DNA from: Roseovarius sp. MMSF_3359 | GTDB lineage: Bacteria > Pseudomonadota > Alphaproteobacteria > Rhodobacterales > Rhodobacteraceae | Length of the DNA stretch: 64,000 bases | NCBI RefSeq assembly: GCF_030733385.1 | Contig: NZ_JASHJC010000001.1 | Location: 124,001 to 188,000 of the forward strand | Direction: 5' to 3' | Shown: in pieces, positions 1-64,000 of the stretch | Position numbering within the stretch: position 1 is the first letter of the stretch | How the letters are laid out: each line of letters starts with the position of its first letter | Program-made: the position numbers and the translations under genes | The notes under the pieces: generated by a model | Told to the model about the DNA's origin: nothing | The model's input: the letters and a program-made list of their open reading frames with translations, nothing else | Database searches by the model: none

Positions 1-2
1 CG

Positions 3-230
3 CGACTGGGCGGGATGACCGGCGCCTATTCGATGCGGATGCTGGGGCGGGACAGCTATATCCTGTCGAAGGACGTGATCGCGCGGCTGATCGCCGAAGG
101 TGTGGTCGACAAGGCCCCCACCTCGAAAGCGGCCATGCGGGCGGTACAGGAAGCGTTTAACCTCTGGATGGCGCAATCGGGGCGGTCCCTCACCGATATC
201 AGCCGGGTGCTTGCGATGAGCATCGGCTGA
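3..230 (+). CDS. C-terminal fragment, probable HhH-type 3-methyladenine DNA glycosylase
   Basis: The reading frame is open from the window edge, so the start lies outside. About 75 residues remain, ending LTDISRVLAMSIG. The fragment resembles the C-terminal helical end of the helix-hairpin-helix DNA glycosylases of Rhodobacteraceae, which excise alkylated bases. No catalytic residue lies in the visible part, so the call rests on remembered family resemblance only. The following gene is era, on the same strand, 150 bases downstream. Confidence 0.45.
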   Translation, partial: RLGGMTGAYSMRMLGRDSYILSKDVIARLIAEGVVDKAPTSKAAMRAVQEAFNLWMAQSGRSLTDISRVLAMSIG

Positions 231-380
231 CAACCGCGCCGTCGGTTTGGCGCTTGATTTCTCAGCCTCTCAAACTCCTGCGTGGCCCTTTGAGGGATGC
301 GGGTACCAGCCTTCGAATTCATCTGGCCCGTCTTGGCCTTTTCCGCTACACCCCCGGCAATGCAAAACGAGGCCCCGCAT

Positions 381-1286
381 ATGACCACCCGCGCCGGATT
401 TATCGCCCTGATCGGAGAGCCCAATGCGGGCAAATCCACGCTGCTCAACCGGATGGTCGGCGCGAAGGTCAGTATCGTCACCCACAAGGTGCAGACGACC
501 CGCGCGCGCATCCGTGGGGTCGCCATCGAGGGCGAGAGCCAGCTTGTTTTCGTTGACACGCCGGGCCTTTTCAAACCGCGTCGCCGGCTGGACCGGGCCA
601 TGGTCGCGGCGGCCTGGGGCGGCGCTGCGGATGCCGATATCGTCGTCCTTCTGGTTGAGGCGCATCGCGGCATCACCGAGGGGGTCGAGCGAATTCTTGA
701 CGGGCTGGAAGAGGTCACCAGGGGCCGCAAGGTGGCGCTTGCCATCAACAAGATCGACCGGGTGAAATCCGAGGCGCTGCTTGGCCTGACGCAAGACCTC
801 AACGAGCGTTATGATTTCTCTGAAACCTTCATGATCTCTGCCGAAAAGGGCCACGGGGTCGATGCCCTTCGGTCCTGGCTGGCCTCAGGGCTTCCCGAAG
901 GCCCCTGGCTCTACCCCGAGGATCAGATTGCCGATCTTCCCATGCGAATGATTGCCGCGGAAATGACCCGCGAAAAGCTGACACTGCGGCTGCATCAGGA
1001 ACTGCCCTACCAATTGACGGTCGAGACCGAGAACTGGGAAGAGCGCAAAGACGGCTCCGCTAAGATCGACCAGATAATCTACGTCATGCGCGACGGCCAC
1101 AAGGGCATTGTGCTTGGCAAGAAGGGAGAAACAGTCAAAGCGGTCTCCAAGGCTGCACGGGAAGAGCTGGAAGAGTTCCTCGGGCGCCGCGTTCACCTGT
1201 TTTTGCAGGTCAAGGTTCGACCCAACTGGCTGGAAGAGGCCGAGCGGTATTCGGAAATGGGCCTTGATTTCAAGGACGGCAACTGA
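381..1286 (+). CDS. era: GTPase Era
   Basis: Era is an essential GTPase that binds the 3' end of 16S rRNA and helps 30S subunit assembly. The 301-residue product has the G1 loop GEPNAGKS (residues 12-19), the G3 motif DTPG (59-62), the G4 motif NKID (123-126) and a C-terminal KH domain with the signature GHKGIVLGKKG. The length is typical of Era. The open frame extends to 297, but the ATG at 381 directly precedes the conserved N-terminus (MTTRAGFIALIGEPNAGKS) and the added residues resemble nothing in Era. The next gene, a DUF1491 protein, is often found beside era in this family. Confidence 0.97.
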   Translation: MTTRAGFIALIGEPNAGKSTLLNRMVGAKVSIVTHKVQTTRARIRGVAIEGESQLVFVDTPGLFKPRRRLDRAMVAAAWGGAADADIVVLLVEAHRGITEGVERILDGLEEVTRGRKVALAINKIDRVKSEALLGLTQDLNERYDFSETFMISAEKGHGVDALRSWLASGLPEGPWLYPEDQIADLPMRMIAAEMTREKLTLRLHQELPYQLTVETENWEERKDGSAKIDQIIYVMRDGHKGIVLGKKGETVKAVSKAAREELEEFLGRRVHLFLQVKVRPNWLEEAERYSEMGLDFKDGN

Positions 1287-1300
1287 CCGATGCGCGCCTG

Positions 1301-1335
1301 TTTCATCTTGCCCGAAATACTCCCGCCGGGGGCGC
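1301..1335. repeat. Dispersed GC-rich intergenic repeat, copy 1
   Basis: The motif TTTCATCTTGCCCGAAATAC followed by TCCCGCCGGGGGC lies just after era. A similar motif occurs in reverse orientation at 21515-21549. From memory, elements of this type are common between genes in Rhodobacteraceae. Function unknown. Confidence 0.45.
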
Positions 1336-1366
1336 CGACACTGGCCCCTGGCGGATCGGACCGCTC

Positions 1367-1699
1367 ATGACGCGCCTGACCGCGCAATTCTGGGTGCAGG
1401 CCTATCTGACCCGTCTGCGCCTGCAGGATATTCCCGCCTTTGTCGTGGCCCATGGTGACGACACCGCCGGCGCGGTTCTGGTCAAGCTCAACACGCTGGA
1501 TGGCACCGCCAAAGCATTTCAGCGCAGCTTCGATCTGATGACCGGCGCGCGGCAATGGGTCGAACTGGCCGCAGGTGTCGAAGCAGATGTGGACGCGGCA
1601 ATCGCGAAGCAAAGCAGCTTTGATCCCGATCTTTGGGTGATCGAGGTCGAAGACGCCCGCGGACGGCACCTTTTGGACGAACCGGGCCTTTCGGACTAG
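1367..1699 (+). CDS. DUF1491 family protein
   Basis: This 110-residue soluble protein has the DUF1491 character: N-terminal RLTAQFWVQAYLTRL, a central segment on N-terminal-like beta strands, and a conserved DPDLWVIEVED near the C-terminus. Its biochemical function is not established. It lies 80 bases after era on the same strand, an arrangement usual in Rhodobacteraceae, where recO often follows; here recO is absent and an unknown gene follows. I see no obvious Shine-Dalgarno sequence, which would fit translation following era. Confidence 0.8.
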   Translation: MTRLTAQFWVQAYLTRLRLQDIPAFVVAHGDDTAGAVLVKLNTLDGTAKAFQRSFDLMTGARQWVELAAGVEADVDAAIAKQSSFDPDLWVIEVEDARGRHLLDEPGLSD

Positions 1700-1805
1700 G
1701 CAAAACGCCCCCGGCACCACCAGAAAAAGACGAACCCGCACCTTAGTTACGCCCAATTCTCCCGCGACAAAGCAGCGAGATATTTGGTGGATCACGAGGG
1801 ATTTC

Positions 1806-3269
1806 ATGTTTAATTTTCAGGCGGTTGGGTTTGTTGTCATTCTTGGGATCGTGGGTATTGGCCTCGACTATTATCAACAGACGCTCAAAGCCGATCTCGA
1901 ACTCGGTGAATTGTCCGCCGGCGCCTATGTCGAGACGGTCACCGGGCGTTTCGGCGATGTGCAGGAGGCCAAGGCGGCCAAGACTGCCGAACGCGAGCGC
2001 AAGGCCCGTGTGCGTGGCGGTGCACGCCCCTACCTGCCCGAAGCGCCCGAAGGCTGGACCCGCCGCGAATGGATCGCAGGGGACAACAGCGCGATCACAA
2101 CCCCCGCCCGCGAAATGTCGGATGTCGAGAAGGAGGCGCTCGAATCAAGCACCTTGTTGAAAAACATGGCAGCGGCCTCGGCGAAAAGGGCCGAAGAGGA
2201 CCGCAACAACCAGACCTGGGTATATGAACGGGGCGACGAAGCGATTTCGGTGCGGGTGAGGTATTCCGAGCTGCCCAAGGGCAACACGATCACCGCGAAT
2301 GCGATGACGATGGTCGTGGGCAACCTCAGCGCAATGGCGATCCCCGAGGGTTGGGGCGTGATCGAGGGTGTCGCTTATGGCACCTACAATTCCTTCCTGT
2401 CCGAGGACCCCAAGCCCTATCGCTCGCTCAACGCCGTGATCGGTTTTGGCAGCGAAGTGAAGCTCGAGGTCCGGACCAATACCACCGATGAAGCCACCCG
2501 CGAAATCCTGACGCGGATCGACTATGACGGGCTGAATGCACTCTTGCCGAACCCCCTCGCGCATGTCGGCAGTGGCGCCCGCGAGGTTCCCCCGGCGATG
2601 CAGGCTGAGATGGCCACCAAAATGTTGGAAATCCGCGATGATCTGATCCAGCAGCGCACCGAAGCGGCGACGCAATGGTTGCATTCGGCAACCAGCCATG
2701 GGGATGCCATGACCCTTGCCCTGCGCAGCGCGGGCCTGAATATCGACGGCTCCATGGGCGATGCAGATGCGGCACTTTACGAGGCGCTGGACGATGTCGA
2801 GGCGCAGGCCATCGCGGTTCCGGAAGAGCAGGCAAGCCTGAGCCAATCCACCGGAGATCAGGAAGCCGCCGCCGCCAGTGAAACGCGAAACCCAGCGCCC
2901 CAGGCCAAGAGCAATCAAAGAACCATCGTCTCGAAACGACTGCCGCAGCAGACGATTGATATGTTTCAGTCCCTGACGGGTGCCGAACGATCCATTGCAA
3001 TGACCGGCCTTGAGGTCAGCATCCGCAAATTCGAACGCGAAAACAAGCTGCCCGAGGGATCATGCGATTTCTCCATGGTGAATTTTCGCATCGAATGCCA
3101 TGCGGTACAACAGGAAGCCAAAGCCGAGGAATCGGGTGGCTTTCTGAGCCTGCTGAAAGGCGGGAGTGACACGCCGGAGCCAGCCCCGAAAGCGGCGCCC
3201 AAACGCCTAAAACTTTCGGGTGGCACGTCCTGCCTCGACAACTCACTCGGCGGTTTGTGCAAAAACTGA
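1806..3269 (+). CDS. Unknown protein with N-terminal membrane anchor (487 aa)
   Basis: Residues 4-22 form one hydrophobic segment (VGFVVILGIVGIGLDY), so the protein is probably anchored in the inner membrane with a large soluble domain, or exported with an uncleaved signal. The next 60 residues are highly charged and rich in Ala, Lys and Arg. A central globular region of about 150-330 contains the segment VVGNLSAMAIPEGWGVIEG. A low-complexity Ala/Gln/Ser linker follows near 335-370. The C-terminal part has four cysteines (SCDF, IECH, SCLD, LCKN) that could pair in the periplasm. A GAGGG ribosome site precedes the ATG. I do not recognise the family. Confidence 0.75.
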   Translation: MFNFQAVGFVVILGIVGIGLDYYQQTLKADLELGELSAGAYVETVTGRFGDVQEAKAAKTAERERKARVRGGARPYLPEAPEGWTRREWIAGDNSAITTPAREMSDVEKEALESSTLLKNMAAASAKRAEEDRNNQTWVYERGDEAISVRVRYSELPKGNTITANAMTMVVGNLSAMAIPEGWGVIEGVAYGTYNSFLSEDPKPYRSLNAVIGFGSEVKLEVRTNTTDEATREILTRIDYDGLNALLPNPLAHVGSGAREVPPAMQAEMATKMLEIRDDLIQQRTEAATQWLHSATSHGDAMTLALRSAGLNIDGSMGDADAALYEALDDVEAQAIAVPEEQASLSQSTGDQEAAAASETRNPAPQAKSNQRTIVSKRLPQQTIDMFQSLTGAERSIAMTGLEVSIRKFERENKLPEGSCDFSMVNFRIECHAVQQEAKAEESGGFLSLLKGGSDTPEPAPKAAPKRLKLSGGTSCLDNSLGGLCKN

Positions 3270-3392
3270 CGCCAGAATCCGCGCTCACGCCAACGCCTGC
3301 GTCGGTTTTGCGCGATCGAAGGTCGGCTGGGCGGTGCGCGCCGATACAAGACTGATAAAACTCTGGGCAGTCATGTCACGGAGTCGCATCAC

Positions 3393-5906
3393 ATGAAAAC
3401 CAATGTCAAAGCCCTTGTCGTCGGCGGCGGTGCCGTCGGGACGTCGATTGCCTATCACCTGGCCAAGGCGGGCTGGGACGATGTGATGCTTCTGGAGCGC
3501 GATGAACTGACCTCGGGCTCCACCTGGCACGCCGCGGGCCTGTTGCCGCTCTTCAACATGTCCTACGCCACGACCCATATCCACAAATACTCGGTCGATT
3601 TCTACAAGACCCTCGAAGAGGAATCCGGTCTGAATGCGGGCTTTGCCGTTGTGGGCAACCTGCGCATGGCGCAGACGCAGGAGCGCATGGATGAATACAT
3701 GCTCTATGCCTCCACCGCCGAGACCTGCGATGTGAAATACGAATGGCTGACCCCGGATCAGATCAAGGAACGCTGGCCGCTCATTAACACCGAGGACCTC
3801 AAGGGCGCGATTTACCATACCGAAGACGGCTACATTAACCCCGCTGACGTGACCCAGGCGATGGCCAAGGGTGCGCGCCAACGCGGTGTGATGATCGAGC
3901 GTAAATGGCAGGCCGACGCCTTCCACTGGAACGGTGAGGCGTGGGAAGTCACCTGCTCGAAAATGGTCGAGAAGGGTGGCAACCTTGTCCCCTCGGAAGA
4001 ACAGATTGTGATTACCGCCGAACATGTCGTGACCGCCTCGGGCAACCACGCGCAACGCACGGCCAAGATGCTCGGGATCAAGTTCCCCGCGATCCCGGTC
4101 GAGCACCAGTTCATCGTGATGGACAAGGACCCTGAACTGGTCAAATACCGCGAAGCGGGCGGGCAGGAACATCCGGTTGTCCGCGATGCCGATGCGCAAA
4201 GCTATGTCCGCGAGGAACGCGGTGGCTGGATCCTGGGCGTCTATGAGAAAAATGCGCCGGCCTGCTTTGAACATGGCGTGCCGGACAGCTTCCGCGCCGA
4301 CCTCTTCCCGCTCGATCTGGAGCGGATCGAAGAGCAATACATGGCGATGATCCACCGCGTGCCGTCCTGCGAAGAAGCGGGTCTCAAGGACGATTTCAAC
4401 GGGCCGATCTGCTACACACCCGACGGCAACCCGCTGGTGGGCCCGGCGCCGGGCCTGCGCAACATGTGGCTGGCCGAGGGCTTTTCCTTCGGGATCACCG
4501 CCGCGGGCGGCACCGGGTATTACCTCGCGCAGATGATGGTCGATGGCGAGGCCGAGATCGACATGGCGTCGCTCGACCCGAAACGCTATTCGCAAAGCTG
4601 GATGACCACCGAGTTTGCCGCGCGCAAGAACGAGGAATGCTACGACCACGTCTACATCCTGCACCATCCGGATGAAGAGCGCCCCGCCTGCCGCCCGCTG
4701 CGCACGGCGCCCGCCTATGACCGGCAAAAAGCACGCGGTGCGCAGTTCGGCTGGGTCAATGGCTGGGAGCGTCCGAACTATTACGGCCCCCTCGATGCGC
4801 CGGACAATTTCGACCATGACAGCCGCTCGTTCCGTCGTGGCGCATGGTGGGAATACGCGGTCGAAGAGGCCAAGGCGATCCGAGAAGGCGTGGGCCTGAT
4901 CGACGCGACCGCCTTTACCAAGCACCGCGTTTTCGGGGCAGGTGCCGCGGCATTCCTCGACTGGTTTACCTGCAACAAGCTGCCGAAAATCGGCCGCATC
5001 AACCTGACCTATGCGCTGACCGCAATTGGCACGACCCGTACGGAATACACCATCGTGCGCGAAGGCGAGAACGAGTTCTACCTGGTCTCCGCCGGTGCCT
5101 GGACGGAATACGATCAGGACTACCTGCTCAAGGCGATCGAGGACTGGAGCACGGGCAGTGCCAATGATTGGGTTGGCGTGCATGACGTGACGACGCAATG
5201 GGGCGTCTTTGCCATCGCGGGCCCGAAATCGCGTGACGTCCTACGCGAGGTCATCAACGATGCCGATCCCGAAACCGCGCTGTCCAACAAGCGGTTCCCG
5301 TGGCTCTCGGCGCGCAAGATCGAGCTGGGCATGTGCCCGGTGAACGCCATCCGCGTTGCCTATACCGGGGAGCTGGGTTGGGAATTGCATCACCCGATGG
5401 AGATGCAGAACTATCTCTTCGATCTGCTGGAAAAGGCCGGTGAGAAGCATGGCATGAAACTGGTTGGCGCGCGGGCGCAGAACTGGCTCCGGCAGGAGAA
5501 GAGCTACCGGGCCTTCGGGACCGAATTGGGTCGCGACGCCACACCGCTTGAGGCCGATCTGCCGCGCTTTGTCGATCTGGACAAGGACTTCCACGGCAAG
5601 GACAAGCTGGTCGAAACCGGCATCCGTGCCAAATGCTGCACGCTGTTGATCGACGGGCCGGGTGATGCCGATCCATGGGGCCGCGAGGCGCTTTATACGA
5701 TGGACGGTACCCGTGTCGGGCGCCTGACATCCGGCGGCTATTCGGTGGTCTTCGGCAAGTCGATCGGCATGGGCTATGTCACGCCCGATCTCGCGGTCGA
5801 GGGCACGAAACTCCAGGTCAAGATCCAGGACAAGCTCTGGGATGCCGTCGTCACCTGCGACAGCCCCTATGATCCCAAAAACGAGGTGATCCGCATCGAC
5901 GGATGA
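3393..5906 (+). CDS. FAD-dependent dehydrogenase with GcvT-type C-terminal domain, dimethylglycine/sarcosine dehydrogenase-like (paralogue 1)
   Basis: The 837-residue product has an N-terminal FAD-binding dinucleotide fold (GGGAVGTSIAYHLAKAGW, residues 9-26) and the motif STWHAAG. In dimethylglycine dehydrogenases the His of this motif carries covalent FAD. The C-terminal half is a GcvT/aminomethyltransferase-like, folate-binding domain. Such enzymes oxidatively remove N-methyl groups and pass the C1 unit to tetrahydrofolate or release formaldehyde. Two paralogues lie at 36117 and 43543. It stands alone with its own terminator, so its substrate cannot be read from neighbours; betaine-derived methylamines are likely but unproven. 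Confidence 0.85.
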   Translation: MKTNVKALVVGGGAVGTSIAYHLAKAGWDDVMLLERDELTSGSTWHAAGLLPLFNMSYATTHIHKYSVDFYKTLEEESGLNAGFAVVGNLRMAQTQERMDEYMLYASTAETCDVKYEWLTPDQIKERWPLINTEDLKGAIYHTEDGYINPADVTQAMAKGARQRGVMIERKWQADAFHWNGEAWEVTCSKMVEKGGNLVPSEEQIVITAEHVVTASGNHAQRTAKMLGIKFPAIPVEHQFIVMDKDPELVKYREAGGQEHPVVRDADAQSYVREERGGWILGVYEKNAPACFEHGVPDSFRADLFPLDLERIEEQYMAMIHRVPSCEEAGLKDDFNGPICYTPDGNPLVGPAPGLRNMWLAEGFSFGITAAGGTGYYLAQMMVDGEAEIDMASLDPKRYSQSWMTTEFAARKNEECYDHVYILHHPDEERPACRPLRTAPAYDRQKARGAQFGWVNGWERPNYYGPLDAPDNFDHDSRSFRRGAWWEYAVEEAKAIREGVGLIDATAFTKHRVFGAGAAAFLDWFTCNKLPKIGRINLTYALTAIGTTRTEYTIVREGENEFYLVSAGAWTEYDQDYLLKAIEDWSTGSANDWVGVHDVTTQWGVFAIAGPKSRDVLREVINDADPETALSNKRFPWLSARKIELGMCPVNAIRVAYTGELGWELHHPMEMQNYLFDLLEKAGEKHGMKLVGARAQNWLRQEKSYRAFGTELGRDATPLEADLPRFVDLDKDFHGKDKLVETGIRAKCCTLLIDGPGDADPWGREALYTMDGTRVGRLTSGGYSVVFGKSIGMGYVTPDLAVEGTKLQVKIQDKLWDAVVTCDSPYDPKNEVIRIDG

Positions 5907-5928
5907 TCTTGATCCAGAGAGATCCAAC

Positions 5929-5958
5929 AAGGCCGGGCCGCGATGTCCGGCCTTTTTT
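5929..5958 (+). terminator. Rho-independent terminator after the FAD dehydrogenase
   Basis: The inverted repeat AAGGCCGG/CCGGCCTT is followed directly by a run of T residues, 22 bases after the stop codon. Confidence 0.85.
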
Positions 5959-6139
5959 CGTGCGGATTGATTGAGCCGTTGGATTTTCGGGGCTAAGCTC
6001 GGGGGCGGGCCTTGCTCGGGCCTCCCCCCTCCACCGGGGAAGTATCAGACATGCAGAGCAACCGTCACTCGAACCCAACCCGTTCGAACACGCGCATAAG
6101 GAGGGATTGCAGCGACCGTTCGACAACGGAGGGTTTCAA

Positions 6140-6841
6140 ATGAAACTGTCATCACCGATCTTCAAACTGAAACGTCAGGCCAAGGTGCTCGCCCGGCAGG
6201 AGGGCATCCGCCTTCATGAGGCGCTTGACCGGTTGGCCATCGCGGAAGGGTTCCGGAGTTGGAGCCATCTTGCCGCCGCTCAACCAGAGCCGCGACCCGC
6301 GCAGAGCATCCTTAAGGAGATCTCCCCGGGAGAGATGTGCCTGATCGCCGCGCGGCCTGGTCAGGGTAAGACGCTTCTGGGGCTTGAGCTTGCCGCGCGA
6401 GCGGCTGAGATCGGCCGGCAAGGATACTTCTTTACGCTCGACTTCAACGCAGCGGATATCGGGGCCTGTTACCGGACGCTTGGGATCGAGCCACGGGCCG
6501 TGATCGTGGATACGTCGGACGACATCTCGGCGCAGCACATCGTCGAGAAACTAGATGGCGCGGATCGCCATGCGCTGGTCGTTATCGACTATTTGCAACT
6601 GTTGGATCAGAAGCGATCCAACCCCGATCTTGCGACCCAGATTGGAATGCTGCGAGCGCACAGTCGATCAACCGGCAGGGCGGTTTTTGTGATCGCGCAG
6701 GTCGATCGGCGGTTCGATGAGAGCGGCAAGGCCATGCCCGACATCACGGACATCCGACTGCCCAACCCGTTGGATCTTTCACTCTTTGATCGGGCGTGTT
6801 TTCTCCATGCGGGTCACATTCACGTTCAGGCCGCGGCGTAG
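6140..6841 (+). CDS. Stand-alone DnaB-like RecA-fold ATPase
   Basis: The 233-residue product matches the C-terminal ATPase domain of replicative helicase DnaB: Walker A ARPGQGKT (about residues 72-79), Walker B VVIDYLQLLD, and a downstream FVIAQVDRRFD like the DnaB H4 motif. It lacks the DnaB N-terminal domain. Instead, residues 1-45 form a helical module (LKRQAKVLARQEG, then FRSWSHLA) seen in several small proteins of Rhodobacteraceae. A genuine DnaB is about twice as long, so this is an accessory protein of unknown role, perhaps DNA-related. The start at 6140 was chosen because the preceding residues are not family-like. A strong AAGGAGG lies further upstream near 6100. Confidence 0.75.
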   Translation: MKLSSPIFKLKRQAKVLARQEGIRLHEALDRLAIAEGFRSWSHLAAAQPEPRPAQSILKEISPGEMCLIAARPGQGKTLLGLELAARAAEIGRQGYFFTLDFNAADIGACYRTLGIEPRAVIVDTSDDISAQHIVEKLDGADRHALVVIDYLQLLDQKRSNPDLATQIGMLRAHSRSTGRAVFVIAQVDRRFDESGKAMPDITDIRLPNPLDLSLFDRACFLHAGHIHVQAAA

Positions 6842-6888
6842 CGGATCGCCCGACGTAAACTACTGATTTAATGTTAAAAACAGCAGAT

Positions 6889-6916
6889 GTGGCCGGACAC
6901 GCACACGTCCGGCCAC
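6889..6916. repeat. Strong stem-loop, 10-bp stem
   Basis: GTGGCCGGAC and GTCCGGCCAC are perfectly complementary around an 8-base loop. No U tract follows on the plus strand, so simple termination is not assured. On the minus strand it is followed by a TTTTT about ten bases away. Confidence 0.7.
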
Positions 6917-6940
6917 GCCCTGTCGGACCATTCTTTTTGG

Positions 6941-6983
6941 GTGAAGCGCGGCGGGATGACGTGTCGCGCTTCACCTTCTTTTG
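6941..6983 (+). terminator. Stem-loop with U-rich tail, probable terminator
   Basis: GTGAAGCGCG pairs perfectly with CGCGCTTCAC across a 14-base loop and is followed by CTTCTTTTG. It is likely to end the transcript of the DnaB-like gene or of a small RNA that includes the preceding hairpin. Confidence 0.5.
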
Positions 6984-7208
6984 ATGGTCAACGCAATGGG
7001 AGGAGGTATTGCCGTCAGCCATCTTGTACCCTCACTTTGCCGCATCGCGGCATCGAATCAACAAAAAATGCTGCAATCGCGAAATATTCCGATCGTGGCA
7101 GGTGCGGATGACTGGTTTTTAGGGCGGATGATATTTCTTTGGGCAGTTTTTAGGTGGCCGGTTGAAAAACGCTTGAGATGTGATCGCTTCTCGGCCACAG
7201 TCGGGGTC

Positions 7209-7372
7209 CGAGGTGCCGTCTTGTCAAGGCGGAGAATTGGGAAGCCGGTGCAAATCCGGCGCTGCCCCCGCAACGGTAAGGATGGGGGATGCTGCAATAG
7301 CCACTGGGCCGCGACGGCCTGGGAAGGTGCCGCATCCGAGAGCCCCGCCAAGCCCGGAAACCAGCCTTGGAC
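7209..7372 (+). ncRNA. Cobalamin (B12) riboswitch
   Basis: The hallmark segments are in order: GAAGCCGGTGCAAATCCGGC with GCTGCCCCCGCAACGGTAA, then GCCACTG, GGGAAGGTG and finally GGAAACCAGCC. These correspond to the conserved adenosylcobalamin aptamer core and its pairing elements. It faces a short ORF 115 bases downstream (7487-7753). A 6-bp hairpin, CCGGCC/GGCCGG at 7457-7476, reaches the ribosome-binding site of that ORF and may be the expression platform. The exact ends are approximate. Confidence 0.93.
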
Positions 7373-7486
7373 AAACGTCAAACCGCGGGGGGCGGTGGGG
7401 ACGGTTGACATGGCCCCGATGACGCCTGCCATCCTCCTGATCTTCCTCCGCCCCATCCGGCCCGGGGTGTGGCCGGGGAGAAGAAG

Positions 7487-7753
7487 ATGATGAGCATTAC
7501 CCGCATTCTCAACGGGCTCGAATGTATGAATGAAACCGGAAACGACGCTGTGCAGGCGGCGCGTCTGGGGTTTCTGGAATGGGCGTTCTGCGCGCGTGAC
7601 GGCGGCACACCGCAAGCCGCACGCGCCGCTTTGGGAGATCCGGCGGCACAAAATGCCAGTAGTGATGCAGCCAAGGCCTTTGTCGCCTATCTGCGCGATG
7701 CGACGCGGCCCGTCGTGGCCCGTCCCCGCCGCCGCTCCCGTCTGCTGCACTGA
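7487..7753 (+). CDS. Orphan small protein downstream of the cobalamin riboswitch (88 aa)
   Basis: A GGGGAG ribosome site at 7475-7480 precedes two adjacent ATG codons (7487 and 7490). The product is helical, with the segments AARLGFLEWAFCARDGG, ARAALGDPAA and AAKAFVAYLRDATRP, and a basic Arg-rich end (RPRRRSRLLH). There is no signal peptide, membrane segment or motif of a cobalamin enzyme or transporter. I do not recognise it. The only function clue is position: it is the first and only gene behind the riboswitch, and after it the strand is occupied by opposite-strand small RNAs. It may be a B12-responsive small protein, a leader, or the remnant of a B12 operon. Confidence 0.6.
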   Translation: MMSITRILNGLECMNETGNDAVQAARLGFLEWAFCARDGGTPQAARAALGDPAAQNASSDAAKAFVAYLRDATRPVVARPRRRSRLLH

Positions 7754-7768
7754 GCTTCGCGCGAAACG

Positions 7769-7806
7769 AAAAAACGGCGGCACCCAGGGAGGAGAGGGTG
7801 CCGCCG
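7769..7806 (-). ncRNA. CcsR-type (cuckoo) small RNA, distal copy; also acts as terminator
   Basis: On the minus strand an 11-bp stem (7775-7785 with 7796-7806) displays CTCCTCCCT in its loop and is followed by TTTTTT, a complete rho-independent terminator. It is the last of four hairpins with anti-Shine-Dalgarno-like loops downstream of the DUF1127 gene, the layout of the CcsR1-4 locus of Rhodobacter sphaeroides. Confidence 0.85.
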
Positions 7807-7814
7807 CTCTGTCT

Positions 7815-7850
7815 ACGGATGACCTCAGGGAGGAGGAGAAGGTCATTCGT
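7815..7850 (-). ncRNA. CcsR-type small RNA, third copy
   Basis: A 7-bp stem (ATGACCT at 7819-7825 pairing with AGGTCAT at 7840-7846) exposes a loop reading CTCCTCCTCCCT on the minus strand. The loop motif is shared with the other three hairpins while the stem sequence differs, showing that the loop is what is conserved. Confidence 0.82.
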
Positions 7851-7880
7851 ATGGCGTTTGGGCCATCGGCCCGGATTTTG

Positions 7881-7920
7881 GGCAGTAGCGGCGCCCAGGG
7901 AGGAGGTGGTGCCGCTACCG
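7881..7920 (-). ncRNA. CcsR-type small RNA, second copy
   Basis: An 8-bp stem (7885-7892 with 7911-7918) presents CCTCCTCCC in the loop on the minus strand, the exact motif for which the family is named. Confidence 0.83.
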
Positions 7921-7923
7921 CAA

Positions 7924-7958
7924 TACAGATGCCCTAAGGGAGGAGAAGGAGCATCCGA
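7924..7958 (-). ncRNA. CcsR-type small RNA, first copy
   Basis: The short stem GATGC/GCATC (7928-7932 with 7951-7955) presents CTCCTCCCTT on the minus strand. It begins 10 bases after the DUF1127 stop codon, consistent with processing from a shared transcript. Confidence 0.78.
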
Positions 7959-7968
7959 TCTTCTGCGC

Positions 7969-8190
7969 TCAGGCGCGTGTTCCGTAGACCGCGGCGCTGG
8001 CGGCGGCGCGGATGTTCGAACGGTCGAGGCCCAGGTCCTTCAACTCGGCCGGTCCCAGTTTCGACAGTTCCGCAACCGTGCGCTTGTAGGCGCGATAGTC
8101 TGCGATACGGGTCATGAGCGCATACACGGCTGCGCTGATTTCAAGTTGCAGGCCACTAACGGCGCTGCGGTTTTGGGTTGCAAATGCCAT
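7969..8190 (-). CDS. ccaF1: DUF1127 protein, CcaF1 homologue
   Basis: The 73-residue product ends with the DUF1127 core LSKLGPAELKDLGLDRSNI, a small basic Arg/Lys-containing helical module. In Rhodobacter sphaeroides the homologue CcaF1 is an RNA-binding protein cotranscribed with the CcsR small RNAs and involved in their maturation; the transcript is stress induced through RpoH-type sigma factors. Here the same order is seen on the minus strand: DUF1127 gene, then four CCUCCUCCC hairpins. AAGGAG lies 8 bases before the ATG. I could not assign the promoter securely; TTGTG at about 8281-8285 (minus) is one candidate -35 element. Confidence 0.88.
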   Translation of the reverse strand: MAFATQNRSAVSGLQLEISAAVYALMTRIADYRAYKRTVAELSKLGPAELKDLGLDRSNIRAAASAAVYGTRA

Positions 8191-8299
8191 TGTCCGGCTC
8201 CTTGCGTCATGTCGGTTCTGCGCTGACCCTCAAAAGGTCGCCGCGCTTGTTGGGGTATAGATACGCCGATGCTGCAGGTGCACAACCCCCGACCGGAAC

Positions 8300-8318
8300 A
8301 ATGCTGCTATGCAGCATT
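8300..8318. promoter_or_regulatory. 8-bp inverted repeat between ccaF1 and mrp
   Basis: AATGCTGC and GCAGCATT are separated by TAT. The site lies 110 bases upstream of the DUF1127 gene and 122 bases upstream of mrp, in the divergent promoter region. It could be an operator; no regulator can be named. Confidence 0.4.
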
Positions 8319-8439
8319 TGCATGGCAAGAACTTCCCTAACGTCATGTAATAATACAACTTTATGGTTAACGTGATGAGCTGCTATTGCCCTTTGCCAGA
8401 AAACCATCACCTATGGTGCAGACATCAGGGGAGGATCGA

Positions 8440-9504
8440 ATGACCATTGATCGCAGTACCGTCGAAGCCCGGCTTGCGCAGATTGCGCTGCCCGATGGTG
8501 GTGACCTCTTGTCACGCGATCTGGTGCGCGCCCTGACCATCGAGGGCGGCACGGTGCGCTTCGTGATCGAGGCCCCCAGTACAGAGTTGGCGCAGCAGAT
8601 GGAGCCATTGCGTGCCGCTGCCGAGCGCGCCGTGCTGGCGCTTGAAGGCGTCTCGGAGGTTTCCGTCGCGCTGACCGCACATGCGCCGACCCCCAAACCG
8701 CCCAGCCTCAAGATCGGCGGCCATCCCAAGGCGCAGACGTCGCCACCGAAACCCGCGAGTGTGAAATCCATCCTGGCGGTTGGATCTGGCAAGGGTGGCG
8801 TGGGCAAGTCCACCGTTTCCTCCAACCTCGCCGTGGCCCTTGCGCGTGCAGGCCGGCGCGTGGGTCTTCTCGATGCGGATATCCATGGGCCGTCGCAACC
8901 CCGCATGATGGGGGTCACTGGGCGGCCTGCCAGCCCGGATGGCAAGATCATCGAGCCACTGCACGCCCATGGTGTCACCCTCATGTCGATTGGCCTGATG
9001 CTCGACCCGGACAAGGCGGTGGTCTGGCGCGGGCCGATGTTGATGGGCGCATTGCAGCAGATGATAAGCCAGGTGAACTGGGGCGACCTGGATGTCCTGA
9101 TTGTCGATCTGCCGCCCGGGACGGGAGATGTGCAGCTGACGCTTTGCCAGAAGGCCGAACCCTCCGGCGCGATCATCGTCTCGACGCCGCAGGATGTGGC
9201 CCTTTTGGACGCGCGCAAGGCGATGGACATGTTCAGGACGCTGAAAACGCCAATCTTGGGTCTCATAGAAAACATGTCGATCTTCCATTGCCCCAGTTGC
9301 GGGTATGAGGCGCATATCTTCGGCCATGGCGGGGTTGCCGACGAGGCCAGGAAACTGGATCTGCCATTTCTGGGGGCGTTACCAATTGATCTGGACACGC
9401 GGCTTGCCGGGGACGCGGGGACACCGGTCGCCGCGGGCGATGGCCCGATGGCCGAGGCCTATGCGGCATTGGCCAAGCGGTTGATTGACGGTGGGGTCGC
9501 CTGA
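8440..9504 (+). CDS. Mrp/ApbC/NBP35-family iron-sulfur cluster carrier ATPase
   Basis: This cytoplasmic P-loop ATPase binds and transfers Fe-S clusters to target apoproteins. The 354-residue product has an N-terminal DUF59/MIP18-like domain (1-80), a Pro-rich linker (82-106), the deviant Walker [11 protein letters not shown] (115-124), [12 protein letters not shown], the Walker B region [14 protein letters not shown], and the cluster-binding CPSC pair. AGGGGAGGA precedes the ATG at 8440. The open frame begins further upstream but without a ribosome site. It is divergent from ccaF1. Confidence 0.93.
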
Positions 9505-9828
9505 GGCGGTTGGGGGCGCCGCGCGATCGCCAGACCGCCCGCAAGGGCTGGCGATTTGGTGGGGTCGCGACGACGAATTTAGGTTTTTCCGAACTTGGCA
9601 AAGATAAAGTGCGTCTCACAACGGTTGATCGCCACCCCGCGGCCGGGCAGTCGTACGGCTCGTTCTCTACCTTCGGCTTCCTTCGCAAACCTGCCATTTC
9701 ACCTGACCCCGTTTGTGACAGCGTCACCCCGAAGCGCAAAGTGCATCGTGGCCCGTCAAACAAAGCCGATACACTCGCCTTTTCATCCGGCAACGGTCTA
9801 AGATCGGGAAAAACCAAGAGGAACCCCG
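9505..9828. other. Intergenic stretch, 324 bases
   Basis: This lies between mrp and the HpaI-type aldolase. I see no convincing gene. The part 9585-9700 can be read in several frames on both strands; the minus-strand frame contains VENEPYDCPAAGW, which faintly recalls the N-terminus of FdhF/YdeP molybdoproteins and may be a relic. A short inverted repeat GTGAC-AGC-GTCAC is at 9715-9727. The aldolase promoter must lie between this and 9828. Confidence 0.4.
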
Positions 9829-10599
9829 ATGCCCGCTCCCGAAAACACCTTCAAGACCGCCTTGGCATCCGGACAGATGCTCTATGGTTGCTGGGCCGGG
9901 TTTGCCGATGCCTATGCCGCCGAAATACTGACAACCGCTGGTTTTGACTGGCTGGTGGTCGACGGTGAGCACGCGCCCAATGACCTCCGCACGATCATGG
10001 CGCAGCTTCAGGTGATCGACGGCAGCGGCACCGCACCGATCGTGCGATTGCCGATGGGCGAGCCATGGCTCATCAAGCAAGTGCTGGATGCAGGGGCGCA
10101 GACCCTTCTGATCCCCCTGGTCGAAAGCGCCACCCAGGCGACGGAGCTTGTTCGGGCCATGCGTTATCCGCCAGAGGGTATCCGGGGATCCGGGGCGGCC
10201 CTGGCCCGTGCCTCGCGATTTTCCGACATCCCGGACTATATCGAAACCGCCAATGAGCAGATGTGCCTGCTGGTGCAGGTCGAAACCCGCGCCGGGCTCG
10301 CGGCATTGGGCGACATCGCGCAGGTCGATGGCGTTGATGGCATTTTCATTGGCCCCTCGGACCTGGCCGCCGATATGGGGTATCTGGGCAAAAGCGATCA
10401 CCCCGAGGTTCAAGCCGCGATCAAGGAGGCCCTGTCGGATATCCGCGCGGCGGGAAAGGCGGCGGGCATTCTTGCGGTGGATCACGACACTGCGCTCACC
10501 TATCGCGATTGGGGGGCGCAGTTTCTGGCCGTGGGGATCGACGTGGTGATGCTTGCCACCGCTGCGCGGGCAACGATGGCGCGCTGGCGTGATGGATAA
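9829..10599 (+). CDS. HpcH/HpaI-family class II aldolase
   Basis: The 256-residue product belongs to the metal-dependent pyruvate aldolases that cleave 2-keto-3-deoxy or 4-hydroxy-2-oxo acids into pyruvate (or a ketoacid) and an aldehyde. Visible family features are the N-terminal [22 protein letters not shown], the segment [20 protein letters not shown] with its metal-ligand Glu, and [14 protein letters not shown]. The stop codon overlaps the start of a glucokinase gene, so the pair is translationally coupled and probably works in sugar or sugar-acid breakdown. Which 2-oxo acid is used cannot be read from sequence. Confidence 0.88.
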
Positions 10600-11533
10600 G
10601 CGGTTTCTGCTGGCCGATGTGGGCGGGACCAACACGCGCCTTGGCCTGGGCGGTCCCTCCGGGCTTGACCCGGAAACGGTGGCGACCTTTCGCAACAGTG
10701 ACCATGCCGGTTTTGTCGGTGTCCTGAGCACCTATCTGGATCGCTACCCGGGGCCTCTAACGGCCATCTGCGCCGGGGTTGCCGGACCGGTCCGGGACGG
10801 TAATGCACAGCTGACCAACCTCGACTGGTTCATCGACGCCGGTGAGGTGCAGGCCGCGACCGGCGCGGCGTCGGTGCATCTCATCAATGACCTGCAGGCG
10901 CAGGGTTATGCGCTCGATGATCTGCCCGGCAGTAGCATAACATCTCTTTTCCCCGGCCTCTCCCCGCCGCCACTCACCGCGCGGCTGGTCATGGGCCTCG
11001 GGACCGGGTGCAACATCGCCGTGGTCCATCGCACCGCACAGGGCCTCTTTGTCCCAGCATCAGAGACCGGCCATACCAGTTTGCCGCATTTCGAGGGGGA
11101 TGCGGGTAAGCTCGTGACCTTTCTGTCGCAAACCCATTTCCATAAACCGATCGAGGCGGCCCTCTCCGGGACCGGGCTGGCGCGCATTTACCGCTATATC
11201 TCGGGCCAAACGCTGCCAACGCCTGATATCATCCGCCGTCATGTCGAAGAGGATATTGAGGCGACAAGCGCCGTTGCTCTTTTTGCTGAAATCCTCGGAA
11301 CCGTTGCCGGAAACATCGCCCTGTCGCATCTGCCGATGGGGGGGCTCTATTTCATCGGCGGGACGGCCCGGGCGGTTGCCCCGCATCTCGCAGAACTGCG
11401 CTTTTTGGACTATTTCACTGCCAAGGGCCCTTACACACCAATCGTCAAAGATATCCCCGTCTTCCTGATCGACGATGACGCCGCCGCCCTGCACGGCTGC
11501 GCCCGGTACCTCCGACAGGTCTTACCCGTCTGA
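10592..11533 (+). CDS. glk: Glucokinase
   Basis: This enzyme phosphorylates glucose with ATP to give glucose-6-phosphate, the entry to Entner-Doudoroff breakdown in this group. The 313-residue product has the phosphate-1 motif [14 protein letters not shown] (6-19), the catalytic region [10 protein letters not shown] and [12 protein letters not shown], and the nucleotide site [13 protein letters not shown], all typical of the bacterial Glk (E. coli-type) family. The ATG at 10592 overlaps the aldolase stop (10597-10599). The longer frame begins inside the aldolase and is not family-like. Confidence 0.92.
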
Positions 11534-11681
11534 GGGCGCAAGCCAGACCCTCAGGGCGATGGCATTTTCGGCTCGGGAACTGGAACGGGGCGTGTCCGAG
11601 CCAAGGACGGCGCACCTTTCCAAGCCGCCTCGACTATCGGCGCAATTGGCGGCAGATTGGCGGAAAAACGGGAATCATGAC

Positions 11682-12737
11682 ATGACACATCTCTGGGTCC
11701 GCGCGGAACAGCGCCCGAATGAGGAGCGCGTGGCGCTCACCCCTGACGGGGCCGCGCAGCTTCTGGCGCAGGGCATTCGTGTGACGGTCGAGGAGAGCCA
11801 TGTGCGCGCCATCCCGATGGACGGCTACCGTGCGGCGGGCTGCGATGTCGCGCCGGAAAACACGTGGCCTGAGGCGCCGGAGGATGCGATCATTTTCGGG
11901 GTCAAGGAGTTGCCCGAGGATGGAACGCCTTTGCCGCACCGGCACATCCTCTTTGGCCATGCGTTCAAGGGGCAGCATTCGGGGCGTGTCCTGCTCGAAC
12001 GGTTCAAGGCCGGCGGCGGTACGCTCTACGATCTCGAGTATCTGGTGGATGAGACGGGACGTCGCGTGGCCGCCTTTGGATACTGGGCGGGGTATGCGGG
12101 CGCGGCGGTTTCATTGAAATGCTGGGCGGCGCAGCAGCAGGGCGCGATTTGCCCTTCGGTGGGGACCTATGCTGGCAAGGAGGCGTTGCTTGCCGATCTC
12201 GCCCGCGATTTGGAGGCCAGCGGCGCGTCACGGCCCACCGCAATCGTCATCGGGGCGCTGGGCCGGGTCGGCAGCGGCGCGTCGGACCTCTGCACCGCGA
12301 TGGGCATCACCCCCACCCGCTGGGACATGCACGAGACCGCCCATGGCGGGCCTTTCCCTGAAATCCTCGGTCATGACATGTTCATCAACTGCATTTTTGC
12401 CCGCCCCGGTACGCCGGTCTTCGTGCCGAAATCGGCGCTCAGCGCAGAAAGACAGCTCACCGTGATCGGGGACGTCGCCTGCGATCCGGACAGCGATTAC
12501 AACCCCGTGCCGGTCTATGACCGGGCGACCACATGGGATGAACCGGCCTTGAGGGTGCATGACGCGCCGCCGCTTGATGTGATGGCGATCGACAATCTGC
12601 CATCGCTTCTCCCGGTGGAATCATCCGAGGATTTCGCCGAACAACTTCTGCCGTCGCTCTTGCAACTGGGTGAGCTTGACGCCAGTGTCTGGGGCCGGGC
12701 AAAGGCGACGTTCGACAAGCATATGAAAGACATCTGA
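11682..12737 (+). CDS. Saccharopine dehydrogenase (lysine-forming, LYS1-like)
   Basis: The 351-residue protein belongs to the alanine dehydrogenase/PNT-like saccharopine dehydrogenases, which interconvert saccharopine with lysine and 2-oxoglutarate using NAD. Visible features: RAEQRPNEERVALTPDGA at the N-terminus, the core LFGHAFKGQ, and the dinucleotide-binding loop VIGALGRVGSGAS near residue 190. The partner enzyme (13001-14140) is two genes downstream, so the two steps of the saccharopine route are together. In this group the route more often degrades lysine, but direction cannot be told from sequence. A tandem ATTGGCGG pair lies just upstream (11645-11663). Confidence 0.88.
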   Translation: MTHLWVRAEQRPNEERVALTPDGAAQLLAQGIRVTVEESHVRAIPMDGYRAAGCDVAPENTWPEAPEDAIIFGVKELPEDGTPLPHRHILFGHAFKGQHSGRVLLERFKAGGGTLYDLEYLVDETGRRVAAFGYWAGYAGAAVSLKCWAAQQQGAICPSVGTYAGKEALLADLARDLEASGASRPTAIVIGALGRVGSGASDLCTAMGITPTRWDMHETAHGGPFPEILGHDMFINCIFARPGTPVFVPKSALSAERQLTVIGDVACDPDSDYNPVPVYDRATTWDEPALRVHDAPPLDVMAIDNLPSLLPVESSEDFAEQLLPSLLQLGELDASVWGRAKATFDKHMKDI

Positions 12738-12986
12738 TTGGCCATCTACATCGGATATCTCGCCGCGATCATGGGCACGATCTGCTGGATCCCGCAGGCG
12801 TACAAAGCCTGGGCCACCCGCGATACATCGGGCCTCTCGCTGCCGTCGAACCTGATGTTTCTGACAACGGTTTCCCTCTGGCTGCTCTATGGGATACTAA
12901 TCACCGACTGGCCGCTGATCCTGGCCAATATCTGCGCCACCACGGCGATGCTGATCATCGTGGCGGCCAAGCTGAAATACAAATGA
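12738..12986 (+). CDS. SemiSWEET-family small transporter
   Basis: The 82-residue product has three hydrophobic helices and the PQ-loop motif CWIPQAYKAW with DTSGLS, diagnostic of SemiSWEET half-transporters, which work as dimers and move small solutes, usually sugars. The frame starts with TTG immediately after the preceding stop codon; the next ATG, at codon 12, would remove part of the first helix, so TTG is the likely start. It overlaps the following gene's first possible start. Placement between two saccharopine dehydrogenase genes is unusual and hints that it moves a lysine-pathway metabolite, which is inference only. Confidence 0.85.
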   Translation: MAIYIGYLAAIMGTICWIPQAYKAWATRDTSGLSLPSNLMFLTTVSLWLLYGILITDWPLILANICATTAMLIIVAAKLKYK

Positions 12987-13000
12987 CGGGGAACGAGACG

Positions 13001-14140
13001 ATGACAATTCACTGGTGCGGCACCGGCCTTTCGGCCATTCCCGGTTTGCGGCGGTTGATCACGGCGGGTCATGAAGTCACGGTCTGGAACCGGACACTCG
13101 ACAAGGCCGAAAATGCCGTGGGCGATCTGACCAAACGGATCATGGCCTTCGACGCCGATGCGCTTGCCGCAGAGGTACAGGAGGGCGACATCGTCGTTTC
13201 CATGCTGCCCGGCGACTGGCACGTGCCGCTGGCCGAGATGTGCATCAACAAGGGTGCGCATTTCGTCTCGTCCTCCTATATCGCCCCTGAGATGCGCGCG
13301 TTGCATGCCAAGGCGTTGCTGCGTGGCGTGTCCTGCGTGAACGAGGTCGGGCTGGACCCCGGCATCGACCACCTGATGGCGCATCACCTCGTGTCGGATT
13401 ACCTGGCGTCGGACGCCTATGATGCGGAAAGTGACCTATCGTTCATCTCCTATTGCGGGGGCATTCCGAAACACCCGAACCCGTTCCGCTACAAGTTCAG
13501 CTGGTCGCCCCTGGGGGTACTCAAGGCGCTCAAATCACCTTCGAAATCAATCCGAAATTACACCGAGCTCAACGTGGCGCGGCCTTGGGACGCGATCTCG
13601 AGCTATACCGCGCCCTTGCCCACGCCGGAGAGTTTCGAGGTCTACCCGAACCGCGACAGTCTGCCCTTCATGGAGGATTACCGGTTTGAGCCGCATTGGC
13701 GGGTCAAGGAATTCGTGCGCGGCACCCTGCGCCTCAACGGGTGGGCCGAGGCGTGGAAGGACGTCTTTGAGGAGATCGAAACGCTTTCCGGCCCCGAGGG
13801 CGACGCGCGGCTCAAGGAAATGTCCGATCAGTTCTGGGCGGAGAACGCCTATGACGAGGATGAGCCGGACCGCGTAGTGCTCTGCGTGGCGCTCAAGGCG
13901 GAGCGGGATGGCAAACCCGTGTGGCACAAGACCTTCGTGATGGACGCCTGGGGCGATGCCCGCGGCACGGCGATGGCACGGTTGGTCTCGATCCCTGTGG
14001 CACTCGCGATCGAAGCGGTCATGAACCGGGAGATCCCCGCAGGCGTGACACCGGCGCCCTCCGATCCCAAGCTGGTCAGCCGCTTCCTGTCAGAGATCGA
14101 CACCCTGGCGCAACACCTTCGGGTTGTGGATCATCTCTGA
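13001..14140 (+). CDS. Saccharopine dehydrogenase (glutamate-forming, LYS9-like)
   Basis: The 379-residue enzyme interconverts saccharopine with glutamate and 2-aminoadipate semialdehyde. The N-terminal nucleotide-binding region is HWCGTGLSAIPGLRRL, with the family segments VVSMLPGDWHVPLAEMC, FVSSSYI and EVGLDPGIDHLMAHH. An alternative ATG at 12983 overlaps the SemiSWEET stop (ATGA) and would add six residues; I prefer 13001 because MTIHWCGTGLSAIPGL matches the usual N-terminus. Together with the 11682 gene it forms a complete saccharopine module. Confidence 0.88.
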   Translation: MTIHWCGTGLSAIPGLRRLITAGHEVTVWNRTLDKAENAVGDLTKRIMAFDADALAAEVQEGDIVVSMLPGDWHVPLAEMCINKGAHFVSSSYIAPEMRALHAKALLRGVSCVNEVGLDPGIDHLMAHHLVSDYLASDAYDAESDLSFISYCGGIPKHPNPFRYKFSWSPLGVLKALKSPSKSIRNYTELNVARPWDAISSYTAPLPTPESFEVYPNRDSLPFMEDYRFEPHWRVKEFVRGTLRLNGWAEAWKDVFEEIETLSGPEGDARLKEMSDQFWAENAYDEDEPDRVVLCVALKAERDGKPVWHKTFVMDAWGDARGTAMARLVSIPVALAIEAVMNREIPAGVTPAPSDPKLVSRFLSEIDTLAQHLRVVDHL

Positions 14141-14353
14141 CCGAATTGATGTCTTCCGGCGGTCTTCAAAGTCCAAATGCCGGAAGAAATCTATCTTTTT
14201 TGCAATGCCATGACACCGTCTAAGCCATTGCCTGGAAACCATACCAAGACCCTTCTTGTCCGGAGAGACAAGACAAACGCCTGCATTTTGTGATATGGCC
14301 GCTCACTTATAACGTGTGCGCGAATTTTGACAGGGCTTTGGGGGAAATGTGAC
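14141..14353. other. Intergenic region with two inverted repeats
   Basis: TTCCGGC (14154-14160) pairs with GCCGGAA (14179-14185), with TTTTTT about ten bases later; this may be a weak terminator for the saccharopine operon. A second repeat, TCTTGTCCGGAGAGACAAGA, is at 14254-14273 and could be an operator for the histidine kinase gene. GGGGGAA at 14340-14346 serves the GTG start of that gene. Confidence 0.4.
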
Positions 14354-15913
14354 GTGGCCAAGAATATCTTGCGGTATTGGCAAGAGGGGGCCGCGGATCC
14401 CTTGGAGCCACTCTTTGAATTTGCCCCGATCCTCATGCATTCAATTGCCCAGGACGGCACCCTTATCGACGTCAGTGTCTTCTGGGCCGAAAAACTGGGC
14501 TATTCCCGCGACGAGATGATCGGCCGGAAATCGACGGAGTTCCTGACCGAGGCCAGCCGGGAAAAGGCGCAGACCGAGACCCTGCCCGCGTTTTTCAGGG
14601 CCGGCCTTATCAGCAACGTGGAATACGACTTTGTCCGCAAAACCGGGGAGGTTCTGCCAGTCTTGATGTCCGCGATCGCGCAATATTCGCCCGAGGGGGA
14701 GTTTGTCAGGTCGCTCGCGGTTCTCTTCGACAATAGCGAATACAAGCGGCTGAATGCGGAAATGAACCATAACCGCCGCATGGAGGCGCTTGGCCAACTG
14801 GTGGCCGGGGTGGCTCATGATTTCAACAACATCCTGACGGTGATCAAGGGCAACACCGAATTCATGCAGGCAAATCCGGACGATCCGGATCGAAAGAATT
14901 TTCTGCGCGATACCTGGCGATCTGCCGAACGTGGCGAGAAACTGACGCAGTTGCTGCTGGCTTATGGGCAGCGCAGCCACCTTGAGCCGAAACCCTCGGA
15001 CCTCAATCAGATCATCCGCGAGATGGACCACCTGATGCGGCGGGTTCTGCCGGCCAAACTCGACATTTCCGTTGTGACCGCGGGGGGCTTGTGGGGGGTG
15101 ACCCTCGACCCGCATCAGCTTGAAACCGCCGTTCTCAACCTGCTCAACAACGCCCGCGATGCCATGCCGAAGGGGGGCAAGATCACCATCGAGACCTGCA
15201 ATGTCAGGATTTCCGAGGAGTATATTACCGCGCGCGACGAACATATCCTGCCGGGTCGCTACGTGATGCTGGCCATCTCGGATACCGGCGACGGGATGGG
15301 ACCGGACGTGATGGATCGGATTTTCGAGCCCTATTTCACGACCAAACCATTCGGGCAGGGGGCGGGTTTGGGCCTTTCGATGGTGTTTGGCTTCGTCAAG
15401 CAATCCGGTGGCACGATCCGGGTCTATTCAGAGGCGGGGTTTGGCACGACCTTCAAACTCTATTTCCCGGCAACCAGCTTCGATACGACACCCCCTGATG
15501 TCACCGCGCCCGACGGAGTCGCAGCCCCGGTCCCCGGTCCGCTGGCCGAGGTGCTTATTGTCGAAGATGAACCCGATGTGCGCCGGGTTCTGGCCAAGCT
15601 CATCGGCAATGGGGGCGTATCCGTCTCGCAATCGGCCTGCGGTGACGAGGCGTTCACCCTATTGCTGACCGGTTACCGGCCGAGGGTCATCGTGACCGAT
15701 ATCATCATGCCGGGCGCCTTGCAGGGGCCGGAACTGGCCGAAAAAGCGCGCGAGATGATCGAGGATCTGGAGGTGATTTTCATCTCCGGTCTGCCGCAGG
15801 AAGCGGCGATCCATGGCAATGGGATCGGTGACAATGACACCCTCGTGACGAAGCCCATCGACGGCGCCAAGCTCCTCCGGGAAATCCGGAAGAAGCTGGA
15901 GAAAGACACCTGA
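14354..15913 (+). CDS. Hybrid sensor histidine kinase with PAS and receiver domains
   Basis: The 519-residue protein has a PAS sensor domain (about 20-135), a HisKA domain with the phosphoacceptor His155 in GVAHDFNN, a HATPase domain (NLLNNARDAMPKGG, then DTGDGMG and GAGLGLSMVFG), and a C-terminal receiver with the acceptor Asp449 in IVTDIIMPG. No membrane segment is seen, so it senses a cytoplasmic signal. Neither DNA-binding domain nor neighbouring response regulator is present, so phosphotransfer to an unlinked partner is likely. GTG at 14354 is chosen because GGGGGAA lies 7 bases upstream; a TTG at 14327 also exists. Confidence 0.88.
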   Translation: MAKNILRYWQEGAADPLEPLFEFAPILMHSIAQDGTLIDVSVFWAEKLGYSRDEMIGRKSTEFLTEASREKAQTETLPAFFRAGLISNVEYDFVRKTGEVLPVLMSAIAQYSPEGEFVRSLAVLFDNSEYKRLNAEMNHNRRMEALGQLVAGVAHDFNNILTVIKGNTEFMQANPDDPDRKNFLRDTWRSAERGEKLTQLLLAYGQRSHLEPKPSDLNQIIREMDHLMRRVLPAKLDISVVTAGGLWGVTLDPHQLETAVLNLLNNARDAMPKGGKITIETCNVRISEEYITARDEHILPGRYVMLAISDTGDGMGPDVMDRIFEPYFTTKPFGQGAGLGLSMVFGFVKQSGGTIRVYSEAGFGTTFKLYFPATSFDTTPPDVTAPDGVAAPVPGPLAEVLIVEDEPDVRRVLAKLIGNGGVSVSQSACGDEAFTLLLTGYRPRVIVTDIIMPGALQGPELAEKAREMIEDLEVIFISGLPQEAAIHGNGIGDNDTLVTKPIDGAKLLREIRKKLEKDT

Positions 15914-15966
15914 AAAAGGCGCGCCGTGACCGGCCCGCCTTGTTATCGTGTCTATGGTCTGTCGGC

Positions 15967-16455
15967 TCAGATCGCGTCGAGCAGTGCCTCGCCGCCCGAT
16001 ACCTCGCAGACGCCGGGGTTTTCCTCTGCCTGCAACACGCTGACCGTGCCATCATCGACCAGCATCGCGTAGCGTTTGGAGCGCGACAGCAAACCGGCAG
16101 GAGGGGCGTCGAAATCCATGCCGATGGCCTTGGTAAAGGACGCATCCGCATCGCCCAGCATGGTGATACCGGCATCGCTGGCGCCGGTCGCATCGCCCCA
16201 GGACTTCATCACGAAAGGATCGTTGACACTGACGCAGATCACCTCGTCCACGCCTTTTCCGGCCAAGGCATCCTTGGTGCGGATAAAGCTCGGCACATGG
16301 GCGGAATGGCAGGTTGGTGTAAACGCGCCCGGCACCGCGAAGATCACCACTTTGCGACCCTTGATCTTGTCTTCCAGCGATACCGCCTCGGGGCCGTCCG
16401 CACCCATTTGCATCAGCGTTGCACTTGGAAGTTTGTCGCCCGTTGAAATAGTCAT
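15967..16455 (-). CDS. Peroxiredoxin, Prx5/AhpE-like thioredoxin-fold peroxidase
   Basis: The 162-residue cytoplasmic enzyme reduces hydrogen peroxide and organic peroxides. The peroxidatic Cys sits in VPGAFTPTCHSAHVP, the universal PxxxT(S)xxC site, and a second Cys in NPGVCEVSG may resolve it. The length and the segment VNDPFVMKSWG place it in the Prx5 group. It converges with the histidine kinase gene and diverges from the ferredoxin reductase gene across 93 bases. Confidence 0.93.
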   Translation of the reverse strand: MTISTGDKLPSATLMQMGADGPEAVSLEDKIKGRKVVIFAVPGAFTPTCHSAHVPSFIRTKDALAGKGVDEVICVSVNDPFVMKSWGDATGASDAGITMLGDADASFTKAIGMDFDAPPAGLLSRSKRYAMLVDDGTVSVLQAEENPGVCEVSGGEALLDAI

Positions 16456-16548
16456 TGTCGCATCCTGTCTATATTCCTGTTTCCGGTGCGTTTAGATATA
16501 GGCCGGGACAGGTGGCATTGCCACGCATGATTGCAGGGAGAAAGCGGA

Positions 16549-17760
16549 ATGACGCGGGTTGTTGTTGTGGGCGCGGGGCAGGCAGGGTCGTCGCTGGTGG
16601 CCAAACTGCGCAATGGGGGCTTTGACGGGCATGTCACGCTCATCGGTGAAGAACCGGTGCCACCCTATCAGCGCCCGCCTCTGTCCAAGAAATACCTGCT
16701 GGGCGAGATGGAACTGGAACGCCTTTATCTGAGGCCCGAAAGTTTTTATGGCGAGAACGATATTGACCTGCACCTGAACGCGGAGGTCTCAGGGATCGAC
16801 CGCGCCGCCAAGGAGGTTGTCGTTGGCGGGGAGCGGTTGCCCTACGATCACCTCGCCCTGACCACCGGATCGACGCCCCGGCGCCTGCCTGCGGCCATCG
16901 GTGGCGATCTGGATGGGGTCTTCGTTGTGCGCGACCTCAAGGATGTGGACACGATGGCGCCCGGGTTTGGGCCGGGAAAGCGGGTGTTGATCGTCGGTGG
17001 CGGCTACATCGGGCTTGAAGCGGCGGCTGTTGCGGCCAGCAAGGGGCTCGATGTTGTTCTGGTCGAGATGGCGGACCGCATCCTGCAACGGGTTGCGGCG
17101 CCGGAAACCTCCGATTTCTTCCGGACTCTGCACAAGGGCCACGGGGTCGATATCCGCGAAGGGATAGGGCTGGAGCGTTTGACCGGTGAGGGCCATGTAA
17201 GCGGCGCGCGCCTGAGTGATGGAACCGAGCTCGACGTTGATTTCGTGATTGTCGGCGTGGGCATCATGCCCGCCACGGCCCTGGCCGAAGCCGCCGGACT
17301 TGAAATCGACAACGGGATCAAGGTCAATGAACTGGGCCAGACCAGCGATCCCACAATCTGGGCCGCCGGCGATTGTGCCTCCTTCCCGCACGCCGGTGGC
17401 CGCATTCGCCTGGAGAGCGTACCGAACGCCATCGACATGGCCGAATGCGTGGCCGAGAACATCATGGCTGCGAACAAGACATACGTGCCGCAACCGTGGT
17501 TCTGGTCCGACCAGTATGACGTGAAACTGCAGATTGCCGGGCTCAACACCGGCTATGACCGTATCGTGACCCGCCCCGGGGACGGGCCCACCAATGCTTC
17601 CTTCTGGTACTACAAGGGCGATCAGTTGCTTGCCGTGGACGCGATGAACGAACCGCGCGCCTATATGGTCGGAAAACGGCTGATTGACGGCGGCAAGACC
17701 GCCGATCCCGCCATTGTCGCGGACCCGGAGGCCGATCTGAAACAACTGATGCGCGCGTGA
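16549..17760 (+). CDS. FAD/NAD(P)-dependent ferredoxin reductase (rhodocoxin reductase type)
   Basis: The 403-residue protein moves electrons from NAD(P)H to a ferredoxin, typically one serving a cytochrome P450 or dioxygenase. It has the FAD site VVVGAGQAGSSLVAKLR (N-terminus), PYQRPPLSKKYLLG, the NAD site VLIVGGGYIGLEAAAVA, and the second FAD motif IWAAGDCASFPH. No ferredoxin or P450 gene is next to it. The stop codon overlaps the GTG start of rsmD, a link frequently chosen by position rather than function. Confidence 0.9.
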   Translation: MTRVVVVGAGQAGSSLVAKLRNGGFDGHVTLIGEEPVPPYQRPPLSKKYLLGEMELERLYLRPESFYGENDIDLHLNAEVSGIDRAAKEVVVGGERLPYDHLALTTGSTPRRLPAAIGGDLDGVFVVRDLKDVDTMAPGFGPGKRVLIVGGGYIGLEAAAVAASKGLDVVLVEMADRILQRVAAPETSDFFRTLHKGHGVDIREGIGLERLTGEGHVSGARLSDGTELDVDFVIVGVGIMPATALAEAAGLEIDNGIKVNELGQTSDPTIWAAGDCASFPHAGGRIRLESVPNAIDMAECVAENIMAANKTYVPQPWFWSDQYDVKLQIAGLNTGYDRIVTRPGDGPTNASFWYYKGDQLLAVDAMNEPRAYMVGKRLIDGGKTADPAIVADPEADLKQLMRA

Positions 17761-18317
17761 GGATCATCGGCGGCACCCACCGGGGCCGGGCCTTGGTGTC
17801 GGTCGGCAAGGGGGATGCCGCCGCCCATTTGCGCCCCACGACCGACCGGGTGCGCGAGAGCCTCTTCAACGTGCTTGCGGGCGGGTATGGCGATCCAGTG
17901 ACCGGTGCGAGGGTGCTGGATCTTTTTGCCGGGACTGGGGCGCTTGGGCTTGAGGCGTTGTCGCGTGGGGCAGCGGCGGTGTCCTTTGTCGAAGATGGCC
18001 GCAAGGCGCAAAAAATCCTCGTGGACAATATCGCGCTGCTGCGCGTAGGCACCGAGGCGAAGGTCATCCGCCGCGATGCGCGCCGGCTGGGCGACAATCC
18101 CGATGCCACCTATGACCTGGTGTTCCTTGACCCGCCTTACGGCAAATCCCTTGGCGAGGCCGCAATGCGGGCGGCGCTGGCCGGTGGGTGGATCGCGCCC
18201 GATGCGCTGATCGTCTGGGAAGAAAATGCCGCGCTTGAGCCTCCCTATGGGCTTCACCTGCTGGAGGCGCGCAAGTACGGCGACACCGTAATTTCGTTCC
18301 TTGAGAACAAAACCTGA
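17757..18317 (+). CDS. rsmD: 16S rRNA (guanine(966)-N2)-methyltransferase RsmD
   Basis: The 186-residue SAM-dependent enzyme methylates G966 of 16S rRNA in the assembled 30S subunit. It carries the RsmD N-terminus RIIGGTHRGR, LRPTTDRVRESLFN, SAM motif I VLDLFAGTGALGLEALSRG and the catalytic FLDPPYG. The start is GTG, overlapping the TGA of the upstream gene, so translation is coupled. The 3' end contains a partial GAAC-N7-GAAT element. Confidence 0.93.
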   Translation: MRIIGGTHRGRALVSVGKGDAAAHLRPTTDRVRESLFNVLAGGYGDPVTGARVLDLFAGTGALGLEALSRGAAAVSFVEDGRKAQKILVDNIALLRVGTEAKVIRRDARRLGDNPDATYDLVFLDPPYGKSLGEAAMRAALAGGWIAPDALIVWEENAALEPPYGLHLLEARKYGDTVISFLENKT

Positions 18318-18342
18318 ATCAAATTCACTCAGTTTTAATCAA

Positions 18343-18357
18343 GTTCTGTTTTTGTTC
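18343..18357 (+). promoter_or_regulatory. LexA (SOS) box of alphaproteobacterial type
   Basis: The sequence GTTCTGTTTTTGTTC is a perfect match to GTTC-N7-GTTC, the SOS operator known for Rhodobacter and related alphaproteobacteria. It lies 27 bases before the start codon of the 18385 gene. A near match in reverse orientation, GAAC-N7-GAAT, lies at 18305-18319. Confidence 0.65.
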
Positions 18358-18384
18358 TCTTTGTCACCAGGACGGAGAGTTAAG

Positions 18385-18831
18385 ATGTTTCACCCCCGCG
18401 AGATCGCTGATGAGTTGGCTGGAATTCGGTCTGAGATTAACGCGCTGAAATTACGCGAGAAGATGTTGCGTGAGGTGGTGTTGAGTGATCCTGACAGCCA
18501 TGCCGGGCAGCACCATGAGGTTGTGGTCAAAAAGCAGAAAGAGCGTGTTCTGCTGCGTGACAGGCTGCCCGCACATGTCCTTGAAAACCCCGCCTATTGG
18601 GAAGAACGCGAAATCCCCGAGATTACCCTGCGTGAGCGCGACAACTCAGATGTTGTCGACCTGGCATCGCGCCGAATTTTCACCGCAAGCCCGGTGGACG
18701 ACACGCCGGTTGCCCCGCGCCGTGCCGTGCGTCCTGGTGATCCCGTGGCTGCGCGCCCCAAGGCACCGGTTCTGCGGCTCGTCTCACCTGATGCCGAAGA
18801 TCACGACGTGTTGGAGCCGATTGCAGGCTAA
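18385..18831 (+). CDS. Unknown protein behind an SOS box (148 aa)
   Basis: Residues 5-35 form a charged amphipathic helix (IADELAGIRSEINALKLREK) likely to be a coiled coil. A middle segment, LPAHVLENPAYWEER, looks conserved in character, and the C-terminal third is low-complexity, rich in Pro, Arg and Ala. There is no signal peptide or membrane segment. GGAGAG precedes the ATG. A perfect LexA-type operator overlaps its promoter region, suggesting induction by DNA damage; role unknown. It converges with ubiH-like. Confidence 0.7.
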   Translation: MFHPREIADELAGIRSEINALKLREKMLREVVLSDPDSHAGQHHEVVVKKQKERVLLRDRLPAHVLENPAYWEEREIPEITLRERDNSDVVDLASRRIFTASPVDDTPVAPRRAVRPGDPVAARPKAPVLRLVSPDAEDHDVLEPIAG

Positions 18832-18872
18832 ACGAATTTGGTGGATGCGCAGAAACCCGTCGAGCAGGTTTA

Positions 18873-20090
18873 TCATCCGCGCATCAGATCAGGGAGGTCT
18901 CCGGTAAGCCCGGCGGCCTCCCTGATAAATTTCCGGCGCAGGGTTGGCATCGCGTTGATCGCGCCCATCCCCAAATCGCGCCCGAGCCGAAGAAGCGGGT
19001 TATCGTTGGAAAAGAGCTTGTTGGTCAGGTCCGTGGCAAGGGCCAGGGTCGCAGTGTCGAACCGCCGCCACTGCTGATAGCGGGCGAGTACATCCGGCGC
19101 GCCGATATCTTCGCCCCGTTGGGTCGCCTCGCTCAGAACCTGCGCCAAGGCACCGATGTCACGCAGCCCCGCATTGAGGCCCTGACCGGCAATCGGGTGC
19201 ATGCCATGGGCCGCGTCCCCGATCAGCGCCACGCGGTCCGCCACGAAGGAATTCGCCACGGTCAGGCCAAGCGGATAGGTGAACCTTTTGCCCCGCAGTT
19301 TGATCTCGCCCAGAAAATCGCCGAAACGTGGCCTCAGGACTTCCATGAAATCATCGTCTGATAATGCTGCGAACTGGGCGGCGGTCTCTTCGGTCTCGCT
19401 CCAAACGATCGAGCTGACATTGCCCGGCAGGGGCAGGATCGCCAGCGGTCCGGGTGGCATGAAGAATTGATGCGCAATGCCATGATGGGGCCGCTCGTGT
19501 TCGATGGCGCAGACCAGCGCGGTCTGACCGTAGTCCCAACCGGTGCGCCGGATGCCGGCCCGGGTCGCGGTGCCGGAGCCCCGCCCGTCGGACCCGATCA
19601 GCAGACGGCTCGCAAGGGTCTTGTCCGAGGCCAGTGTGACCGACACGCCGGAATGTTTGACCTCCTGCGCGATGACGGTCTCGCCGGAGAGATGCGTGAT
19701 ACCCGCGGTCTCGTCCATCGCCTCCAGGAATGCCCGGCGCAGGAAGCGATCTTCGAGCATATAGCCCATCGGCCCTTCTTCGATCTCCGCATGGTCGAAA
19801 TGCATGAAAAAGGGGGAGGGGCCTTCGCCCGCGCGCCCATCGGTGACCTTGATCTCCAGCATCGGTTGCGCGTTTTCCGACACCCTGTCCCAGATGCCAA
19901 TGGCGCGCAGCAACCGGACCGAGGCCAGCGCCAGGGCATAGGACCGCCCGTCAAACGCGGCGTTCTTGCGGATCTTTTCGCCGAGGCTGTCGATGACGGT
20001 GACGCTGTGGCCCGCTTGCGCCAGGGCAAGTGCCATGGCCGGGCCGTTCAGCCCGCCGCCCACGATGAGGATATCGCTTGTCTGCGTCAT
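18873..20090 (-). CDS. UbiH/UbiF/VisC-family FAD-dependent hydroxylase (ubiquinone biosynthesis)
   Basis: The 405-residue protein is a class A flavin monooxygenase of the family that hydroxylates the ubiquinone ring. It shows the GGG FAD motif ILIVGGGLNGPAMALALA, the DG motif SRLLIGSDGRGSGTR-like segment, and the GD motif VALIGDAAHGMHPIAGQGLN. Which ring position it hydroxylates cannot be told from sequence. The ATG at 20090 fits the conserved N-terminus; longer frames extend into the divergent promoter region shared with the amidase. Confidence 0.88.
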   Translation of the reverse strand: MTQTSDILIVGGGLNGPAMALALAQAGHSVTVIDSLGEKIRKNAAFDGRSYALALASVRLLRAIGIWDRVSENAQPMLEIKVTDGRAGEGPSPFFMHFDHAEIEEGPMGYMLEDRFLRRAFLEAMDETAGITHLSGETVIAQEVKHSGVSVTLASDKTLASRLLIGSDGRGSGTATRAGIRRTGWDYGQTALVCAIEHERPHHGIAHQFFMPPGPLAILPLPGNVSSIVWSETEETAAQFAALSDDDFMEVLRPRFGDFLGEIKLRGKRFTYPLGLTVANSFVADRVALIGDAAHGMHPIAGQGLNAGLRDIGALAQVLSEATQRGEDIGAPDVLARYQQWRRFDTATLALATDLTNKLFSNDNPLLRLGRDLGMGAINAMPTLRRKFIREAAGLTGDLPDLMRG

Positions 20091-20181
20091 GCCCCTACAT
20101 ATGGCCGCGCGCGCGGGATTGTCCATGCGCCGGAAGGCCGCTACCGTCGGAATCTGCGCGGACACATCCAAGGGGGCGATC

Positions 20182-21510
20182 ATGCAGGACTGGCTATGGA
20201 AATCGGCGGCGGATCTGGGCCGGGGCATCGGCACGGGCGAGATCGACCCGGTGGCCCTCACCGAGGCCTATCTTGAGGCCATGGATGCGCACGCCGCGCG
20301 TGACCGGATCTATTCTGCGGTGACCCATGATCGTGCCCGGGCCGAGGCCGCCGCCGCGGCGGCGCGCGCGAAAGCCCGCCAGCGTCTTGGCCCGCTCGAT
20401 GGTGTCCCGATCAGTTGGAAGGACCTTTTTGACAGTGCGGGTGTCGAGACCTGCTCGGGCTCGGCCCTTTTGGCGGGCCGGGTGCCGTCGTACGATGCCA
20501 AGGTGTTGCAGGCGGGCACCGCCGCGGGCCTCGTGTGTCTTGGCAAGACCCATATGAGTGAGTTTGCTTTTTCGGGCCTCGGCCTGAACCCCGTGACCGC
20601 GACACCGCCCAATGTGAACGATGCAAAGGCCGTGCCGGGGGGATCGTCCTCGGGTGCTGCGGCCTCGGTGGCGTTTGGGCTCGCCGCCTGCGGGATCGGC
20701 TCGGACACGGGCGGCTCGGTGCGCATCCCCTCGGCGTGGAACGACCTTGTGGGGCTGAAGACAACCAGCGGCAGGATAACACTCGAGGGCGTCGTGCCGC
20801 TTTGCGCCCGGTTCGACACTGTTGGGCCACTGGCGCGCACGGTTGAGGATTGTGCGTTGATGCTCGCCGCGCTGGAGGGCGGGCGCGCCGCGGATCTGCG
20901 CGGTGCGTCGCTGAAGGGCCTGCGGTTTGCCGCGCTCCAGACCGCGGTGATGGAGGATGTGCGCGACGCGCCACTGGCCGCATACCAGGACGCAGTGGAG
21001 CGGTTGCAGGCCGCCGGTGCCACGGTCGAGAAAATCGACGCTCCCGAAGTGGCCGAAGCGATGCCGATGTCGGGCCTTTTGTTCACCGCCGAAGCCTATG
21101 GCACCTGGAAAGACGTGATCGAGGCTGATCCGGGCAAGATGTTCGCGCCGATTCTCGAACGGTTCCGTTCGGGCAAGGATTTCAAGGCCGCCGATTATGT
21201 TGCCGCCTGGCGACGGTTGGACGGTTTGCGGGCCGATTGGCACGCCCGGGTTGCGGGGTATGACGCAGTGCTCATGCCGACTGCCCCGATCCTGCCGCCC
21301 GATGCGGAGCGGCTGATGACCGATGACAATTATTACCTTACCGAAAACCTGCTGGCGTTGCGCAATACGCGGGTCGGCAACTTGATGGGGCTTTGCGCGG
21401 TCAGCCTGCCAACAGGCGTACCAAGCTGCGGGATCATGCTTTGCGGTCAACCCTTTGCTGAAGAGCGGCTTTTGCGGGTGGCGGCAGCGGCCGAGGCGGC
21501 GCTTGGCTGA
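20182..21510 (+). CDS. Amidase signature-family hydrolase
   Basis: The 442-residue protein has the amidase signature: catalytic Lys in GVPISWKDLFD, cis-Ser and nucleophile Ser in GGSSSGAAASVAFG and GSDTGGSVRIPSAWN. Family members hydrolyse amide bonds in varied substrates or act as GatA; this one lacks neighbouring gatB and gatC, so it is a catabolic amidase of unknown substrate. AGGGGG precedes the ATG. It is divergent from the ubiH-like gene. Confidence 0.87.
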   Translation: MQDWLWKSAADLGRGIGTGEIDPVALTEAYLEAMDAHAARDRIYSAVTHDRARAEAAAAAARAKARQRLGPLDGVPISWKDLFDSAGVETCSGSALLAGRVPSYDAKVLQAGTAAGLVCLGKTHMSEFAFSGLGLNPVTATPPNVNDAKAVPGGSSSGAAASVAFGLAACGIGSDTGGSVRIPSAWNDLVGLKTTSGRITLEGVVPLCARFDTVGPLARTVEDCALMLAALEGGRAADLRGASLKGLRFAALQTAVMEDVRDAPLAAYQDAVERLQAAGATVEKIDAPEVAEAMPMSGLLFTAEAYGTWKDVIEADPGKMFAPILERFRSGKDFKAADYVAAWRRLDGLRADWHARVAGYDAVLMPTAPILPPDAERLMTDDNYYLTENLLALRNTRVGNLMGLCAVSLPTGVPSCGIMLCGQPFAEERLLRVAAAAEAALG

Positions 21511-21514
21511 AACC

Positions 21515-21549
21515 GGGGCCTCGGCGGGAGTTTTCCGGGCAAATCGAAG
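21515..21549. repeat. Dispersed GC-rich intergenic repeat, copy 2 (reverse orientation)
   Basis: The reverse complement reads CTTCGATTTGCCCGGAAAAC then TCCCGCCGAGGCC, matching the motif after era at 1301-1335 with a few changes. It lies directly after the amidase stop codon. Confidence 0.4.
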
Positions 21550-21726
21550 CCGGAACGCGGGGCTTTTCCCTTGAAAACAAGGACAATGGCGTGCGGGTGT
21601 GCCGCCTTTGCCAAAAATGCCACAATTGCCCCTCAAGGCATTGGTTTTGCTGGACCTCTGTGCGGTTGATCAGGTAGATTCACACCAAACGGGACGCTGA
21701 CGATCCCGAACCTGAGGCAGATTTAT

Positions 21727-22905
21727 ATGTTCCCCGAGCGGTTTTCGAACCTACCGGCCTATGCGTTTCCGCGCCTGCGGAGCCTTCTGGACGCCCACGC
21801 GCCCGGCGGCGATGTGATGCATATGACAATCGGGGAACCGGGACATGATTTCCCCCGCTGGATCGTTGATATCATTGCGGAAAATGCTGATGGGTTTGGC
21901 AATTATCCCGTCAATGAGGGGGCACCGGGGCTGCGCCGCGCGATCTGTGATTGGGTTGGGCGGCGCTATGGTGTGACGCTGGATGCGGACGCGAATGTGA
22001 TGGCGCTGAATGGCACCCGTGAGGGGCTTTACAACGCCATGATGGCGCTCTGCCCGGAAACCAAGGGCAGCGCCCAGCCCAAGATCCTGCTGCCGAATCC
22101 GTTCTACCAAGTTTACATGGTTGCGGCGCTCAGCGTCGGGGCAGAGCCGGTGTTCCTGCCTGCCACGCGCGAAACCGGGTATCTGCCTGATTTTGCGGCG
22201 GTTTCTCCGGAGATTCTGAACCAGGTGACGGTGGCCTACCTGTGCTCGCCCAGCAACCCGCAAGGCGCGGTGGCCAGTCGGGACTATTGGGCCGATCTGA
22301 TTGGTCTGGCCGAGAAATACGATTTCAAGATCTTCGCCGATGAGTGTTACTCCGAGATTTACCGCAAAGATCCGCCGACCGGCGCGTTGCAGTTGGCGCG
22401 AGAGATGGGTGCCGATCCGGAGCGGATGGTGATTTTTCATTCCCTCTCGAAACGCTCGAACCTGCCGGGGTTGCGCAGCGGGTTTGTCGCTGGTGGCCCA
22501 GAGACAATCAAACGGGTGCGCCAATTGCGCAACTACGCCGGCAGCCCCTTGCCGATGCCGCTGCAACACGCGGCGGAGAAGGTCTGGGATGACGAGGCGC
22601 ATGTGGTCGAAAACCGTGCGCTTTATGCGGCGAAATACGCGAAGGCCGACGAAATCATGGGCGATGTGCCGGGCTATACCAGCCCGGAGGCAGGGTTTTT
22701 CCTGTGGCTGCCTGTAGGTGATGGCGAAGAGGCGACGATGAAACTCTGGCTCGAGACCGGTGTGCGCGTGTTGCCCGGTGCCTATCTGAGCCGCGATGCC
22801 GGGGGCGAAAACCCGGGCAAGGGATATATCCGGGCCGCGATGGTGGCCCCAATAGAAGAGATGGCGCAGGGCCTTATCCGGCTTCGCGACTGTCTGTTTA
22901 GTTGA
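21727..22905 (+). CDS. Class I/II PLP-dependent aminotransferase, DapC-like
   Basis: The 392-residue enzyme contains the fold type I aminotransferase features: IGEPGHDFP, LNGTREGLYNAMMAL, LPNPFYQVY, LCSPSNPQG, the Asp of FADECYSE, and the PLP lysine in FHSLSKRSNLPGLRSGF. The sequence style matches alphaproteobacterial N-succinyldiaminopimelate aminotransferases (lysine/peptidoglycan precursor synthesis), but related transaminases cannot be excluded. It precedes ftsK by 18 bases and probably shares its transcript. Confidence 0.85.
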   Translation: MFPERFSNLPAYAFPRLRSLLDAHAPGGDVMHMTIGEPGHDFPRWIVDIIAENADGFGNYPVNEGAPGLRRAICDWVGRRYGVTLDADANVMALNGTREGLYNAMMALCPETKGSAQPKILLPNPFYQVYMVAALSVGAEPVFLPATRETGYLPDFAAVSPEILNQVTVAYLCSPSNPQGAVASRDYWADLIGLAEKYDFKIFADECYSEIYRKDPPTGALQLAREMGADPERMVIFHSLSKRSNLPGLRSGFVAGGPETIKRVRQLRNYAGSPLPMPLQHAAEKVWDDEAHVVENRALYAAKYAKADEIMGDVPGYTSPEAGFFLWLPVGDGEEATMKLWLETGVRVLPGAYLSRDAGGENPGKGYIRAAMVAPIEEMAQGLIRLRDCLFS

Positions 22906-22923
22906 GTGCGAAAGAGGGAAGAC

Positions 22924-25773
22924 ATGGCATATCAGGCACGGGGACGTGATCCGCTGTTGGACAGCAACATGGCCGAGGCGATCGAGAAACGCGGCAAGGA
23001 ATTGCTGGGGCTGGTTCTCATGTGCCTGGGCGCGATGGCGGTGGCGATGATCGTCTCCTACAGTCCGGACGACCCGAGCTGGATGTCGGCCACGGATGCG
23101 CCGATTGAAAACCTGCTCGGGCCGATCGGGGCCACGATTGCGGCACCTCTTTTCATGATCGTGGGCTGGGGCGCCTGGGGTCTGGCCATTGTGCTGGGCG
23201 TCTGGGGCGCGCGCTTCGCGCTTCATCGCGGGCAGGAACGCGCCATCGGTCGGTTGATTTTCGCACCGATCTGGGTTGCGGTACTGGCGCTTTACGCCTC
23301 GTCGCTGACACCTGGCGAAGAGTGGAATGCCACCCACAACTTTGGCCTCGGCGGCCTTTTCGGTGATACGGTTCTGGGCGCGACGCTTGGCATTATGCCC
23401 TTCAGCGCGAGCCTTTCCCTGAAACTGCTTTCGATCCTTTTGGGCATTGGAATGCTCGTTCTTGGGGCCTTTGTGCTTGGCTTCACCCGTATCGAGATTG
23501 CCCGTCTGGGTCGTTTCCTGCTGGTGGGCATCATCATGACCTATGCCAGTATCATGATGCTCCTCGGCAAAGGCGCCGCAGGGGCGGGTAGCGCCGCGCG
23601 GGTGATGCAGGAACGGTTGGCGGATCGGCGCGAACGGCGCCTGGTGGACGCGGATGAGTTCGATGCGGATGATGGTATGCGACGCGAACCCGTAGTGATG
23701 CGTACCGCGCCGCTTGCGGATGAGGATGACGTTGTGGAGCCGGTCGAGAAGTCCGGTGGCCTGCTGTCGCGGATGCCGTCGTTGATCCGCCGTCCGGAAA
23801 AGATGCCGGAACCGGAGCTGATTGAAGCCGCCTATGAAGGCGATCCCGAGGCCCCCGGTGACGAGCGGATCAGTGCCAAGATCGCTGATGTCATCCGAGC
23901 GCGAGTGCGGCAGAACCCGGCGGTTCAGTCGGCTGCCGTGGCGCCGCTGACCAAGGGGCGCGGCCGGGGTCCGGATCCGCTGATCCTTGACACAACCCCG
24001 CCCGGTTTGCGGGCGGAGCCGCCATTGACCGCCGACCACATGGCAGATCCGTCGCTCACTATGCCCGAAGCACCTGTCGAGGAGGAAATCTTCGAGGCCG
24101 AGCCGGTCGAATACGCCGCAGCAGAGGCGCCGCGCATTCCGGTGGCCGAACCGCGCAAGGTGGTGCAGCACACGCCCCGCAAGCCGGTGCAACCCTCAAC
24201 GCGGGCAATGGCCGAGGCGCAACCGAAACTCCAATTCGAGGAAAAGCAGGGTGTGCAGTATGAATTGCCGCCGCTGAGCCTCCTGTCGAACCCGGTCAAT
24301 ATCAAGCGGCATCACCTGAGCGATGAGGCGCTGGAGGAAAATGCGCGGATGCTGGAAACCGTGCTCGATGATTATGGCGTCAAGGGTGAGATCGTGAGTG
24401 TCCGCCCGGGACCGGTGGTCACCATGTACGAACTTGAGCCCGCACCGGGTTTGAAGGCCAGCCGCGTAATCGGTCTTGCCGACGATATCGCGCGGTCCAT
24501 GTCGGCGCTTTCCGCGCGGGTCAGCACCGTGCCGGGCCGCAGCGTGATCGGCATTGAACTTCCCAATGAAAACCGCGAGATGGTGGGTTTCCGCGAGATC
24601 CTGTCGAGCCGTGACTATGGCGACGGCAATCAGAAACTGCCGCTGGCCCTGGGCAAGGACATCGGCGGCGATCCGATTGTCGCGAACCTGGCCAAGATGC
24701 CTCACCTGCTGATCGCGGGGACGACCGGGTCGGGTAAATCCGTGGCGATCAACACGATGATCCTGAGCCTTCTCTACAAGCTCACGCCGGATGAATGCCG
24801 GATGATCATGATCGACCCGAAGATGCTGGAACTCAGCGTTTATGATGGCATCCCGCACCTGCTGAGTCCGGTTGTGACCGACCCGAAAAAGGCGGTTGTG
24901 GCGCTGAAATGGGTCGTGGCGGAAATGGAAGACCGCTATCGCAAGATGTCCAAGATGGGTGTGCGCAACATCGACGGCTACAACGGTCGGGTGAACGATG
25001 CGCTGGCCAAGAACGAGATGTTCAGTCGCACGGTCCAGACCGGTTTTGACGATGAGACCGGCGAACCCGTCTTCGAGACCGAAGAGTTTGCACCTGAAAA
25101 GATGCCCTATATCGTCGTCATCGTCGATGAGATGGCCGACCTGATGATGGTCGCGGGCAAGGAGATCGAGGCGTGTATCCAACGGCTGGCGCAGATGGCG
25201 CGGGCCTCGGGCATTCACCTCATCATGGCCACGCAGCGCCCGTCAGTCGATGTGATCACCGGCACGATCAAGGCGAACTTCCCCACGCGGATTTCCTTCC
25301 AGGTGACGTCGAAAATCGACAGCCGGACGATCCTTGGCGAGATGGGGGCGGAGCAGCTTTTGGGTATGGGTGACATGCTCTACATGGCCGGTGGTGGCAA
25401 AATCACCCGCTGCCACGGGCCGTTTGTCAGCGACGAAGAGGTCGAGGAAGTTGTGAACAACCTCAAGGCCTACGGACCGCCGGAATATGTCAACAGCGTC
25501 CTGAGTGGCCCCAGCGAGGAGAAGGCCGACAGCATCGACGCGGTGCTGGGCCTTAACACCGGCGGCAATACGGACGGTGAAGATGCGCTTTACGATCAGG
25601 CGGTGGCGATTGCGATCAAGGACCGCAAGTGCTCGACCTCCTACATCCAGCGGAAACTGGCCATCGGGTACAACAAGGCCGCGCGGTTGGTTGAGCAGAT
25701 GGAGGATGAAGGCATCGTGAGCGCCGCAAACCACGTCGGCAAGCGCGAAATTCTGGTGCCTGAACAGGCCTGA
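22924..25773 (+). CDS. ftsK: DNA translocase FtsK
   Basis: FtsK anchors at the division septum and pumps chromosomal DNA so that dimers can be resolved at dif. The 949-residue product has four N-terminal membrane helices (about 20-200), a long acidic and Pro-rich linker (230-420), a RecA-fold motor with Walker A GTTGSGKS and Walker [14 protein letters not shown], the segment [17 protein letters not shown], and a C-terminal gamma winged-helix domain ([20 protein letters not shown]) that reads KOPS sites. GAGGGAAG precedes the ATG at 22924; the frame upstream adds six residues from a GTG without a ribosome site. Confidence 0.96.
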
Positions 25774-25792
25774 TCGCCTCGACAATCACGGA

Positions 25793-25827
25793 CCGACCGG
25801 CGGCATATTGGCGCCGGTCGTGTCGTT
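25793..25827 (+). terminator. Probable terminator after ftsK
   Basis: CGACCGGCG (25794-25802) pairs with CGCCGGTCG (25812-25820), followed by a modest T-rich stretch (TGTCGTTTTC). The U tract is imperfect. Confidence 0.5.
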
Positions 25828-25954
25828 TTCGCGTCAAATTGACTTGCGAACCCGCGCTCTGGGCGGCAATACCCGCCAAATCGCGCCTGATATCGTATAA
25901 CAAGGCCCGGATACCTACATCGTCCATGAAGACGAATGATTGGAGTTGTTTGAC

Positions 25955-26560
25955 ATGAATGTCTCTCGCACCCTGGCCGCTGGCCTGATCCTGGTGATAA
26001 CGGCGTTGCCCGCGGCGGCAGAAAAGCTCTCGCTTTCCGCGATCTCGCAATATCTCAACGCGATGAAAACCGCGACGGGTGAGTTCACGCAGATCAACGA
26101 TGATGGCACGATCAGCACCGGGAAAATCTTCATCAAGCGACCTGGGCGGGTGCGGTTTGAATACAATCCGCCTGACCGGACGCTGGTGGTGGCAAACGGG
26201 GCCTATGTCGGGGTCGTCGATGGAAAATCGACCGAAAACGTCGATGCCTACCCGCTGCGACGCACACCGTTGAGCATCATCCTGGCGCGGAACGTCGATC
26301 TCGGCCGGGCGCGCATGGTGGTGGGCCATACCAGTGACGCAAACAGCACGACGGTCGTGGCGCAGGATCCGGAACACCCGGAATATGGCAGCATCGAACT
26401 GGTCTTTACTGGCAACCCGGTGGAGCTGCGCCAATGGGTCATCAACGACAACGCCGGATCGCGGACAACCGTTGTTCTGGGTGAGTTGACCAAGGGGGGC
26501 AGCTTCAAGGAAGAGATATTCGCCCTGCCGAAAGGTGCCGTGATCCGTCAGGACAAGTAG
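25955..26560 (+). CDS. lolA: Outer-membrane lipoprotein carrier LolA-like protein
   Basis: The 201-residue product starts with a signal peptide (about 1-22, cleaved after LPAAA) and continues with the LolA fold: LNAMKTATGEFTQI, GKIFIKRPGRVRFEYNPPDRTLVV, ending in a short charged tail. LolA carries lipoproteins across the periplasm from LolCDE to the outer membrane; the ftsK-lolA order is standard in bacteria of this group. I chose the ATG at 25955 because the upstream TTG at 25940 would place MELFD before the signal peptide. A strong terminator follows. Confidence 0.88.
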   Translation: MNVSRTLAAGLILVITALPAAAEKLSLSAISQYLNAMKTATGEFTQINDDGTISTGKIFIKRPGRVRFEYNPPDRTLVVANGAYVGVVDGKSTENVDAYPLRRTPLSIILARNVDLGRARMVVGHTSDANSTTVVAQDPEHPEYGSIELVFTGNPVELRQWVINDNAGSRTTVVLGELTKGGSFKEEIFALPKGAVIRQDK

Positions 26561-26571
26561 GCAATTTCTTC

Positions 26572-26613
26572 AGATCGCACCGGAGCGTCTTGGCCTCGGG
26601 GTGCGATCTTTTT
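26572..26613 (+). terminator. Rho-independent terminator after lolA
   Basis: AGATCGCACC pairs perfectly with GGTGCGATCT and is followed by TTTTT. Confidence 0.9.
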
Positions 26614-26710
26614 GCTGACGTGAGTTTGGAGCACCGGCATGAAAATTGCCTCAACGCCGATGCTCTAGTGTGTCGATCTGGAGCGAAGACCGAGCCTTCG
26701 TGTCATCGCT

Positions 26711-27298
26711 TTAGCTGCAGAACGCCAGTTGCGCGCTATAGGCATAGGACCGCTGCTCGACTTCGCCCGCAATCCGCATCAGCCACGGTTTGCCGCGGTA
26801 GCTGCCCCGGGAATAACCAGTCCGCCCCTCGTGATAGGCGAGGTATTGATTGCGCGTGTCAGACAGCGAAATTCCCAGACGTTCGCGTGACTTGGACATG
26901 TACCAGCCCATGAAATCCGCGGCGTCGTGGATGTTGTCGCGCCGCGCGCGGCGGCTTCGGGTTTCGTTGCGGTATTCGTCCCAGGTGCCATCAAGCGCCT
27001 GCGAATAGCCGAACGCCGAGCTTTGGCGGCCCATCGGGATCACGCCAAGCGACCACCGATAGGGCGTACGCGCATCCGACTTGAATTTGCTTTCCTGATA
27101 GATCGTTGCCATCTGCACCGGCACCGGTACCCCCCAGCGGCGCTCTGCCGCCTTGAAGGCCCGCCGAAACTCGGGTCGATCGTCCAAAATTGCGCAGGCA
27201 TTGTCCAAACGGGTCGGGGCCGGACCCCGATCACCACCGCTGCCGCCACAGGACGCCAGCAGCGCAACTGCCATAAATGCGCGAAGAGTTCTGCTCAT
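26711..27298 (-). CDS. Lytic transglycosylase-like lipoprotein (SLT-type fold)
   Basis: The 195-residue product begins with a lipoprotein signal whose lipobox is LLASC, so it is tethered to a membrane facing the periplasm. The soluble part has an SLT-like pattern: VQMATIYQESKFKSDARTP with the candidate catalytic Glu in QESKF, SAFGYSQALDGTWDEY, and YLAYHEGRTGYSRGSYR. Such enzymes cleave peptidoglycan glycan strands. The ATG at 27298 is chosen because it starts a clean signal peptide; the longer frame adds a charged extension. Confidence 0.82.
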   Translation of the reverse strand: MSRTLRAFMAVALLASCGGSGGDRGPAPTRLDNACAILDDRPEFRRAFKAAERRWGVPVPVQMATIYQESKFKSDARTPYRWSLGVIPMGRQSSAFGYSQALDGTWDEYRNETRSRRARRDNIHDAADFMGWYMSKSRERLGISLSDTRNQYLAYHEGRTGYSRGSYRGKPWLMRIAGEVEQRSYAYSAQLAFCS

Positions 27299-27385
27299 CT
27301 GCCTCTCGCTTTTCTTGTTTTTGGGCATTTTAGCGCAAATTTAACCGCGTGGGAATCACCAAATCCCCTCAAAAAACATATGATT

Positions 27386-27402
27386 TTCAATCAGGGATTG
27401 AA
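27386..27402. promoter_or_regulatory. Inverted repeat upstream of hspQ
   Basis: TTCAATC and GATTGAA flank a 3-base spacer in an AT-rich patch about 150 bases before hspQ and 88 bases upstream of the transglycosylase gene on the other strand. It could be an operator for either. Confidence 0.3.
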
Positions 27403-27552
27403 TTTTGACCCTTGTCATTCGTGGGGAAGCGGGAAACCGCCAGACCGACTGTCAAGGCTTGGTTCACAGACTGTTTCCAGCCTAAACAGCAGCTATTATT
27501 GGACAAACTGGCATTGAAACCGTTAAGGTCTGAGTTTAAGGGCTGGTGTGTA

Positions 27553-27879
27553 ATGTTAAAAACGCGTGCAAAATATCATCTCGGGCAGGTTGTCCGCCAT
27601 CGCAAACATCCGTTTCGCGGTGTCGTTTTCGATGTCGATCCCGAATTTTCAAATACCGAAGAGTGGTATTCCTCGATCCCCGAGGAAAGCCGTCCGGTTA
27701 AGGATCAACCGTTCTATCACCTGTTGGCGGAAAATGACCAAAGCTATTACGTGGCTTACGTGAGCGAACAGAACCTGATCGCGGACTATTCGGGCGAACC
27801 GGTGGAGCATCCCGACATCCCGGACATGTTCGGGCCGTTCGAAGACGGTCAGTATCCGCTGCATTTCCAACTGAACTGA
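27553..27879 (+). CDS. hspQ: Heat-shock protein HspQ
   Basis: The 108-residue protein matches HspQ (YccV-like hemimethylated-DNA-binding fold): YHLGQVVRHRKHPFRGVVFDVDPEF, QPFYHLLAEND and YVSEQNLIAD. In E. coli HspQ is a heat-induced specificity factor for Lon protease and was first linked to control of DnaA. AAGGG lies 10 bases before the ATG at 27553; the frame upstream lacks HspQ similarity. It converges with the rhodanese gene, 19 bases apart. Confidence 0.9.
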   Translation: MLKTRAKYHLGQVVRHRKHPFRGVVFDVDPEFSNTEEWYSSIPEESRPVKDQPFYHLLAENDQSYYVAYVSEQNLIADYSGEPVEHPDIPDMFGPFEDGQYPLHFQLN

Positions 27880-27898
27880 TCCGGGTAGCCCCGGGGTA

Positions 27899-28288
27899 TC
27901 AATCGTGCTTTTCGATGGGCGCGCCTGCCTTGCGCCACGCGCCAAAACCGCCGTCGATTTCGGCGATGTCTTCGACGCCCATGTCCTGAAGCGTTTTGAC
28001 CGACAGGGCAGAACGCCAGGCGCTTGCGCAGAACAGGACAAGTGTCTTGCCGCTGGCGAGCTCCGGCTTGTGATAGGGGCTTTCGGGGTCGATCCAGAAT
28101 TCAAGCATGCCGCGCGGTGCGTGGAAGGCGCCGGGGATACGGCCATCGCGTGCCAATTCGCGTGGATCGCGTATATCGATCAGAAGGGCGTTACCCGCCG
28201 CCTGCCGCGCTTGGGCCTCCTCGACCGAAAGGGTCGTGATCTGTGTCTTGGCTTCTGCAACAAGCTCTTTCACCGGCCGGATTGGCAT
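27899..28288 (-). CDS. Rhodanese-like domain protein
   Basis: This 129-residue single-domain rhodanese has the active-site loop LFCASAWRSALSV with the Cys that forms a persulfide, and the CDC25-like segments LLIDIRDPRELARDGRIPGA and EIDGGFGAWRKAG. It lacks a signal peptide, so it works in the cytoplasm, transferring sulfane sulfur. It lies 23 bases after the stop... side of the GGT-like gene on the same strand and may be cotranscribed with it. Confidence 0.9.
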   Translation of the reverse strand: MPIRPVKELVAEAKTQITTLSVEEAQARQAAGNALLIDIRDPRELARDGRIPGAFHAPRGMLEFWIDPESPYHKPELASGKTLVLFCASAWRSALSVKTLQDMGVEDIAEIDGGFGAWRKAGAPIEKHD

Positions 28289-28311
28289 GTCTCAGGTCTC
28301 CTCTCTGCTGA

Positions 28312-29889
28312 TCAATAGCCCAGTGCGCAGCCGTCCTTTCGCGCGTCACTGGCCCCCTCAAGCACACCATTTTCATGGATTTCAATGGCTTGCGCGCCCC
28401 CAATCGGGCCGTCCGGAACGACGACCTTATGGCCCAGATCGGCAAGTTCCGCGCGAGTTTTCTCATCATATCCGCGTTCGACCCTCAATTCACCGGCATC
28501 GGCGAAACAGCGCGGCGCATCAATGGCGCCTTGGGCGTCCATGCCGAAATCGCACATGTTGGTGACAAAACGGGCGTGGCCGCAGGATTGATATTGGCCC
28601 CCCATGACACCAAAGGGCATCGAGATATTGCCGTTGCGGCGCAGCATGGCGGGGATGATCGTATGCATGGACCGCTTGCCGCCGCCGTATTCGTTGGGGT
28701 GACCGGGGATCAGGTTGAACCCCGCGCCGCGATTTTGGAAGAGGATGCCGAATTTCTCCGAGGCGATGCCGGAGCCAAACCCGTGGAAAATCGAATAGAT
28801 CAGGGACACGGCCATACGGTCACGGTCGACAACGGTGATGTAAACGGTGTCGCGATGCACGGATTCGGTGATTTCGGTTACATCTGTGATGGCCCGGCGG
28901 GGGTCGATGCGCGCGGCGAGGGCACTTGCGGTGTCGGTTGAAAGCATCGCCTCCAACCGGGTGGTGTGATCCGGATCGGCAATCAGCCGGTTGCGCAGGT
29001 CGTAGGCGAGTTTCGACGCTTCCGTTTCGATATGGGCGCGTTCGCTGCCCAGCGGATCGAGCCCGGCGAGATCGAAATGTTTCAGGATATTGAGGATCAG
29101 GATCGCTGTTGCACCCTGACCGTTCGGCGGGTGCTCGAAGAGCTCGAGACCCCCGTATGTGCCGCTGACCGGGGTGGCAATCATGCCGGTCACATTGGCA
29201 AAATCGTCCGCAGTATGGACGCCACCCGCGGCTTGCAGGGTGGTCAGCATGTCCTCGGCGACCTCGCCCGTGTAGAAGGCGTCCCGGCCGTTTTTGGCGA
29301 TTCGCCGCAGGACTTCAGCCTGCGCAGGTGCCTTGAAGACCTGGCCAGTCCCAAGCGGCTTGCCGCCCGGCATATAGTGGTTGATGCCATGCCCCTGCAG
29401 GTTCTTACCCGCGGCGGGCCAGTCGAAGGCAACCCGGGGCGCGACGGGCACGCCGTGGTCGGCATAGTGGATCGCCGGGGCAAGCACCGCGTCGAGGCCA
29501 ATTCTGCCATGGGTTTCGCTCAAATGACAAAACGCATCGACCGCTCCGGGCAGGGTCACGGCGTCGATGCCGAAAGGTGGAACGGTTTCATGACCTTCGG
29601 CTCGCAGCTTCTCGGCACTGGCAGCAGCAGGCGCGCGACCGGAACCGTTGTAAGCCTGAACTTCGTCGTTATTGGGGGAGGAGAACAGCACAAAGCAGTC
29701 ACCGCCAATACCCGTCATATGCGGCTCGCATAGTCCAAGAAGAACGGCGCCGCCGATGGCGGCATCCATTGCATTGCCACCACGTTTCAGGATGCTGATG
29801 GCCTCGCTTGCGGCCAAGGGATGCGAGGTGGCGCACATGCCTTCGGTGGCAAGAACGGGCGAACGGCCGGGAAGGTGAAAATCGCGCAT
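28312..29889 (-). CDS. Gamma-glutamyltransferase-family protein
   Basis: The 525-residue protein follows the Ntn-hydrolase GGT plan: MCATSHPLAASEAISILKRG, GGNAMDAAIGGAVLLGL, MTGIGGDCFVL, the small-subunit start near VHRDTVYITVVD, and GGKRSMHTIIPAML. In true GGT the nucleophile is the first Thr of a GTTH-type motif; here the position reads DTVY, so the Thr is retained but its surroundings differ. No signal peptide is seen, whereas classical GGT is periplasmic. It may therefore be a cytoplasmic acylase or oxamate amidohydrolase-like relative. AAGGG precedes the ATG at 29889. Confidence 0.85.
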   Translation of the reverse strand: MRDFHLPGRSPVLATEGMCATSHPLAASEAISILKRGGNAMDAAIGGAVLLGLCEPHMTGIGGDCFVLFSSPNNDEVQAYNGSGRAPAAASAEKLRAEGHETVPPFGIDAVTLPGAVDAFCHLSETHGRIGLDAVLAPAIHYADHGVPVAPRVAFDWPAAGKNLQGHGINHYMPGGKPLGTGQVFKAPAQAEVLRRIAKNGRDAFYTGEVAEDMLTTLQAAGGVHTADDFANVTGMIATPVSGTYGGLELFEHPPNGQGATAILILNILKHFDLAGLDPLGSERAHIETEASKLAYDLRNRLIADPDHTTRLEAMLSTDTASALAARIDPRRAITDVTEITESVHRDTVYITVVDRDRMAVSLIYSIFHGFGSGIASEKFGILFQNRGAGFNLIPGHPNEYGGGKRSMHTIIPAMLRRNGNISMPFGVMGGQYQSCGHARFVTNMCDFGMDAQGAIDAPRCFADAGELRVERGYDEKTRAELADLGHKVVVPDGPIGGAQAIEIHENGVLEGASDARKDGCALGY

Positions 29890-30105
29890 TTTGACGCCCT
29901 TTGAAACCTGTCGGGCAGACATTAGGGCCGTTGATCGCGATTGCCAATTGTTGGAAAGAATAAGCCTCGGCAACGCGCACTGGGTGGGGGCTGTAAACGC
30001 GCGTTACCGAGGGAAGCCATATGCAGCTACAAGACCTTTTTGTCGGACTATTTGGGCCGATTTAGGTGTAGATTGGGGCGAAGTTGGGGCTTTTGCGCGC
30101 GTGCC

Positions 30106-30555
30106 TCAACTCTCCGGAATGTTCGGAATTGTCATGACGAGGCAGTTTTCCTCGTCGTTTCGGTCATAACTGATCGACTTTGTGAACTCGCGGATAAGCA
30201 GCCAGCCGAAACCACCCTCGGGCAGATCTTCAAGCGATACCTGAGTGTCCTGATGCTGACCTTTGGGCAGACGGCTGCCGGGGATCGGGATGCCGCGATC
30301 GCTGAGCGTGAAGCGGAGCATGGCAGAGCCGACCTCGGCACAGACCTGAACCGGGCCGCCCGGCTGATCCGCATAGGCATGTTCGGTGATGTTGTTCAAT
30401 GCTTCGGCCAGGACCAACTCGGCAGAGGCGCATGTGCCTTCGCCAACGCCGAAATCGGCAAGCTGCTGCCGCAACCGGCCCAAGAGCACGCGCACCTCAT
30501 CGTTGTTGGCCTGTGCCGACATCGTGAACTGATGCTGAAACCGCTGATGTGTCAT
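30106..30555 (-). CDS. RsbW-like serine kinase/anti-sigma factor ATPase domain
   Basis: The 149-residue protein is a stand-alone HATPase_c_2 (GHKL) domain with the N-box ELVLAEALNNITEHAY and a glycine-rich segment GGFGWLLIREFT. Proteins of this type bind sigma factors or phosphorylate STAS partners. The STAS gene lies 41 bases upstream on the same strand, giving a partner-switching pair. No sigma factor or PP2C phosphatase is encoded here, so the output is unknown. Confidence 0.85.
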   Translation of the reverse strand: MTHQRFQHQFTMSAQANNDEVRVLLGRLRQQLADFGVGEGTCASAELVLAEALNNITEHAYADQPGGPVQVCAEVGSAMLRFTLSDRGIPIPGSRLPKGQHQDTQVSLEDLPEGGFGWLLIREFTKSISYDRNDEENCLVMTIPNIPES

Positions 30556-30596
30556 GTCCTTCGTCCCCTTGGCCGACGCAGTGAAGGCAAGCCGGC

Positions 30597-30935
30597 TTAA
30601 CCGGCTTCGCGTTCAGCAGCTCCCGGAACGTCGGGATGAATGGTGAATACGGTATCCATGCGCGTGAGACGGAACACCTTTTCAACATCCGGTGTGAGCG
30701 CGGCCAGGTCGAGCTTGCGACCCTTGCCCATCTGTTTCATGGCGGCAACAATCGCGCCGAGGCCACTTGAATCAATGAACTTGACCTGCCCCAGATCCAG
30801 GACAACGTGATCGGGGCCGTCATCCGCCTCGACCCGCATTGCATCCTTGAATTGGATTGCGACCGATGCGTCGATACGTTCGGCATTGACCGAAATAAAT
30901 TTGTAGGTGCCATGAGTGGTGCTTTGTAAATCCAT
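30597..30935 (-). CDS. STAS-domain anti-sigma factor antagonist (RsbV-like)
   Basis: The 112-residue STAS protein has the phosphorylatable Ser in VKFIDSSGLGAIVAAMKQM, at the position used in RsbV/SpoIIAA. Unphosphorylated antagonist would bind the RsbW-like partner encoded just downstream and free its target. It is divergent from the thiolase gene; an inverted repeat GGTAC-N6-GTACC (30949-30964) lies just before its start. Confidence 0.88.
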   Translation of the reverse strand: MDLQSTTHGTYKFISVNAERIDASVAIQFKDAMRVEADDGPDHVVLDLGQVKFIDSSGLGAIVAAMKQMGKGRKLDLAALTPDVEKVFRLTRMDTVFTIHPDVPGAAEREAG

Positions 30936-30948
30936 GCTGCCCTCGAAA

Positions 30949-30964
30949 GGTACGTAGTAGTACC
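30949..30964. promoter_or_regulatory. GGTAC-N6-GTACC inverted repeat
   Basis: A 5-bp arm inverted repeat lies 14 bases upstream of the STAS gene start, in the divergent promoter region shared with thiolase. Possible operator. Confidence 0.3.
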
Positions 30965-31029
30965 AAGAAGGCTAGACGGCATTCCTTACCATTCGGTATG
31001 CAAAGGCGAAAAAATCAGGAGGACACCCC

Positions 31030-32202
31030 ATGAAAGACGTTGTGATTGCAGGCGCGGCCCGTACACCAATGGGCGGATTTCAAGGTGACTTCGACGGCGT
31101 TGAGGCCGCGACCTTGGGCGGTGCGGCCATTCGTGCGGCGCTGGCAGACGCCGGTGCGGCCCGAGTAGACGAGCTCTTGATGGGCTGCGTTTTGCCCGCG
31201 GGGCAGGGGCAGGCGCCCGCGCGCCAGGCCGGGTTTGCCGGCGGTCTGGGCGAAGACGTTCCCGCGACGACCCTCAACAAGATGTGCGGATCGGGCATGA
31301 AGGCGGCGATGATGGCATTCGATCAGATCGCCCTGGGTCACGCTGATACGATGATTGCAGGCGGGATGGAGAGCATGTCGAACGCGCCTTACATGCTGCC
31401 CAAGATGCGTGGTGGTGCGCGTATTGGTCATGCGGAGGTCAAGGATCACATGTTCCTCGACGGGTTGGAGGATGCCTATGACAAGGGCCGCCTCATGGGG
31501 ACCTTTGCCGAGGATTGTGCAGAGAAGTACCAGTTCACGCGCGAGGCGCAGGATGCCTATGCGATCGGATCCCTCGAAGGGGCGTTGGCGGCGCAGAAAT
31601 CCGGCGCATTCGACGGTGAGATTGCGCCGGTCACGATTTCGACGCGCAAAGGTGACGTCGTGATTTCCGAGGATGAACAACCCGGCAAGGCGCGACCCGA
31701 CAAAATCCCGACACTCAAACCGGCGTTTCGCAAGGATGGCACGGTGACGCCGGCCAACGCCAGTTCGATCTCGGACGGGGCGGCGGCGCTGGTTCTGGCG
31801 TCGCAAGAGGCGGCCGACGCGCAGGGCCTGAATATCCGCGCGCGAGTCGTCGGCCATGCGAGCCATGCACAAGCGCCGGGATGGTTCACGACCGCGCCGG
31901 TGCCCGCGGCGCAGAAGCTCTTGAACGCAATCGGCTGGTCCAAGGAGGATGTTGACCTCTGGGAGGTGAACGAGGCCTTCGCGGTGGTGCCGATGGCGTT
32001 CATGAACGAGATGGGCCTGCCGCGCGACAAGGTGAATGTGAATGGTGGCGCCTGCGCCTTGGGTCATCCCATCGGGGCGTCCGGTGCGCGGATCATGGTG
32101 ACACTGCTCAACGCGCTGGAGAAACGCGGGCTCAAGCGTGGTGTGGCGGCGATTTGCATCGGTGGGGGCGAGGGTACTGCCATCGCCATCGAGTGCGCCT
32201 GA
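31030..32202 (+). CDS. Acetyl-CoA C-acetyltransferase (thiolase)
   Basis: The 390-residue enzyme condenses or cleaves acetoacetyl-CoA/3-ketoacyl-CoA. All three catalytic signatures are present: nucleophile Cys in TLNKMCGSGMKA, His in NGGACALGHPIGASG, and the second Cys in AAICIGGGEGTA, with WEVNEAFAVVPM. Its length and style match biosynthetic PhaA/AtoB thiolases, but no phaB lies beside it. AGGAGGA precedes the ATG. The TetR gene lies on the opposite strand directly after it. Confidence 0.93.
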   Translation: MKDVVIAGAARTPMGGFQGDFDGVEAATLGGAAIRAALADAGAARVDELLMGCVLPAGQGQAPARQAGFAGGLGEDVPATTLNKMCGSGMKAAMMAFDQIALGHADTMIAGGMESMSNAPYMLPKMRGGARIGHAEVKDHMFLDGLEDAYDKGRLMGTFAEDCAEKYQFTREAQDAYAIGSLEGALAAQKSGAFDGEIAPVTISTRKGDVVISEDEQPGKARPDKIPTLKPAFRKDGTVTPANASSISDGAAALVLASQEAADAQGLNIRARVVGHASHAQAPGWFTTAPVPAAQKLLNAIGWSKEDVDLWEVNEAFAVVPMAFMNEMGLPRDKVNVNGGACALGHPIGASGARIMVTLLNALEKRGLKRGVAAICIGGGEGTAIAIECA

Positions 32203-32203
32203 G

Positions 32204-32800
32204 CTAGGACAGAATTCGCGACAAATGTGTCACCGCGTGGCGCGCCCGCACCTGTCGCGCGGCGGCATCCGGTGGCGCGATCTGTCCGGTCACGCAGCGT
32301 AGTTGCAGATCGCCGATCAGAAGCCCGAGGTAGAGATCGGTGGCGGCGCGCAAATCATCGAAGATAAGCGTACCGCTTGCACGGGCCTTGTCCAGGACCT
32401 CGCCGATCAGGGGGGCCACGGTGTCGCGCCCGGCCTCTGCGAGCGCCTGGCCAAGCTGCCCGGTTGCGTCCGCCGCGGCCGCCCGGTTCAGGGCGACAGC
32501 CCGTTGTCCGGTCAACATCTCTAGCAGGACGGGCCCGAATCGCAGCAAAGCCGCCAAAGGATCCGTACCCTGGTCCAGCACATCGCGCAGCGTCCGCCGC
32601 ACCGTGGCAGCATTGCTCTCGACCATCGCGGTAAACAGGCCCAGCTTGTCACCATACCAATTATAGAGGGTCTCATTCGACGCCTTTGCGCGCTTGGCGA
32701 TGGCAAGCATCGAGGTGCCGGCAAAGCCATTCTCGTGAATGAGCGCATAGGCTGCCGCTTCGATCTCTGCCTTGCGGGCGGTTTTCCTGTCTTCTTTCAT
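32204..32800 (-). CDS. TetR-family transcriptional regulator
   Basis: The 198-residue protein has the TetR N-terminal helix-turn-helix (AAAYALIHENGFAGTSMLAIAKRAKASNETLYNWYGDKLGLF in character, residues 13-55) and a C-terminal helical ligand domain. It is divergent from a small membrane protein gene; the 88-base gap holds two 21-base direct repeats that are its likely operators, so it probably represses both itself and the membrane protein. The ligand is unknown. Confidence 0.92.
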   Translation of the reverse strand: MKEDRKTARKAEIEAAAYALIHENGFAGTSMLAIAKRAKASNETLYNWYGDKLGLFTAMVESNAATVRRTLRDVLDQGTDPLAALLRFGPVLLEMLTGQRAVALNRAAAADATGQLGQALAEAGRDTVAPLIGEVLDKARASGTLIFDDLRAATDLYLGLLIGDLQLRCVTGQIAPPDAAARQVRARHAVTHLSRILS

Positions 32801-32825
32801 TCAAATCTCCAGGGCTTGACAAAAT

Positions 32826-32874
32826 CGTACACATTGATACGGATATTGTAAAGCGTACACATCAATACGGATAT
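32826..32874. promoter_or_regulatory. Pair of direct repeats, probable TetR operators
   Basis: The 21-base units starting at 32826 and 32854 both begin CGTACACAT and end ATACGGATAT, differing at two positions in the middle, and repeat every 28 bases. A TTGACA -35-like hexamer is at 32816-32821 on the plus strand, so binding would cover the promoter. Confidence 0.7.
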
Positions 32875-32888
32875 GGGAGATGTTTGAG

Positions 32889-33272
32889 ATGCCCGACGAT
32901 GACAGAGGAAACGGATTAAACGCGGCGCTCTTGGCGCTGGTCGTGTTGCAGGGGGTTATGCTGGGGTCGCTCTATGCGGATGTGGCGCCGCATCCGCCGA
33001 CCACAACACCGCTTTTCGGGATTGCACCATTTCTTGCCGCAGCACTAGCAGCGGCCCTTGCCGGGTTGATGCTGGGCGGGCATTCCCGCGCGGGCCGGTG
33101 GTTGAGCGTTCTGGCGGCCCTTGGGGCGGCTGTTTCCTTTGGCCCGCAGAAATACTTCGATGCGCAGTTTCCGCTCATCTGGCCTGCGGTGATCGCTGGG
33201 CAGCTCGCCATTGCGAGCATCCTCGTGATCGTGTTTAACCTGCGTCGCACTGCGCCCGCCGGGGCGACGTGA
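32889..33272 (+). CDS. Small four-helix membrane protein divergent from tetR
   Basis: The 127-residue product has four hydrophobic segments (about 14-32, 45-64, 70-86, 95-115) and no charged catalytic motif. GGGAG lies 9 bases before the ATG at 32889; the ATG at 32880 overlaps that site, so 32889 is preferred. Its control by the adjacent TetR regulator is suggested by the repeats in the shared promoter. I do not recognise the family. Confidence 0.75.
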   Translation: MPDDDRGNGLNAALLALVVLQGVMLGSLYADVAPHPPTTTPLFGIAPFLAAALAAALAGLMLGGHSRAGRWLSVLAALGAAVSFGPQKYFDAQFPLIWPAVIAGQLAIASILVIVFNLRRTAPAGAT

Positions 33273-33296
33273 CCAACCTGCCGACAGAGGCTCCAA

Positions 33297-33749
33297 ATGC
33301 GTGCTGATTACGATGCCCTGAGCAAATCTATCGCCGCCCTGACCGAGGGCGAAGAGGATGTTGTGGCGCTGATGGCGACCGTGGTCTGTGAATTGCATCA
33401 TGCCGATGACCGGTTCGACTGGACCGGGTTCTACCGGGTCGTGGGGCCGGAACTGCTGAAGATCGGGCCATATCAGGGCGGGCATGGATGCCTCGTCATC
33501 CCGTTTTCCCGCGGGGTCTGCGGGGCTGCGGCGCGCCTGGGCGAAACTCAGATCGTCGATAATGTCGATGCCTTCCCCGGTCATATCGCCTGCGCCAGTT
33601 CAACCCGGTCCGAGATCGTGTTGCCGGTCCGGGACCGGTCCGGGGCCTTGCTGGCTGTCCTTGATATCGACAGCGATCAACCCGCCGCTTTTACCGTGGA
33701 AGATGCCGAGGCGTTGCGCAGCATTCTAGATCAGGTCTTTCGCAAATGA
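33297..33749 (+). CDS. msrC: Free methionine-(R)-sulfoxide reductase, GAF domain (fRMsr)
   Basis: The 150-residue single GAF domain contains the three cysteines of fRMsr in their usual order: GHGCLVIPF, RGVCGAAA and HIACASSTRSEIVLPV. The enzyme reduces free methionine-(R)-sulfoxide, using a Cys sulfenic acid and disulfide relay with thioredoxin. The length matches the family. It lies 24 bases after the membrane protein gene and may be cotranscribed. Confidence 0.9.
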   Translation: MRADYDALSKSIAALTEGEEDVVALMATVVCELHHADDRFDWTGFYRVVGPELLKIGPYQGGHGCLVIPFSRGVCGAAARLGETQIVDNVDAFPGHIACASSTRSEIVLPVRDRSGALLAVLDIDSDQPAAFTVEDAEALRSILDQVFRK

Positions 33750-33859
33750 GGCTGGTTTTCGCCCCGAGGTGACCCCCGGGGCGATGGGCGACGTCCCGAC
33801 AGGGCAACGTCCGTGAGTGGTATTTCGCGCTCGTTCGACGATTTCCGGTCCCTTGCACA

Positions 33860-33875
33860 GTAAGGAAAACCTTAC
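33860..33875. promoter_or_regulatory. GTAAGG-AAAA-CCTTAC palindrome
   Basis: A perfect 6-bp arm inverted repeat around AAAA lies in the promoter region of the XRE-cupin gene. It may be an operator for an additional regulator, or a weak stem-loop ending msrC transcription (CTTTTG follows). Confidence 0.4.
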
Positions 33876-33979
33876 CTTTTGCGGGGACAGGCGGTGTGAC
33901 GCGGCGTCACGGACCGGCTTAAGGCCTCCGCTCGGGCAGAATCGCGGGCCACCTCGCCACGAAAAACCATAGGAGGCCG

Positions 33980-34043
33980 GTGAAAAATCGCTTTGAATTT
34001 TCACTGATTCGGGGCATCGTGAAAAAATTACGGGAAATTTCAC
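33980..34043. promoter_or_regulatory. Two GTGAAA-type inverted repeats, probable autoregulatory operators
   Basis: Site 1 (33980-34004) has arms GTGAAAA and TTTTCAC; site 2 (34019-34043) has arms GTGAAA and TTTCAC. Both are 25 bases, with centres 39 bases apart, and end 40 bases before the XRE start codon. Confidence 0.65.
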
Positions 34044-34083
34044 GCACCCCGCCGTCACGTCACCACGCACCGAAAGCCACGAG

Positions 34084-34656
34084 ATGCACCAATCCGAGAT
34101 CGCTTCCGCCCGCACCCTGGGGGCCGATATGCGCGCATTGCGCAAGGCGCGCGGTGTCACGCTGAGCGATCTGGCGGAGCGGTTGGGCCGCTCGGTGGGG
34201 TGGCTGAGCCAGGTTGAGCGGGATAAGTCCGAGCCCTCGATTGGCGACCTGCGGGCGATTGCCGCGGCCCTCGATGTGCCGATTTCGATGCTCTTCGGTC
34301 ACGCGGCCAGCCCCGCGGACGAGGCCGGTTTCGTGGTCCGCAAGAGCGCGCGCCGCCAGATCGGCACCGGTGACGGTGGGCTGGTCGAGGAATTGCTCTC
34401 ACCCGACCTGACCGATGATTTCGAGATGGTGCACTCCACCTTTGCGCCACAAAGCCGCGCGGGGGAGATCATCCAGCGTCCGACGCAGGAGGTGGGCTTT
34501 CTGATCTCGGGCAAGCTCGACCTGATGATCGACGGCAAAACCTTCACGATCCACCCTGGCGACAGTTTCCGCATCCGCGGTGAGCGGCATGAATGGATCA
34601 ACCCTTACGCAGAACCGGCCGTTGCGATCTGGGTGATCGCGCCGCCGGTCTATTGA
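34084..34656 (+). CDS. XRE-family transcriptional regulator with C-terminal cupin domain
   Basis: The 190-residue protein joins a helix-turn-helix of the XRE type (about 12-70, with LSDLAERLGRSVGWLSQVER) to a cupin ligand-binding domain (EVGFLISGKLDLMIDGKTF, HPGDSFRI, RHEWIN). Regulators of this SutR/PuuR-like layout control use of amines, amino acids and related compounds. It starts the methylamine/betaine-type locus, with a LysE exporter 7 bases after it, so it probably controls this run of genes and itself via the twin inverted repeats upstream. Confidence 0.9.
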   Translation: MHQSEIASARTLGADMRALRKARGVTLSDLAERLGRSVGWLSQVERDKSEPSIGDLRAIAAALDVPISMLFGHAASPADEAGFVVRKSARRQIGTGDGGLVEELLSPDLTDDFEMVHSTFAPQSRAGEIIQRPTQEVGFLISGKLDLMIDGKTFTIHPGDSFRIRGERHEWINPYAEPAVAIWVIAPPVY

Positions 34657-34663
34657 GGGCGCG

Positions 34664-35281
34664 ATGAGCTGGGAGGGATGGACCATATTCGCGGTGTTCT
34701 GGGCGGTTTTCGTGACCACGCCCGGGCCGAACGCGGTCAATTGCATCACCAACGGCATGACGATCGGGTTTCGCCGCGGATTGATTGCCGTTCTGGCAAT
34801 CCTGACGCAGGCAAGCCTCTTCCTGACCCTCTCGGCGCTCGGCATCACGGCGCTGATCGTGGCGTCACCGGTGGCGTTCCAGGCGCTGAAGCTGATCGGC
34901 GCGGGGTTCCTGATCTACATGGGCGTGCGCGGCTGGATCATGGCGCGCCGGATGGTCACCGTCGATGCGCCGCAGGGGTCGGTCTTCTGGCGGGCCTTCA
35001 TGATCGCGACGATCAACCCGAAATCCGTCGCCGGCTACCTTGCCGCGTTCAGCCAGTTCGTGCAGCCCGACGTCCCGATCGGACAGCAGATGTGGGTGAT
35101 TTTCCCCACGGCGCTCACCCTGACCGCGCTCAGCTATACCACCTACACAGCTCTTGGCGCCGGGTTGGGGCGCGCGGCCCTGGGCGCCGTTTTCAACGTC
35201 TGGCTGCGCCGCACGCTGGCGATGTGTTTCATCATCTATGGCGTCTTGCTGGGCAGCGCCGCCACACCGGGGAGGGCATGA
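34664..35281 (+). CDS. LysE/RhtB-family exporter
   Basis: The 205-residue membrane protein has six hydrophobic helices and the family N-terminus FWAVFVTTPGPNAVNCITNGMTIGFRRGL. LysE-type proteins export amino acids or small amines. Its stop overlaps the start of the first GFA gene (ATGA). In this locus it could expel excess amino-acid products of demethylation such as glycine derivatives; that is inference from position. Confidence 0.9.
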   Translation: MSWEGWTIFAVFWAVFVTTPGPNAVNCITNGMTIGFRRGLIAVLAILTQASLFLTLSALGITALIVASPVAFQALKLIGAGFLIYMGVRGWIMARRMVTVDAPQGSVFWRAFMIATINPKSVAGYLAAFSQFVQPDVPIGQQMWVIFPTALTLTALSYTTYTALGAGLGRAALGAVFNVWLRRTLAMCFIIYGVLLGSAATPGRA

Positions 35282-35673
35282 GCATGGCGCAGGGATCCTG
35301 CCTGTGTGGCGCCGTTACCTTTACCGTCGAGACCGCGTTGAAGGACCCGCTTGCCTGTCACTGCAAACAATGCCGGCAGCAGTCTGGGCACTATTTCGCC
35401 GCAGCACATGCGCCCAAAGAGGCGGTGAATTTCTCCCGCCAGGACGGGCTGACGTGGTTTCGTGCGAGCGACATCGCGAGCCGTGGCTTTTGCCGGGAAT
35501 GCGGCGCGACGCTGTTTTGGCGGGCGGATCATGGGGATGAGATCGCCGTGGCCCTGGGTGCGATTGATGGTCCCACGGGATTGTCGCTGGGCCGTCATGT
35601 CTGGGCCAATGCCAAGGGTGATTACTACGACATTGCCGATGGCGTGCCGCAACAAGAGGGGTTTGAAGGATGA
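35278..35673 (+). CDS. GFA-family protein (glutathione-dependent formaldehyde-activating-like), copy 1
   Basis: The 131-residue protein has the zinc-binding cysteine pattern of the GFA fold: CLCG near the N-terminus, CHCKQC, and FCRECGATLFW. The named family member was proposed to speed addition of formaldehyde to glutathione; many homologues have unknown roles. It overlaps the genes on both sides by four bases and is next to a second GFA copy. Two in-frame ATGs (35278 and 35284) are possible. Confidence 0.87.
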   Translation: MSMAQGSCLCGAVTFTVETALKDPLACHCKQCRQQSGHYFAAAHAPKEAVNFSRQDGLTWFRASDIASRGFCRECGATLFWRADHGDEIAVALGAIDGPTGLSLGRHVWANAKGDYYDIADGVPQQEGFEG

Positions 35674-36047
35674 TAAAGGGTCGATGCCTGTGCGGGGACG
35701 TGGGGTTTTTCGTGGATGGCCGTTTGGGCCGCGCCGCGGCCTGCCATTGCAGCCAGTGCCGGAAGCAGTCGGGACATGTCTGGGCCTCATCGAGCGCGGA
35801 TGAGAGCGACATAACCATCACCGGACCGGTCAAATGGTTTGCCGCCAGCGAGAGCGCCAAGCGCGGCTTCTGCCCGAAATGCGGGTCTTTCCTGTTCTGG
35901 AAGGCCCATGACGAAGACGCGGTCAGCTTCTCCCTGGGGGCGCTGGATGAACCGACCGGGATCAGGCTCCAATGCCATATCTTCGTGGCCGACAAAGGCG
36001 ATTACTACGACATCATCGACGATTTGCCACAATCGGAAATGTCGTGA
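35670..36047 (+). CDS. GFA-family protein, copy 2
   Basis: The 125-residue protein repeats the pattern CLCG, CHCSQC and FCPKCGSFLFW and ends DKGDYYDIIDDLPQ, very like copy 1 (KGDYYDIADGVPQ), so the two arose by tandem duplication. Demethylation of N-methyl substrates by the FAD enzyme downstream can release formaldehyde, which gives these proteins a plausible job in detoxification, though this is not proven for the family. Confidence 0.87.
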   Translation: MIKGRCLCGDVGFFVDGRLGRAAACHCSQCRKQSGHVWASSSADESDITITGPVKWFAASESAKRGFCPKCGSFLFWKAHDEDAVSFSLGALDEPTGIRLQCHIFVADKGDYYDIIDDLPQSEMS

Positions 36048-36116
36048 AAGGACAACGGCCTAGAGCCAAGGAACAACAGTTGAAACACGAAACACTCAAA
36101 CGACGGAGATTGCAAA

Positions 36117-38564
36117 ATGGCTGATCTGCCAAGCAAAGCAAAGGTTGTCATCATCGGGGGCGGCGTTATCGGCTGTTCCTCGCTTTATCACTTGGCCAAG
36201 AAGGGCTGGACCGATTGTGTCCTGCTGGAGAAAAACGAGCTGACCGCCGGATCGACCTGGCATGCGGCGGGCAACGTGCCGACCTTCTCGACCTCCTGGG
36301 CGATCATGAACATGCAGCGTTATTCGACCGAACTCTATAGCGGGCTGGCCGAAGAAGTCGATTACCCGATGAACTATCACCAGACCGGTTCGATCCGGCT
36401 GGCGCACACGAAAGAGCGGGTGCAGGAGTTCGAGCGCGCCTGTTCCATGGGCCGTTACCAGGGCATCGAGATGGAGATGTGGACGCCGGAACAAGCCAAG
36501 GAACGCTATCCTTTCCTTGAAACCCACGACCTTGAAGGCATTCTGTGGGACCCGAGCGATGGTGATATCGACCCGGCGCAGGTGACGCAGGCGCTGGCCA
36601 AGGGCGCGCGGGACATGGGCCAGAAGATCATCCGTTTCTGCCCCGCCACCGGCGTGACGCAGCATGACGACGGAAGCTGGACCGTGCACACCGAGAAGGG
36701 CGATATCGACTGCGATTACGTGGTCAATGCCGCCGGGTATTATGCGCAGCGCGTTGGCGAGTGGTTCAAACCCTATGGCGGGCGGACCGTGCCGATGATG
36801 GTGATGAGCCACCAATACCTGCTGACCGAGCAAATCCCCGAGGTCGAAGCCTGGAGCAAGGAACATGGCGGCAAGCTGCCGCTTATCCGCGACGTGGACG
36901 TGTCCTATTACCTGCGGCAAGAGAAGAACGGCTATAACCTCGGCCCCTACGAGCCCAACTGCAAAGGCGAATGGACCGAAAGTGGCGATGCGATCCCCGA
37001 AGATTTCAGCTTCCAGCTCTGGCAGGAAGACCTGGATCGCATCGAGGATATCGTTGTCGACGCCATGGACCGGGTGCCGCTGATGCAGACCTCTGGCGTG
37101 AGCAGCGTCATCAATGGCCCCATCCCCTATGCGCCCGACGGCCTTCCGCTGATTGGCCCGATGCCCGGCGTCAAGAACGCTTTCGAGGCCTGTGTCTTTA
37201 CCTTCGGGATTGCGCAGGGCGGCGGTGCCGGCAAGGTCCTGGCCGAATGGATCGTCGATGGTGTGACCGAGTGGGACATGTGGGCGGTCGATCCGCGCCG
37301 CTATACGGACTACACCGACCACGACTATTGCGTGGCCAAGGGGCTGGAGGTCTATGGCAACGAATACGCCATGCATTTCCCGCATCACGAATGGCCCGCT
37401 GGCCGCGATCAGAAGCTCGGCCCCAACCATGCCAAGGTCAAGGAACTTGGCGGCGTGATGGGTGTCTATAACGGATGGGAGCGGGCGAACTGGTTCGCCA
37501 AGCCGGGCGATGACACCTCCGAGGAAAGCACCCATACCTGGGGCCGTTCCGGCCCGTGGGCACAGCGCGTGCGCGAGGAATGCGAGGCGGTGCGCGACGG
37601 GTGCGGTGTGCTCGACCTGCCGGGCTTCAGCCGCTTCTGGCTGCAAGGTGAAGGTGCGGATGAATGGCTCCGGGGTTTCGTCGCCGGGGGGCTGCCCAAG
37701 ATCGGCCGGATGAACCTTGTCTATATCGCGGATAAGCGCGGGCGCATCCTGACCGAGATGTCCTGCATCCGGCTGGCCGAGGACAGTTTCGTGCTCATCA
37801 CCGCGGCCACCGCGCAATGGCACGACGGCGATATGCTGCGACAGTCGGTGCCTGCAGGCGTTACCGTGAACGAGACCACGACAGAACGCTCGGCGCTGAT
37901 CGTGACCGGACCGAAGTCGCGCGATCTTCTGTCCGGCCTGACCGATGCGGACCTGTCGCTTGGTTGGCTCACCCATCAGCATGCCACCGTGGCCGGGCAA
38001 AAAGCCTTCCTGGCGCGGGTGTCCTTCGCCGGCGAGCTGGGTTGGGAAGTGCATGCCGAGAACGCGGCGATGCCCGCGATCTATGAGGCGATCTTGGACG
38101 CCGGTGCGACGCCCTTTGGGATGTACGCGCTGGACTCGCTCAGGATCGAAAAAGGCTACCGGACGTGGAAGGGCGATTTGTCGACAGACTACACCCTTCT
38201 CGAAGGCGGGTTGGAGCGGTTCATCAAGTTCGACAAGCCGCAGGATTTCCCTGGCAAGGCCGCCCTTATGTCGGAAAAGCAGCAGGGCCGCAAAAAGGCG
38301 TTCGTCACGCTCACTGTCGATGCGGGCGACGCCGATGCGCCTTACATGTCGACCATCTGGCACGGGGACGAGGCCGTGGGGGAAACCACCAGCGGCGCGT
38401 GGGGGTACCGGGTCGATGCCAGCATCGCGCTGGGGACGATCCGCACCGACCTTGCCGTGCCGGGAACGGACCTGGAGATCGAGATCTACGGCGAACGGCG
38501 CAAAGCGGTCGTGCAGCCTGACCAGCCGCTCTGGGACCCGGAGAACGAACGGATCCGTGCGTGA
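36117..38564 (+). CDS. FAD-dependent dehydrogenase with GcvT-type domain, dimethylglycine dehydrogenase-like (paralogue 2)
   Basis: The 815-residue product has the FAD site VVIIGGGVIGCSSLYHLAKK (residues 9-28), the flavinylation motif STWHAAGN, and a GcvT-like folate-binding C-terminal half with GELGWEVHAENA. It differs from paralogue 3 after the His motif (NVPTFSTSWA rather than LIGQLRASQN), implying a different N-methyl substrate. It lies 69 bases after the GFA pair and before a LysE gene. A stem-loop at 38588-38614 follows it. Confidence 0.88.
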   Translation: MADLPSKAKVVIIGGGVIGCSSLYHLAKKGWTDCVLLEKNELTAGSTWHAAGNVPTFSTSWAIMNMQRYSTELYSGLAEEVDYPMNYHQTGSIRLAHTKERVQEFERACSMGRYQGIEMEMWTPEQAKERYPFLETHDLEGILWDPSDGDIDPAQVTQALAKGARDMGQKIIRFCPATGVTQHDDGSWTVHTEKGDIDCDYVVNAAGYYAQRVGEWFKPYGGRTVPMMVMSHQYLLTEQIPEVEAWSKEHGGKLPLIRDVDVSYYLRQEKNGYNLGPYEPNCKGEWTESGDAIPEDFSFQLWQEDLDRIEDIVVDAMDRVPLMQTSGVSSVINGPIPYAPDGLPLIGPMPGVKNAFEACVFTFGIAQGGGAGKVLAEWIVDGVTEWDMWAVDPRRYTDYTDHDYCVAKGLEVYGNEYAMHFPHHEWPAGRDQKLGPNHAKVKELGGVMGVYNGWERANWFAKPGDDTSEESTHTWGRSGPWAQRVREECEAVRDGCGVLDLPGFSRFWLQGEGADEWLRGFVAGGLPKIGRMNLVYIADKRGRILTEMSCIRLAEDSFVLITAATAQWHDGDMLRQSVPAGVTVNETTTERSALIVTGPKSRDLLSGLTDADLSLGWLTHQHATVAGQKAFLARVSFAGELGWEVHAENAAMPAIYEAILDAGATPFGMYALDSLRIEKGYRTWKGDLSTDYTLLEGGLERFIKFDKPQDFPGKAALMSEKQQGRKKAFVTLTVDAGDADAPYMSTIWHGDEAVGETTSGAWGYRVDASIALGTIRTDLAVPGTDLEIEIYGERRKAVVQPDQPLWDPENERIRA

Positions 38565-38862
38565 CGGCACGGGCCGGGTTTGATCAAGGCGGCGCCGGAT
38601 TTTTCGGCGCCGCCGCCAAAGGAAAACGCGGGGGTCCTTTTACCTCCTATCGTGGCTTTAAGGGCGTCGCGCATCCAAGCGTGTCGTTTTCCGCGAAGAA
38701 CGATCCGGCTTGCGTCTGGTTACTGCCACTGTCCAAGGCCAGCCATAGGGGCGATTGCGCAGATGGAAATACGATCTATCATCCGCGCGTGTCCCGGGCG
38801 CAAAGACCTCAAGACCTCTTGGGTGGTGCCTGGTCAGTTTTCCCTGATGGAGGCGCTGACGG
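38565..38862. other. Gap of 298 bases between paralogue 2 and the second LysE gene
   Basis: It contains the strong stem-loop at 38588-38614. The remainder holds no convincing gene, and presumably a promoter for the 38863-43407 run. Confidence 0.5.
38588..38614 (+). terminator. Strong GC-rich stem-loop, possible terminator
   Basis: GGCGGCGCCG pairs perfectly with CGGCGCCGCC around GATTTTT. No U tract follows, so it could instead stabilise the 3' end of the upstream mRNA. Confidence 0.45.
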
Positions 38863-39486
38863 ATGAGCCTTGAAACCTACCTGATCTATCTCGGCGTTCT
38901 TGCGGCGTTTTTTGTCACGCCGCCTGATACGAGCCAATTGTTGATTATCTCCAACAGCCTGCGCCATGGCCTCCGGCGGTCGCTGGCCACGATTGCCGGT
39001 GACCTGAGCGCCAATGCGGTGCAGATGACCCTGGCGGCCTTTGGCCTGACCGCGATTATCGCGACTTCGGCCAATGCGCTTGCGGTCGTGAAGTGGCTGG
39101 GCGTGGCTTATCTCGTCTGGATCGGGCTCAGGCTGCTTTTGTCCAAACCCGGCGCGCCGGACATGCAGGCGGCCCGCGGCGGGCGGCTTTTCCGGCAGGG
39201 GTTCATCACGTCCTCGGCCAACCCCTACGCGGTCGTTTTCTTTGGCGCGCTTTTCCCGCAATTCATCGACACCGGCGCGCCGGTTCTGCCGCAACTCCTG
39301 ATCCTCGGGGTGACCTACCTTGTTGTTGATGGCCTGATCCTGGTGCTTTGGGGCTGGGCCGCGATCCGGACGCTGGGTCGGGTCCGGAACCTGACCGGTC
39401 TCTGGATCAACCGGGTGTCGGGCGCGTTGATGATCGGGGCGGCGGCGCTTCTGGGTCTCAAGGATGTCTCCCGCGATCCGGGGTGA
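38863..39486 (+). CDS. LysE/RhtB-family exporter, second
   Basis: The 207-residue membrane protein has about six helices and the family start VLAAFFVTPPDTSQLLIISNS, with the internal segment WLGVAYLVWIGLRLLL. It is only distantly similar to the LysE at 34664. It begins a tight run of genes reaching 43407. Confidence 0.87.
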   Translation: MSLETYLIYLGVLAAFFVTPPDTSQLLIISNSLRHGLRRSLATIAGDLSANAVQMTLAAFGLTAIIATSANALAVVKWLGVAYLVWIGLRLLLSKPGAPDMQAARGGRLFRQGFITSSANPYAVVFFGALFPQFIDTGAPVLPQLLILGVTYLVVDGLILVLWGWAAIRTLGRVRNLTGLWINRVSGALMIGAAALLGLKDVSRDPG

Positions 39487-39496
39487 GGGAAAGGCA

Positions 39497-40561
39497 ATGG
39501 CAATGATCCCCACGCAGATGTCCGGCGTCTACCTGACCCGCCACGGCGGCCCGGATGCGCTTGAATGGCGCGAGGATATCCCCGTCCCGACGCCCGGCCC
39601 CGGGCAGGCATTGGTCCGGGTTCTGGCGGCGGGTGTCAACAATACCGATATCAACACGCGCACCGGTTGGTATTCCAAGACCGTGACCGGCGCGACCGAT
39701 GGCGACAGCGGCGATGACGTCGAAAGCGGCGGCTACGCAGGGGCGTTGAATTTCCCGCTGATCCAGGGCGGTGATCTCTGTGGCGAGGTGGTCGCGACCG
39801 GCGCGGACGTGACCGGTATCGACACCGGAATGCGCGTGATCTGCGGCATCAACCAACCGCGCCCGACCTCCGAAAACCCCGTCGCATTCGAAGTGATCGG
39901 GTCGGAATATGACGGCGCTTTCGCCGAGTATTGTTGCGCCCCTGCGGATCAGCTTTACGACGTCAGCGCCGCACCGCTGAGCGACGTGGAACTGGGCGCG
40001 ATGCCCTGCGCTTTCGGCACGGCGATGGCGTTGCTGGACCGGGCATCGGTGGGCAAAGACGATACCGTTCTCATCACCGGCGCCTCGGGCGGCGTCGGTT
40101 TGGCGGCGGTGCAATTGGCCGCGCTCCGCGGCGCGCGGGTGCTGGCGCAGACAAGTGCCGCCAAGGCCGATGTCGTGCGCGAGGCCGGGGCCGATGAAAT
40201 CCTTGGGCGCGGAGAGACGCCCGGCGTGCAGTCAATCACCGCCGCGATCGACCTGGTGGGCGGCCCGGATTGGGGCGCGCTTCTTGAGGCGCTGCGTCCC
40301 GGTGGCCGTTACGCCACCGCAGGTGCCATCGCAGGCCCGATGGTCGAAGCTGACCTGCGCACGATCTACCTCAATGACCTCACGATCTTCGGCGTCACGT
40401 TCCAGCCACCCGAGAGCTTTGCCGGGCTGGTCGATCTGATCAACCGGGGCAAGGTGCGTCCGCTGGTCTCCAAAACCTACCCTTTGAAGGATATTGGCGC
40501 AGCGCAGGAAGATTTTGCCGCAAAGACCTATCCCGGAAAGCTGGTGTTGTTGCCAGGATGA
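39497..40561 (+). CDS. Zinc-type alcohol dehydrogenase-like / quinone oxidoreductase family (MDR)
   Basis: The 354-residue medium-chain dehydrogenase has the GroES-like N-terminal fold (GPGQALVRVLAAGVNNTDIN) and the NAD(P) site VLITGASGGVGLAAVQLAALRG. The structural zinc cysteines and the catalytic CH of true zinc alcohol dehydrogenases are not seen, so a zinc-free quinone oxidoreductase-like reductase is more likely. Substrate unknown; its place in the run suggests a role on an aldehyde or enone derived from the locus substrate. ATG 39497 follows GAGGGAAAG. Confidence 0.83.
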   Translation: MAMIPTQMSGVYLTRHGGPDALEWREDIPVPTPGPGQALVRVLAAGVNNTDINTRTGWYSKTVTGATDGDSGDDVESGGYAGALNFPLIQGGDLCGEVVATGADVTGIDTGMRVICGINQPRPTSENPVAFEVIGSEYDGAFAEYCCAPADQLYDVSAAPLSDVELGAMPCAFGTAMALLDRASVGKDDTVLITGASGGVGLAAVQLAALRGARVLAQTSAAKADVVREAGADEILGRGETPGVQSITAAIDLVGGPDWGALLEALRPGGRYATAGAIAGPMVEADLRTIYLNDLTIFGVTFQPPESFAGLVDLINRGKVRPLVSKTYPLKDIGAAQEDFAAKTYPGKLVLLPG

Positions 40562-40585
40562 CGGCATCACACAGAGAGATATACC

Positions 40586-41041
40586 ATGCCACTGAACAGC
40601 TTCGCCAAAGACCTGATCGCGACATTCCCCCTGGGGTTTGTCGCCACCGTGACCGAAGATGGCCGGCCTGCGGTCAGTCCAAAGGGCACGTTTCTGGTGC
40701 TGGACGATGCCACGATCGCCTTTGGCGAGATCCGCTCGCCCGGGACGTTGGCCAACCTTGCGCACCGCGCGGAGGCCGAGGTGAATTTCATCGACCAATG
40801 GAAGCGCAAGGGCGTCCGGGTCCGGGGGGCGGCGCGGCTTGTCGAACCGGGTGCGGAATTCGAGGGTCTGATCGGGCGGTGGCGCGAGACCTGGGGCGAT
40901 CTGGCCGAACGGATCAACGTGCTGGTCCTGATCTCGGCAGATGAGGTCAGACCGGTCACGACGCCGCCCTATGACGATGGCGTGACCGAAGAAGAGATGA
41001 TCGCCCTCTACAAGGCGAAATTTGCGGAGATTTACCCATGA
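40586..41041 (+). CDS. Pyridoxamine 5'-phosphate oxidase-like FMN-binding protein
   Basis: The 151-residue split-barrel protein (FVATVTEDGRPAVSPKGTFLVL, then IRSPGTLANLAHR) belongs to the PNPOx-like superfamily, which binds FMN or F420/heme. True PdxH motifs are missing. The stop overlaps the start of the cupin gene by four bases. Role within the locus is not known. Confidence 0.82.
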   Translation: MPLNSFAKDLIATFPLGFVATVTEDGRPAVSPKGTFLVLDDATIAFGEIRSPGTLANLAHRAEAEVNFIDQWKRKGVRVRGAARLVEPGAEFEGLIGRWRETWGDLAERINVLVLISADEVRPVTTPPYDDGVTEEEMIALYKAKFAEIYP

Positions 41042-41508
41042 CCGGCGTTTTCAGCCACCTGCCACCCGGCGAAGGCATCAATTACGATTGGGAAAATGAC
41101 CACACCTTCGTGAAGGTGTCCGGCGGTGATAGCGGCGGGGCCTATACGCTGATGGAGGATAACCTCAAGGCCAGTTTTGCCCTTGGCCTGCACCGCCATG
41201 ACCACCACGCCGAAACCTTCTATTTCCTGGAAGGCGCAGTAGATTTCTTCGTCGCGGGGGAGTGGATCAGGGCCACGCACGGCACAACGATCCATGTGCC
41301 GCCGGGCGTGCCCCATGCCTGCCGGACGGCGGGCGGCAAACCGGCGAAAATGCTGATGATCTATCAGCCGGCGGGTTTCGACGGTTTCCTGGCTGAGATG
41401 GGCCAGATGTCGGCCGCGGACTTCGAGGATGCCGCGAAAATGGCTGCATTGAACGAAAAATACGACATTGTGCCCCTTGGGCCCGTTCCGGCTCATCCGG
41501 ACGACTGA
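41038..41508 (+). CDS. Cupin-domain protein
   Basis: The 156-residue single cupin has metal-ligand motif 1, HRHDHHAETFYFLEG, and motif 2, HVPPGVPHACR, so it should bind a divalent metal. Cupins of this size may be dioxygenases, isomerases, lyases or binding proteins; a DMSP lyase cannot be claimed from these motifs. It is translationally coupled to the PNPOx-like gene. Confidence 0.83.
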   Translation: MTGVFSHLPPGEGINYDWENDHTFVKVSGGDSGGAYTLMEDNLKASFALGLHRHDHHAETFYFLEGAVDFFVAGEWIRATHGTTIHVPPGVPHACRTAGGKPAKMLMIYQPAGFDGFLAEMGQMSAADFEDAAKMAALNEKYDIVPLGPVPAHPDD

Positions 41509-41529
41509 ACACGACCTGGGAAGAAAAGA

Positions 41530-42432
41530 ATGACGAAAATTACATTGCTCGATGGCTCGATCGGGCAGGAATTGATGAAACGCTCCGGCGATGTGCCGAC
41601 GACGATCTGGTCGATCCAAGTGATGATGGATCATCCCGGCATGGTGCAGGAGGTGCATGAGGAATATTTCCGCGCCGGGGCCACGATTGCCACGGCCAAC
41701 ACCTATTGTGTGCATCGCGACCGGCTGGAGAAGGTCGCGCTTGATCCTGACCTGATGCCCGGCCTTGTGCGGTCGGCATTGGACGAGGTCGAGGCCGCGT
41801 GCCGGGCCAACGGGGGCGCGGGCCGCATTGCCGGGGCGCTTGGCCCGCTGGAGGCGTCCTACCGCCCGGATATCCGTCTGCCACCCGAGGTTGCCGCCCC
41901 GCGATTTGCGGAACTGGTCGAGCTGATGAAGGACCGGGTTGATTTCTTCCTGCTTGAAACGGTGGCATCGCTGGAACATGCCGAAGGTATCCTGCGCGGT
42001 GTGGAAGGGGCGGGCAAACCGATTTGGCTGGCGGTAACGGTGGATGACGAGGACGGTACCCGCCTACGGTCCGGTGAAAAGCTGCGCGAGCTGGCGCCCC
42101 TGATCGAGAAACATGCGCCCGAGGCGGTCCTGGTCAACTGCTCCCGCCCCGAGGCGATCACGCCCGCGCTCGACATCATCCGCAGCTTCGGCAAGCCGTT
42201 CGGGGCCTATGCCAACGGCTTCACCCGGATCAGCGAAGGCTTCCTCGAAGATAAACCCACCGTCGATGCGCTTGAGGCGCGCGTGGATCTCGCGCCTTTG
42301 GCCTATGCGGAACATGCGTTAGGCTGGGTGCAGCAAGGGGCCACGATTGTGGGTGGGTGCTGCGAAGTGGGCCCGGCGCATATCGAAGAACTGGCGCGGC
42401 AGCTTGTCCTGTCGGGTCACGAGATCGTCTAG
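41530..42432 (+). CDS. Homocysteine S-methyltransferase family protein (betaine-homocysteine methyltransferase-like)
   Basis: The 300-residue enzyme transfers a methyl group to homocysteine to make methionine. Zinc-ligand cysteines are in VNCSRPEA and in VGGCCEVGPAH near the C-terminus, and the start LLDGSIGQELMKRSG is typical. Beside a dimethylglycine dehydrogenase and an AraC regulator it most likely uses glycine betaine (or another methylated onium compound) as donor, releasing dimethylglycine. S-methylmethionine is an alternative donor. Confidence 0.85.
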   Translation: MTKITLLDGSIGQELMKRSGDVPTTIWSIQVMMDHPGMVQEVHEEYFRAGATIATANTYCVHRDRLEKVALDPDLMPGLVRSALDEVEAACRANGGAGRIAGALGPLEASYRPDIRLPPEVAAPRFAELVELMKDRVDFFLLETVASLEHAEGILRGVEGAGKPIWLAVTVDDEDGTRLRSGEKLRELAPLIEKHAPEAVLVNCSRPEAITPALDIIRSFGKPFGAYANGFTRISEGFLEDKPTVDALEARVDLAPLAYAEHALGWVQQGATIVGGCCEVGPAHIEELARQLVLSGHEIV

Positions 42433-42441
42433 AGGGGTGTC

Positions 42442-43407
42442 ATGAGCGATCCCGACATTCGCACGGTGCATGTCGATCTGTTGCTGACAGAGGGTTTCGT
42501 GCTGACCGAATATGCGGGTGTGGTGGATCAGCTGCGCCTGGCCAACCGGATCGCGCTCAAGCCGTTTTTCACCTGGCGGAGCCTGTCGGCACGGGGCGGC
42601 GCGGTGGCCTGTCCGTCCGATGCGGTGGTGCACACCGTGCCCTTCGAGGCCTATCCCGAGGCCGATTATGTCTTTGCGCTCGGCAATTCCGATCCCGCGC
42701 ATCCGGATCTGTCGATGGGCCGCGTGATTGACACCTATGTCAGTCGCGGCGCCAAGGTGATCCTGCTGGCCGAGGCCGCAAGCCGGTATATCGGCGAACG
42801 TGGCGATCAGGGCATGACGACCCACTGGGAAAACCGCGCCGTCCTGCGCGAGGAGATCGGGCTTGAGGACACAACCCAGGTTCTGGCCACCGAACATGGG
42901 CAGATCATCACGAGCGCCGGGATGGGCTCGACCGTGGATGTGGTGTTGACGATCATGGCGCGGCACATCCCCGCCGCGACGGTGACGGCGGTGGCGGATG
43001 TCCTCTTGCACGACCGGATACGCGATCTCGGGACCTTGCAGCCCTTTGGCGGAAGCTCCGTGGCGCTGACCGGGGACAAGGAACTTGATGAGTGTATCGC
43101 GCTGATGCAGGCCAACATCGAAGAGCCTTTGCCCATCTCCGAACTGGTGCGGCTGGTCGGGGTATCGTCCCGGTCGCTGGAGCGGCGGTTTCGCGACAAG
43201 CTGGCCAGCAGACCGGCGGAATATTATCGGGCGCTGCGGCTCAACAAGGCCAATAACCTCCTGCTCAACACGTCGATGCCGATCAACGAGATTGCCCTCG
43301 CCTGTGGTTTCCCGAGCGGATTTACGCCGCATTATCGCGCGCTTTTCGGCCTCACGCCTCAAGCGGCGCGCAAGGCCCGGCGGCGCGGCAGCGCGAATTC
43401 TCCCTAG
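42442..43407 (+). CDS. GlxA-family (AraC-type) transcriptional regulator
   Basis: The 321-residue protein has an N-terminal DJ-1/PfpI-like domain (1-180) and a C-terminal AraC pair of helix-turn-helix motifs (ISELVRLVGVSSRSLERRFRD region and MPINEIALACGFPSG). GbdR and CdhR, which switch on betaine and carnitine catabolism in Pseudomonas, have this layout. It sits between the methyltransferase and the dimethylglycine dehydrogenase-like gene; an inverted repeat TTGCG-N5-CGCAA before the latter could be its site. Confidence 0.9.
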   Translation: MSDPDIRTVHVDLLLTEGFVLTEYAGVVDQLRLANRIALKPFFTWRSLSARGGAVACPSDAVVHTVPFEAYPEADYVFALGNSDPAHPDLSMGRVIDTYVSRGAKVILLAEAASRYIGERGDQGMTTHWENRAVLREEIGLEDTTQVLATEHGQIITSAGMGSTVDVVLTIMARHIPAATVTAVADVLLHDRIRDLGTLQPFGGSSVALTGDKELDECIALMQANIEEPLPISELVRLVGVSSRSLERRFRDKLASRPAEYYRALRLNKANNLLLNTSMPINEIALACGFPSGFTPHYRALFGLTPQAARKARRRGSANSP

Positions 43408-43491
43408 GCTGCTGAAAATTCCGGACTGCCTGACGCATCGCGCGGTTTCGGAAAGTGGCGCCATGCTAGTGTTATTGAGACGAAATAGCGT

Positions 43492-43506
43492 TTGCGGCTG
43501 TCGCAA
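43492..43506. promoter_or_regulatory. TTGCG-N5-CGCAA inverted repeat upstream of paralogue 3
   Basis: The repeat lies 36 bases before the start codon of the dimethylglycine dehydrogenase-like gene, between it and the GlxA/AraC regulator gene. Possible operator. Confidence 0.4.
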
Positions 43507-43542
43507 TGTGTGATTGAGCCGGCATTGACAGGAGATAAAGAC

Positions 43543-45990
43543 ATGGAACTTCCCTCGCAGGCACGTGTGGTGATTATCGGCGGCGGCGTCGTCGGCTGTT
43601 CGGTGGCCTATCACCTGGCCAAACTGGGGTGGAAGGATGTTGTGCTGCTGGAGCGCAAGCAACTGACCTGCGGGACAACCTGGCATGCGGCTGGTCTGAT
43701 CGGGCAGCTTCGGGCGTCGCAGAACATGACGAAACTGGCGCGCTACTCGGCCGAGCTGTACCTGGGTCTCGAAGAGGAAACCGGCGTAGCCACGGGCCTG
43801 CGGCAGGGCGGATCGGTCTCTGTCGCCCTGACCGATGAGCGCCGCGAAGAGCTTTTCCGTCAGGCGGCCATGGCGCGTGCCTTTGGCGTACCGGTCGAGG
43901 AGTTGTCGCCCAAGGAAATCCTTGAGAAATACGAGCACATCAACCTCGATGGCGTGACTGGCGGTGTCTGGCTGCCGACGGACGGGCAGGCCGATCCGGC
44001 GAACATCGCGCTTGCCCTCGCGAAAGGCGCGCGGCAGAACGGCGCGCTGGTCAAGGAGCGGGTCAAGGTGACCGGGATCGCCCGCGAGGGCCGCCGCGTG
44101 ACCGGTGTGGACTGGGCCAGCGATGATGGGCAGGGGCAAGGCCATATCGCCTGCGAGATGATCGTGAACTGTGCGGGCATGTGGGGTCATGAAGTGGGCC
44201 GGATGGCGGGGGTGAACGTGCCGCTCCATGCCTGCGAGCATTTCTATATCGTGACCGAAGGCATCAGCGGCTTGGGTCAATTGCCGGTGCTGCGGGTGCC
44301 GGATGAATGCGCGTATTACAAGGAAGACGCCGGGAAAATCCTGCTGGGCGCGTTCGAGCCGAATTCCAAGCCCTGGGGGATGGACGGTATCCCCGACAAT
44401 TTCGAATTTGACCAGTTGCCCGAGGATTTCGACCATTTTGAGCCGATCCTCGAGGCCGCGTGTAACCGGATGCCGCTTCTGGCGGAGGCGGGGATTCATA
44501 CATTCTTCAACGGGCCGGAATCGTTCACGCCGGATGACGCCTATCACCTGGGCATCGCGCCCGAGATGGACAATGTCTGGGTTGCGGCGGGCTTCAACTC
44601 GATCGGCATTCAGTCGGCGGGTGGGGCAGGTCATGCGCTGAGCCAGTGGATGGATAGTGGCGAGAAGCCATTTGACCTGGGCGATGTGGATATCTCCCGG
44701 ATGCAGCCTTTCCAAGGCAACAAGCATTACCTCTTCGAGCGGTCCAAGGAAACGCTGGGCCTGCTTTATGCCGACCACTTCCCGTATCTGCAAAAGCGCA
44801 CCGCGCGCGGGGTGCGGCGCACGCCGTTCCATCACCACCTGCTGGAAAACGGTGCGGTCATGGGGGAAATCGCCGGTTGGGAACGCGCCAACTGGTTTGC
44901 CAATGAGGGGCAGGAGCGGGAGTATCAGTATAGCTGGAAGCGGCAGAACTGGTTTGGGAACGCCGCTGCCGAGCATAAGGCCATTCGCGAAGGCGTGGGC
45001 ATGTATGACATGTCCTCCTTCGGCAAGCTGCGGGTCGAGGGGCCGGATGCCGAGGCCTTCCTGAACTACGTGGGTGGCGGGGATTATTCGGTGCCTGTGG
45101 GCAAGATCGTCTATACGCAGTTCCTGAACAATCGCGGCGGGATCGAGGCGGATGTGACGGTCACGCGACTGTCGGAGACCGCCTATCTGGTCGTCACCCC
45201 GGCGGCGACACGGCAGGCCGATCAGACCTGGATGATGCGCAACAAGGGTGATTTCAACGTGGTCATCACCGACGTGACCGCGGGCGAAGGCGTGTTGGCG
45301 GTGATGGGGCCGAAGGCACGCGAGGTGCTGCAGGCGGTGTCGCCCGCTGATTTCTCGAACGAGGTGAACCCGTTTGGGACGGCGCAGGAGATCGAGCTTG
45401 GCTTTGGCATGGCGCGGGTTCACCGCGTGACCTATGTGGGCGAGCTTGGCTGGGAGATCTATGTGAGTGCCGACATGGCGGGCCATGCGTTCGAGGTGTT
45501 GCACGAGGCGGGGCAGGCGCATGGGATGAAGCTCTGCGGGATGCACATGATGGACAGTTGCCGTATCGAGAAGGGTTTCCGGCATTTCGGCCACGATATC
45601 ACCTGCGAGGATCATGTGCTGGAGGCGGGCCTTGGTTTCGCGGTGAAGACCGCGAAGTCCGATTTCATTGGCCGCGATGCGGTCCTGCGCAAGAAGGAAG
45701 AGGGGCTGTCTGCGCGCATGATGCAGTTCAAACTGACCGATCCTGAGCCGCTTCTTTATCACAACGAGCCGCTTTTGCGCGATGGCGAGATCATCGGCTA
45801 TCTCAGTTCCGGCAATTATGGTCATCACCTCGGCGGGGCCATGGGTATGGGCTATGTGCCCTGCAAGGGTGAGAGCGCCGAGCAGGTGTTGGCGTCGAGC
45901 TACGAGATCGACGTGGCCGGGACACGGGTAAAGGCGGAGGCCAGCTTGCGACCGATGTATGACCCCAAGGGGGAGCGCGCCAAAGCCTGA
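43543..45990 (+). CDS. Dimethylglycine dehydrogenase-like FAD/GcvT enzyme (paralogue 3)
   Basis: The 815-residue product has the FAD site RVVIIGGGVVGCSVAYHLAK, the flavinylation motif TTWHAAGL, and, after it, LIGQLRASQNMTKLARYS, as expected for dimethylglycine/sarcosine dehydrogenases. The C-terminal GcvT-like half contains GELGWEIYVS and binds folate in characterised relatives. It should oxidise dimethylglycine to sarcosine, with the C1 unit going to tetrahydrofolate. AGGAG precedes the ATG at 43543. The stem-loop at 46005-46022 follows. Confidence 0.9.
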   Translation: MELPSQARVVIIGGGVVGCSVAYHLAKLGWKDVVLLERKQLTCGTTWHAAGLIGQLRASQNMTKLARYSAELYLGLEEETGVATGLRQGGSVSVALTDERREELFRQAAMARAFGVPVEELSPKEILEKYEHINLDGVTGGVWLPTDGQADPANIALALAKGARQNGALVKERVKVTGIAREGRRVTGVDWASDDGQGQGHIACEMIVNCAGMWGHEVGRMAGVNVPLHACEHFYIVTEGISGLGQLPVLRVPDECAYYKEDAGKILLGAFEPNSKPWGMDGIPDNFEFDQLPEDFDHFEPILEAACNRMPLLAEAGIHTFFNGPESFTPDDAYHLGIAPEMDNVWVAAGFNSIGIQSAGGAGHALSQWMDSGEKPFDLGDVDISRMQPFQGNKHYLFERSKETLGLLYADHFPYLQKRTARGVRRTPFHHHLLENGAVMGEIAGWERANWFANEGQEREYQYSWKRQNWFGNAAAEHKAIREGVGMYDMSSFGKLRVEGPDAEAFLNYVGGGDYSVPVGKIVYTQFLNNRGGIEADVTVTRLSETAYLVVTPAATRQADQTWMMRNKGDFNVVITDVTAGEGVLAVMGPKAREVLQAVSPADFSNEVNPFGTAQEIELGFGMARVHRVTYVGELGWEIYVSADMAGHAFEVLHEAGQAHGMKLCGMHMMDSCRIEKGFRHFGHDITCEDHVLEAGLGFAVKTAKSDFIGRDAVLRKKEEGLSARMMQFKLTDPEPLLYHNEPLLRDGEIIGYLSSGNYGHHLGGAMGMGYVPCKGESAEQVLASSYEIDVAGTRVKAEASLRPMYDPKGERAKA

Positions 45991-46004
45991 GGCTACCAGA
46001 ATGT

Positions 46005-46022
46005 GCGGGCCTGGCGGCCCGC
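46005..46022 (+). terminator. Stem-loop after paralogue 3, possible terminator
   Basis: GCGGGCC and GGCCCGC are separated by TGGC, 14 bases after the stop codon. No U tract follows. Confidence 0.4.
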
Positions 46023-46100
46023 GCTTGATATCTCGTCGTTCGCCTCCGGCTGCCTCCTCGGGGATGGCGGCGCCCCGGATGTTGGTGTAACTGGCAGGCC

Positions 46101-46745
46101 ATGTCAGATTATGCGCCGCCAGATGTCCCGCTTGCCGTCTTGCACGAGGATCATGAGATTGTTGTCGTGGACAAGCCCGCCGGGTTGTTGTCGGTGCCGG
46201 GGCGGGGTGAACACCTGTCGGATTGCCTTTTGAGCCGGGTGCAGGCTGTCTTTCCGACGGCGCTTTTGGTGCATCGGTTGGACCGCGATACGTCAGGTGT
46301 GATGGTTTTTGGTCTGACGCCCCATGCGCAGCGCAATCTGAGCATGCAGTTCGAGAAGCGGCGGGTGAAGAAGACCTATGTCGCGCGTGTCTGGGGCGAG
46401 ATGGCGGGCAAGACCGGGACGGTCGATCTGCCGCTGATCGTGGATTGGCCGAACCGGCCCCGGCAGATGGTCTGTCACGAGACCGGCAAGCCCGCCGTGA
46501 CCGATTGGCGGGTGCTGCGCACGGGCGATGGTGAGAGCCGCGTCCGCTTGAACCCTCGGACCGGACGAAGCCATCAGTTGCGGGTGCATATGCTGGCGCT
46601 GGGTCATGTTATCCTGGGCGATCCGCTTTATGCGGAAGGGGCGGCGGCGGAGTATCCGCGCCTGATGTTGCATTCGCAGGAATTGCGAATCTCACACCCG
46701 GAGAGCGGGCGCGGTATGGTGTTTCGCGCGGAAGTACCGTTCTAG
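46101..46745 (+). CDS. RluA-family rRNA/tRNA pseudouridine synthase
   Basis: The 214-residue enzyme has the catalytic Asp motif LVHRLDRDTSGVMVFG and the family segments VVDKPAGLLSVPGRG, KTYVARVWG and NPRTGRSHQLRVHM. The lack of an N-terminal S4 domain and the short length suggest an RluA-type (23S U746/tRNA U32) rather than RluC/RluD enzyme. The stop codon overlaps the stop of the convergent RNase T2 gene in the tetranucleotide CTAG. Confidence 0.9.
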   Translation: MSDYAPPDVPLAVLHEDHEIVVVDKPAGLLSVPGRGEHLSDCLLSRVQAVFPTALLVHRLDRDTSGVMVFGLTPHAQRNLSMQFEKRRVKKTYVARVWGEMAGKTGTVDLPLIVDWPNRPRQMVCHETGKPAVTDWRVLRTGDGESRVRLNPRTGRSHQLRVHMLALGHVILGDPLYAEGAAAEYPRLMLHSQELRISHPESGRGMVFRAEVPF

Positions 46746-47371
46746 CGGATTGGGTCGAAAAGCGCGTCCTTCATCCGGCAATCGCGTACTACGTCGCGGC
46801 CGCAGGGGACCGGTGAGAGGTCTTTGGACAGGCACAGCCGCGCTTCCTGGATCCGGCCCTCGCGGCAGGTGATCGTCAGCATGTCGCGCTCCCATCCCGG
46901 GTTGGCCTTGAGGAACGCCTCTTCGACCACGCTTGCGGGCAGGGTGACCGGTTTGGTGAGCTTGCGGAAGACGTCGGGGCGGTTCACGGCGCCGTAGGCC
47001 TCGCGGGACAGGGCATAGTAGGCGGGGGCAGAAAGGCCCGTGCAGGTGCCGTGTTTCTTCCACTGGTACCAGGCGAGGCCCGAGGTGCCCATGATATCGG
47101 CCATTTCTGCCGTCATGGCGCGCGATGGCGGGCGCTCGGCGGATTGGCAGTGCGACGGATACCCCCGGGTGTATTGCGGCCAGAGCCCGTGCAGGATCCA
47201 GCCGTGATCGTGGGACGTGTCGCATTGCGGCGAGCCCCGTGCATCCCCTTCGATCGCGCACCAGGTCGGTGACCAGCTCAGCGACAGCACGTAATAGTCG
47301 AACTCGCCGGCGCGGTCGCCCTCGGCCCAGGCCGCAGCGGCAGATAACAGCAGGATCAAAAGCGCGCGCAT
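46742..47371 (-). CDS. Secreted ribonuclease T2
   Basis: The 209-residue product starts with a signal peptide (about 1-16) and has both catalytic T2 motifs: CAS1 WILHGLWPQY and CAS2 WYQWKKHGTCTG, each with its His. Several cysteines fit periplasmic disulfides. RNase T2 enzymes cleave RNA via 2',3'-cyclic phosphates. A CpdB-like phosphodiesterase, which acts on such products, is at 59.8 kb. The ATG at 47371 begins the signal peptide; the longer frame adds an unlikely charged N-terminus. It is divergent from trcR. Confidence 0.92.
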   Translation of the reverse strand: MRALLILLLSAAAAWAEGDRAGEFDYYVLSLSWSPTWCAIEGDARGSPQCDTSHDHGWILHGLWPQYTRGYPSHCQSAERPPSRAMTAEMADIMGTSGLAWYQWKKHGTCTGLSAPAYYALSREAYGAVNRPDVFRKLTKPVTLPASVVEEAFLKANPGWERDMLTITCREGRIQEARLCLSKDLSPVPCGRDVVRDCRMKDALFDPIR

Positions 47372-47502
47372 ATTTCTGTCTTTCTTTTCTTCACGACCGC
47401 CACTATATAGCTCCCAAGTTCCCCGACAACGGAAACCCGTCCCGGCCCCCGGGACCGCCCTTCCAGGCGACGGGAAAGATATGTCTGAAGGAGACCCGAG
47501 AT

Positions 47503-48258
47503 ATGGCAAAACCGCTTATGGCCAAAGCCACTGCCGTCTGGCTGGTGGACAACACGACGATCAGCTTCAAGCAGATCGCGGATTTCGTCGAGATGCACGA
47601 GCTTGAGGTGCAGGGCATTGCCGATGGGGATGTGGCCGCCGGCGTGAAGGGGTTCGACCCGATTGCCAACAACCAGTTGACCCAGGATGAGATCGACGCG
47701 GCCGAGAAGAACCCGCTGCACAAGCTGAAGCTCAAGTTCAACGCCGCCGCACAGGGCGAAGAGAAACGCCGCGGCCCGCGCTACACGCCGCTTTCAAAAC
47801 GGCAGGATCGTCCGGCGTCGATCCTGTGGCTGGTCAAGTTCCACCCGGAACTGGCCGATAGTCAGATTTCGCGCCTCGTTGGCACGACCAAACCGACCAT
47901 TCAGGCGATCCGTGAGCGGACCCATTGGAATATCGCCAACATCCAGCCGATCGACCCGGTTGCGTTGGGTCTCTGCAAGCAGTCCGAGTTGGACGCTGCC
48001 GTACAGAAGGCCGCGGCCAAGAAGGCCAAGGAAGGCGAGGCGATGAGCGATGACGAGCGCCGCAAGCTCCTGAGCACCGAACAGAGCCTCGAGCAGGAAG
48101 CCGAGCCGCGCATTCCGACGGCGATCGAGGGTCTGGAGACCTTCAGCCTCAGCGGCGGATCGGATGATGATGAGGAAGAGGCGGAGAAGGAATACGATGC
48201 CGACAGCTTCTTCAACCTGCCGGAAAATGCGGGCGACGACGAAGACGAACAGCCCTGA
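47503..48258 (+). CDS. trcR: Cell-cycle transcriptional regulator TrcR (DUF1013)
   Basis: The 251-residue protein matches the alphaproteobacterial DUF1013/TrcR family: ATAVWLVDNTTISFKQIADF, RYTPLSKRQDRPASILWLV, and a helix-turn-helix-like stretch ISRLVGTTKPTIQAI. The C-terminal 80 residues are acidic (DDDEEEAEKEYD), also usual. In related bacteria it is a conserved, essential-type regulator linked to the CtrA cell-cycle network. GAAGGAGA precedes the ATG. A bidirectional terminator follows. Confidence 0.9.
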   Translation: MAKPLMAKATAVWLVDNTTISFKQIADFVEMHELEVQGIADGDVAAGVKGFDPIANNQLTQDEIDAAEKNPLHKLKLKFNAAAQGEEKRRGPRYTPLSKRQDRPASILWLVKFHPELADSQISRLVGTTKPTIQAIRERTHWNIANIQPIDPVALGLCKQSELDAAVQKAAAKKAKEGEAMSDDERRKLLSTEQSLEQEAEPRIPTAIEGLETFSLSGGSDDDEEEAEKEYDADSFFNLPENAGDDEDEQP

Positions 48259-48280
48259 TTTCTGTTGTACGACAGATGAA

Positions 48281-48309
48281 AAACCCGGTCAGCCTGACCG
48301 GGTTTTTTT
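48281..48309 (+). terminator. Bidirectional rho-independent terminator
   Basis: AAACCCGGTCAG pairs with CTGACCGGGTTT and is flanked by A5 upstream and T7 downstream, so it can end both trcR and the convergent gene at 48338. Confidence 0.92.
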
Positions 48310-48337
48310 ATGTGTGGGTGGCGGTTTGCAAATGGTG

Positions 48338-49372
48338 TCAATCGTGCAGGTATTTCTGCCGTTCGCTGACGATAAGGTCGGCGGCGCATTCTGAGAACTC
48401 TGCGATCCCGTCGCGATCTGCCAGCCACGTCATGTTGGTTTCCGACCGCGCGAGTGCTGCGCGGCGCAGGGTCATCAGGCGCGCCCGGGGGCTGGCCAGG
48501 AAGACCTCCTGCGGGATTAGTTTTTCCAGCGGGCTGTCGACGCGGATCACCTCGTAGTAGCCGCCGGAAAGCGCCAGGAACGCCGCGGCGCAGCCTCCCG
48601 CATCATCACCGCATTCCGCGTTGCAGAGATCCGCAATCGGCTGCGTCGAGGGCGTCGAAAGCAGCCAGTCTTCCACCGCGGGCCGCCACCGGTTTTCGGC
48701 GCTGTGATCTCCATACCCGAAACCCAGGGACAGGAGGCCGGCGATGCCCATGGTTTCGGGATCTTCGGAAGAAACTTCTTTGCTGGTACTGGAGGTGATG
48801 TAACGCAGTGCCGACAGACCGTCCGCACGGGGTTCAGGAGGTCCCGAAAGGTAGTCGAGATAGGGGATCAGATCAGGCATCAGGAAATCGGCCGCGTAGA
48901 GCTCCGCAAGCATTTCGCTATTGCCGTAGAGGGCGACGATCCGAACCGGATGATCGGTGGCTTCATGTTCGCCGAGACGGTTCAGCCGCTCGATCAACCC
49001 AAGCCGCGGGACCGGTTGCGCCGCGCGCAGAAAAATCCGCGCCAGCTCATTGTCCAATGCCGCCTCAACCGACATCCAGGTCCGGCCAAACAGGCCGTGA
49101 CCTGACACATCCCGAAAAAGCGCGCGGGTTTCCATCTTGGACAAAGACATCCGGTAAGGGGACGGCCCGAGATCTTTCGTTTCGATCCGCCCAAGCAAGA
49201 GGCGGGCATCAGAGACACCGTTGCGGGCCAGTTCGGCAAGCGTATTGAGGCTTTGCTCATCCTCTCCCTGCAGCCATTGGTCGATCGCACGGCTCAGGCT
49301 GGCCTGCGCCTGGGCGGCGCCAGTCCATGCGATAAATACCGCGAGCAGCCAGAAAGTAAGCCGTGTTCGCAT
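48338..49372 (-). CDS. Unknown secreted protein (344 aa)
   Basis: An N-terminal signal peptide (about 1-23, ending AAQAQA) is followed by a Leu-rich helical region (TLAELARNGVSDARLLLGRI) resembling a tetratricopeptide/Sel1-like repeat, then an unremarkable globular region. Cysteines cluster at CNAECGDDAGGC. The start at 49372 gives the signal peptide; the longer frame does not. I do not recognise the family. It converges with trcR. Confidence 0.72.
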   Translation of the reverse strand: MRTRLTFWLLAVFIAWTGAAQAQASLSRAIDQWLQGEDEQSLNTLAELARNGVSDARLLLGRIETKDLGPSPYRMSLSKMETRALFRDVSGHGLFGRTWMSVEAALDNELARIFLRAAQPVPRLGLIERLNRLGEHEATDHPVRIVALYGNSEMLAELYAADFLMPDLIPYLDYLSGPPEPRADGLSALRYITSSTSKEVSSEDPETMGIAGLLSLGFGYGDHSAENRWRPAVEDWLLSTPSTQPIADLCNAECGDDAGGCAAAFLALSGGYYEVIRVDSPLEKLIPQEVFLASPRARLMTLRRAALARSETNMTWLADRDGIAEFSECAADLIVSERQKYLHD

Positions 49373-49536
49373 GTGATATCTCTTGTCCGCCCCCGCGAAC
49401 AGACTAGGCGGGATGGCGGAAACCACAAGCTATTTTTCACCGTTTCCGGGGGTTTAGCCTGCGCGATGGGAGCCGATGGCAAGCTCCTTGTCCGGATATG
49501 CTTTGTCAGATCGGCATCTCCGCAACCCCGATCATG

Positions 49537-50484
49537 TCACTGGGGAGAGACGCGCGACCGGCGAGAGAAGAACTGCCAGACAACACCAAGCGTGTCGATA
49601 TCGCGGTTGATGCGGCGATCCGGATCTTCACGCTGTCTCGCGTCTAAGGCAGGCACGCTGTGACCGCCATCGATAACCTTGTAGCGGATGACCGGATCCT
49701 GGCCGTTGCAACCGGTCCAGACCATCACGCCAACCGTGCTGCCATCATCCGGGTCGATATCGTCGAGCAGCCTGCCCGTCTGTCCGGTGCAACCGTGCAA
49801 TCTGCGCCAATGATCCATCACCTCCGGCACCGAAACTTCGCGTCCGTTGGGGAAAATCCACCCCTCATAAGGCAACACCTTGTCATGTGTGCCGTGCAGA
49901 TGCAGCAGGGCTGGCGGCGGCGTGGGAGCGCAATCCGTCAGGTAGGCTTGACTTGGCGTGCCAATCAGCGGCGCCGCGGCGGCAAAGGGTGTGTCCTGCA
50001 GGCAGATCAGGCGGTACGTCATGATCGCCCCATCCGAGATACCCGTGATGTGGAGCCGCGCCGGATCGGCCATGCCATCGGCAACGAGTTCCGCCACGAG
50101 ATCGAGCAAAAAGGACTGATCGTCAATGGTTTGCCCATCTGGCCCGGTGGTGTTTTCCAGCCCGTCGAAAAGGTTCCACTGACCAAGGTAAGCATGGGGG
50201 AACAGTACGATGAACCCGTCCTGCCGCGCCAGGTCTTCAAGCCGTTTCCAGCCGAGACGTTCCGGGGTTTCTCTCTGCTTGAGGGCGCGCTCTGCATTTC
50301 GATACCCGTGCAGCGCCAGGACCAGCGGTGCCGGTTTATCCTTGTCCGTGCGGCCATCGACCATCCAGATCAGCCGCTCGACGCCGTCATGTACCGGTCG
50401 AAGCGTGCGTTCCCCTGCCGCCTGGCCGGTCAGGGCAAGGAGCAGTCCCCACAACAGCGCAGAAATCGTTCCGGTATGACGCAT
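49537..50484 (-). CDS. Secreted esterase of the polyhydroxybutyrate-depolymerase/feruloyl-esterase type
   Basis: The 315-residue product has a signal peptide (1-23) and an alpha/beta-hydrolase fold: LVLALHGYRN (oxyanion region), nucleophile Ser in the G-x-S-x-G motif GISDGA, a candidate Asp in HGTHDKVLPYEG and His in DGGHSVP. This pattern is that of the LpqC/PHB depolymerase-like family of extracellular esterases. The natural substrate is not known. It lies upstream of recR on the other side of a 53-base gap, same strand. Confidence 0.85.
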   Translation of the reverse strand: MRHTGTISALLWGLLLALTGQAAGERTLRPVHDGVERLIWMVDGRTDKDKPAPLVLALHGYRNAERALKQRETPERLGWKRLEDLARQDGFIVLFPHAYLGQWNLFDGLENTTGPDGQTIDDQSFLLDLVAELVADGMADPARLHITGISDGAIMTYRLICLQDTPFAAAAPLIGTPSQAYLTDCAPTPPPALLHLHGTHDKVLPYEGWIFPNGREVSVPEVMDHWRRLHGCTGQTGRLLDDIDPDDGSTVGVMVWTGCNGQDPVIRYKVIDGGHSVPALDARQREDPDRRINRDIDTLGVVWQFFSRRSRVSPQ

Positions 50485-50537
50485 CCCGTGACCCTCACCA
50501 CCTGCGATCACATTACTTTAGGCGACTGTCGTCGAGA

Positions 50538-51131
50538 TTACAGCGCCTTTCGCGCCGAGAGGGCGGCACTGATCGTCCCGTCGTCGAGGTAATCGAGCTC
50601 ACCGCCGATCGGTACGCCCTGCGCCAGCGAGGTCAGCGTCACGCGCCCCTCAAGCTGATCGGCGATGTAATGCGCCGTGGTCAGGCCATCGACCGTGGCG
50701 TTGACGGCCAGGATCACTTCGGTGATGCCTTCGCCTTCCACCCGGTCGATCAGTTTCGGGATACGCAGTTGTTCCGGTCCCACCTGGTCGAGCGCGCTCA
50801 GGGTACCGCCCAGCACGTGATAGCGCCCCTTGAACACACCCGCGCGTTCCATGGCCCAGAGGTCGGCCACATCCTCGACCACGCAGAGCATCCCATTGGC
50901 GCGTTTCTCGGCCTCGCAGATGTCGCAGATATCCGTTGTGCCCACATTGCCGCAATTGAGGCATTCACGCGCCGTGGCCGCGACGGTCTGCATCAGATCG
51001 GCCAGCGGGGTAAGTTGCAGTTCACGCTTGCGGATCAGGTGCAGCACCGCCCGCCGAGCAGATCGCGGCCCCAAGCCCGGAAGCTTCGCCATCATCTGGA
51101 TGAGCGCGTCGATATCGCGAGTGCTGTTCAT
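50538..51131 (-). CDS. recR: Recombination protein RecR
   Basis: RecR works with RecF and RecO to load RecA at gaps. The 197-residue product has the N-terminal helix-hairpin-helix [16 protein letters not shown], the zinc finger [16 protein letters not shown], and the Toprim domain [13 protein letters not shown]. It follows ybaB with a 7-base gap, the usual order. Confidence 0.96.
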
Positions 51132-51138
51132 TCTGCGA

Positions 51139-51483
51139 TCAGAACGGCAGGTCCATGTCCTTGGGCAGGCCCATGCCTTCGGTGATCTTGCCCATCTCTT
51201 CCTTGGCGCGGTCATTGGCCTTGGCCTGCGCGTCCTTGATCGCGGCCAGGATCAGGTCCTCGACCACTTCCTTGTCATCCGCGTTGAAGATCGACGGATC
51301 AATATCGAGGCCCTTTAGCTCTCCCTTCGCGGTACAGGTGGCCTTGACCAGCCCCGCGCCGCTTTCGCCGGTGACCATGATGGTGTGCATCTCTTCCTGC
51401 AGGCTTGCCATCTTCTTCTGCATTTCCTGCGCGGCCTTCATCATCTTGGCCATATCGCCCATCTGGCCCAGTCCTTTGAACAT
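51139..51483 (-). CDS. YbaB/EbfC nucleoid-associated protein
   Basis: The 114-residue protein contains the family core [20 protein letters not shown] and the segment [20 protein letters not shown]. It forms DNA-binding dimers and is nearly always beside recR. GAGGAAGAG precedes the ATG at 51483; the longer frame is not family-like. Confidence 0.94.
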
Positions 51484-51673
51484 GATCTCTTCCTCGGTTA
51501 AGGGTTGTTGACGTCTAGATACGGGGGCAGGCGGTCGGGGACAAGGTCTGTGCCTTGGTGTGGCAGATGGCGGCAATCTCTTTCTTGCCCAACCGTCTGG
51601 AACTGGTACCAGAACGGTCGGCGGACGAAGCTGATACACAAGTGTTTTGTCTCGGCCCAAATGGCCACAAAAC

Positions 51674-52138
51674 TCATCTGATGTGTTTGTCGGACAAATT
51701 CAGAAGGTATTGCGTAAACTTCTCATCCTCTCCTTCCAGCAAGCCGGGCAATGATTGTCTGAAGTCCTGGCGCTGGCACCATTCGATCATGTCGTCCTCC
51801 CACGATGACCAACGCCTCTTGGCATCGCCGCTCATGTCGTCTGAATACAAGATAATGAAAGCCTTTTCGAATAACGAGACCAACATTCTGAAAATCACTT
51901 CGGTGCGTTCTCTCTGCTCATCGGAAACAGGCTCCGGCAAGCTCGACTGGCTCAGCAAAAGGAGGTCGGAGTTGTCCATCACCAGCCGCAAGAAGTTGTC
52001 ATACTCTTCTGAAAGATTACGGTGCAGCTCGCTCATTTCGTTTTTGCGGCGCAAACGCTCTTCGCGCCAAATCACAAAAACAGCGGCTGGAAAGCCCAAT
52101 ATCGTAACGACGTAACTTAGCGCTTCAAGCCAAAGCAT
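51674..52138 (-). CDS. Unknown membrane-anchored protein inserted between dnaX and ybaB (154 aa)
   Basis: One hydrophobic segment at residues 7-24 (SYVVTILGFPAAVFVIW) is followed by a helical charged domain (RRKNEMSELHRNLSEEYDNF, WEDDMIEWCQRQDF). The DNA is visibly less GC-rich than its surroundings. dnaX, ybaB and recR are normally adjacent, so this gene has entered a conserved cluster, perhaps by transfer. I do not recognise it. Confidence 0.65.
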   Translation of the reverse strand: MLWLEALSYVVTILGFPAAVFVIWREERLRRKNEMSELHRNLSEEYDNFLRLVMDNSDLLLLSQSSLPEPVSDEQRERTEVIFRMLVSLFEKAFIILYSDDMSGDAKRRWSSWEDDMIEWCQRQDFRQSLPGLLEGEDEKFTQYLLNLSDKHIR

Positions 52139-52253
52139 TCACCGGGTTCCTCTCAAAAAACGTCGCCGCCGCAACGTCGTATACCAATCAGGCTTATTTG
52201 GAATGCCATCAGAAGTAAGAGGCCACCTCCTGTCCGGTCACGCGCAACACAGT

Positions 52254-54008
52254 CTAATCTTCTTCAAACGGATCCCACTCGTCGTCCACTTCGGGCAGTG
52301 CCTCGGCCTGGGCTTCGGCTTCCTGGTCCTCCGGGGTGCGGATTTGCGTGATCCGGGCTTTGGGGAATGCCTTGAGAACCGCTTGCACCAAAGGGTGTTC
52401 TTCGGCCTGGGTTTTGAGCGCCAGATCTGCCGCATCCCGCTTCTCGGTGATTGTTTCGGCCCCGCCATCATTCACCAATGTGACGGCCCATCGGTTGCCC
52501 GTCCAACGCTGCAACGCCGCACCCAGGCGGTGGGCGAGTTCGGCAGGCGCATTGTCCGTCGGTACAAATTCAATCCGACCAGGTTGGTAGGCCGCCAGAC
52601 GCACACATCCTTCGACTTCGACCAGGAGCTTCACGTCGCGATTGGCCCGGATCAGCTCCACCACGTGCTCGAATGTCGGAAATCGCGCCAACGCGGCGTC
52701 CAGGTCAGTCGCCAGCGCCGCTTGCGGCCCAGCACCGGCCCCTGTAGGTGTCCGGGCCGAGGCGACAGCCGAGGCCCCCCCGCCCGCCGCAGGCGCGCCT
52801 TCGCTCGGCGAAGGCATCCCTCGGTCTGGTCCTGGCGATGGTGGCGGAGGTGTGTCGCGCAACTTCCGGACCAGCTCCTCGGGACTCGGCAGATCGGCAA
52901 CATGGGTCAGCCGGATCACCGCCATCTCCGCGGCCATCATCGCATTTGGCGCGGCGGCGACCTCTTCCAGCGCCTTCAGCAGCATCTGCCACATCCGTGT
53001 CATCACCCGCATCGGCAGGGCCGCGGCCATGGCCTGGCCACGGGTGCGCTCGTCGGGGCTGATCGTCGGGTCTTCGGCCGCTTCGGGCGTGATCTTGACG
53101 ACGGAAATCCAATGCGTCACCTCGGCCAGATCGCGCAGCACGGCCATCGGGTCGGCCCCTTCGGCATACTGGCTGGAAAGTTCGGTCAACGCACCCGCGG
53201 CGTCGCCCTTCATGATGAGATCGAAGAGATCCAGCACCCGGCCCCGGTCCGCCAGCCCCAGCATCGCGCGCACCTGGTCTGCGCTTGTCTCTCCCGCGCC
53301 GTGGGAAATCGCCTGATCCAGAAGTGATGTCGCATCCCGGGCAGAGCCTTCGGCCGCGCGGGTGATGAGCGCCAGCGCATCGTCACTGATTTCGGCCCCT
53401 TCGGCACTGGATATCTTCTGTAGAAGAGCAATCATCACCTCCGGCTCGATTCGCCGCAAATCGAACCGCTGACACCGCGAAAGGACCGTGACCGGCACCT
53501 TGCGGATTTCGGTGGTGGCAAAGATGAACTTCACGTGCTCCGGCGGCTCCTCCAGCGTTTTCAACAGCGCGTTGAAGGCCGAGGTGCTGAGCATGTGCAC
53601 CTCGTCGATTATGTAGATCTTGTAGCGCGCCGACGCCGCCCGGTAATGCACCGACTCGATGATTTCGCGGATGTCGCCAACGCCGGTACGGCTGGCCGCG
53701 TCCATCTCCATCACGTCCACATGGCGGCCTTCCATGATGGCGGTGCAATGCTCGCACTGCCCGCAGGGCTCGGTCGTGGGGCCGCTAGTGCCGTCGGGGC
53801 CGATGCAGTTCATGCCCTTCGCGATGATCCGCGCGGTGGTGGTCTTACCGGTCCCGCGAATGCCGGTCATGATGAAGGCCTGCGCGATCCGGTCCGCCTC
53901 GAACGCATTTTTCAGCGTGCGCACCATGGCATCCTGGCCCACCAGGTCGGCAAAGGTTTCGGGCCGGTACTTCCGTGCCAGGACTTGATAAGCGGTATTT
54001 TCAGTCAC
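52254..54008 (-). CDS. dnaX: DNA polymerase III subunits gamma and tau
   Basis: DnaX is the clamp-loader ATPase that places the sliding clamp and joins the polymerase cores. The 584-residue product has Walker A GIRGTGKTT (about 48-56), the zinc module CIG...CGQCEHC, the segment IIDEVHMLSTSAFNALLKTLEEPP, and sensor SRCQRFDLRRI. The C-terminal third (from about 390) is Pro/Ala/Gly-rich and then polymerase-binding. The size suggests the tau form; I saw no frameshift signal to check for gamma. SRP RNA, often beside dnaX in bacteria, is here 8 kb away. Confidence 0.96.
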   Translation of the reverse strand: MTENTAYQVLARKYRPETFADLVGQDAMVRTLKNAFEADRIAQAFIMTGIRGTGKTTTARIIAKGMNCIGPDGTSGPTTEPCGQCEHCTAIMEGRHVDVMEMDAASRTGVGDIREIIESVHYRAASARYKIYIIDEVHMLSTSAFNALLKTLEEPPEHVKFIFATTEIRKVPVTVLSRCQRFDLRRIEPEVMIALLQKISSAEGAEISDDALALITRAAEGSARDATSLLDQAISHGAGETSADQVRAMLGLADRGRVLDLFDLIMKGDAAGALTELSSQYAEGADPMAVLRDLAEVTHWISVVKITPEAAEDPTISPDERTRGQAMAAALPMRVMTRMWQMLLKALEEVAAAPNAMMAAEMAVIRLTHVADLPSPEELVRKLRDTPPPPSPGPDRGMPSPSEGAPAAGGGASAVASARTPTGAGAGPQAALATDLDAALARFPTFEHVVELIRANRDVKLLVEVEGCVRLAAYQPGRIEFVPTDNAPAELAHRLGAALQRWTGNRWAVTLVNDGGAETITEKRDAADLALKTQAEEHPLVQAVLKAFPKARITQIRTPEDQEAEAQAEALPEVDDEWDPFEED

Positions 54009-54166
54009 GCGCGGGCTGCCTGTCGTCTTGGATTCGCTCAGGCCAGCCTATGGGTTGGTCGTGCCGAGGTCCAGCAGTCACGCGGATATGGGGCTTAAGG
54101 TTCGCAGTACCGCTTTTTTAAGGTTTTTCGGGCAGTCTGCGGCAGGTTTCGGCTTAAGGATACGCG

Positions 54167-55051
54167 GTGCGTTACATTTTTTCTATTTGGATTTTCTTCG
54201 CTGTGCTTGGCGCGGCTGATCCAGCGCGAGCCGACATGTTGCGCACATGCGTTTTTGTTGAAACGCTGGCCGGTCTGCCGGGGGAGTTGCGCAAGGTGCG
54301 CGAAGGCCGCGGTGATCTTGGTGAATTTCGCAAAAACCTTGCCGATTCCGCCCGGAAGCTGAATGACCGCCGCAGGGTTGCGGTCTTTTCAAATTTCGAG
54401 CGGCGCGCGATGCAAACCTACCTGGATGCTGTCCGCGAGGATTGGCACACCAATGGGCTCAGTACCACTGGTCGTCAGATACCGGGTGTGACGACGATCA
54501 CCGCCCAAAACCGCAGTACGGTGATCGTAATCGCGGGCAAGTTCGGATGTAACCTTCCGTTCCAAAAGGACGATGTGCCGCTCACCAGTGTTGATGGCTT
54601 GACCATAGATCCGCTGACCTTGCTTGCAGCTCTCGCAGCCCTGCTCGCCGTGATTTTCGCGATCATGAAGCTGATGAAATATGGACATCGGGATCAGCGC
54701 ATGATTTGCCGTGTCCCTGCTTGGCTGGGCTTTGCCGGAAACAAATACGCCACCCAGATCATGAACATCAGCCGCGGTGGCGTGATGGTACAGGTTCCCG
54801 AACCCGACATAAGCGATGCCGAGGTGACCCTTGAGTTGGCCAGCATCAACATCACTTCGCGGGTTGTCTGGACCAACAGCAATTTTGCGGGTCTGGTTTT
54901 TGAGAAAAAGATCTCCATGCAGATGGTCGAAGAAATCGCCAGCCAGCGTTCTGCAACCTCACCGAAAAACGATGATGCCGAAGCGGTCATCCCATCACAA
55001 ATTCCCGGGAGCCGGTCGGGGTCACCGGGCATCAGTGCCTCGGCGGGTTAG
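54167..55051 (+). CDS. PilZ-domain protein with signal peptide and periplasmic N-terminal domain
   Basis: The 294-residue product has a signal peptide (1-22), an extracytoplasmic helical domain (23-140), one membrane helix (about 155-172, LLAALAALLAVIFAIMKLM), then a cytoplasmic C-terminal domain with PilZ features (RMICRVPAWLGF, NISRGGVMVQV), which in the family binds cyclic-di-GMP through an RxxxR and a D/NxSxxG motif. The NISRGG part is present; the RxxxR is represented by RMICR. Topology would let it pass a c-di-GMP signal across the membrane. GTG start with AAGGA 7 bases before. Confidence 0.8.
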   Translation: MRYIFSIWIFFAVLGAADPARADMLRTCVFVETLAGLPGELRKVREGRGDLGEFRKNLADSARKLNDRRRVAVFSNFERRAMQTYLDAVREDWHTNGLSTTGRQIPGVTTITAQNRSTVIVIAGKFGCNLPFQKDDVPLTSVDGLTIDPLTLLAALAALLAVIFAIMKLMKYGHRDQRMICRVPAWLGFAGNKYATQIMNISRGGVMVQVPEPDISDAEVTLELASINITSRVVWTNSNFAGLVFEKKISMQMVEEIASQRSATSPKNDDAEAVIPSQIPGSRSGSPGISASAG

Positions 55052-55199
55052 GCCGGGCGGTCCCCAAGCGATCTGGGCTCCTTACGGCCAGCGTGAATTG
55101 TAGCGATCAACAGGGCAAGCGGACGCAACAGGTCAGCCGTTGGCTGGTGGGCGATCCGGGGTACGGGCCACTCCTAGCTGCGGCGCACAACTTGGGAGT

Positions 55200-55598
55200 T
55201 TACAGCGCCCAAAGCACGGCGCCGGTGGCAGCGGTCGCCAGGGAAAGAAGCGTTGCAAGGAGAGTGAAGCTCTTTGTCGGCATCGCCTCCGCGTCGTTAT
55301 CCGACAGCCGTCGCAGGGTCTTGCAGGCCTGCCGTCTTGCCGCCCAGTAGATCACGATGGCGATCGCCAGAAACATTGTCGCCACGAGTTTTGCCGCCCA
55401 GGTGGGGTCAAAATCGCCGAAAACCGCCTTGAGCCCGATGGCCACGCCCACCGCTCCCAGTCCGAAACCCATCCAACTGCTGAAGGTTCGTTCATTGGCC
55501 ATGATCGTCCGATCCTCGGCCCAGGCGGTGCGCATTTCCGCCTTGCTTCCGGAGCTTTCATGCTGCGTCTTCTTGCCGTCGTTTTCGCTGTCCGCCAT
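55200..55598 (-). CDS. DUF202/YidH-family membrane protein
   Basis: The 132-residue protein has a charged N-terminus (1-25) and three hydrophobic helices, with the DUF202 signature DRTIMANERTFSSWMGFGLG. Members are inner-membrane proteins of unknown function. Convergent or overlapping frames on the plus strand are shadows. Confidence 0.85.
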   Translation of the reverse strand: MADSENDGKKTQHESSGSKAEMRTAWAEDRTIMANERTFSSWMGFGLGAVGVAIGLKAVFGDFDPTWAAKLVATMFLAIAIVIYWAARRQACKTLRRLSDNDAEAMPTKSFTLLATLLSLATAATGAVLWAL

Positions 55599-55710
55599 GG
55601 CGTCACGTTAGCGGGTTGCCGCGCTGAGGGCGAGGGCGGGTTTCTCCCCCTAGGCAATAAATTCGCAAAAGGTGTATGTTGGTGTCTGAAACCGAAGGGG
55701 GAGAGATCTG

Positions 55711-56550
55711 ATGCGGTTAAGGGGTGTGCGCGGCAGCCGGAACATCGAGGATCGCCGCAAGCGCGGCGGACGTGCCGGTGCCGGGATTGGTGGTGTCGGC
55801 TTGTTGGTCGTTTTGGCGGTCGGGTATTTTGCAGGTGTTGATGTGACGCCGTTTCTCCAAGGGCAGGGGGGCTTGTCGCAGCCGGGCGAGACCCGGGAAC
55901 TGACGGCCGAAGAGAAGCAGGCGGGCGAATTCTCGTCCCGCGTTCTGGCCACGACCGAAGACGTCTGGGGCCGGATCTTCCCGCAACAGATCGGCAAAGA
56001 ATACCGCCCGCCGGTGATGGTCCTCTATGCCGGTGTCACGAGCAGCCCTTGCGGCAATGCCTCGGGCGCAACTGGGCCGTTCTACTGTCCGGCTGACCGC
56101 AAGGCGTATCTGGACACCGAGTTTTTCGCGACGCTGGCGCGTGAGATGGGCGCCAAGGGTGATTTTGCCGCGGCCTACGTGATTGCCCATGAGGTGGCCC
56201 ACCACGTACAGAACGAATTGGGCATCCTGCCCGAAGTCAACAAGCGGCGGCAGGCGGTTGGCCGGGCCGAGGCCAACGCGCTGACCGTGCGGCTGGAACT
56301 TCAGGCGGATTGCCTGAGCGGGGTCTGGGCACGCTCGGTCGAGGGGATGCTGGAGCCCGGTGATCTCGAAGAGGCGTTGAACGCCGCGCGCAAGATCGGT
56401 GACGATTACCTGCAGAAACGCGCAGGCCGGGTGCCACAACCACATACGTTCACCCATGGCACGTCCGAGCAGCGGTCCCGCTGGTTTGCCACCGGCTACC
56501 AGTCAGGCGACCCGGGCCAATGCGATACGTTTGGCACTGACCGGCTCTGA
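55711..56550 (+). CDS. Neutral zinc metallopeptidase (YpfJ/KPN_02809 family)
   Basis: The 279-residue protein has an N-terminal anchor (about 25-43) after a basic start (RLRGVRGSRNIEDRRKRGG) and a zinc metallopeptidase domain with HEVAHHVQNELG, where the two His and Glu form the active site. GPFYCPADRKAYLD and LELQADCLSGVWAR follow, as usual. Substrates of this family are unknown. The ATG at 55711 follows GGGGGAGAG. Confidence 0.9.
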   Translation: MRLRGVRGSRNIEDRRKRGGRAGAGIGGVGLLVVLAVGYFAGVDVTPFLQGQGGLSQPGETRELTAEEKQAGEFSSRVLATTEDVWGRIFPQQIGKEYRPPVMVLYAGVTSSPCGNASGATGPFYCPADRKAYLDTEFFATLAREMGAKGDFAAAYVIAHEVAHHVQNELGILPEVNKRRQAVGRAEANALTVRLELQADCLSGVWARSVEGMLEPGDLEEALNAARKIGDDYLQKRAGRVPQPHTFTHGTSEQRSRWFATGYQSGDPGQCDTFGTDRL

Positions 56551-56557
56551 GCGCACG

Positions 56558-57046
56558 ATGTCGGGGTTTGTCATCTACGCACTCCCCCTACATGATGGCA
56601 TTGTTGCGCTTTCGCCTTTGCCGGGACGCAGCGGTGACTACGCCGCGGACCTGCAACACCTCAGGGACTGGCAGCCCGCAATCGTCATCTCCATGACCAC
56701 CCAGGCGGAAATGGTCGCACGCGGCGCCGGTGATCTGGGCCATGATCTGCGCAACATGGCAATCCGATGGTTTCACCTGCCGATCGAGGATTTCGGCGCG
56801 CCAACCCCCGAAGTTGAGGAGAATTGGCACAGCGCCGCCAAACCGGCCCTGGATGCGGTGCACGGCGGTGGCCGGGTCCTGATCCATTGCAACGGTGGTT
56901 GCGGGCGTTCCGGCATGGCTGTCCTGCGGCTGATGGTCGAGGCGGGTGAAGACCCTGATGCCGCGCTGGCGCGCCTGCGGGCGGTGCGCCCCTGCGCGGT
57001 GGAAACCGGGGCGCAATTGGCCTGGGCGACGCATGTCGAGGTCTAG
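56558..57046 (+). CDS. Dual-specificity/tyrosine phosphatase-like protein
   Basis: The 162-residue enzyme carries the Cys-based phosphatase P-loop HCNGGCGRSGM (HCxxGxxRS), preceded by a candidate general acid Asp in FHLPIEDFGAP. It lies 7 bases after the metallopeptidase gene, with start ATG at 56558. Its physiological substrate is not known. Confidence 0.87.
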   Translation: MSGFVIYALPLHDGIVALSPLPGRSGDYAADLQHLRDWQPAIVISMTTQAEMVARGAGDLGHDLRNMAIRWFHLPIEDFGAPTPEVEENWHSAAKPALDAVHGGGRVLIHCNGGCGRSGMAVLRLMVEAGEDPDAALARLRAVRPCAVETGAQLAWATHVEV

Positions 57047-57143
57047 ACCTCTGCGCGTTCATATCGGGCCGTCTGTCCTGGCCATCGCCGGTGGCGCGAG
57101 CGCCAAGAGGGGGCGGATACCGCTGGGGGAACGGCGACGGGCC

Positions 57144-58067
57144 TTAACGCCGCCAGATCGGATTGGACCAGGCCCGTCTGCCGGCGCGGTCGATCACCGT
57201 AACCCTGATCCAGCGGCTGTGCTTGACCGGGTTGAGATAAAGCCGCGTCTGCGTCATCGAGGCCCCGTGCACCCTCTTTGTTCGCGACCCTTCGCCCGAA
57301 ACGATCACCGTCTCGACCGCCGATGAGGTGACCGTCAGGGTTTCACCGACAAGTTCGATGTCGCGTAATTCCGGACCCTGGCTGGCATAGAAATGCCCGG
57401 CCTTCAGGGCCGCAAGAAGCGCCTCGGGCGTGTTGGTCTCGGCCTTGACCATGACCCAGCCACCAAAGGCATCATTGCTTGAAAAATGCGCGTCATCCGT
57501 GGCGATCATGCTCAGGTCGCGCCCCTCGTTCAGCAGCAGGTCAGCGGTGTGAAACCCCTCGGCGCGGTCGCAATCGACACCGCATCCGTGGTTGTAGACC
57601 TCGACCGCATGGGCGGCGGTGATCGACCGCGCATCCGCTTGTGTCATCGCCGACCAGTGTGGATGCGCGATGGCCACGAAAGCACCGGCATCGCGGGCCC
57701 GCTGGGCAATTTCGGGGCCGGTTTCCTGCGACTCGACCGGCGCGAAATCCGGTGCGTTGGCCTGGGCAAAATCCTCTGGCAGGCCGACGGCCAGGATATG
57801 CCAGATTTCACCGTTCTCCATCGCCCCGGAATGCAATTCGGCCCCCGGGATCGTCGTGAAACCGTCATCGCGGAAGGCCTTGGTATCTGCGATAGGATAG
57901 TTGAAGAGGCCGACGAAATGGTCGGTGAGGCTGATGAAATCGTACCCTTCGGCCTTGTAGCGCCGGCAAACCTCGGCCGGTTCCAGCGCGCCATCGGAGA
58001 GGTTGGAATGCGTATGCAGATTGCCGCGGTGAAAGCGGCCCGGCGCGGTGAAGGCGTTGAGTGTCAT
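57144..58067 (-). CDS. PHP-domain metal-dependent phosphoesterase
   Basis: The 307-residue protein has the PHP motifs NLHTHSNLSDG, ISLTDHF, PGAELH and AIAHPHW, which place metal-binding His and Asp residues for phosphoester hydrolysis. The C-terminal 90 residues form a separate beta-rich domain (TVTSSAVETVIVSGEG). It is not the DnaE-associated PHP. Substrate unknown. Confidence 0.88.
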   Translation of the reverse strand: MTLNAFTAPGRFHRGNLHTHSNLSDGALEPAEVCRRYKAEGYDFISLTDHFVGLFNYPIADTKAFRDDGFTTIPGAELHSGAMENGEIWHILAVGLPEDFAQANAPDFAPVESQETGPEIAQRARDAGAFVAIAHPHWSAMTQADARSITAAHAVEVYNHGCGVDCDRAEGFHTADLLLNEGRDLSMIATDDAHFSSNDAFGGWVMVKAETNTPEALLAALKAGHFYASQGPELRDIELVGETLTVTSSAVETVIVSGEGSRTKRVHGASMTQTRLYLNPVKHSRWIRVTVIDRAGRRAWSNPIWRR

Positions 58068-58181
58068 GATCGGCCTCGGGCGGTCAGTTGGTATGCTGCC
58101 CTCACGCTAGCAGCGCCGAAGAGGCGATCAAGCCTGTTCGCGACCCCGTCGCGGCGAATTCGGAAAAAGACCGCCGCGGTT

Positions 58182-58649
58182 TCAGGCGCTGCGCGGGTAG
58201 CGGTCTTCGAGATCGCGGGCGAATTCCGCCACCCGCAGCTTGTACCTGTCGGTCAGATTGCTGCGTGCCAGTTTCAACGACTGGACCAGCAGGCGGGAGG
58301 AGAGGTTGATCGGTTTCAGCTCGATTTCCGCGCTCATCCGCGTCCGGCCCCGCGACAGGGCCACCAGGTCAACAACCATATGGCCGCCCATTTTTGATGA
58401 ACGCGACGTCAGAACCAGGCCGTTGGGCGCATCGAGATCGGTCAGCTCCATCTTGAGTTCGCGCATTTTGCCCCGCAGCTTGAAGGTCACGTCCCAGGCC
58501 ATGCCGATCCCGGGGCTGGCAAGATTGTCCACACGCTGCACCTCGGCCCCACGGCGCAAGGCTGACCGTTCAAAGGCCTGGAAATTGGTTACCTGGTCAA
58601 ACACGAACTGGATCGGGGCTTCGATATCTTCCTTTGCGCTGAACTTCAT
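58182..58649 (-). CDS. SRPBCC (START/Bet v1-like) family protein
   Basis: The 155-residue protein has the polyketide cyclase/START-like N-terminus KFSAKEDIEAPIQFVFDQV and the matching beta-rich fold with a long C-terminal helix. It has no signal peptide. It probably binds a small hydrophobic ligand; function not known. Confidence 0.8.
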   Translation of the reverse strand: MKFSAKEDIEAPIQFVFDQVTNFQAFERSALRRGAEVQRVDNLASPGIGMAWDVTFKLRGKMRELKMELTDLDAPNGLVLTSRSSKMGGHMVVDLVALSRGRTRMSAEIELKPINLSSRLLVQSLKLARSNLTDRYKLRVAEFARDLEDRYPRSA

Positions 58650-58690
58650 GGCCAGGCCTTCGTTGTCTTCTGCTCACGGTCAGTGTTGCG

Positions 58691-59656
58691 TCAATAGAGT
58701 GTATCCGCAAGCCAGTTGCGCAGTAAAAAGTGTGCTATTGCGCCGTTTCGTGCGGGCAAAAGTATAGGGTGTTCCCCTGCAAAGGCCATCAGGATTTCCT
58801 CGCGCGGGAACCAGCGGGCGTCTTCGATTTCCGCCGGATCAATCGTGATCTCCCGCGTCAGGGCCTCACCTGCGCAGCCAATCATCAATGACGAGGGGAA
58901 GGCCCAGGGTTGGCTGGCCAGGTAGCCGACTTTGCCAACCCGAATGCCCGCTTCTTCGACAACCTCGCGGCGCACGGCGGCCTCGATGGTCTCGCCGGGT
59001 TCGATAAAGCCCGCGAGCAGCGAATACATGCCCTCGGGCCACCCTGGGGAGCGTCCCATCAGAACCGAATTTCCGTGCGTGATCAGCATGATGACCACCG
59101 GGTCCGTGCGGGGAAAATGCTGCCCGCCGCAGGTATTGCAACTGCGCTGCCATCCCGCTTGCACCCTGGTCGATTCCGCCCCGCACCGGGCGCAGAAACG
59201 GTGGCTTACATGCCAATCCAGAACCGATTTTGCGGTGGCCGCCAGTTCCGCGTCCCGCGGGCTTAACCGGGTCATGATCCGACGAAGCTCGGCAAAACAA
59301 CTGTCGGGCAGGTCGGGGTGGCGCTGCTCGGAGGGGTCCCGGAACTGCGCCAGTTCGGCTTCGTTCAGGCCTTCGGGCGTCCAGGCTGACAGATCATGGG
59401 CGAAGACAAGGGTGCCGTCTTCTTCGCGCCCAAGGAACAGCGCCGGCTCGGACGTGGTGACGACAGGGTGATCCATCGTCACGCGCGTCAGGGGGGCAAG
59501 CTCTCCGTCGGCCACGAGCGGTTTGCCGCGCCAGAACAGGATCGTCACAGCCCGACCAGCCGACACGGCCGCCGCCAGGGCATCGGCATCACCACGCAGT
59601 TCCGCCGCGCGATCAAGACCGCTACCGCCAAAAGTGACGGTTTCCGCGTTTTCCAT
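58691..59656 (-). CDS. nudC: NAD+ diphosphatase (NudC), NADH pyrophosphatase
   Basis: The 321-residue enzyme hydrolyses NAD(H) to AMP and NMN(H) and in E. coli also removes NAD caps from RNA. It has the zinc ribbon CARCGAES...CNTCGG (four Cys), the Nudix box GFIEPGETIEAAVRREVVEE (within 20) and the NudC-specific SQPWAFPSSLMIG. Length fits the family. The genes on either side show no shared pathway. Confidence 0.93.
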   Translation of the reverse strand: MENAETVTFGGSGLDRAAELRGDADALAAAVSAGRAVTILFWRGKPLVADGELAPLTRVTMDHPVVTTSEPALFLGREEDGTLVFAHDLSAWTPEGLNEAELAQFRDPSEQRHPDLPDSCFAELRRIMTRLSPRDAELAATAKSVLDWHVSHRFCARCGAESTRVQAGWQRSCNTCGGQHFPRTDPVVIMLITHGNSVLMGRSPGWPEGMYSLLAGFIEPGETIEAAVRREVVEEAGIRVGKVGYLASQPWAFPSSLMIGCAGEALTREITIDPAEIEDARWFPREEILMAFAGEHPILLPARNGAIAHFLLRNWLADTLY

Positions 59657-59838
59657 CCTGTGCTCCCGGTTGCTTCGCCGCTATCGGTGGCATTTTCATG
59701 CTGCCTGAGCAAGACCGTTCGCCGCATAGGCGGGTTGATAAGATATTTGAATGAACAACTTAAGGTAGATTAACGCTTGCGCGGTGGTACTAATGGTATA
59801 GTAGTCAAAAAGGGGTGCGCGCTGTTCGGCACTTGGGA

Positions 59839-59850
59839 TCAACCGGTTGA
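59839..59850. promoter_or_regulatory. 12-bp perfect palindrome TCAACCGGTTGA upstream of the nucleotidase gene
   Basis: The palindrome has the AACCGGTT core that recalls LacI/GalR-type operators. It overlaps the TTG candidate start at 59847 and lies 18 bases before the ATG at 59868. Confidence 0.4.
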
Positions 59851-59867
59851 ATGATACGAAACTCTAC

Positions 59868-61853
59868 ATGGGAACAGGCAGAGATTTGAGTGAAGTTTCC
59901 CCGTTGCCTGAAGACAGGGATCAACTTTCCAGTGACAAGCCCTGTATTCAGGTCCGGCTTCTGGAGACGACGGATGTGCATTCCAACCTGCTGCCGTTCG
60001 ATTACTATGCCGACAATTGCGAGACGTCATTTGGCCTCGCGCGTACTGCGAAACTGATCAAGGCGGCCCGTGCTGAGGCGGAGAATTGCCTGTTGTTGGA
60101 CAATGGAGATTTTCTCCAGGGCACGCCGCTCAGTGATCTCACCGCGCAGCCTGATAGCGGGTGGCAGGGACCGCATCCGGCGGTGACGGCAATGAACTAC
60201 CTGAGCTACGATGCCGCCGGGATTGGCAATCACGAGTTCAATTTCGGCCTCGACTGGTTGCGCGATGCACTTGCGGATGCGGACTTCCCGGTCACCTGTG
60301 CCAATGCGGTAACCGAGCAGGCGGAGGATGTCACCGCGGACAAGACGTTGCTGCCGCCCTACCTGCTTCTTGATCGGCAGATGGTTGATGATCGCGGGGA
60401 TCTTCATGACCTGCGCATCGGCATCATTGCCCTCCTGCCGCCGCAGATTACCACCTGGGATCATTTTCACCTGCAAGGGCGCCTGACCGCTCGCGATATC
60501 ATCGAGGCCGCCCGCGCCTGGGTGCCGCGGATTCGGGCCGAGGGGGCGGACATCGTGGTGGCCCTTGCCCATAGCGGGATCGACGGGCAGGACTTCTACC
60601 CGATGAAGGAAAACGTGGCGCTGGCCCTGGGCGAATTGCCCGGCATCGACGCCATTCTGGCCGGTCACACCCATGAGGTTTTTCCCGGTCCCGGGACCGC
60701 GGATATGGGCGGCGCCAATGCCAATCGCGGGACGCTGAACGGCACTCCCGCAGTCATGGCCGGGTTCCGGGGGTCGCATCTTGGTGTCCTCGATCTCTAT
60801 TTGCAACGGGGTTCGTCGGGCTGGACGGTTGCCGCGCACCGGTCCGAAGCACGACCCGTTATCGCGCCCGGCGGTGCTGATCCCGCGCCCCCGGACGAGA
60901 CCCTCAAGGAGCTGCTCTGGCCCGCGCATCAGCATACGCTGAACCTGATCCGCAAACCGCTCGGCAAGACCACGGTTCCGCTGCACAGCTACCTGGCGCT
61001 GGTGCGCAACGATCCCGCCACGCAGCTTGTCAGCCGTGCGCAGGCGGCGGCACTGGCCCGCATGGTCGACGGGACCCCGGATGCCGAGTTGCCCATCCTG
61101 TCGGCAAACGCGCCATTCAAGACTGGCGGTCGCGGCGGGCCGAAATACTTCACCGAGATCCCGCCGGGTGACTTCCGGTTGCGAAATGCCGCGGACCTTT
61201 ACGCCTTTCCCAACACGCTGTGCGGACTTCGCTTGACCGGCGCGCAGTTGCGCGACTGGCTGGAACGCGCGGCGGCCTGCTTCAACCGGATCGGCCCGGT
61301 GGAGGACGATCAACCCCTGATCAATCCGCGGATGCCGGGCCACAATTTCGATGTGATCGACGGGCTGACCTATTTGATCGACCTGTCGCAACCGGCGCGG
61401 TTCGATGACAAGGGCCGGGTGATCGACCCGGCCGCGCATCGCATTGCTGACCTCTGTCATGCCGGGCAGCCGATTGACGAGGAACAGGTGTTTCTGCTCG
61501 CCACGAACAGTTTTCGCGCCCATGGCGGCGGCCCCTATCCGCAACTGCCCAAAGAGAGCTTTGCCATCAGCAGCCGCCAGCCGATACGCGATATCGTTGC
61601 CCAGTACGTGCAGGACACGACCACGCCGGAGATGACCGCGCAGCCCATCTGGCGTTTCGCGGCCCCGCCTGGCGCCACGGCTGTCTTCGACACCGGGCCG
61701 GGCATCCGCCGGTACGCGGATGAACTTGCGGCCCTGGGAGCGACCGATCTAGGCGATACATCCGCGGGCTTCGCCCGGCTGCGCCTGCCGCTTGGCGGAC
61801 CCACCACGCACAGTCTTGCGAATCCGGGCGGTGCGGCTTATGTAACCCCCTGA
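59868..61853 (+). CDS. 2',3'-cyclic-nucleotide 2'-phosphodiesterase/3'-nucleotidase-like protein (CpdB-like)
   Basis: About 661 residues, with a metallophosphatase domain (LLETTDVHSNLLPFDYY, GIGNHEFNFGLDWL, ILAGHTHEVFPGPG) and a C-terminal 5'-nucleotidase substrate domain (YAFPNTLCGLRLTGAQL). CpdB hydrolyses 2',3'-cyclic and 3' nucleotides in the periplasm; this protein, however, shows no signal peptide. Two starts are possible: TTG at 59847 and ATG at 59868; neither has a strong ribosome site, and the TTG falls inside a palindrome. The stop codon overlaps the first bases of the SRP RNA gene. Confidence 0.85.
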   Translation: MGTGRDLSEVSPLPEDRDQLSSDKPCIQVRLLETTDVHSNLLPFDYYADNCETSFGLARTAKLIKAARAEAENCLLLDNGDFLQGTPLSDLTAQPDSGWQGPHPAVTAMNYLSYDAAGIGNHEFNFGLDWLRDALADADFPVTCANAVTEQAEDVTADKTLLPPYLLLDRQMVDDRGDLHDLRIGIIALLPPQITTWDHFHLQGRLTARDIIEAARAWVPRIRAEGADIVVALAHSGIDGQDFYPMKENVALALGELPGIDAILAGHTHEVFPGPGTADMGGANANRGTLNGTPAVMAGFRGSHLGVLDLYLQRGSSGWTVAAHRSEARPVIAPGGADPAPPDETLKELLWPAHQHTLNLIRKPLGKTTVPLHSYLALVRNDPATQLVSRAQAAALARMVDGTPDAELPILSANAPFKTGGRGGPKYFTEIPPGDFRLRNAADLYAFPNTLCGLRLTGAQLRDWLERAAACFNRIGPVEDDQPLINPRMPGHNFDVIDGLTYLIDLSQPARFDDKGRVIDPAAHRIADLCHAGQPIDEEQVFLLATNSFRAHGGGPYPQLPKESFAISSRQPIRDIVAQYVQDTTTPEMTAQPIWRFAAPPGATAVFDTGPGIRRYADELAALGATDLGDTSAGFARLRLPLGGPTTHSLANPGGAAYVTP

Positions 61854-61946
61854 GAGGTTGGCGCGGGCGAGCGCCTCGCCAACCCGGTCAGATCCGGAAG
61901 GAAGCAGCCGTAACGAGCCCCGCTTGGGTCGTTGTCCAGCCTCTCA
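61851..61946 (+). ncRNA. ffs: Signal recognition particle RNA (4.5S type)
   Basis: The conserved apical domain reads GGTCAGATCCGGAAGGAAGC followed by AGCCGTAACGAGCC, which is the binding site for Ffh. The ends TGAGAGGTTGG and CCAGCCTCTCA pair, giving a 96-base hairpin RNA. The first bases coincide with the stop codon of the CpdB-like gene. An integrase gene begins 101 bases after the RNA's end. Confidence 0.95.
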
Positions 61947-62047
61947 CCTTACAATCATCTATCCCATTGTAATCAAATAAAACCCTTGCAATACAGGGCG
62001 TTTGCCTGTTTGACGGTTACAAATTTGGTTACAAAACGGGTTTGAAC
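61930..62047 (+). other. Probable attachment site: 3' end of ffs followed by integrated DNA
   Basis: An integrase gene directly after a conserved RNA gene suggests integration at its 3' end. The region after 61946 is AT-rich compared with the window. The other att copy should lie beyond the window, so the core repeat cannot be seen here. Confidence 0.5.
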
Positions 62048-63607
62048 ATGGCTGGTAAGGTAAGAAATCTGGTGAACCGTTCCGGGCGCTATCATGCGCG
62101 CCTTGTGGTGCCGAAAGACCTGCGCGGTATCAACGGTCTCAAGACTGAGATCAGGAAACCTTTGGGCGGTGATTACCGGCAGGCGCTCAAATTGCTGCCG
62201 GGTGCAGTGGCTCAGCTTCAACATGAGATTGCCTTGGCAGAACGCAAGCTGCACGGCACCCATGCACCGGCCCGGTATCCCTTGGCACCAGACCAGCTGG
62301 CCCTGAGTCACTACAACCAACGTCTCGCCTTCGATGATGAACTGCGTAACGATCCACGGTGGCCATCGGTTGGTCTGGATGATCTCTTGATCGAGCGTCT
62401 GCGTGGTGCCGTCGCTGGCCGGTCCAGCGATGATGAATTGCAATCGCTGGTAGGGGATCAGATTGAACGCTTCCGTGCGGCTGGCAACCTGGACGCCAAG
62501 AAAGGATCGGACAGGTGGCGGGATATAGCGCGCGCCCTGTGCAGCGCCGAACTGGAAGCGCTGGCGCGAGTAGCTGAGCGCGACGAAGGCGACTTCACCG
62601 GCCGGCCAATGGACCCATTGATTGCGAACGCACAGCCGCCAGCGGAACCCACTGAGCCGGTGCGCTTGTCCAAGCTATGGGCGGATTACGTCCAGAGCCG
62701 TCAGACGCTCGGCTATATGCAAGACGGTGGTCGCAGGCAGGAACTGGCAATCAAGAGCCTGCGCGAGTTTCTGCGGCACGAGGATGCGGCCAAGATCACC
62801 AAGAAGAACATGGCGGATTGGCTGGAACACACCTTGAAGAAGAAACAGCCATCGACGATCAGCAAGGTGTATCTGCCAACGATCCGCAGCCTGTTTAGGT
62901 GGGCCGTGGAAAAAGACCTGATGACCGACAACCCTGCCGCCAGCATTCGGTTGGCACCACAGCGCACCGTCCAGAACCGCGAGCGCGGATATACCACGGC
63001 CGAGGCTACCGCGTTGCTCAAAGCGGTTCGCGCGTATGAACCGAAGGTGGCACACCACGGCAAGGTCATGGAGGGCCAGAAGGTCACCGCAGCCAAAAGG
63101 TGGGTTCCCTGGCTGTGTGCCTTCACTGGTGCAAGGGTGGCCGAGATTACGCAACTTCGGCGCGAGGATTTCCGGCAGGACGGTGATAGCTGGATCGTCC
63201 GGATTACCCCCGAAGCGGGTGGCACCAAGACTGGCCAGTGGCGCGACGTTCCTTTGCATACGCAGATCATCAGCCTTGGATTTCTCGATTACCTTGAGGC
63301 AGTCAAGAGCGGTCCGATTTTCCACAACGCCAAAGACCCAAAGCAATACCGGACGCACTCAAAGAAGTTGGCAAATCGCGTTGGTGATTGGCTTAGGTTA
63401 GAAAACCTAGTGCCGGACGGTGTGCAGCCGTCGCATGGCTGGCGGCACCGGTTCAAGACCGTTGGGCGTGAACTAGGCATCCAAGATCGTATTCTGGACG
63501 CCATTCAAGGCCACGCCGCGCGCACTGCTGGCGACGAATACGGCGACGTTACGATCCAAACGAAGATTGCGGCTATCGAAAAGTTGCCGGATTACAAACT
63601 GAATTAG
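62048..63607 (+). CDS. Tyrosine recombinase (integrase) of an integrated element
   Basis: The 519-residue protein has a DUF6538-like N-terminal DNA-binding region (RSGRYHARLVVPKDL), a core-binding domain (about 215-300) and the catalytic domain with Arg363 in CAFTGARVAEI, the box HGWR (His463, Arg466) and the nucleophile Tyr498 in GDEYGDV. It should cut and rejoin att sites of an island or prophage. GC content is lower than in the preceding genes. The frame also offers TTG at 62042; ATG at 62048 is preferred. No excisionase is seen beside it. Confidence 0.92.
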   Translation: MAGKVRNLVNRSGRYHARLVVPKDLRGINGLKTEIRKPLGGDYRQALKLLPGAVAQLQHEIALAERKLHGTHAPARYPLAPDQLALSHYNQRLAFDDELRNDPRWPSVGLDDLLIERLRGAVAGRSSDDELQSLVGDQIERFRAAGNLDAKKGSDRWRDIARALCSAELEALARVAERDEGDFTGRPMDPLIANAQPPAEPTEPVRLSKLWADYVQSRQTLGYMQDGGRRQELAIKSLREFLRHEDAAKITKKNMADWLEHTLKKKQPSTISKVYLPTIRSLFRWAVEKDLMTDNPAASIRLAPQRTVQNRERGYTTAEATALLKAVRAYEPKVAHHGKVMEGQKVTAAKRWVPWLCAFTGARVAEITQLRREDFRQDGDSWIVRITPEAGGTKTGQWRDVPLHTQIISLGFLDYLEAVKSGPIFHNAKDPKQYRTHSKKLANRVGDWLRLENLVPDGVQPSHGWRHRFKTVGRELGIQDRILDAIQGHAARTAGDEYGDVTIQTKIAAIEKLPDYKLN

Positions 63608-63628
63608 CCAGCCGCCAAGTCGTAGTGG

Positions 63629-63928
63629 TTACTTGCAGGCGTAAGCATCCGCTTGGACAACCGTTTGTGCTTGCGACGTTGACGACGCTGAAACAACGAA
63701 GGCGTTACCACCGCGTCGCGCGACCTCGTTTCTGACTTTGTTGTAAGCACTGTTCACGTCCGCCGCCACATCAATCCCCATGCTCTCGCCCCCTGTGACT
63801 GGTCCAAGGAACTGGCAGGTGTCCGTCATATTTGGGTTTATCTGTCGAACTCGCTCAGCGCCGGGTTCAAGTGCAGTCGAGCAAGCGCCAACTGTAGCAG
63901 CCGTTATCAGAAGTATGAAAGATCGCAT
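63629..63928 (-). CDS. Small lipoprotein (DUF4156-like)
   Basis: The 99-residue product has a lipoprotein signal with lipobox VGAC and a compact domain with the pattern DTCQFLGPVTGG, ARRGGNAFVVSAS and a C-terminal AYACK, as in DUF4156/RcsF-like small lipoproteins whose two Cys may form a disulfide. It is convergent with the integrase gene and likely belongs to the integrated element. The ATG at 63928 gives the signal peptide. Confidence 0.75.
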   Translation of the reverse strand: MRSFILLITAATVGACSTALEPGAERVRQINPNMTDTCQFLGPVTGGESMGIDVAADVNSAYNKVRNEVARRGGNAFVVSASSTSQAQTVVQADAYACK

Positions 63929-64000
63929 GTTATGTGCCTGTATTCTTTGTAGATTCGTTCCGGGGACAACATTTGCGCAATTTAAGGTTGTCCACAACGG

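Follow-up and report, generated by a model that had tools for sequence, protein, structure and literature searches.

Locus architecture

The minus strand at positions 7769 to 8190 of the window (the whole 64,000-nucleotide stretch of DNA analyzed here) is a CcaF1-CcsR ("cuckoo RNA," CIN1) locus of a Roseovarius-type genome. The gene ccaF1 (7969 to 8190, minus strand) encodes a 73-amino-acid DUF1127 protein (PF06568, 43.6 bits against a cutoff of 23.3). Directly downstream on the same strand lies a tandem array of hairpins carrying four copies of CTCCTCCC (7938 to 7945, 7898 to 7905, 7828 to 7835, and 7787 to 7794, all minus strand), the first of them 23 nt past the DUF1127 open reading frame. 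Hairpin 1 (7922 to 7960), assigned from the fold and its conserved layout, and hairpin 2 (7882 to 7921) make up a first CcsR unit; a small spacer hairpin without the motif (7860 to 7872) follows, and hairpins 3 (7814 to 7851) and 4 (7771 to 7810) make up the second. Hairpin 4 is followed by a U6 tract (7769 to 7774), the likely transcript end, and the two together close the array as a Rho-independent terminator. It is absent from the output of a simple terminator scan, which accepts loops of at most 8 nt; the loop of this hairpin has 10 nt.

This arrangement agrees with the sequence-only reading, which had identified a CcaF1-CcsR locus from a DUF1127 gene followed by hairpins with a shared loop sequence on differing stems, with the last hairpin doubling as a terminator. 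Its claim of one loop sequence throughout holds for the core motif, since CTCCTCCC occurs in all four hairpins; the nine-letter CCUCCUCCC is restricted to hairpins 2 and 3, and the loops of hairpins 1 and 4 read UCUCCUCCC. Similarly, its span of 7769 to 8190 encloses the gene and the RNAs, while the transcript would be expected to start further out, near 8250, given promoter elements at 8261 to 8285.

The four hairpins fold as had been predicted. The 200 nt after the ccaF1 stop codon (7769 to 7968) fold at -90.9 kcal/mol (z = -6.78; none of 200 shuffled sequences was equally stable), with all four motifs in loops. The window as a whole holds seven copies of CTCCTCCC against 2.54 expected, a number reached by 2 of 100 shuffles. 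Paired motifs separated by 15 to 45 nt match only twice in the genome, both times at this locus, and a reversed control pattern has no match. A further CcsR-like element at 6937 to 7026 (minus strand; ar14 model, 24.4 bits, E = 0.014), with a single CTCCTCCC at 6998 to 7005, was taken as chance because L060 and L061, whose sequences extend over this flank, hold no further CTCCTCCC on either strand.

The array is convergent with an 87-amino-acid open reading frame (7490 to 7753, plus strand) that lies 3′ of a cobalamin riboswitch (RF00174, 121.2 bits; 7194 to 7753 with the frame, plus strand). Among the 15 other genus loci the frame recurs in 8, and L061 has it too; the riboswitch is present in four of seven relatives scanned. 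Searches of Pfam and NCBIfam with a longer, 94-amino-acid version of the frame gave no match. It is possibly a B12-controlled small protein. Elsewhere in the window, a small SRP RNA gene occupies 61851 to 61949 (plus strand; RF00169, 53.4 bits).

Conservation and covariation of the array

The named relatives used for comparison are an uncultured Roseovarius isolate and Roseovarius aestuarii. Among genomes of the genus, a CcaF1 match at an E value of ≤0.001 was found in 16 of 19 (this genome included), compared with none of 12 genomes of other families. In all 16 loci an array with at least two copies of CTCCTCCC lies downstream of the gene on the same strand. Four motifs are present in 11 loci, six in one, three in two, and two exact motifs in the remaining two. 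One or two exact loops are missing from some relatives, namely L045, L048, L052, L053, and L061. A motif pair was found in 160 of 198 genomes of the family, a count to be read alongside the reversed control pattern, which matches some genomes too. The family arrays that were fetched hold 2 to 26 motifs, mostly as pairs about 40 nt apart. The array with 26 copies of CTCCTCCC (L021, G165:C1:334949-335887) lies behind a DUF1127 gene and is built as a higher-order repeat of about 140 nt comprising three hairpins. A search of plasmids for CcaF1 returned no match at an E value of 1e-5. Spread by phages was considered and rejected: 19 viral stretches match a three-motif pattern, but none of the 19 has a DUF1127 open reading frame by profile, and they look like simple tandem or coding repeats.

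The stems of the array covary. In 15 genus loci, 25 of 41 consensus pairs are changed on both sides, compared with a mean of 12.6 in shuffled controls (none of 500 as high) and with 3 to 13 when pairing partners were slid by one to three columns; the structure was derived from the same 15-locus alignment, which favors it. In single-sequence folds of these loci, 425 of 432 motif bases are unpaired, compared with 42% of all bases. The spacer hairpin has a counterpart in all 15 loci folded, with three of its four consensus pairs changed on both sides. These covariation and fold counts omit L056, with its six motifs, L060, judged to be the same contig as L045, and L061. Stems thus vary and covary while the loop letters are kept; the sequence-only reading had noted differing stems within the single locus.

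The conserved loops bear on whether the hairpins are merely terminators and 3′ stabilizers of the ccaF1 mRNA. Hairpin 4 with its U6 tract is indeed an ordinary terminator, and exact loop motifs are missing in some of the relatives. However, terminators need no fixed loop, and arrays without a gene exist behind the same promoter (see below). We therefore regard a purely terminating and stabilizing role as highly improbable.

Number of CcsR units

Rfam models place the array close to two known RNA families. The ar14 model (RF02344) matches 7769 to 7919 at 51.8 bits (E = 5.9e-9), below its gathering score of 58.8. The CcsR1 model (RF02791) matches hairpins 3 and 4 (7769 to 7855) at 38.2 bits (E = 3.6e-8), below its gathering score of 65.3, and hairpins 1 and 2 (7880 to 7963) weakly, at 17.6 bits (E = 0.044). 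The covariance search that the sequence-only reading had suggested as a check thus finds the locus twice, each time under the model's cutoff. In the family, a CcsR1 match at an E value of ≤0.001 is present in 163 of 198 genomes, only 9 of which exceed the cutoff.

In its own alignment, the CcsR1 model consists of two motif hairpins in 83 nt. The four hairpins here therefore represent two CcsR units and not CcsR1-4, so the four-RNA arrangement that had been read into the locus does not hold. One family genome above the cutoff (G111, 104 bits) illustrates the difference, with four CcsR units, eight motifs, and a DUF1127 protein of 71 amino acids. CcaF1 of Rhodobacter sphaeroides also has 71 amino acids (PMC10253847), and given its score and protein length G111 is probably close to that species.

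A conserved promoter box upstream of ccaF1

An alignment of 17 upstream regions contains two conserved blocks, ATGCANNTGCTGCATAGCAGCATTG and then TTGTGCANNTGCAGCAT with a TAT; the first begins 37 to 38 bp before the second, -35-like TTG block in 16 of 17 rows. In the window, on the minus strand, TTGTGCANNTGCAGCAT lies at 8269 to 8285, its TTG inside a second copy of TGCANNTGCWGCAT, and the TAT of a -10-like element (TATCTA) at 8261 to 8263. Upstream of them, the box ATGCAAATGCTGCATAGCAGCATTG (8299 to 8323, minus strand) is a candidate LsrB site: it contains the form TGCA-N6-GCAT and agrees with the published VtlR box at 13 of 15 positions (the T of TG is replaced by A), a match reached by 2 of 2,000 shuffles of the 250-nt promoter region. 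In L020 and L063, 14 of 15 positions agree. The VtlR operator is published as CAATGCAGCCATGCA (PMC12595884) and, in another form, as GCAT-N3-TG-N3-T (PMC7486931); for LsrB, the published site is TGCA-N6-GCAT, located between -72 and -60 of the LsrB-activated nfeR1 promoter (PMC10746234).

When 50 loci from the family's other genera were scanned with a matrix built from 17 genus-level upstream regions, 44 had the box. Their scores range from 18.4 to 43.4, and every one exceeds the top score among 40 shuffles of its own locus; the shuffles keep base counts only, and the highest in any locus (18.6, L019) stands against a lowest accepted score of 18.4 (L063, whose own best shuffle reached 0.1). 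For L046 the matrix took in a wrong 26-mer, at a box distance of 75 instead of 37 to 38; its true box, seen in the upstream alignment, is ATGCGTTCGCTGCATAGCAGCATTG. The 50 rows include genomes G051 and G091 twice each and G112 at two loci. Six loci were not counted: L021, with its upstream region cut short (386 nt); L019 and L025, with no DUF1127 match; L023, with three motifs before the gene; L066, which scores 13.2 at the expected place; and L016, at -0.5.

Five box-bearing loci (L027, L074, L077, L078, and L079) have no DUF1127 match. In four of them the box lies 118 to 160 nt before the first motif, too short a distance for a DUF1127 gene (in L078 the spacing is 261 nt), so the box goes with the RNA. 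Genome G112 has both kinds of locus, each with a box: L017, linked to DUF1127 with two motifs, and L079, standing alone with six. The conserved box may also serve a divergent mrp/apbC-type P-loop NTPase gene that shares the promoter region (8386 to 9504, plus strand, likely ATG at 8440; PF10609, 321 bits). Such a gene neighbors ccaF1 in 10 of the 15 other loci of the genus, as well as in L061. Within this genome the exact box occurs at one place only and therefore lends no support to a wider regulon. Eight more sites carry one mismatch, compared with two for a control; none is next to a detectable DUF1127 gene, and seven are inside called genes (by a crude caller), the eighth being L104.

The promoter region also accommodates an explanation in which the same operon is driven by RpoHI/RpoHII-type sigma factors alone and the box belongs to another factor, such as PhaR. 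The R. sphaeroides operon was published with an RpoHI/RpoHII promoter (PMC10253847) and not with LsrB, and the TTG and TAT that were published as RpoHI/RpoHII promoter elements are both present at ccaF1. The case for PhaR in turn is that the box contains CTGCATAGCAG. PhaR sites contain CTGC-N3-GCAG. However, such a palindrome leaves the conserved outer ATGCA and CATTG of the box unexplained, and L022 and L066 keep the published VtlR form GCAT-N3-TG-N3-T although their palindrome is disrupted. Furthermore, if the TTG is placed at -36, the spacing puts TGCA-N6-GCAT near -73 to -60, much as in the nfeR1 promoter. Taken together, we consider transcription by RpoH-type factors alone possible but rather unlikely, and prefer a reading in which LsrB/VtlR-type activation would act on top of a stress promoter.

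An LsrB-type regulator in Rhodobacteraceae

An LsrB-type regulator was sought with a profile of LysR proteins encoded next to trxB, which came from 13 of 30 loci fetched from the class (53 genomes with TrxB). The genome studied here encodes one such regulator (C32:60652-61515), at 366 bits compared with 179 for the next LysR protein, and its helix-turn-helix, MDWDKLRIFHAVADAGSLTHAGDQLHLSQSAVSRQ, is nearly identical to that of the trxB-linked LsrB-type set. No LysR gene was found by helix-turn-helix pattern beside its own trxB in a 9-kb stretch. An LsrB-type protein is present in 25 of 26 family genomes searched, the one without a match (G022) being 85% complete. Two genomes of other families were searched with the same profile, giving 540 bits in G252 and only 177 in G224. 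In a tree of unsure rooting, the 25 proteins from Rhodobacteraceae fall into a single group (100/100) with a long stem.

Brucella VtlR is reported to activate three DUF1127 genes and AbcR2 (PMC12595884), and LsrB activates NfeR1, an ar14 RNA (PMC10746234). Agrobacterium VtlR is reported to activate AbcR1, the small RNA VrsA, and atu1667; two of the Brucella genes under VtlR activation are orthologous to atu1667. VtlR and LsrB thus activate partners of the same two kinds as ccaF1 and CcsR. LsrB has been called unique to Rhizobiales (PMC11975290). Among the papers listed in literature searches, which covered sources other than the primary CcaF1-CcsR and cuckoo-family papers, none joins LsrB or VtlR with CcsR.

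Candidate targets in C1 metabolism

We sought start sites in this genome to which the loops could pair. The pattern GGGAGGAG-N3-9-ATG has 18 matches, compared with 6 for a reversed control; two of the 18 hit one gene, another three appear spurious, and the target list drawn from them is post hoc. Among the matched genes, one for an flhR-like response regulator and one for a xoxF-like PQQ dehydrogenase (TIGR03075, 762 bits) are 10.6 kb apart. Both lie in a cluster on another contig (C36:145573-158010; L179 and L180) that comprises the xoxF-like gene, a class III alcohol dehydrogenase of the S-(hydroxymethyl)glutathione dehydrogenase type (TIGR02818, 599.5 bits), a sensor kinase, and the flhR-like gene and contains several strong Shine-Dalgarno sequences. 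Also matched are a gene for a protein of the formate dehydrogenase alpha type, which at 475.9 bits stays below its cutoff, and a small partner gene; a gene whose product has a weak resemblance to methanethiol oxidase (117 bits against a cutoff of 650); and, assigned by reading the sequences, a pufC-like gene and genes for three solute-binding proteins. The flhR-like protein reaches no NCBIfam cutoff (best, ErdR at 147 bits) and owes its name to gene context and 47% identity to a G111 protein. In R. sphaeroides, flhR is reported as a CcsR target (PMC8307010).

For pairing with the best of the window's four loops, five flhR-type start regions (L184 to L188) give -16.0 to -22.8 kcal/mol, compared with -6.3 to -16.2 kcal/mol for ten weaker matches (L189 to L198), so that the groups just overlap. 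The energies cover L184 to L198 among the fetched loci L184 to L213 and were calculated at the ATG judged to be the start; L188 is a match with one internal stop. In a ranking of pairing against 138 called genes, the C36 and C22 regions bring in circularity, because these were fetched for holding GGGAGGAG sites, and only the 59 window genes serve as background. Two genus genomes (G203 and G209) have flhR homologues and no CcaF1 match.

The sequence-only reading had suggested that the RNA may control a formaldehyde-producing locus with GFA proteins in the same window. All 18 GGGAGGAG start sites lie outside the window, and control of the window's formaldehyde genes is therefore not supported. 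For the start of the oxidoreductase (DAO/GCV_T) gene at 3393 to 5906, pairing to the four loops is weak (-5.8 to -8.3 kcal/mol), and the start of the GFA gene at 35670 to 36047 (PF04828, 74.2 bits; the one GFA protein found among 17 window proteins scanned with Pfam) gives intermediate values (-9.8 to -14.5 kcal/mol). By contrast, the loop-complementary starts of the flhR- and xoxF-type genes make CcsR control of C1 genes elsewhere in the genome plausible.

It could be argued that the array is a decoy or a ribosome-level regulator acting on many mRNAs rather than on flhR or other specific targets. The loops are generic anti-Shine-Dalgarno (anti-SD) sequences, and the range of array sizes in the family would suit such a role. 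However, this locus has four loops only, named CcsR targets are reported in R. sphaeroides (PMC8307010), and the related NfeR1 of Sinorhizobium meliloti represses ntrB through anti-SD motifs. We find a general decoy function unlikely and favor repression of particular mRNAs.

Proposed circuit and comparison with known systems

The locus is real and conserved, and it belongs to a type of operon already described. The points added here are the two-unit reading, the spacer hairpin, the range of array sizes, and above all a promoter box common to stand-alone arrays together with an LsrB-type regulator. The gene, its covarying hairpins, the conserved box, and the regulator gene can be combined in one model that we judge to be probable as a whole, in which a CcaF1-CcsR operon of two units, activated by an LsrB/VtlR-type regulator, blocks start sites with its anti-SD loops. 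One transcript starting near 8250 would encode CcaF1 and then carry the two CcsR units of two hairpins, each hairpin presenting an anti-SD loop and the last ending transcription. RNase E and CcaF1, which are reported to do so in R. sphaeroides, would cut the precursor into CcsR RNAs. The loops, imitating part of the ribosome, would pair with GGGAGGAG-type Shine-Dalgarno sequences and block translation, the candidate targets being flhR- and xoxF-type genes, the formate dehydrogenase-type gene, and some solute-binding proteins. The LysR regulator would activate from the candidate site, with the second half-copy lying over the -35 region.

In Roseovarius, such an LsrB circuit would throttle C1 oxidation (flhR, xoxF, and formate dehydrogenase), and the loop-complementary flhR- and xoxF-type start sites make it possible to test directly whether CcsR controls C1 metabolism in a marine roseobacter. 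More broadly, we give roughly even chances to a Rhodobacteraceae-wide arrangement in which an LsrB/VtlR-type redox LysR regulator controls both ccaF1-CcsR operons and stand-alone arrays through the 25-bp box, as an ancestral alphaproteobacterial circuit. If confirmed, box and regulator would join work on Rhizobiales LsrB/VtlR (NfeR1, AbcR, and DUF1127 proteins) with work on CcaF1-CcsR in Rhodobacter, suggest that the Rhodobacter operon may receive a redox signal in addition to RpoH, and call into question the uniqueness of LsrB to Rhizobiales as stated in PMC11975290.

Three known systems can be compared with the locus. The closest is CcaF1-CcsR1-4 of R. sphaeroides (RSP_6037; RF02791), which shares the DUF1127 gene, tandem two-hairpin RNAs, CCUCCUCCC-type loops, and a Rho-independent terminator. 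It has four units where the Roseovarius locus has two, whose CcsR1 scores fall short of the model's cutoff, and it was published with the RpoHI/RpoHII promoter, whereas a conserved LsrB-like box is described here. A second is alpha-r14/NfeR1 of Rhizobiales (RF02344), with stacked hairpins, conserved anti-SD loops, and differing stems as found here, and with an LsrB-type promoter site, matched at the Roseovarius locus by a candidate box in the sequence. NfeR1 differs in having three hairpins and its own RpoD-type promoter, while the Roseovarius RNAs follow ccaF1 and stay below the ar14 gathering score; the stand-alone family arrays (L027, L074, L077, and L079) resemble the stand-alone NfeR1 of Rhizobiales. 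The third is the Rhizobiales LsrB/VtlR regulon of AbcR small RNAs, NfeR1, and small DUF1127 proteins, which, like the locus described here, brings together an operator-like box, a LysR regulator, and a DUF1127 gene with an anti-SD RNA. Here, unlike in that regulon, the host belongs to the Rhodobacteraceae, the regulator gene is unlinked to trxB in its own genome, and binding of the regulator to the box is predicted.
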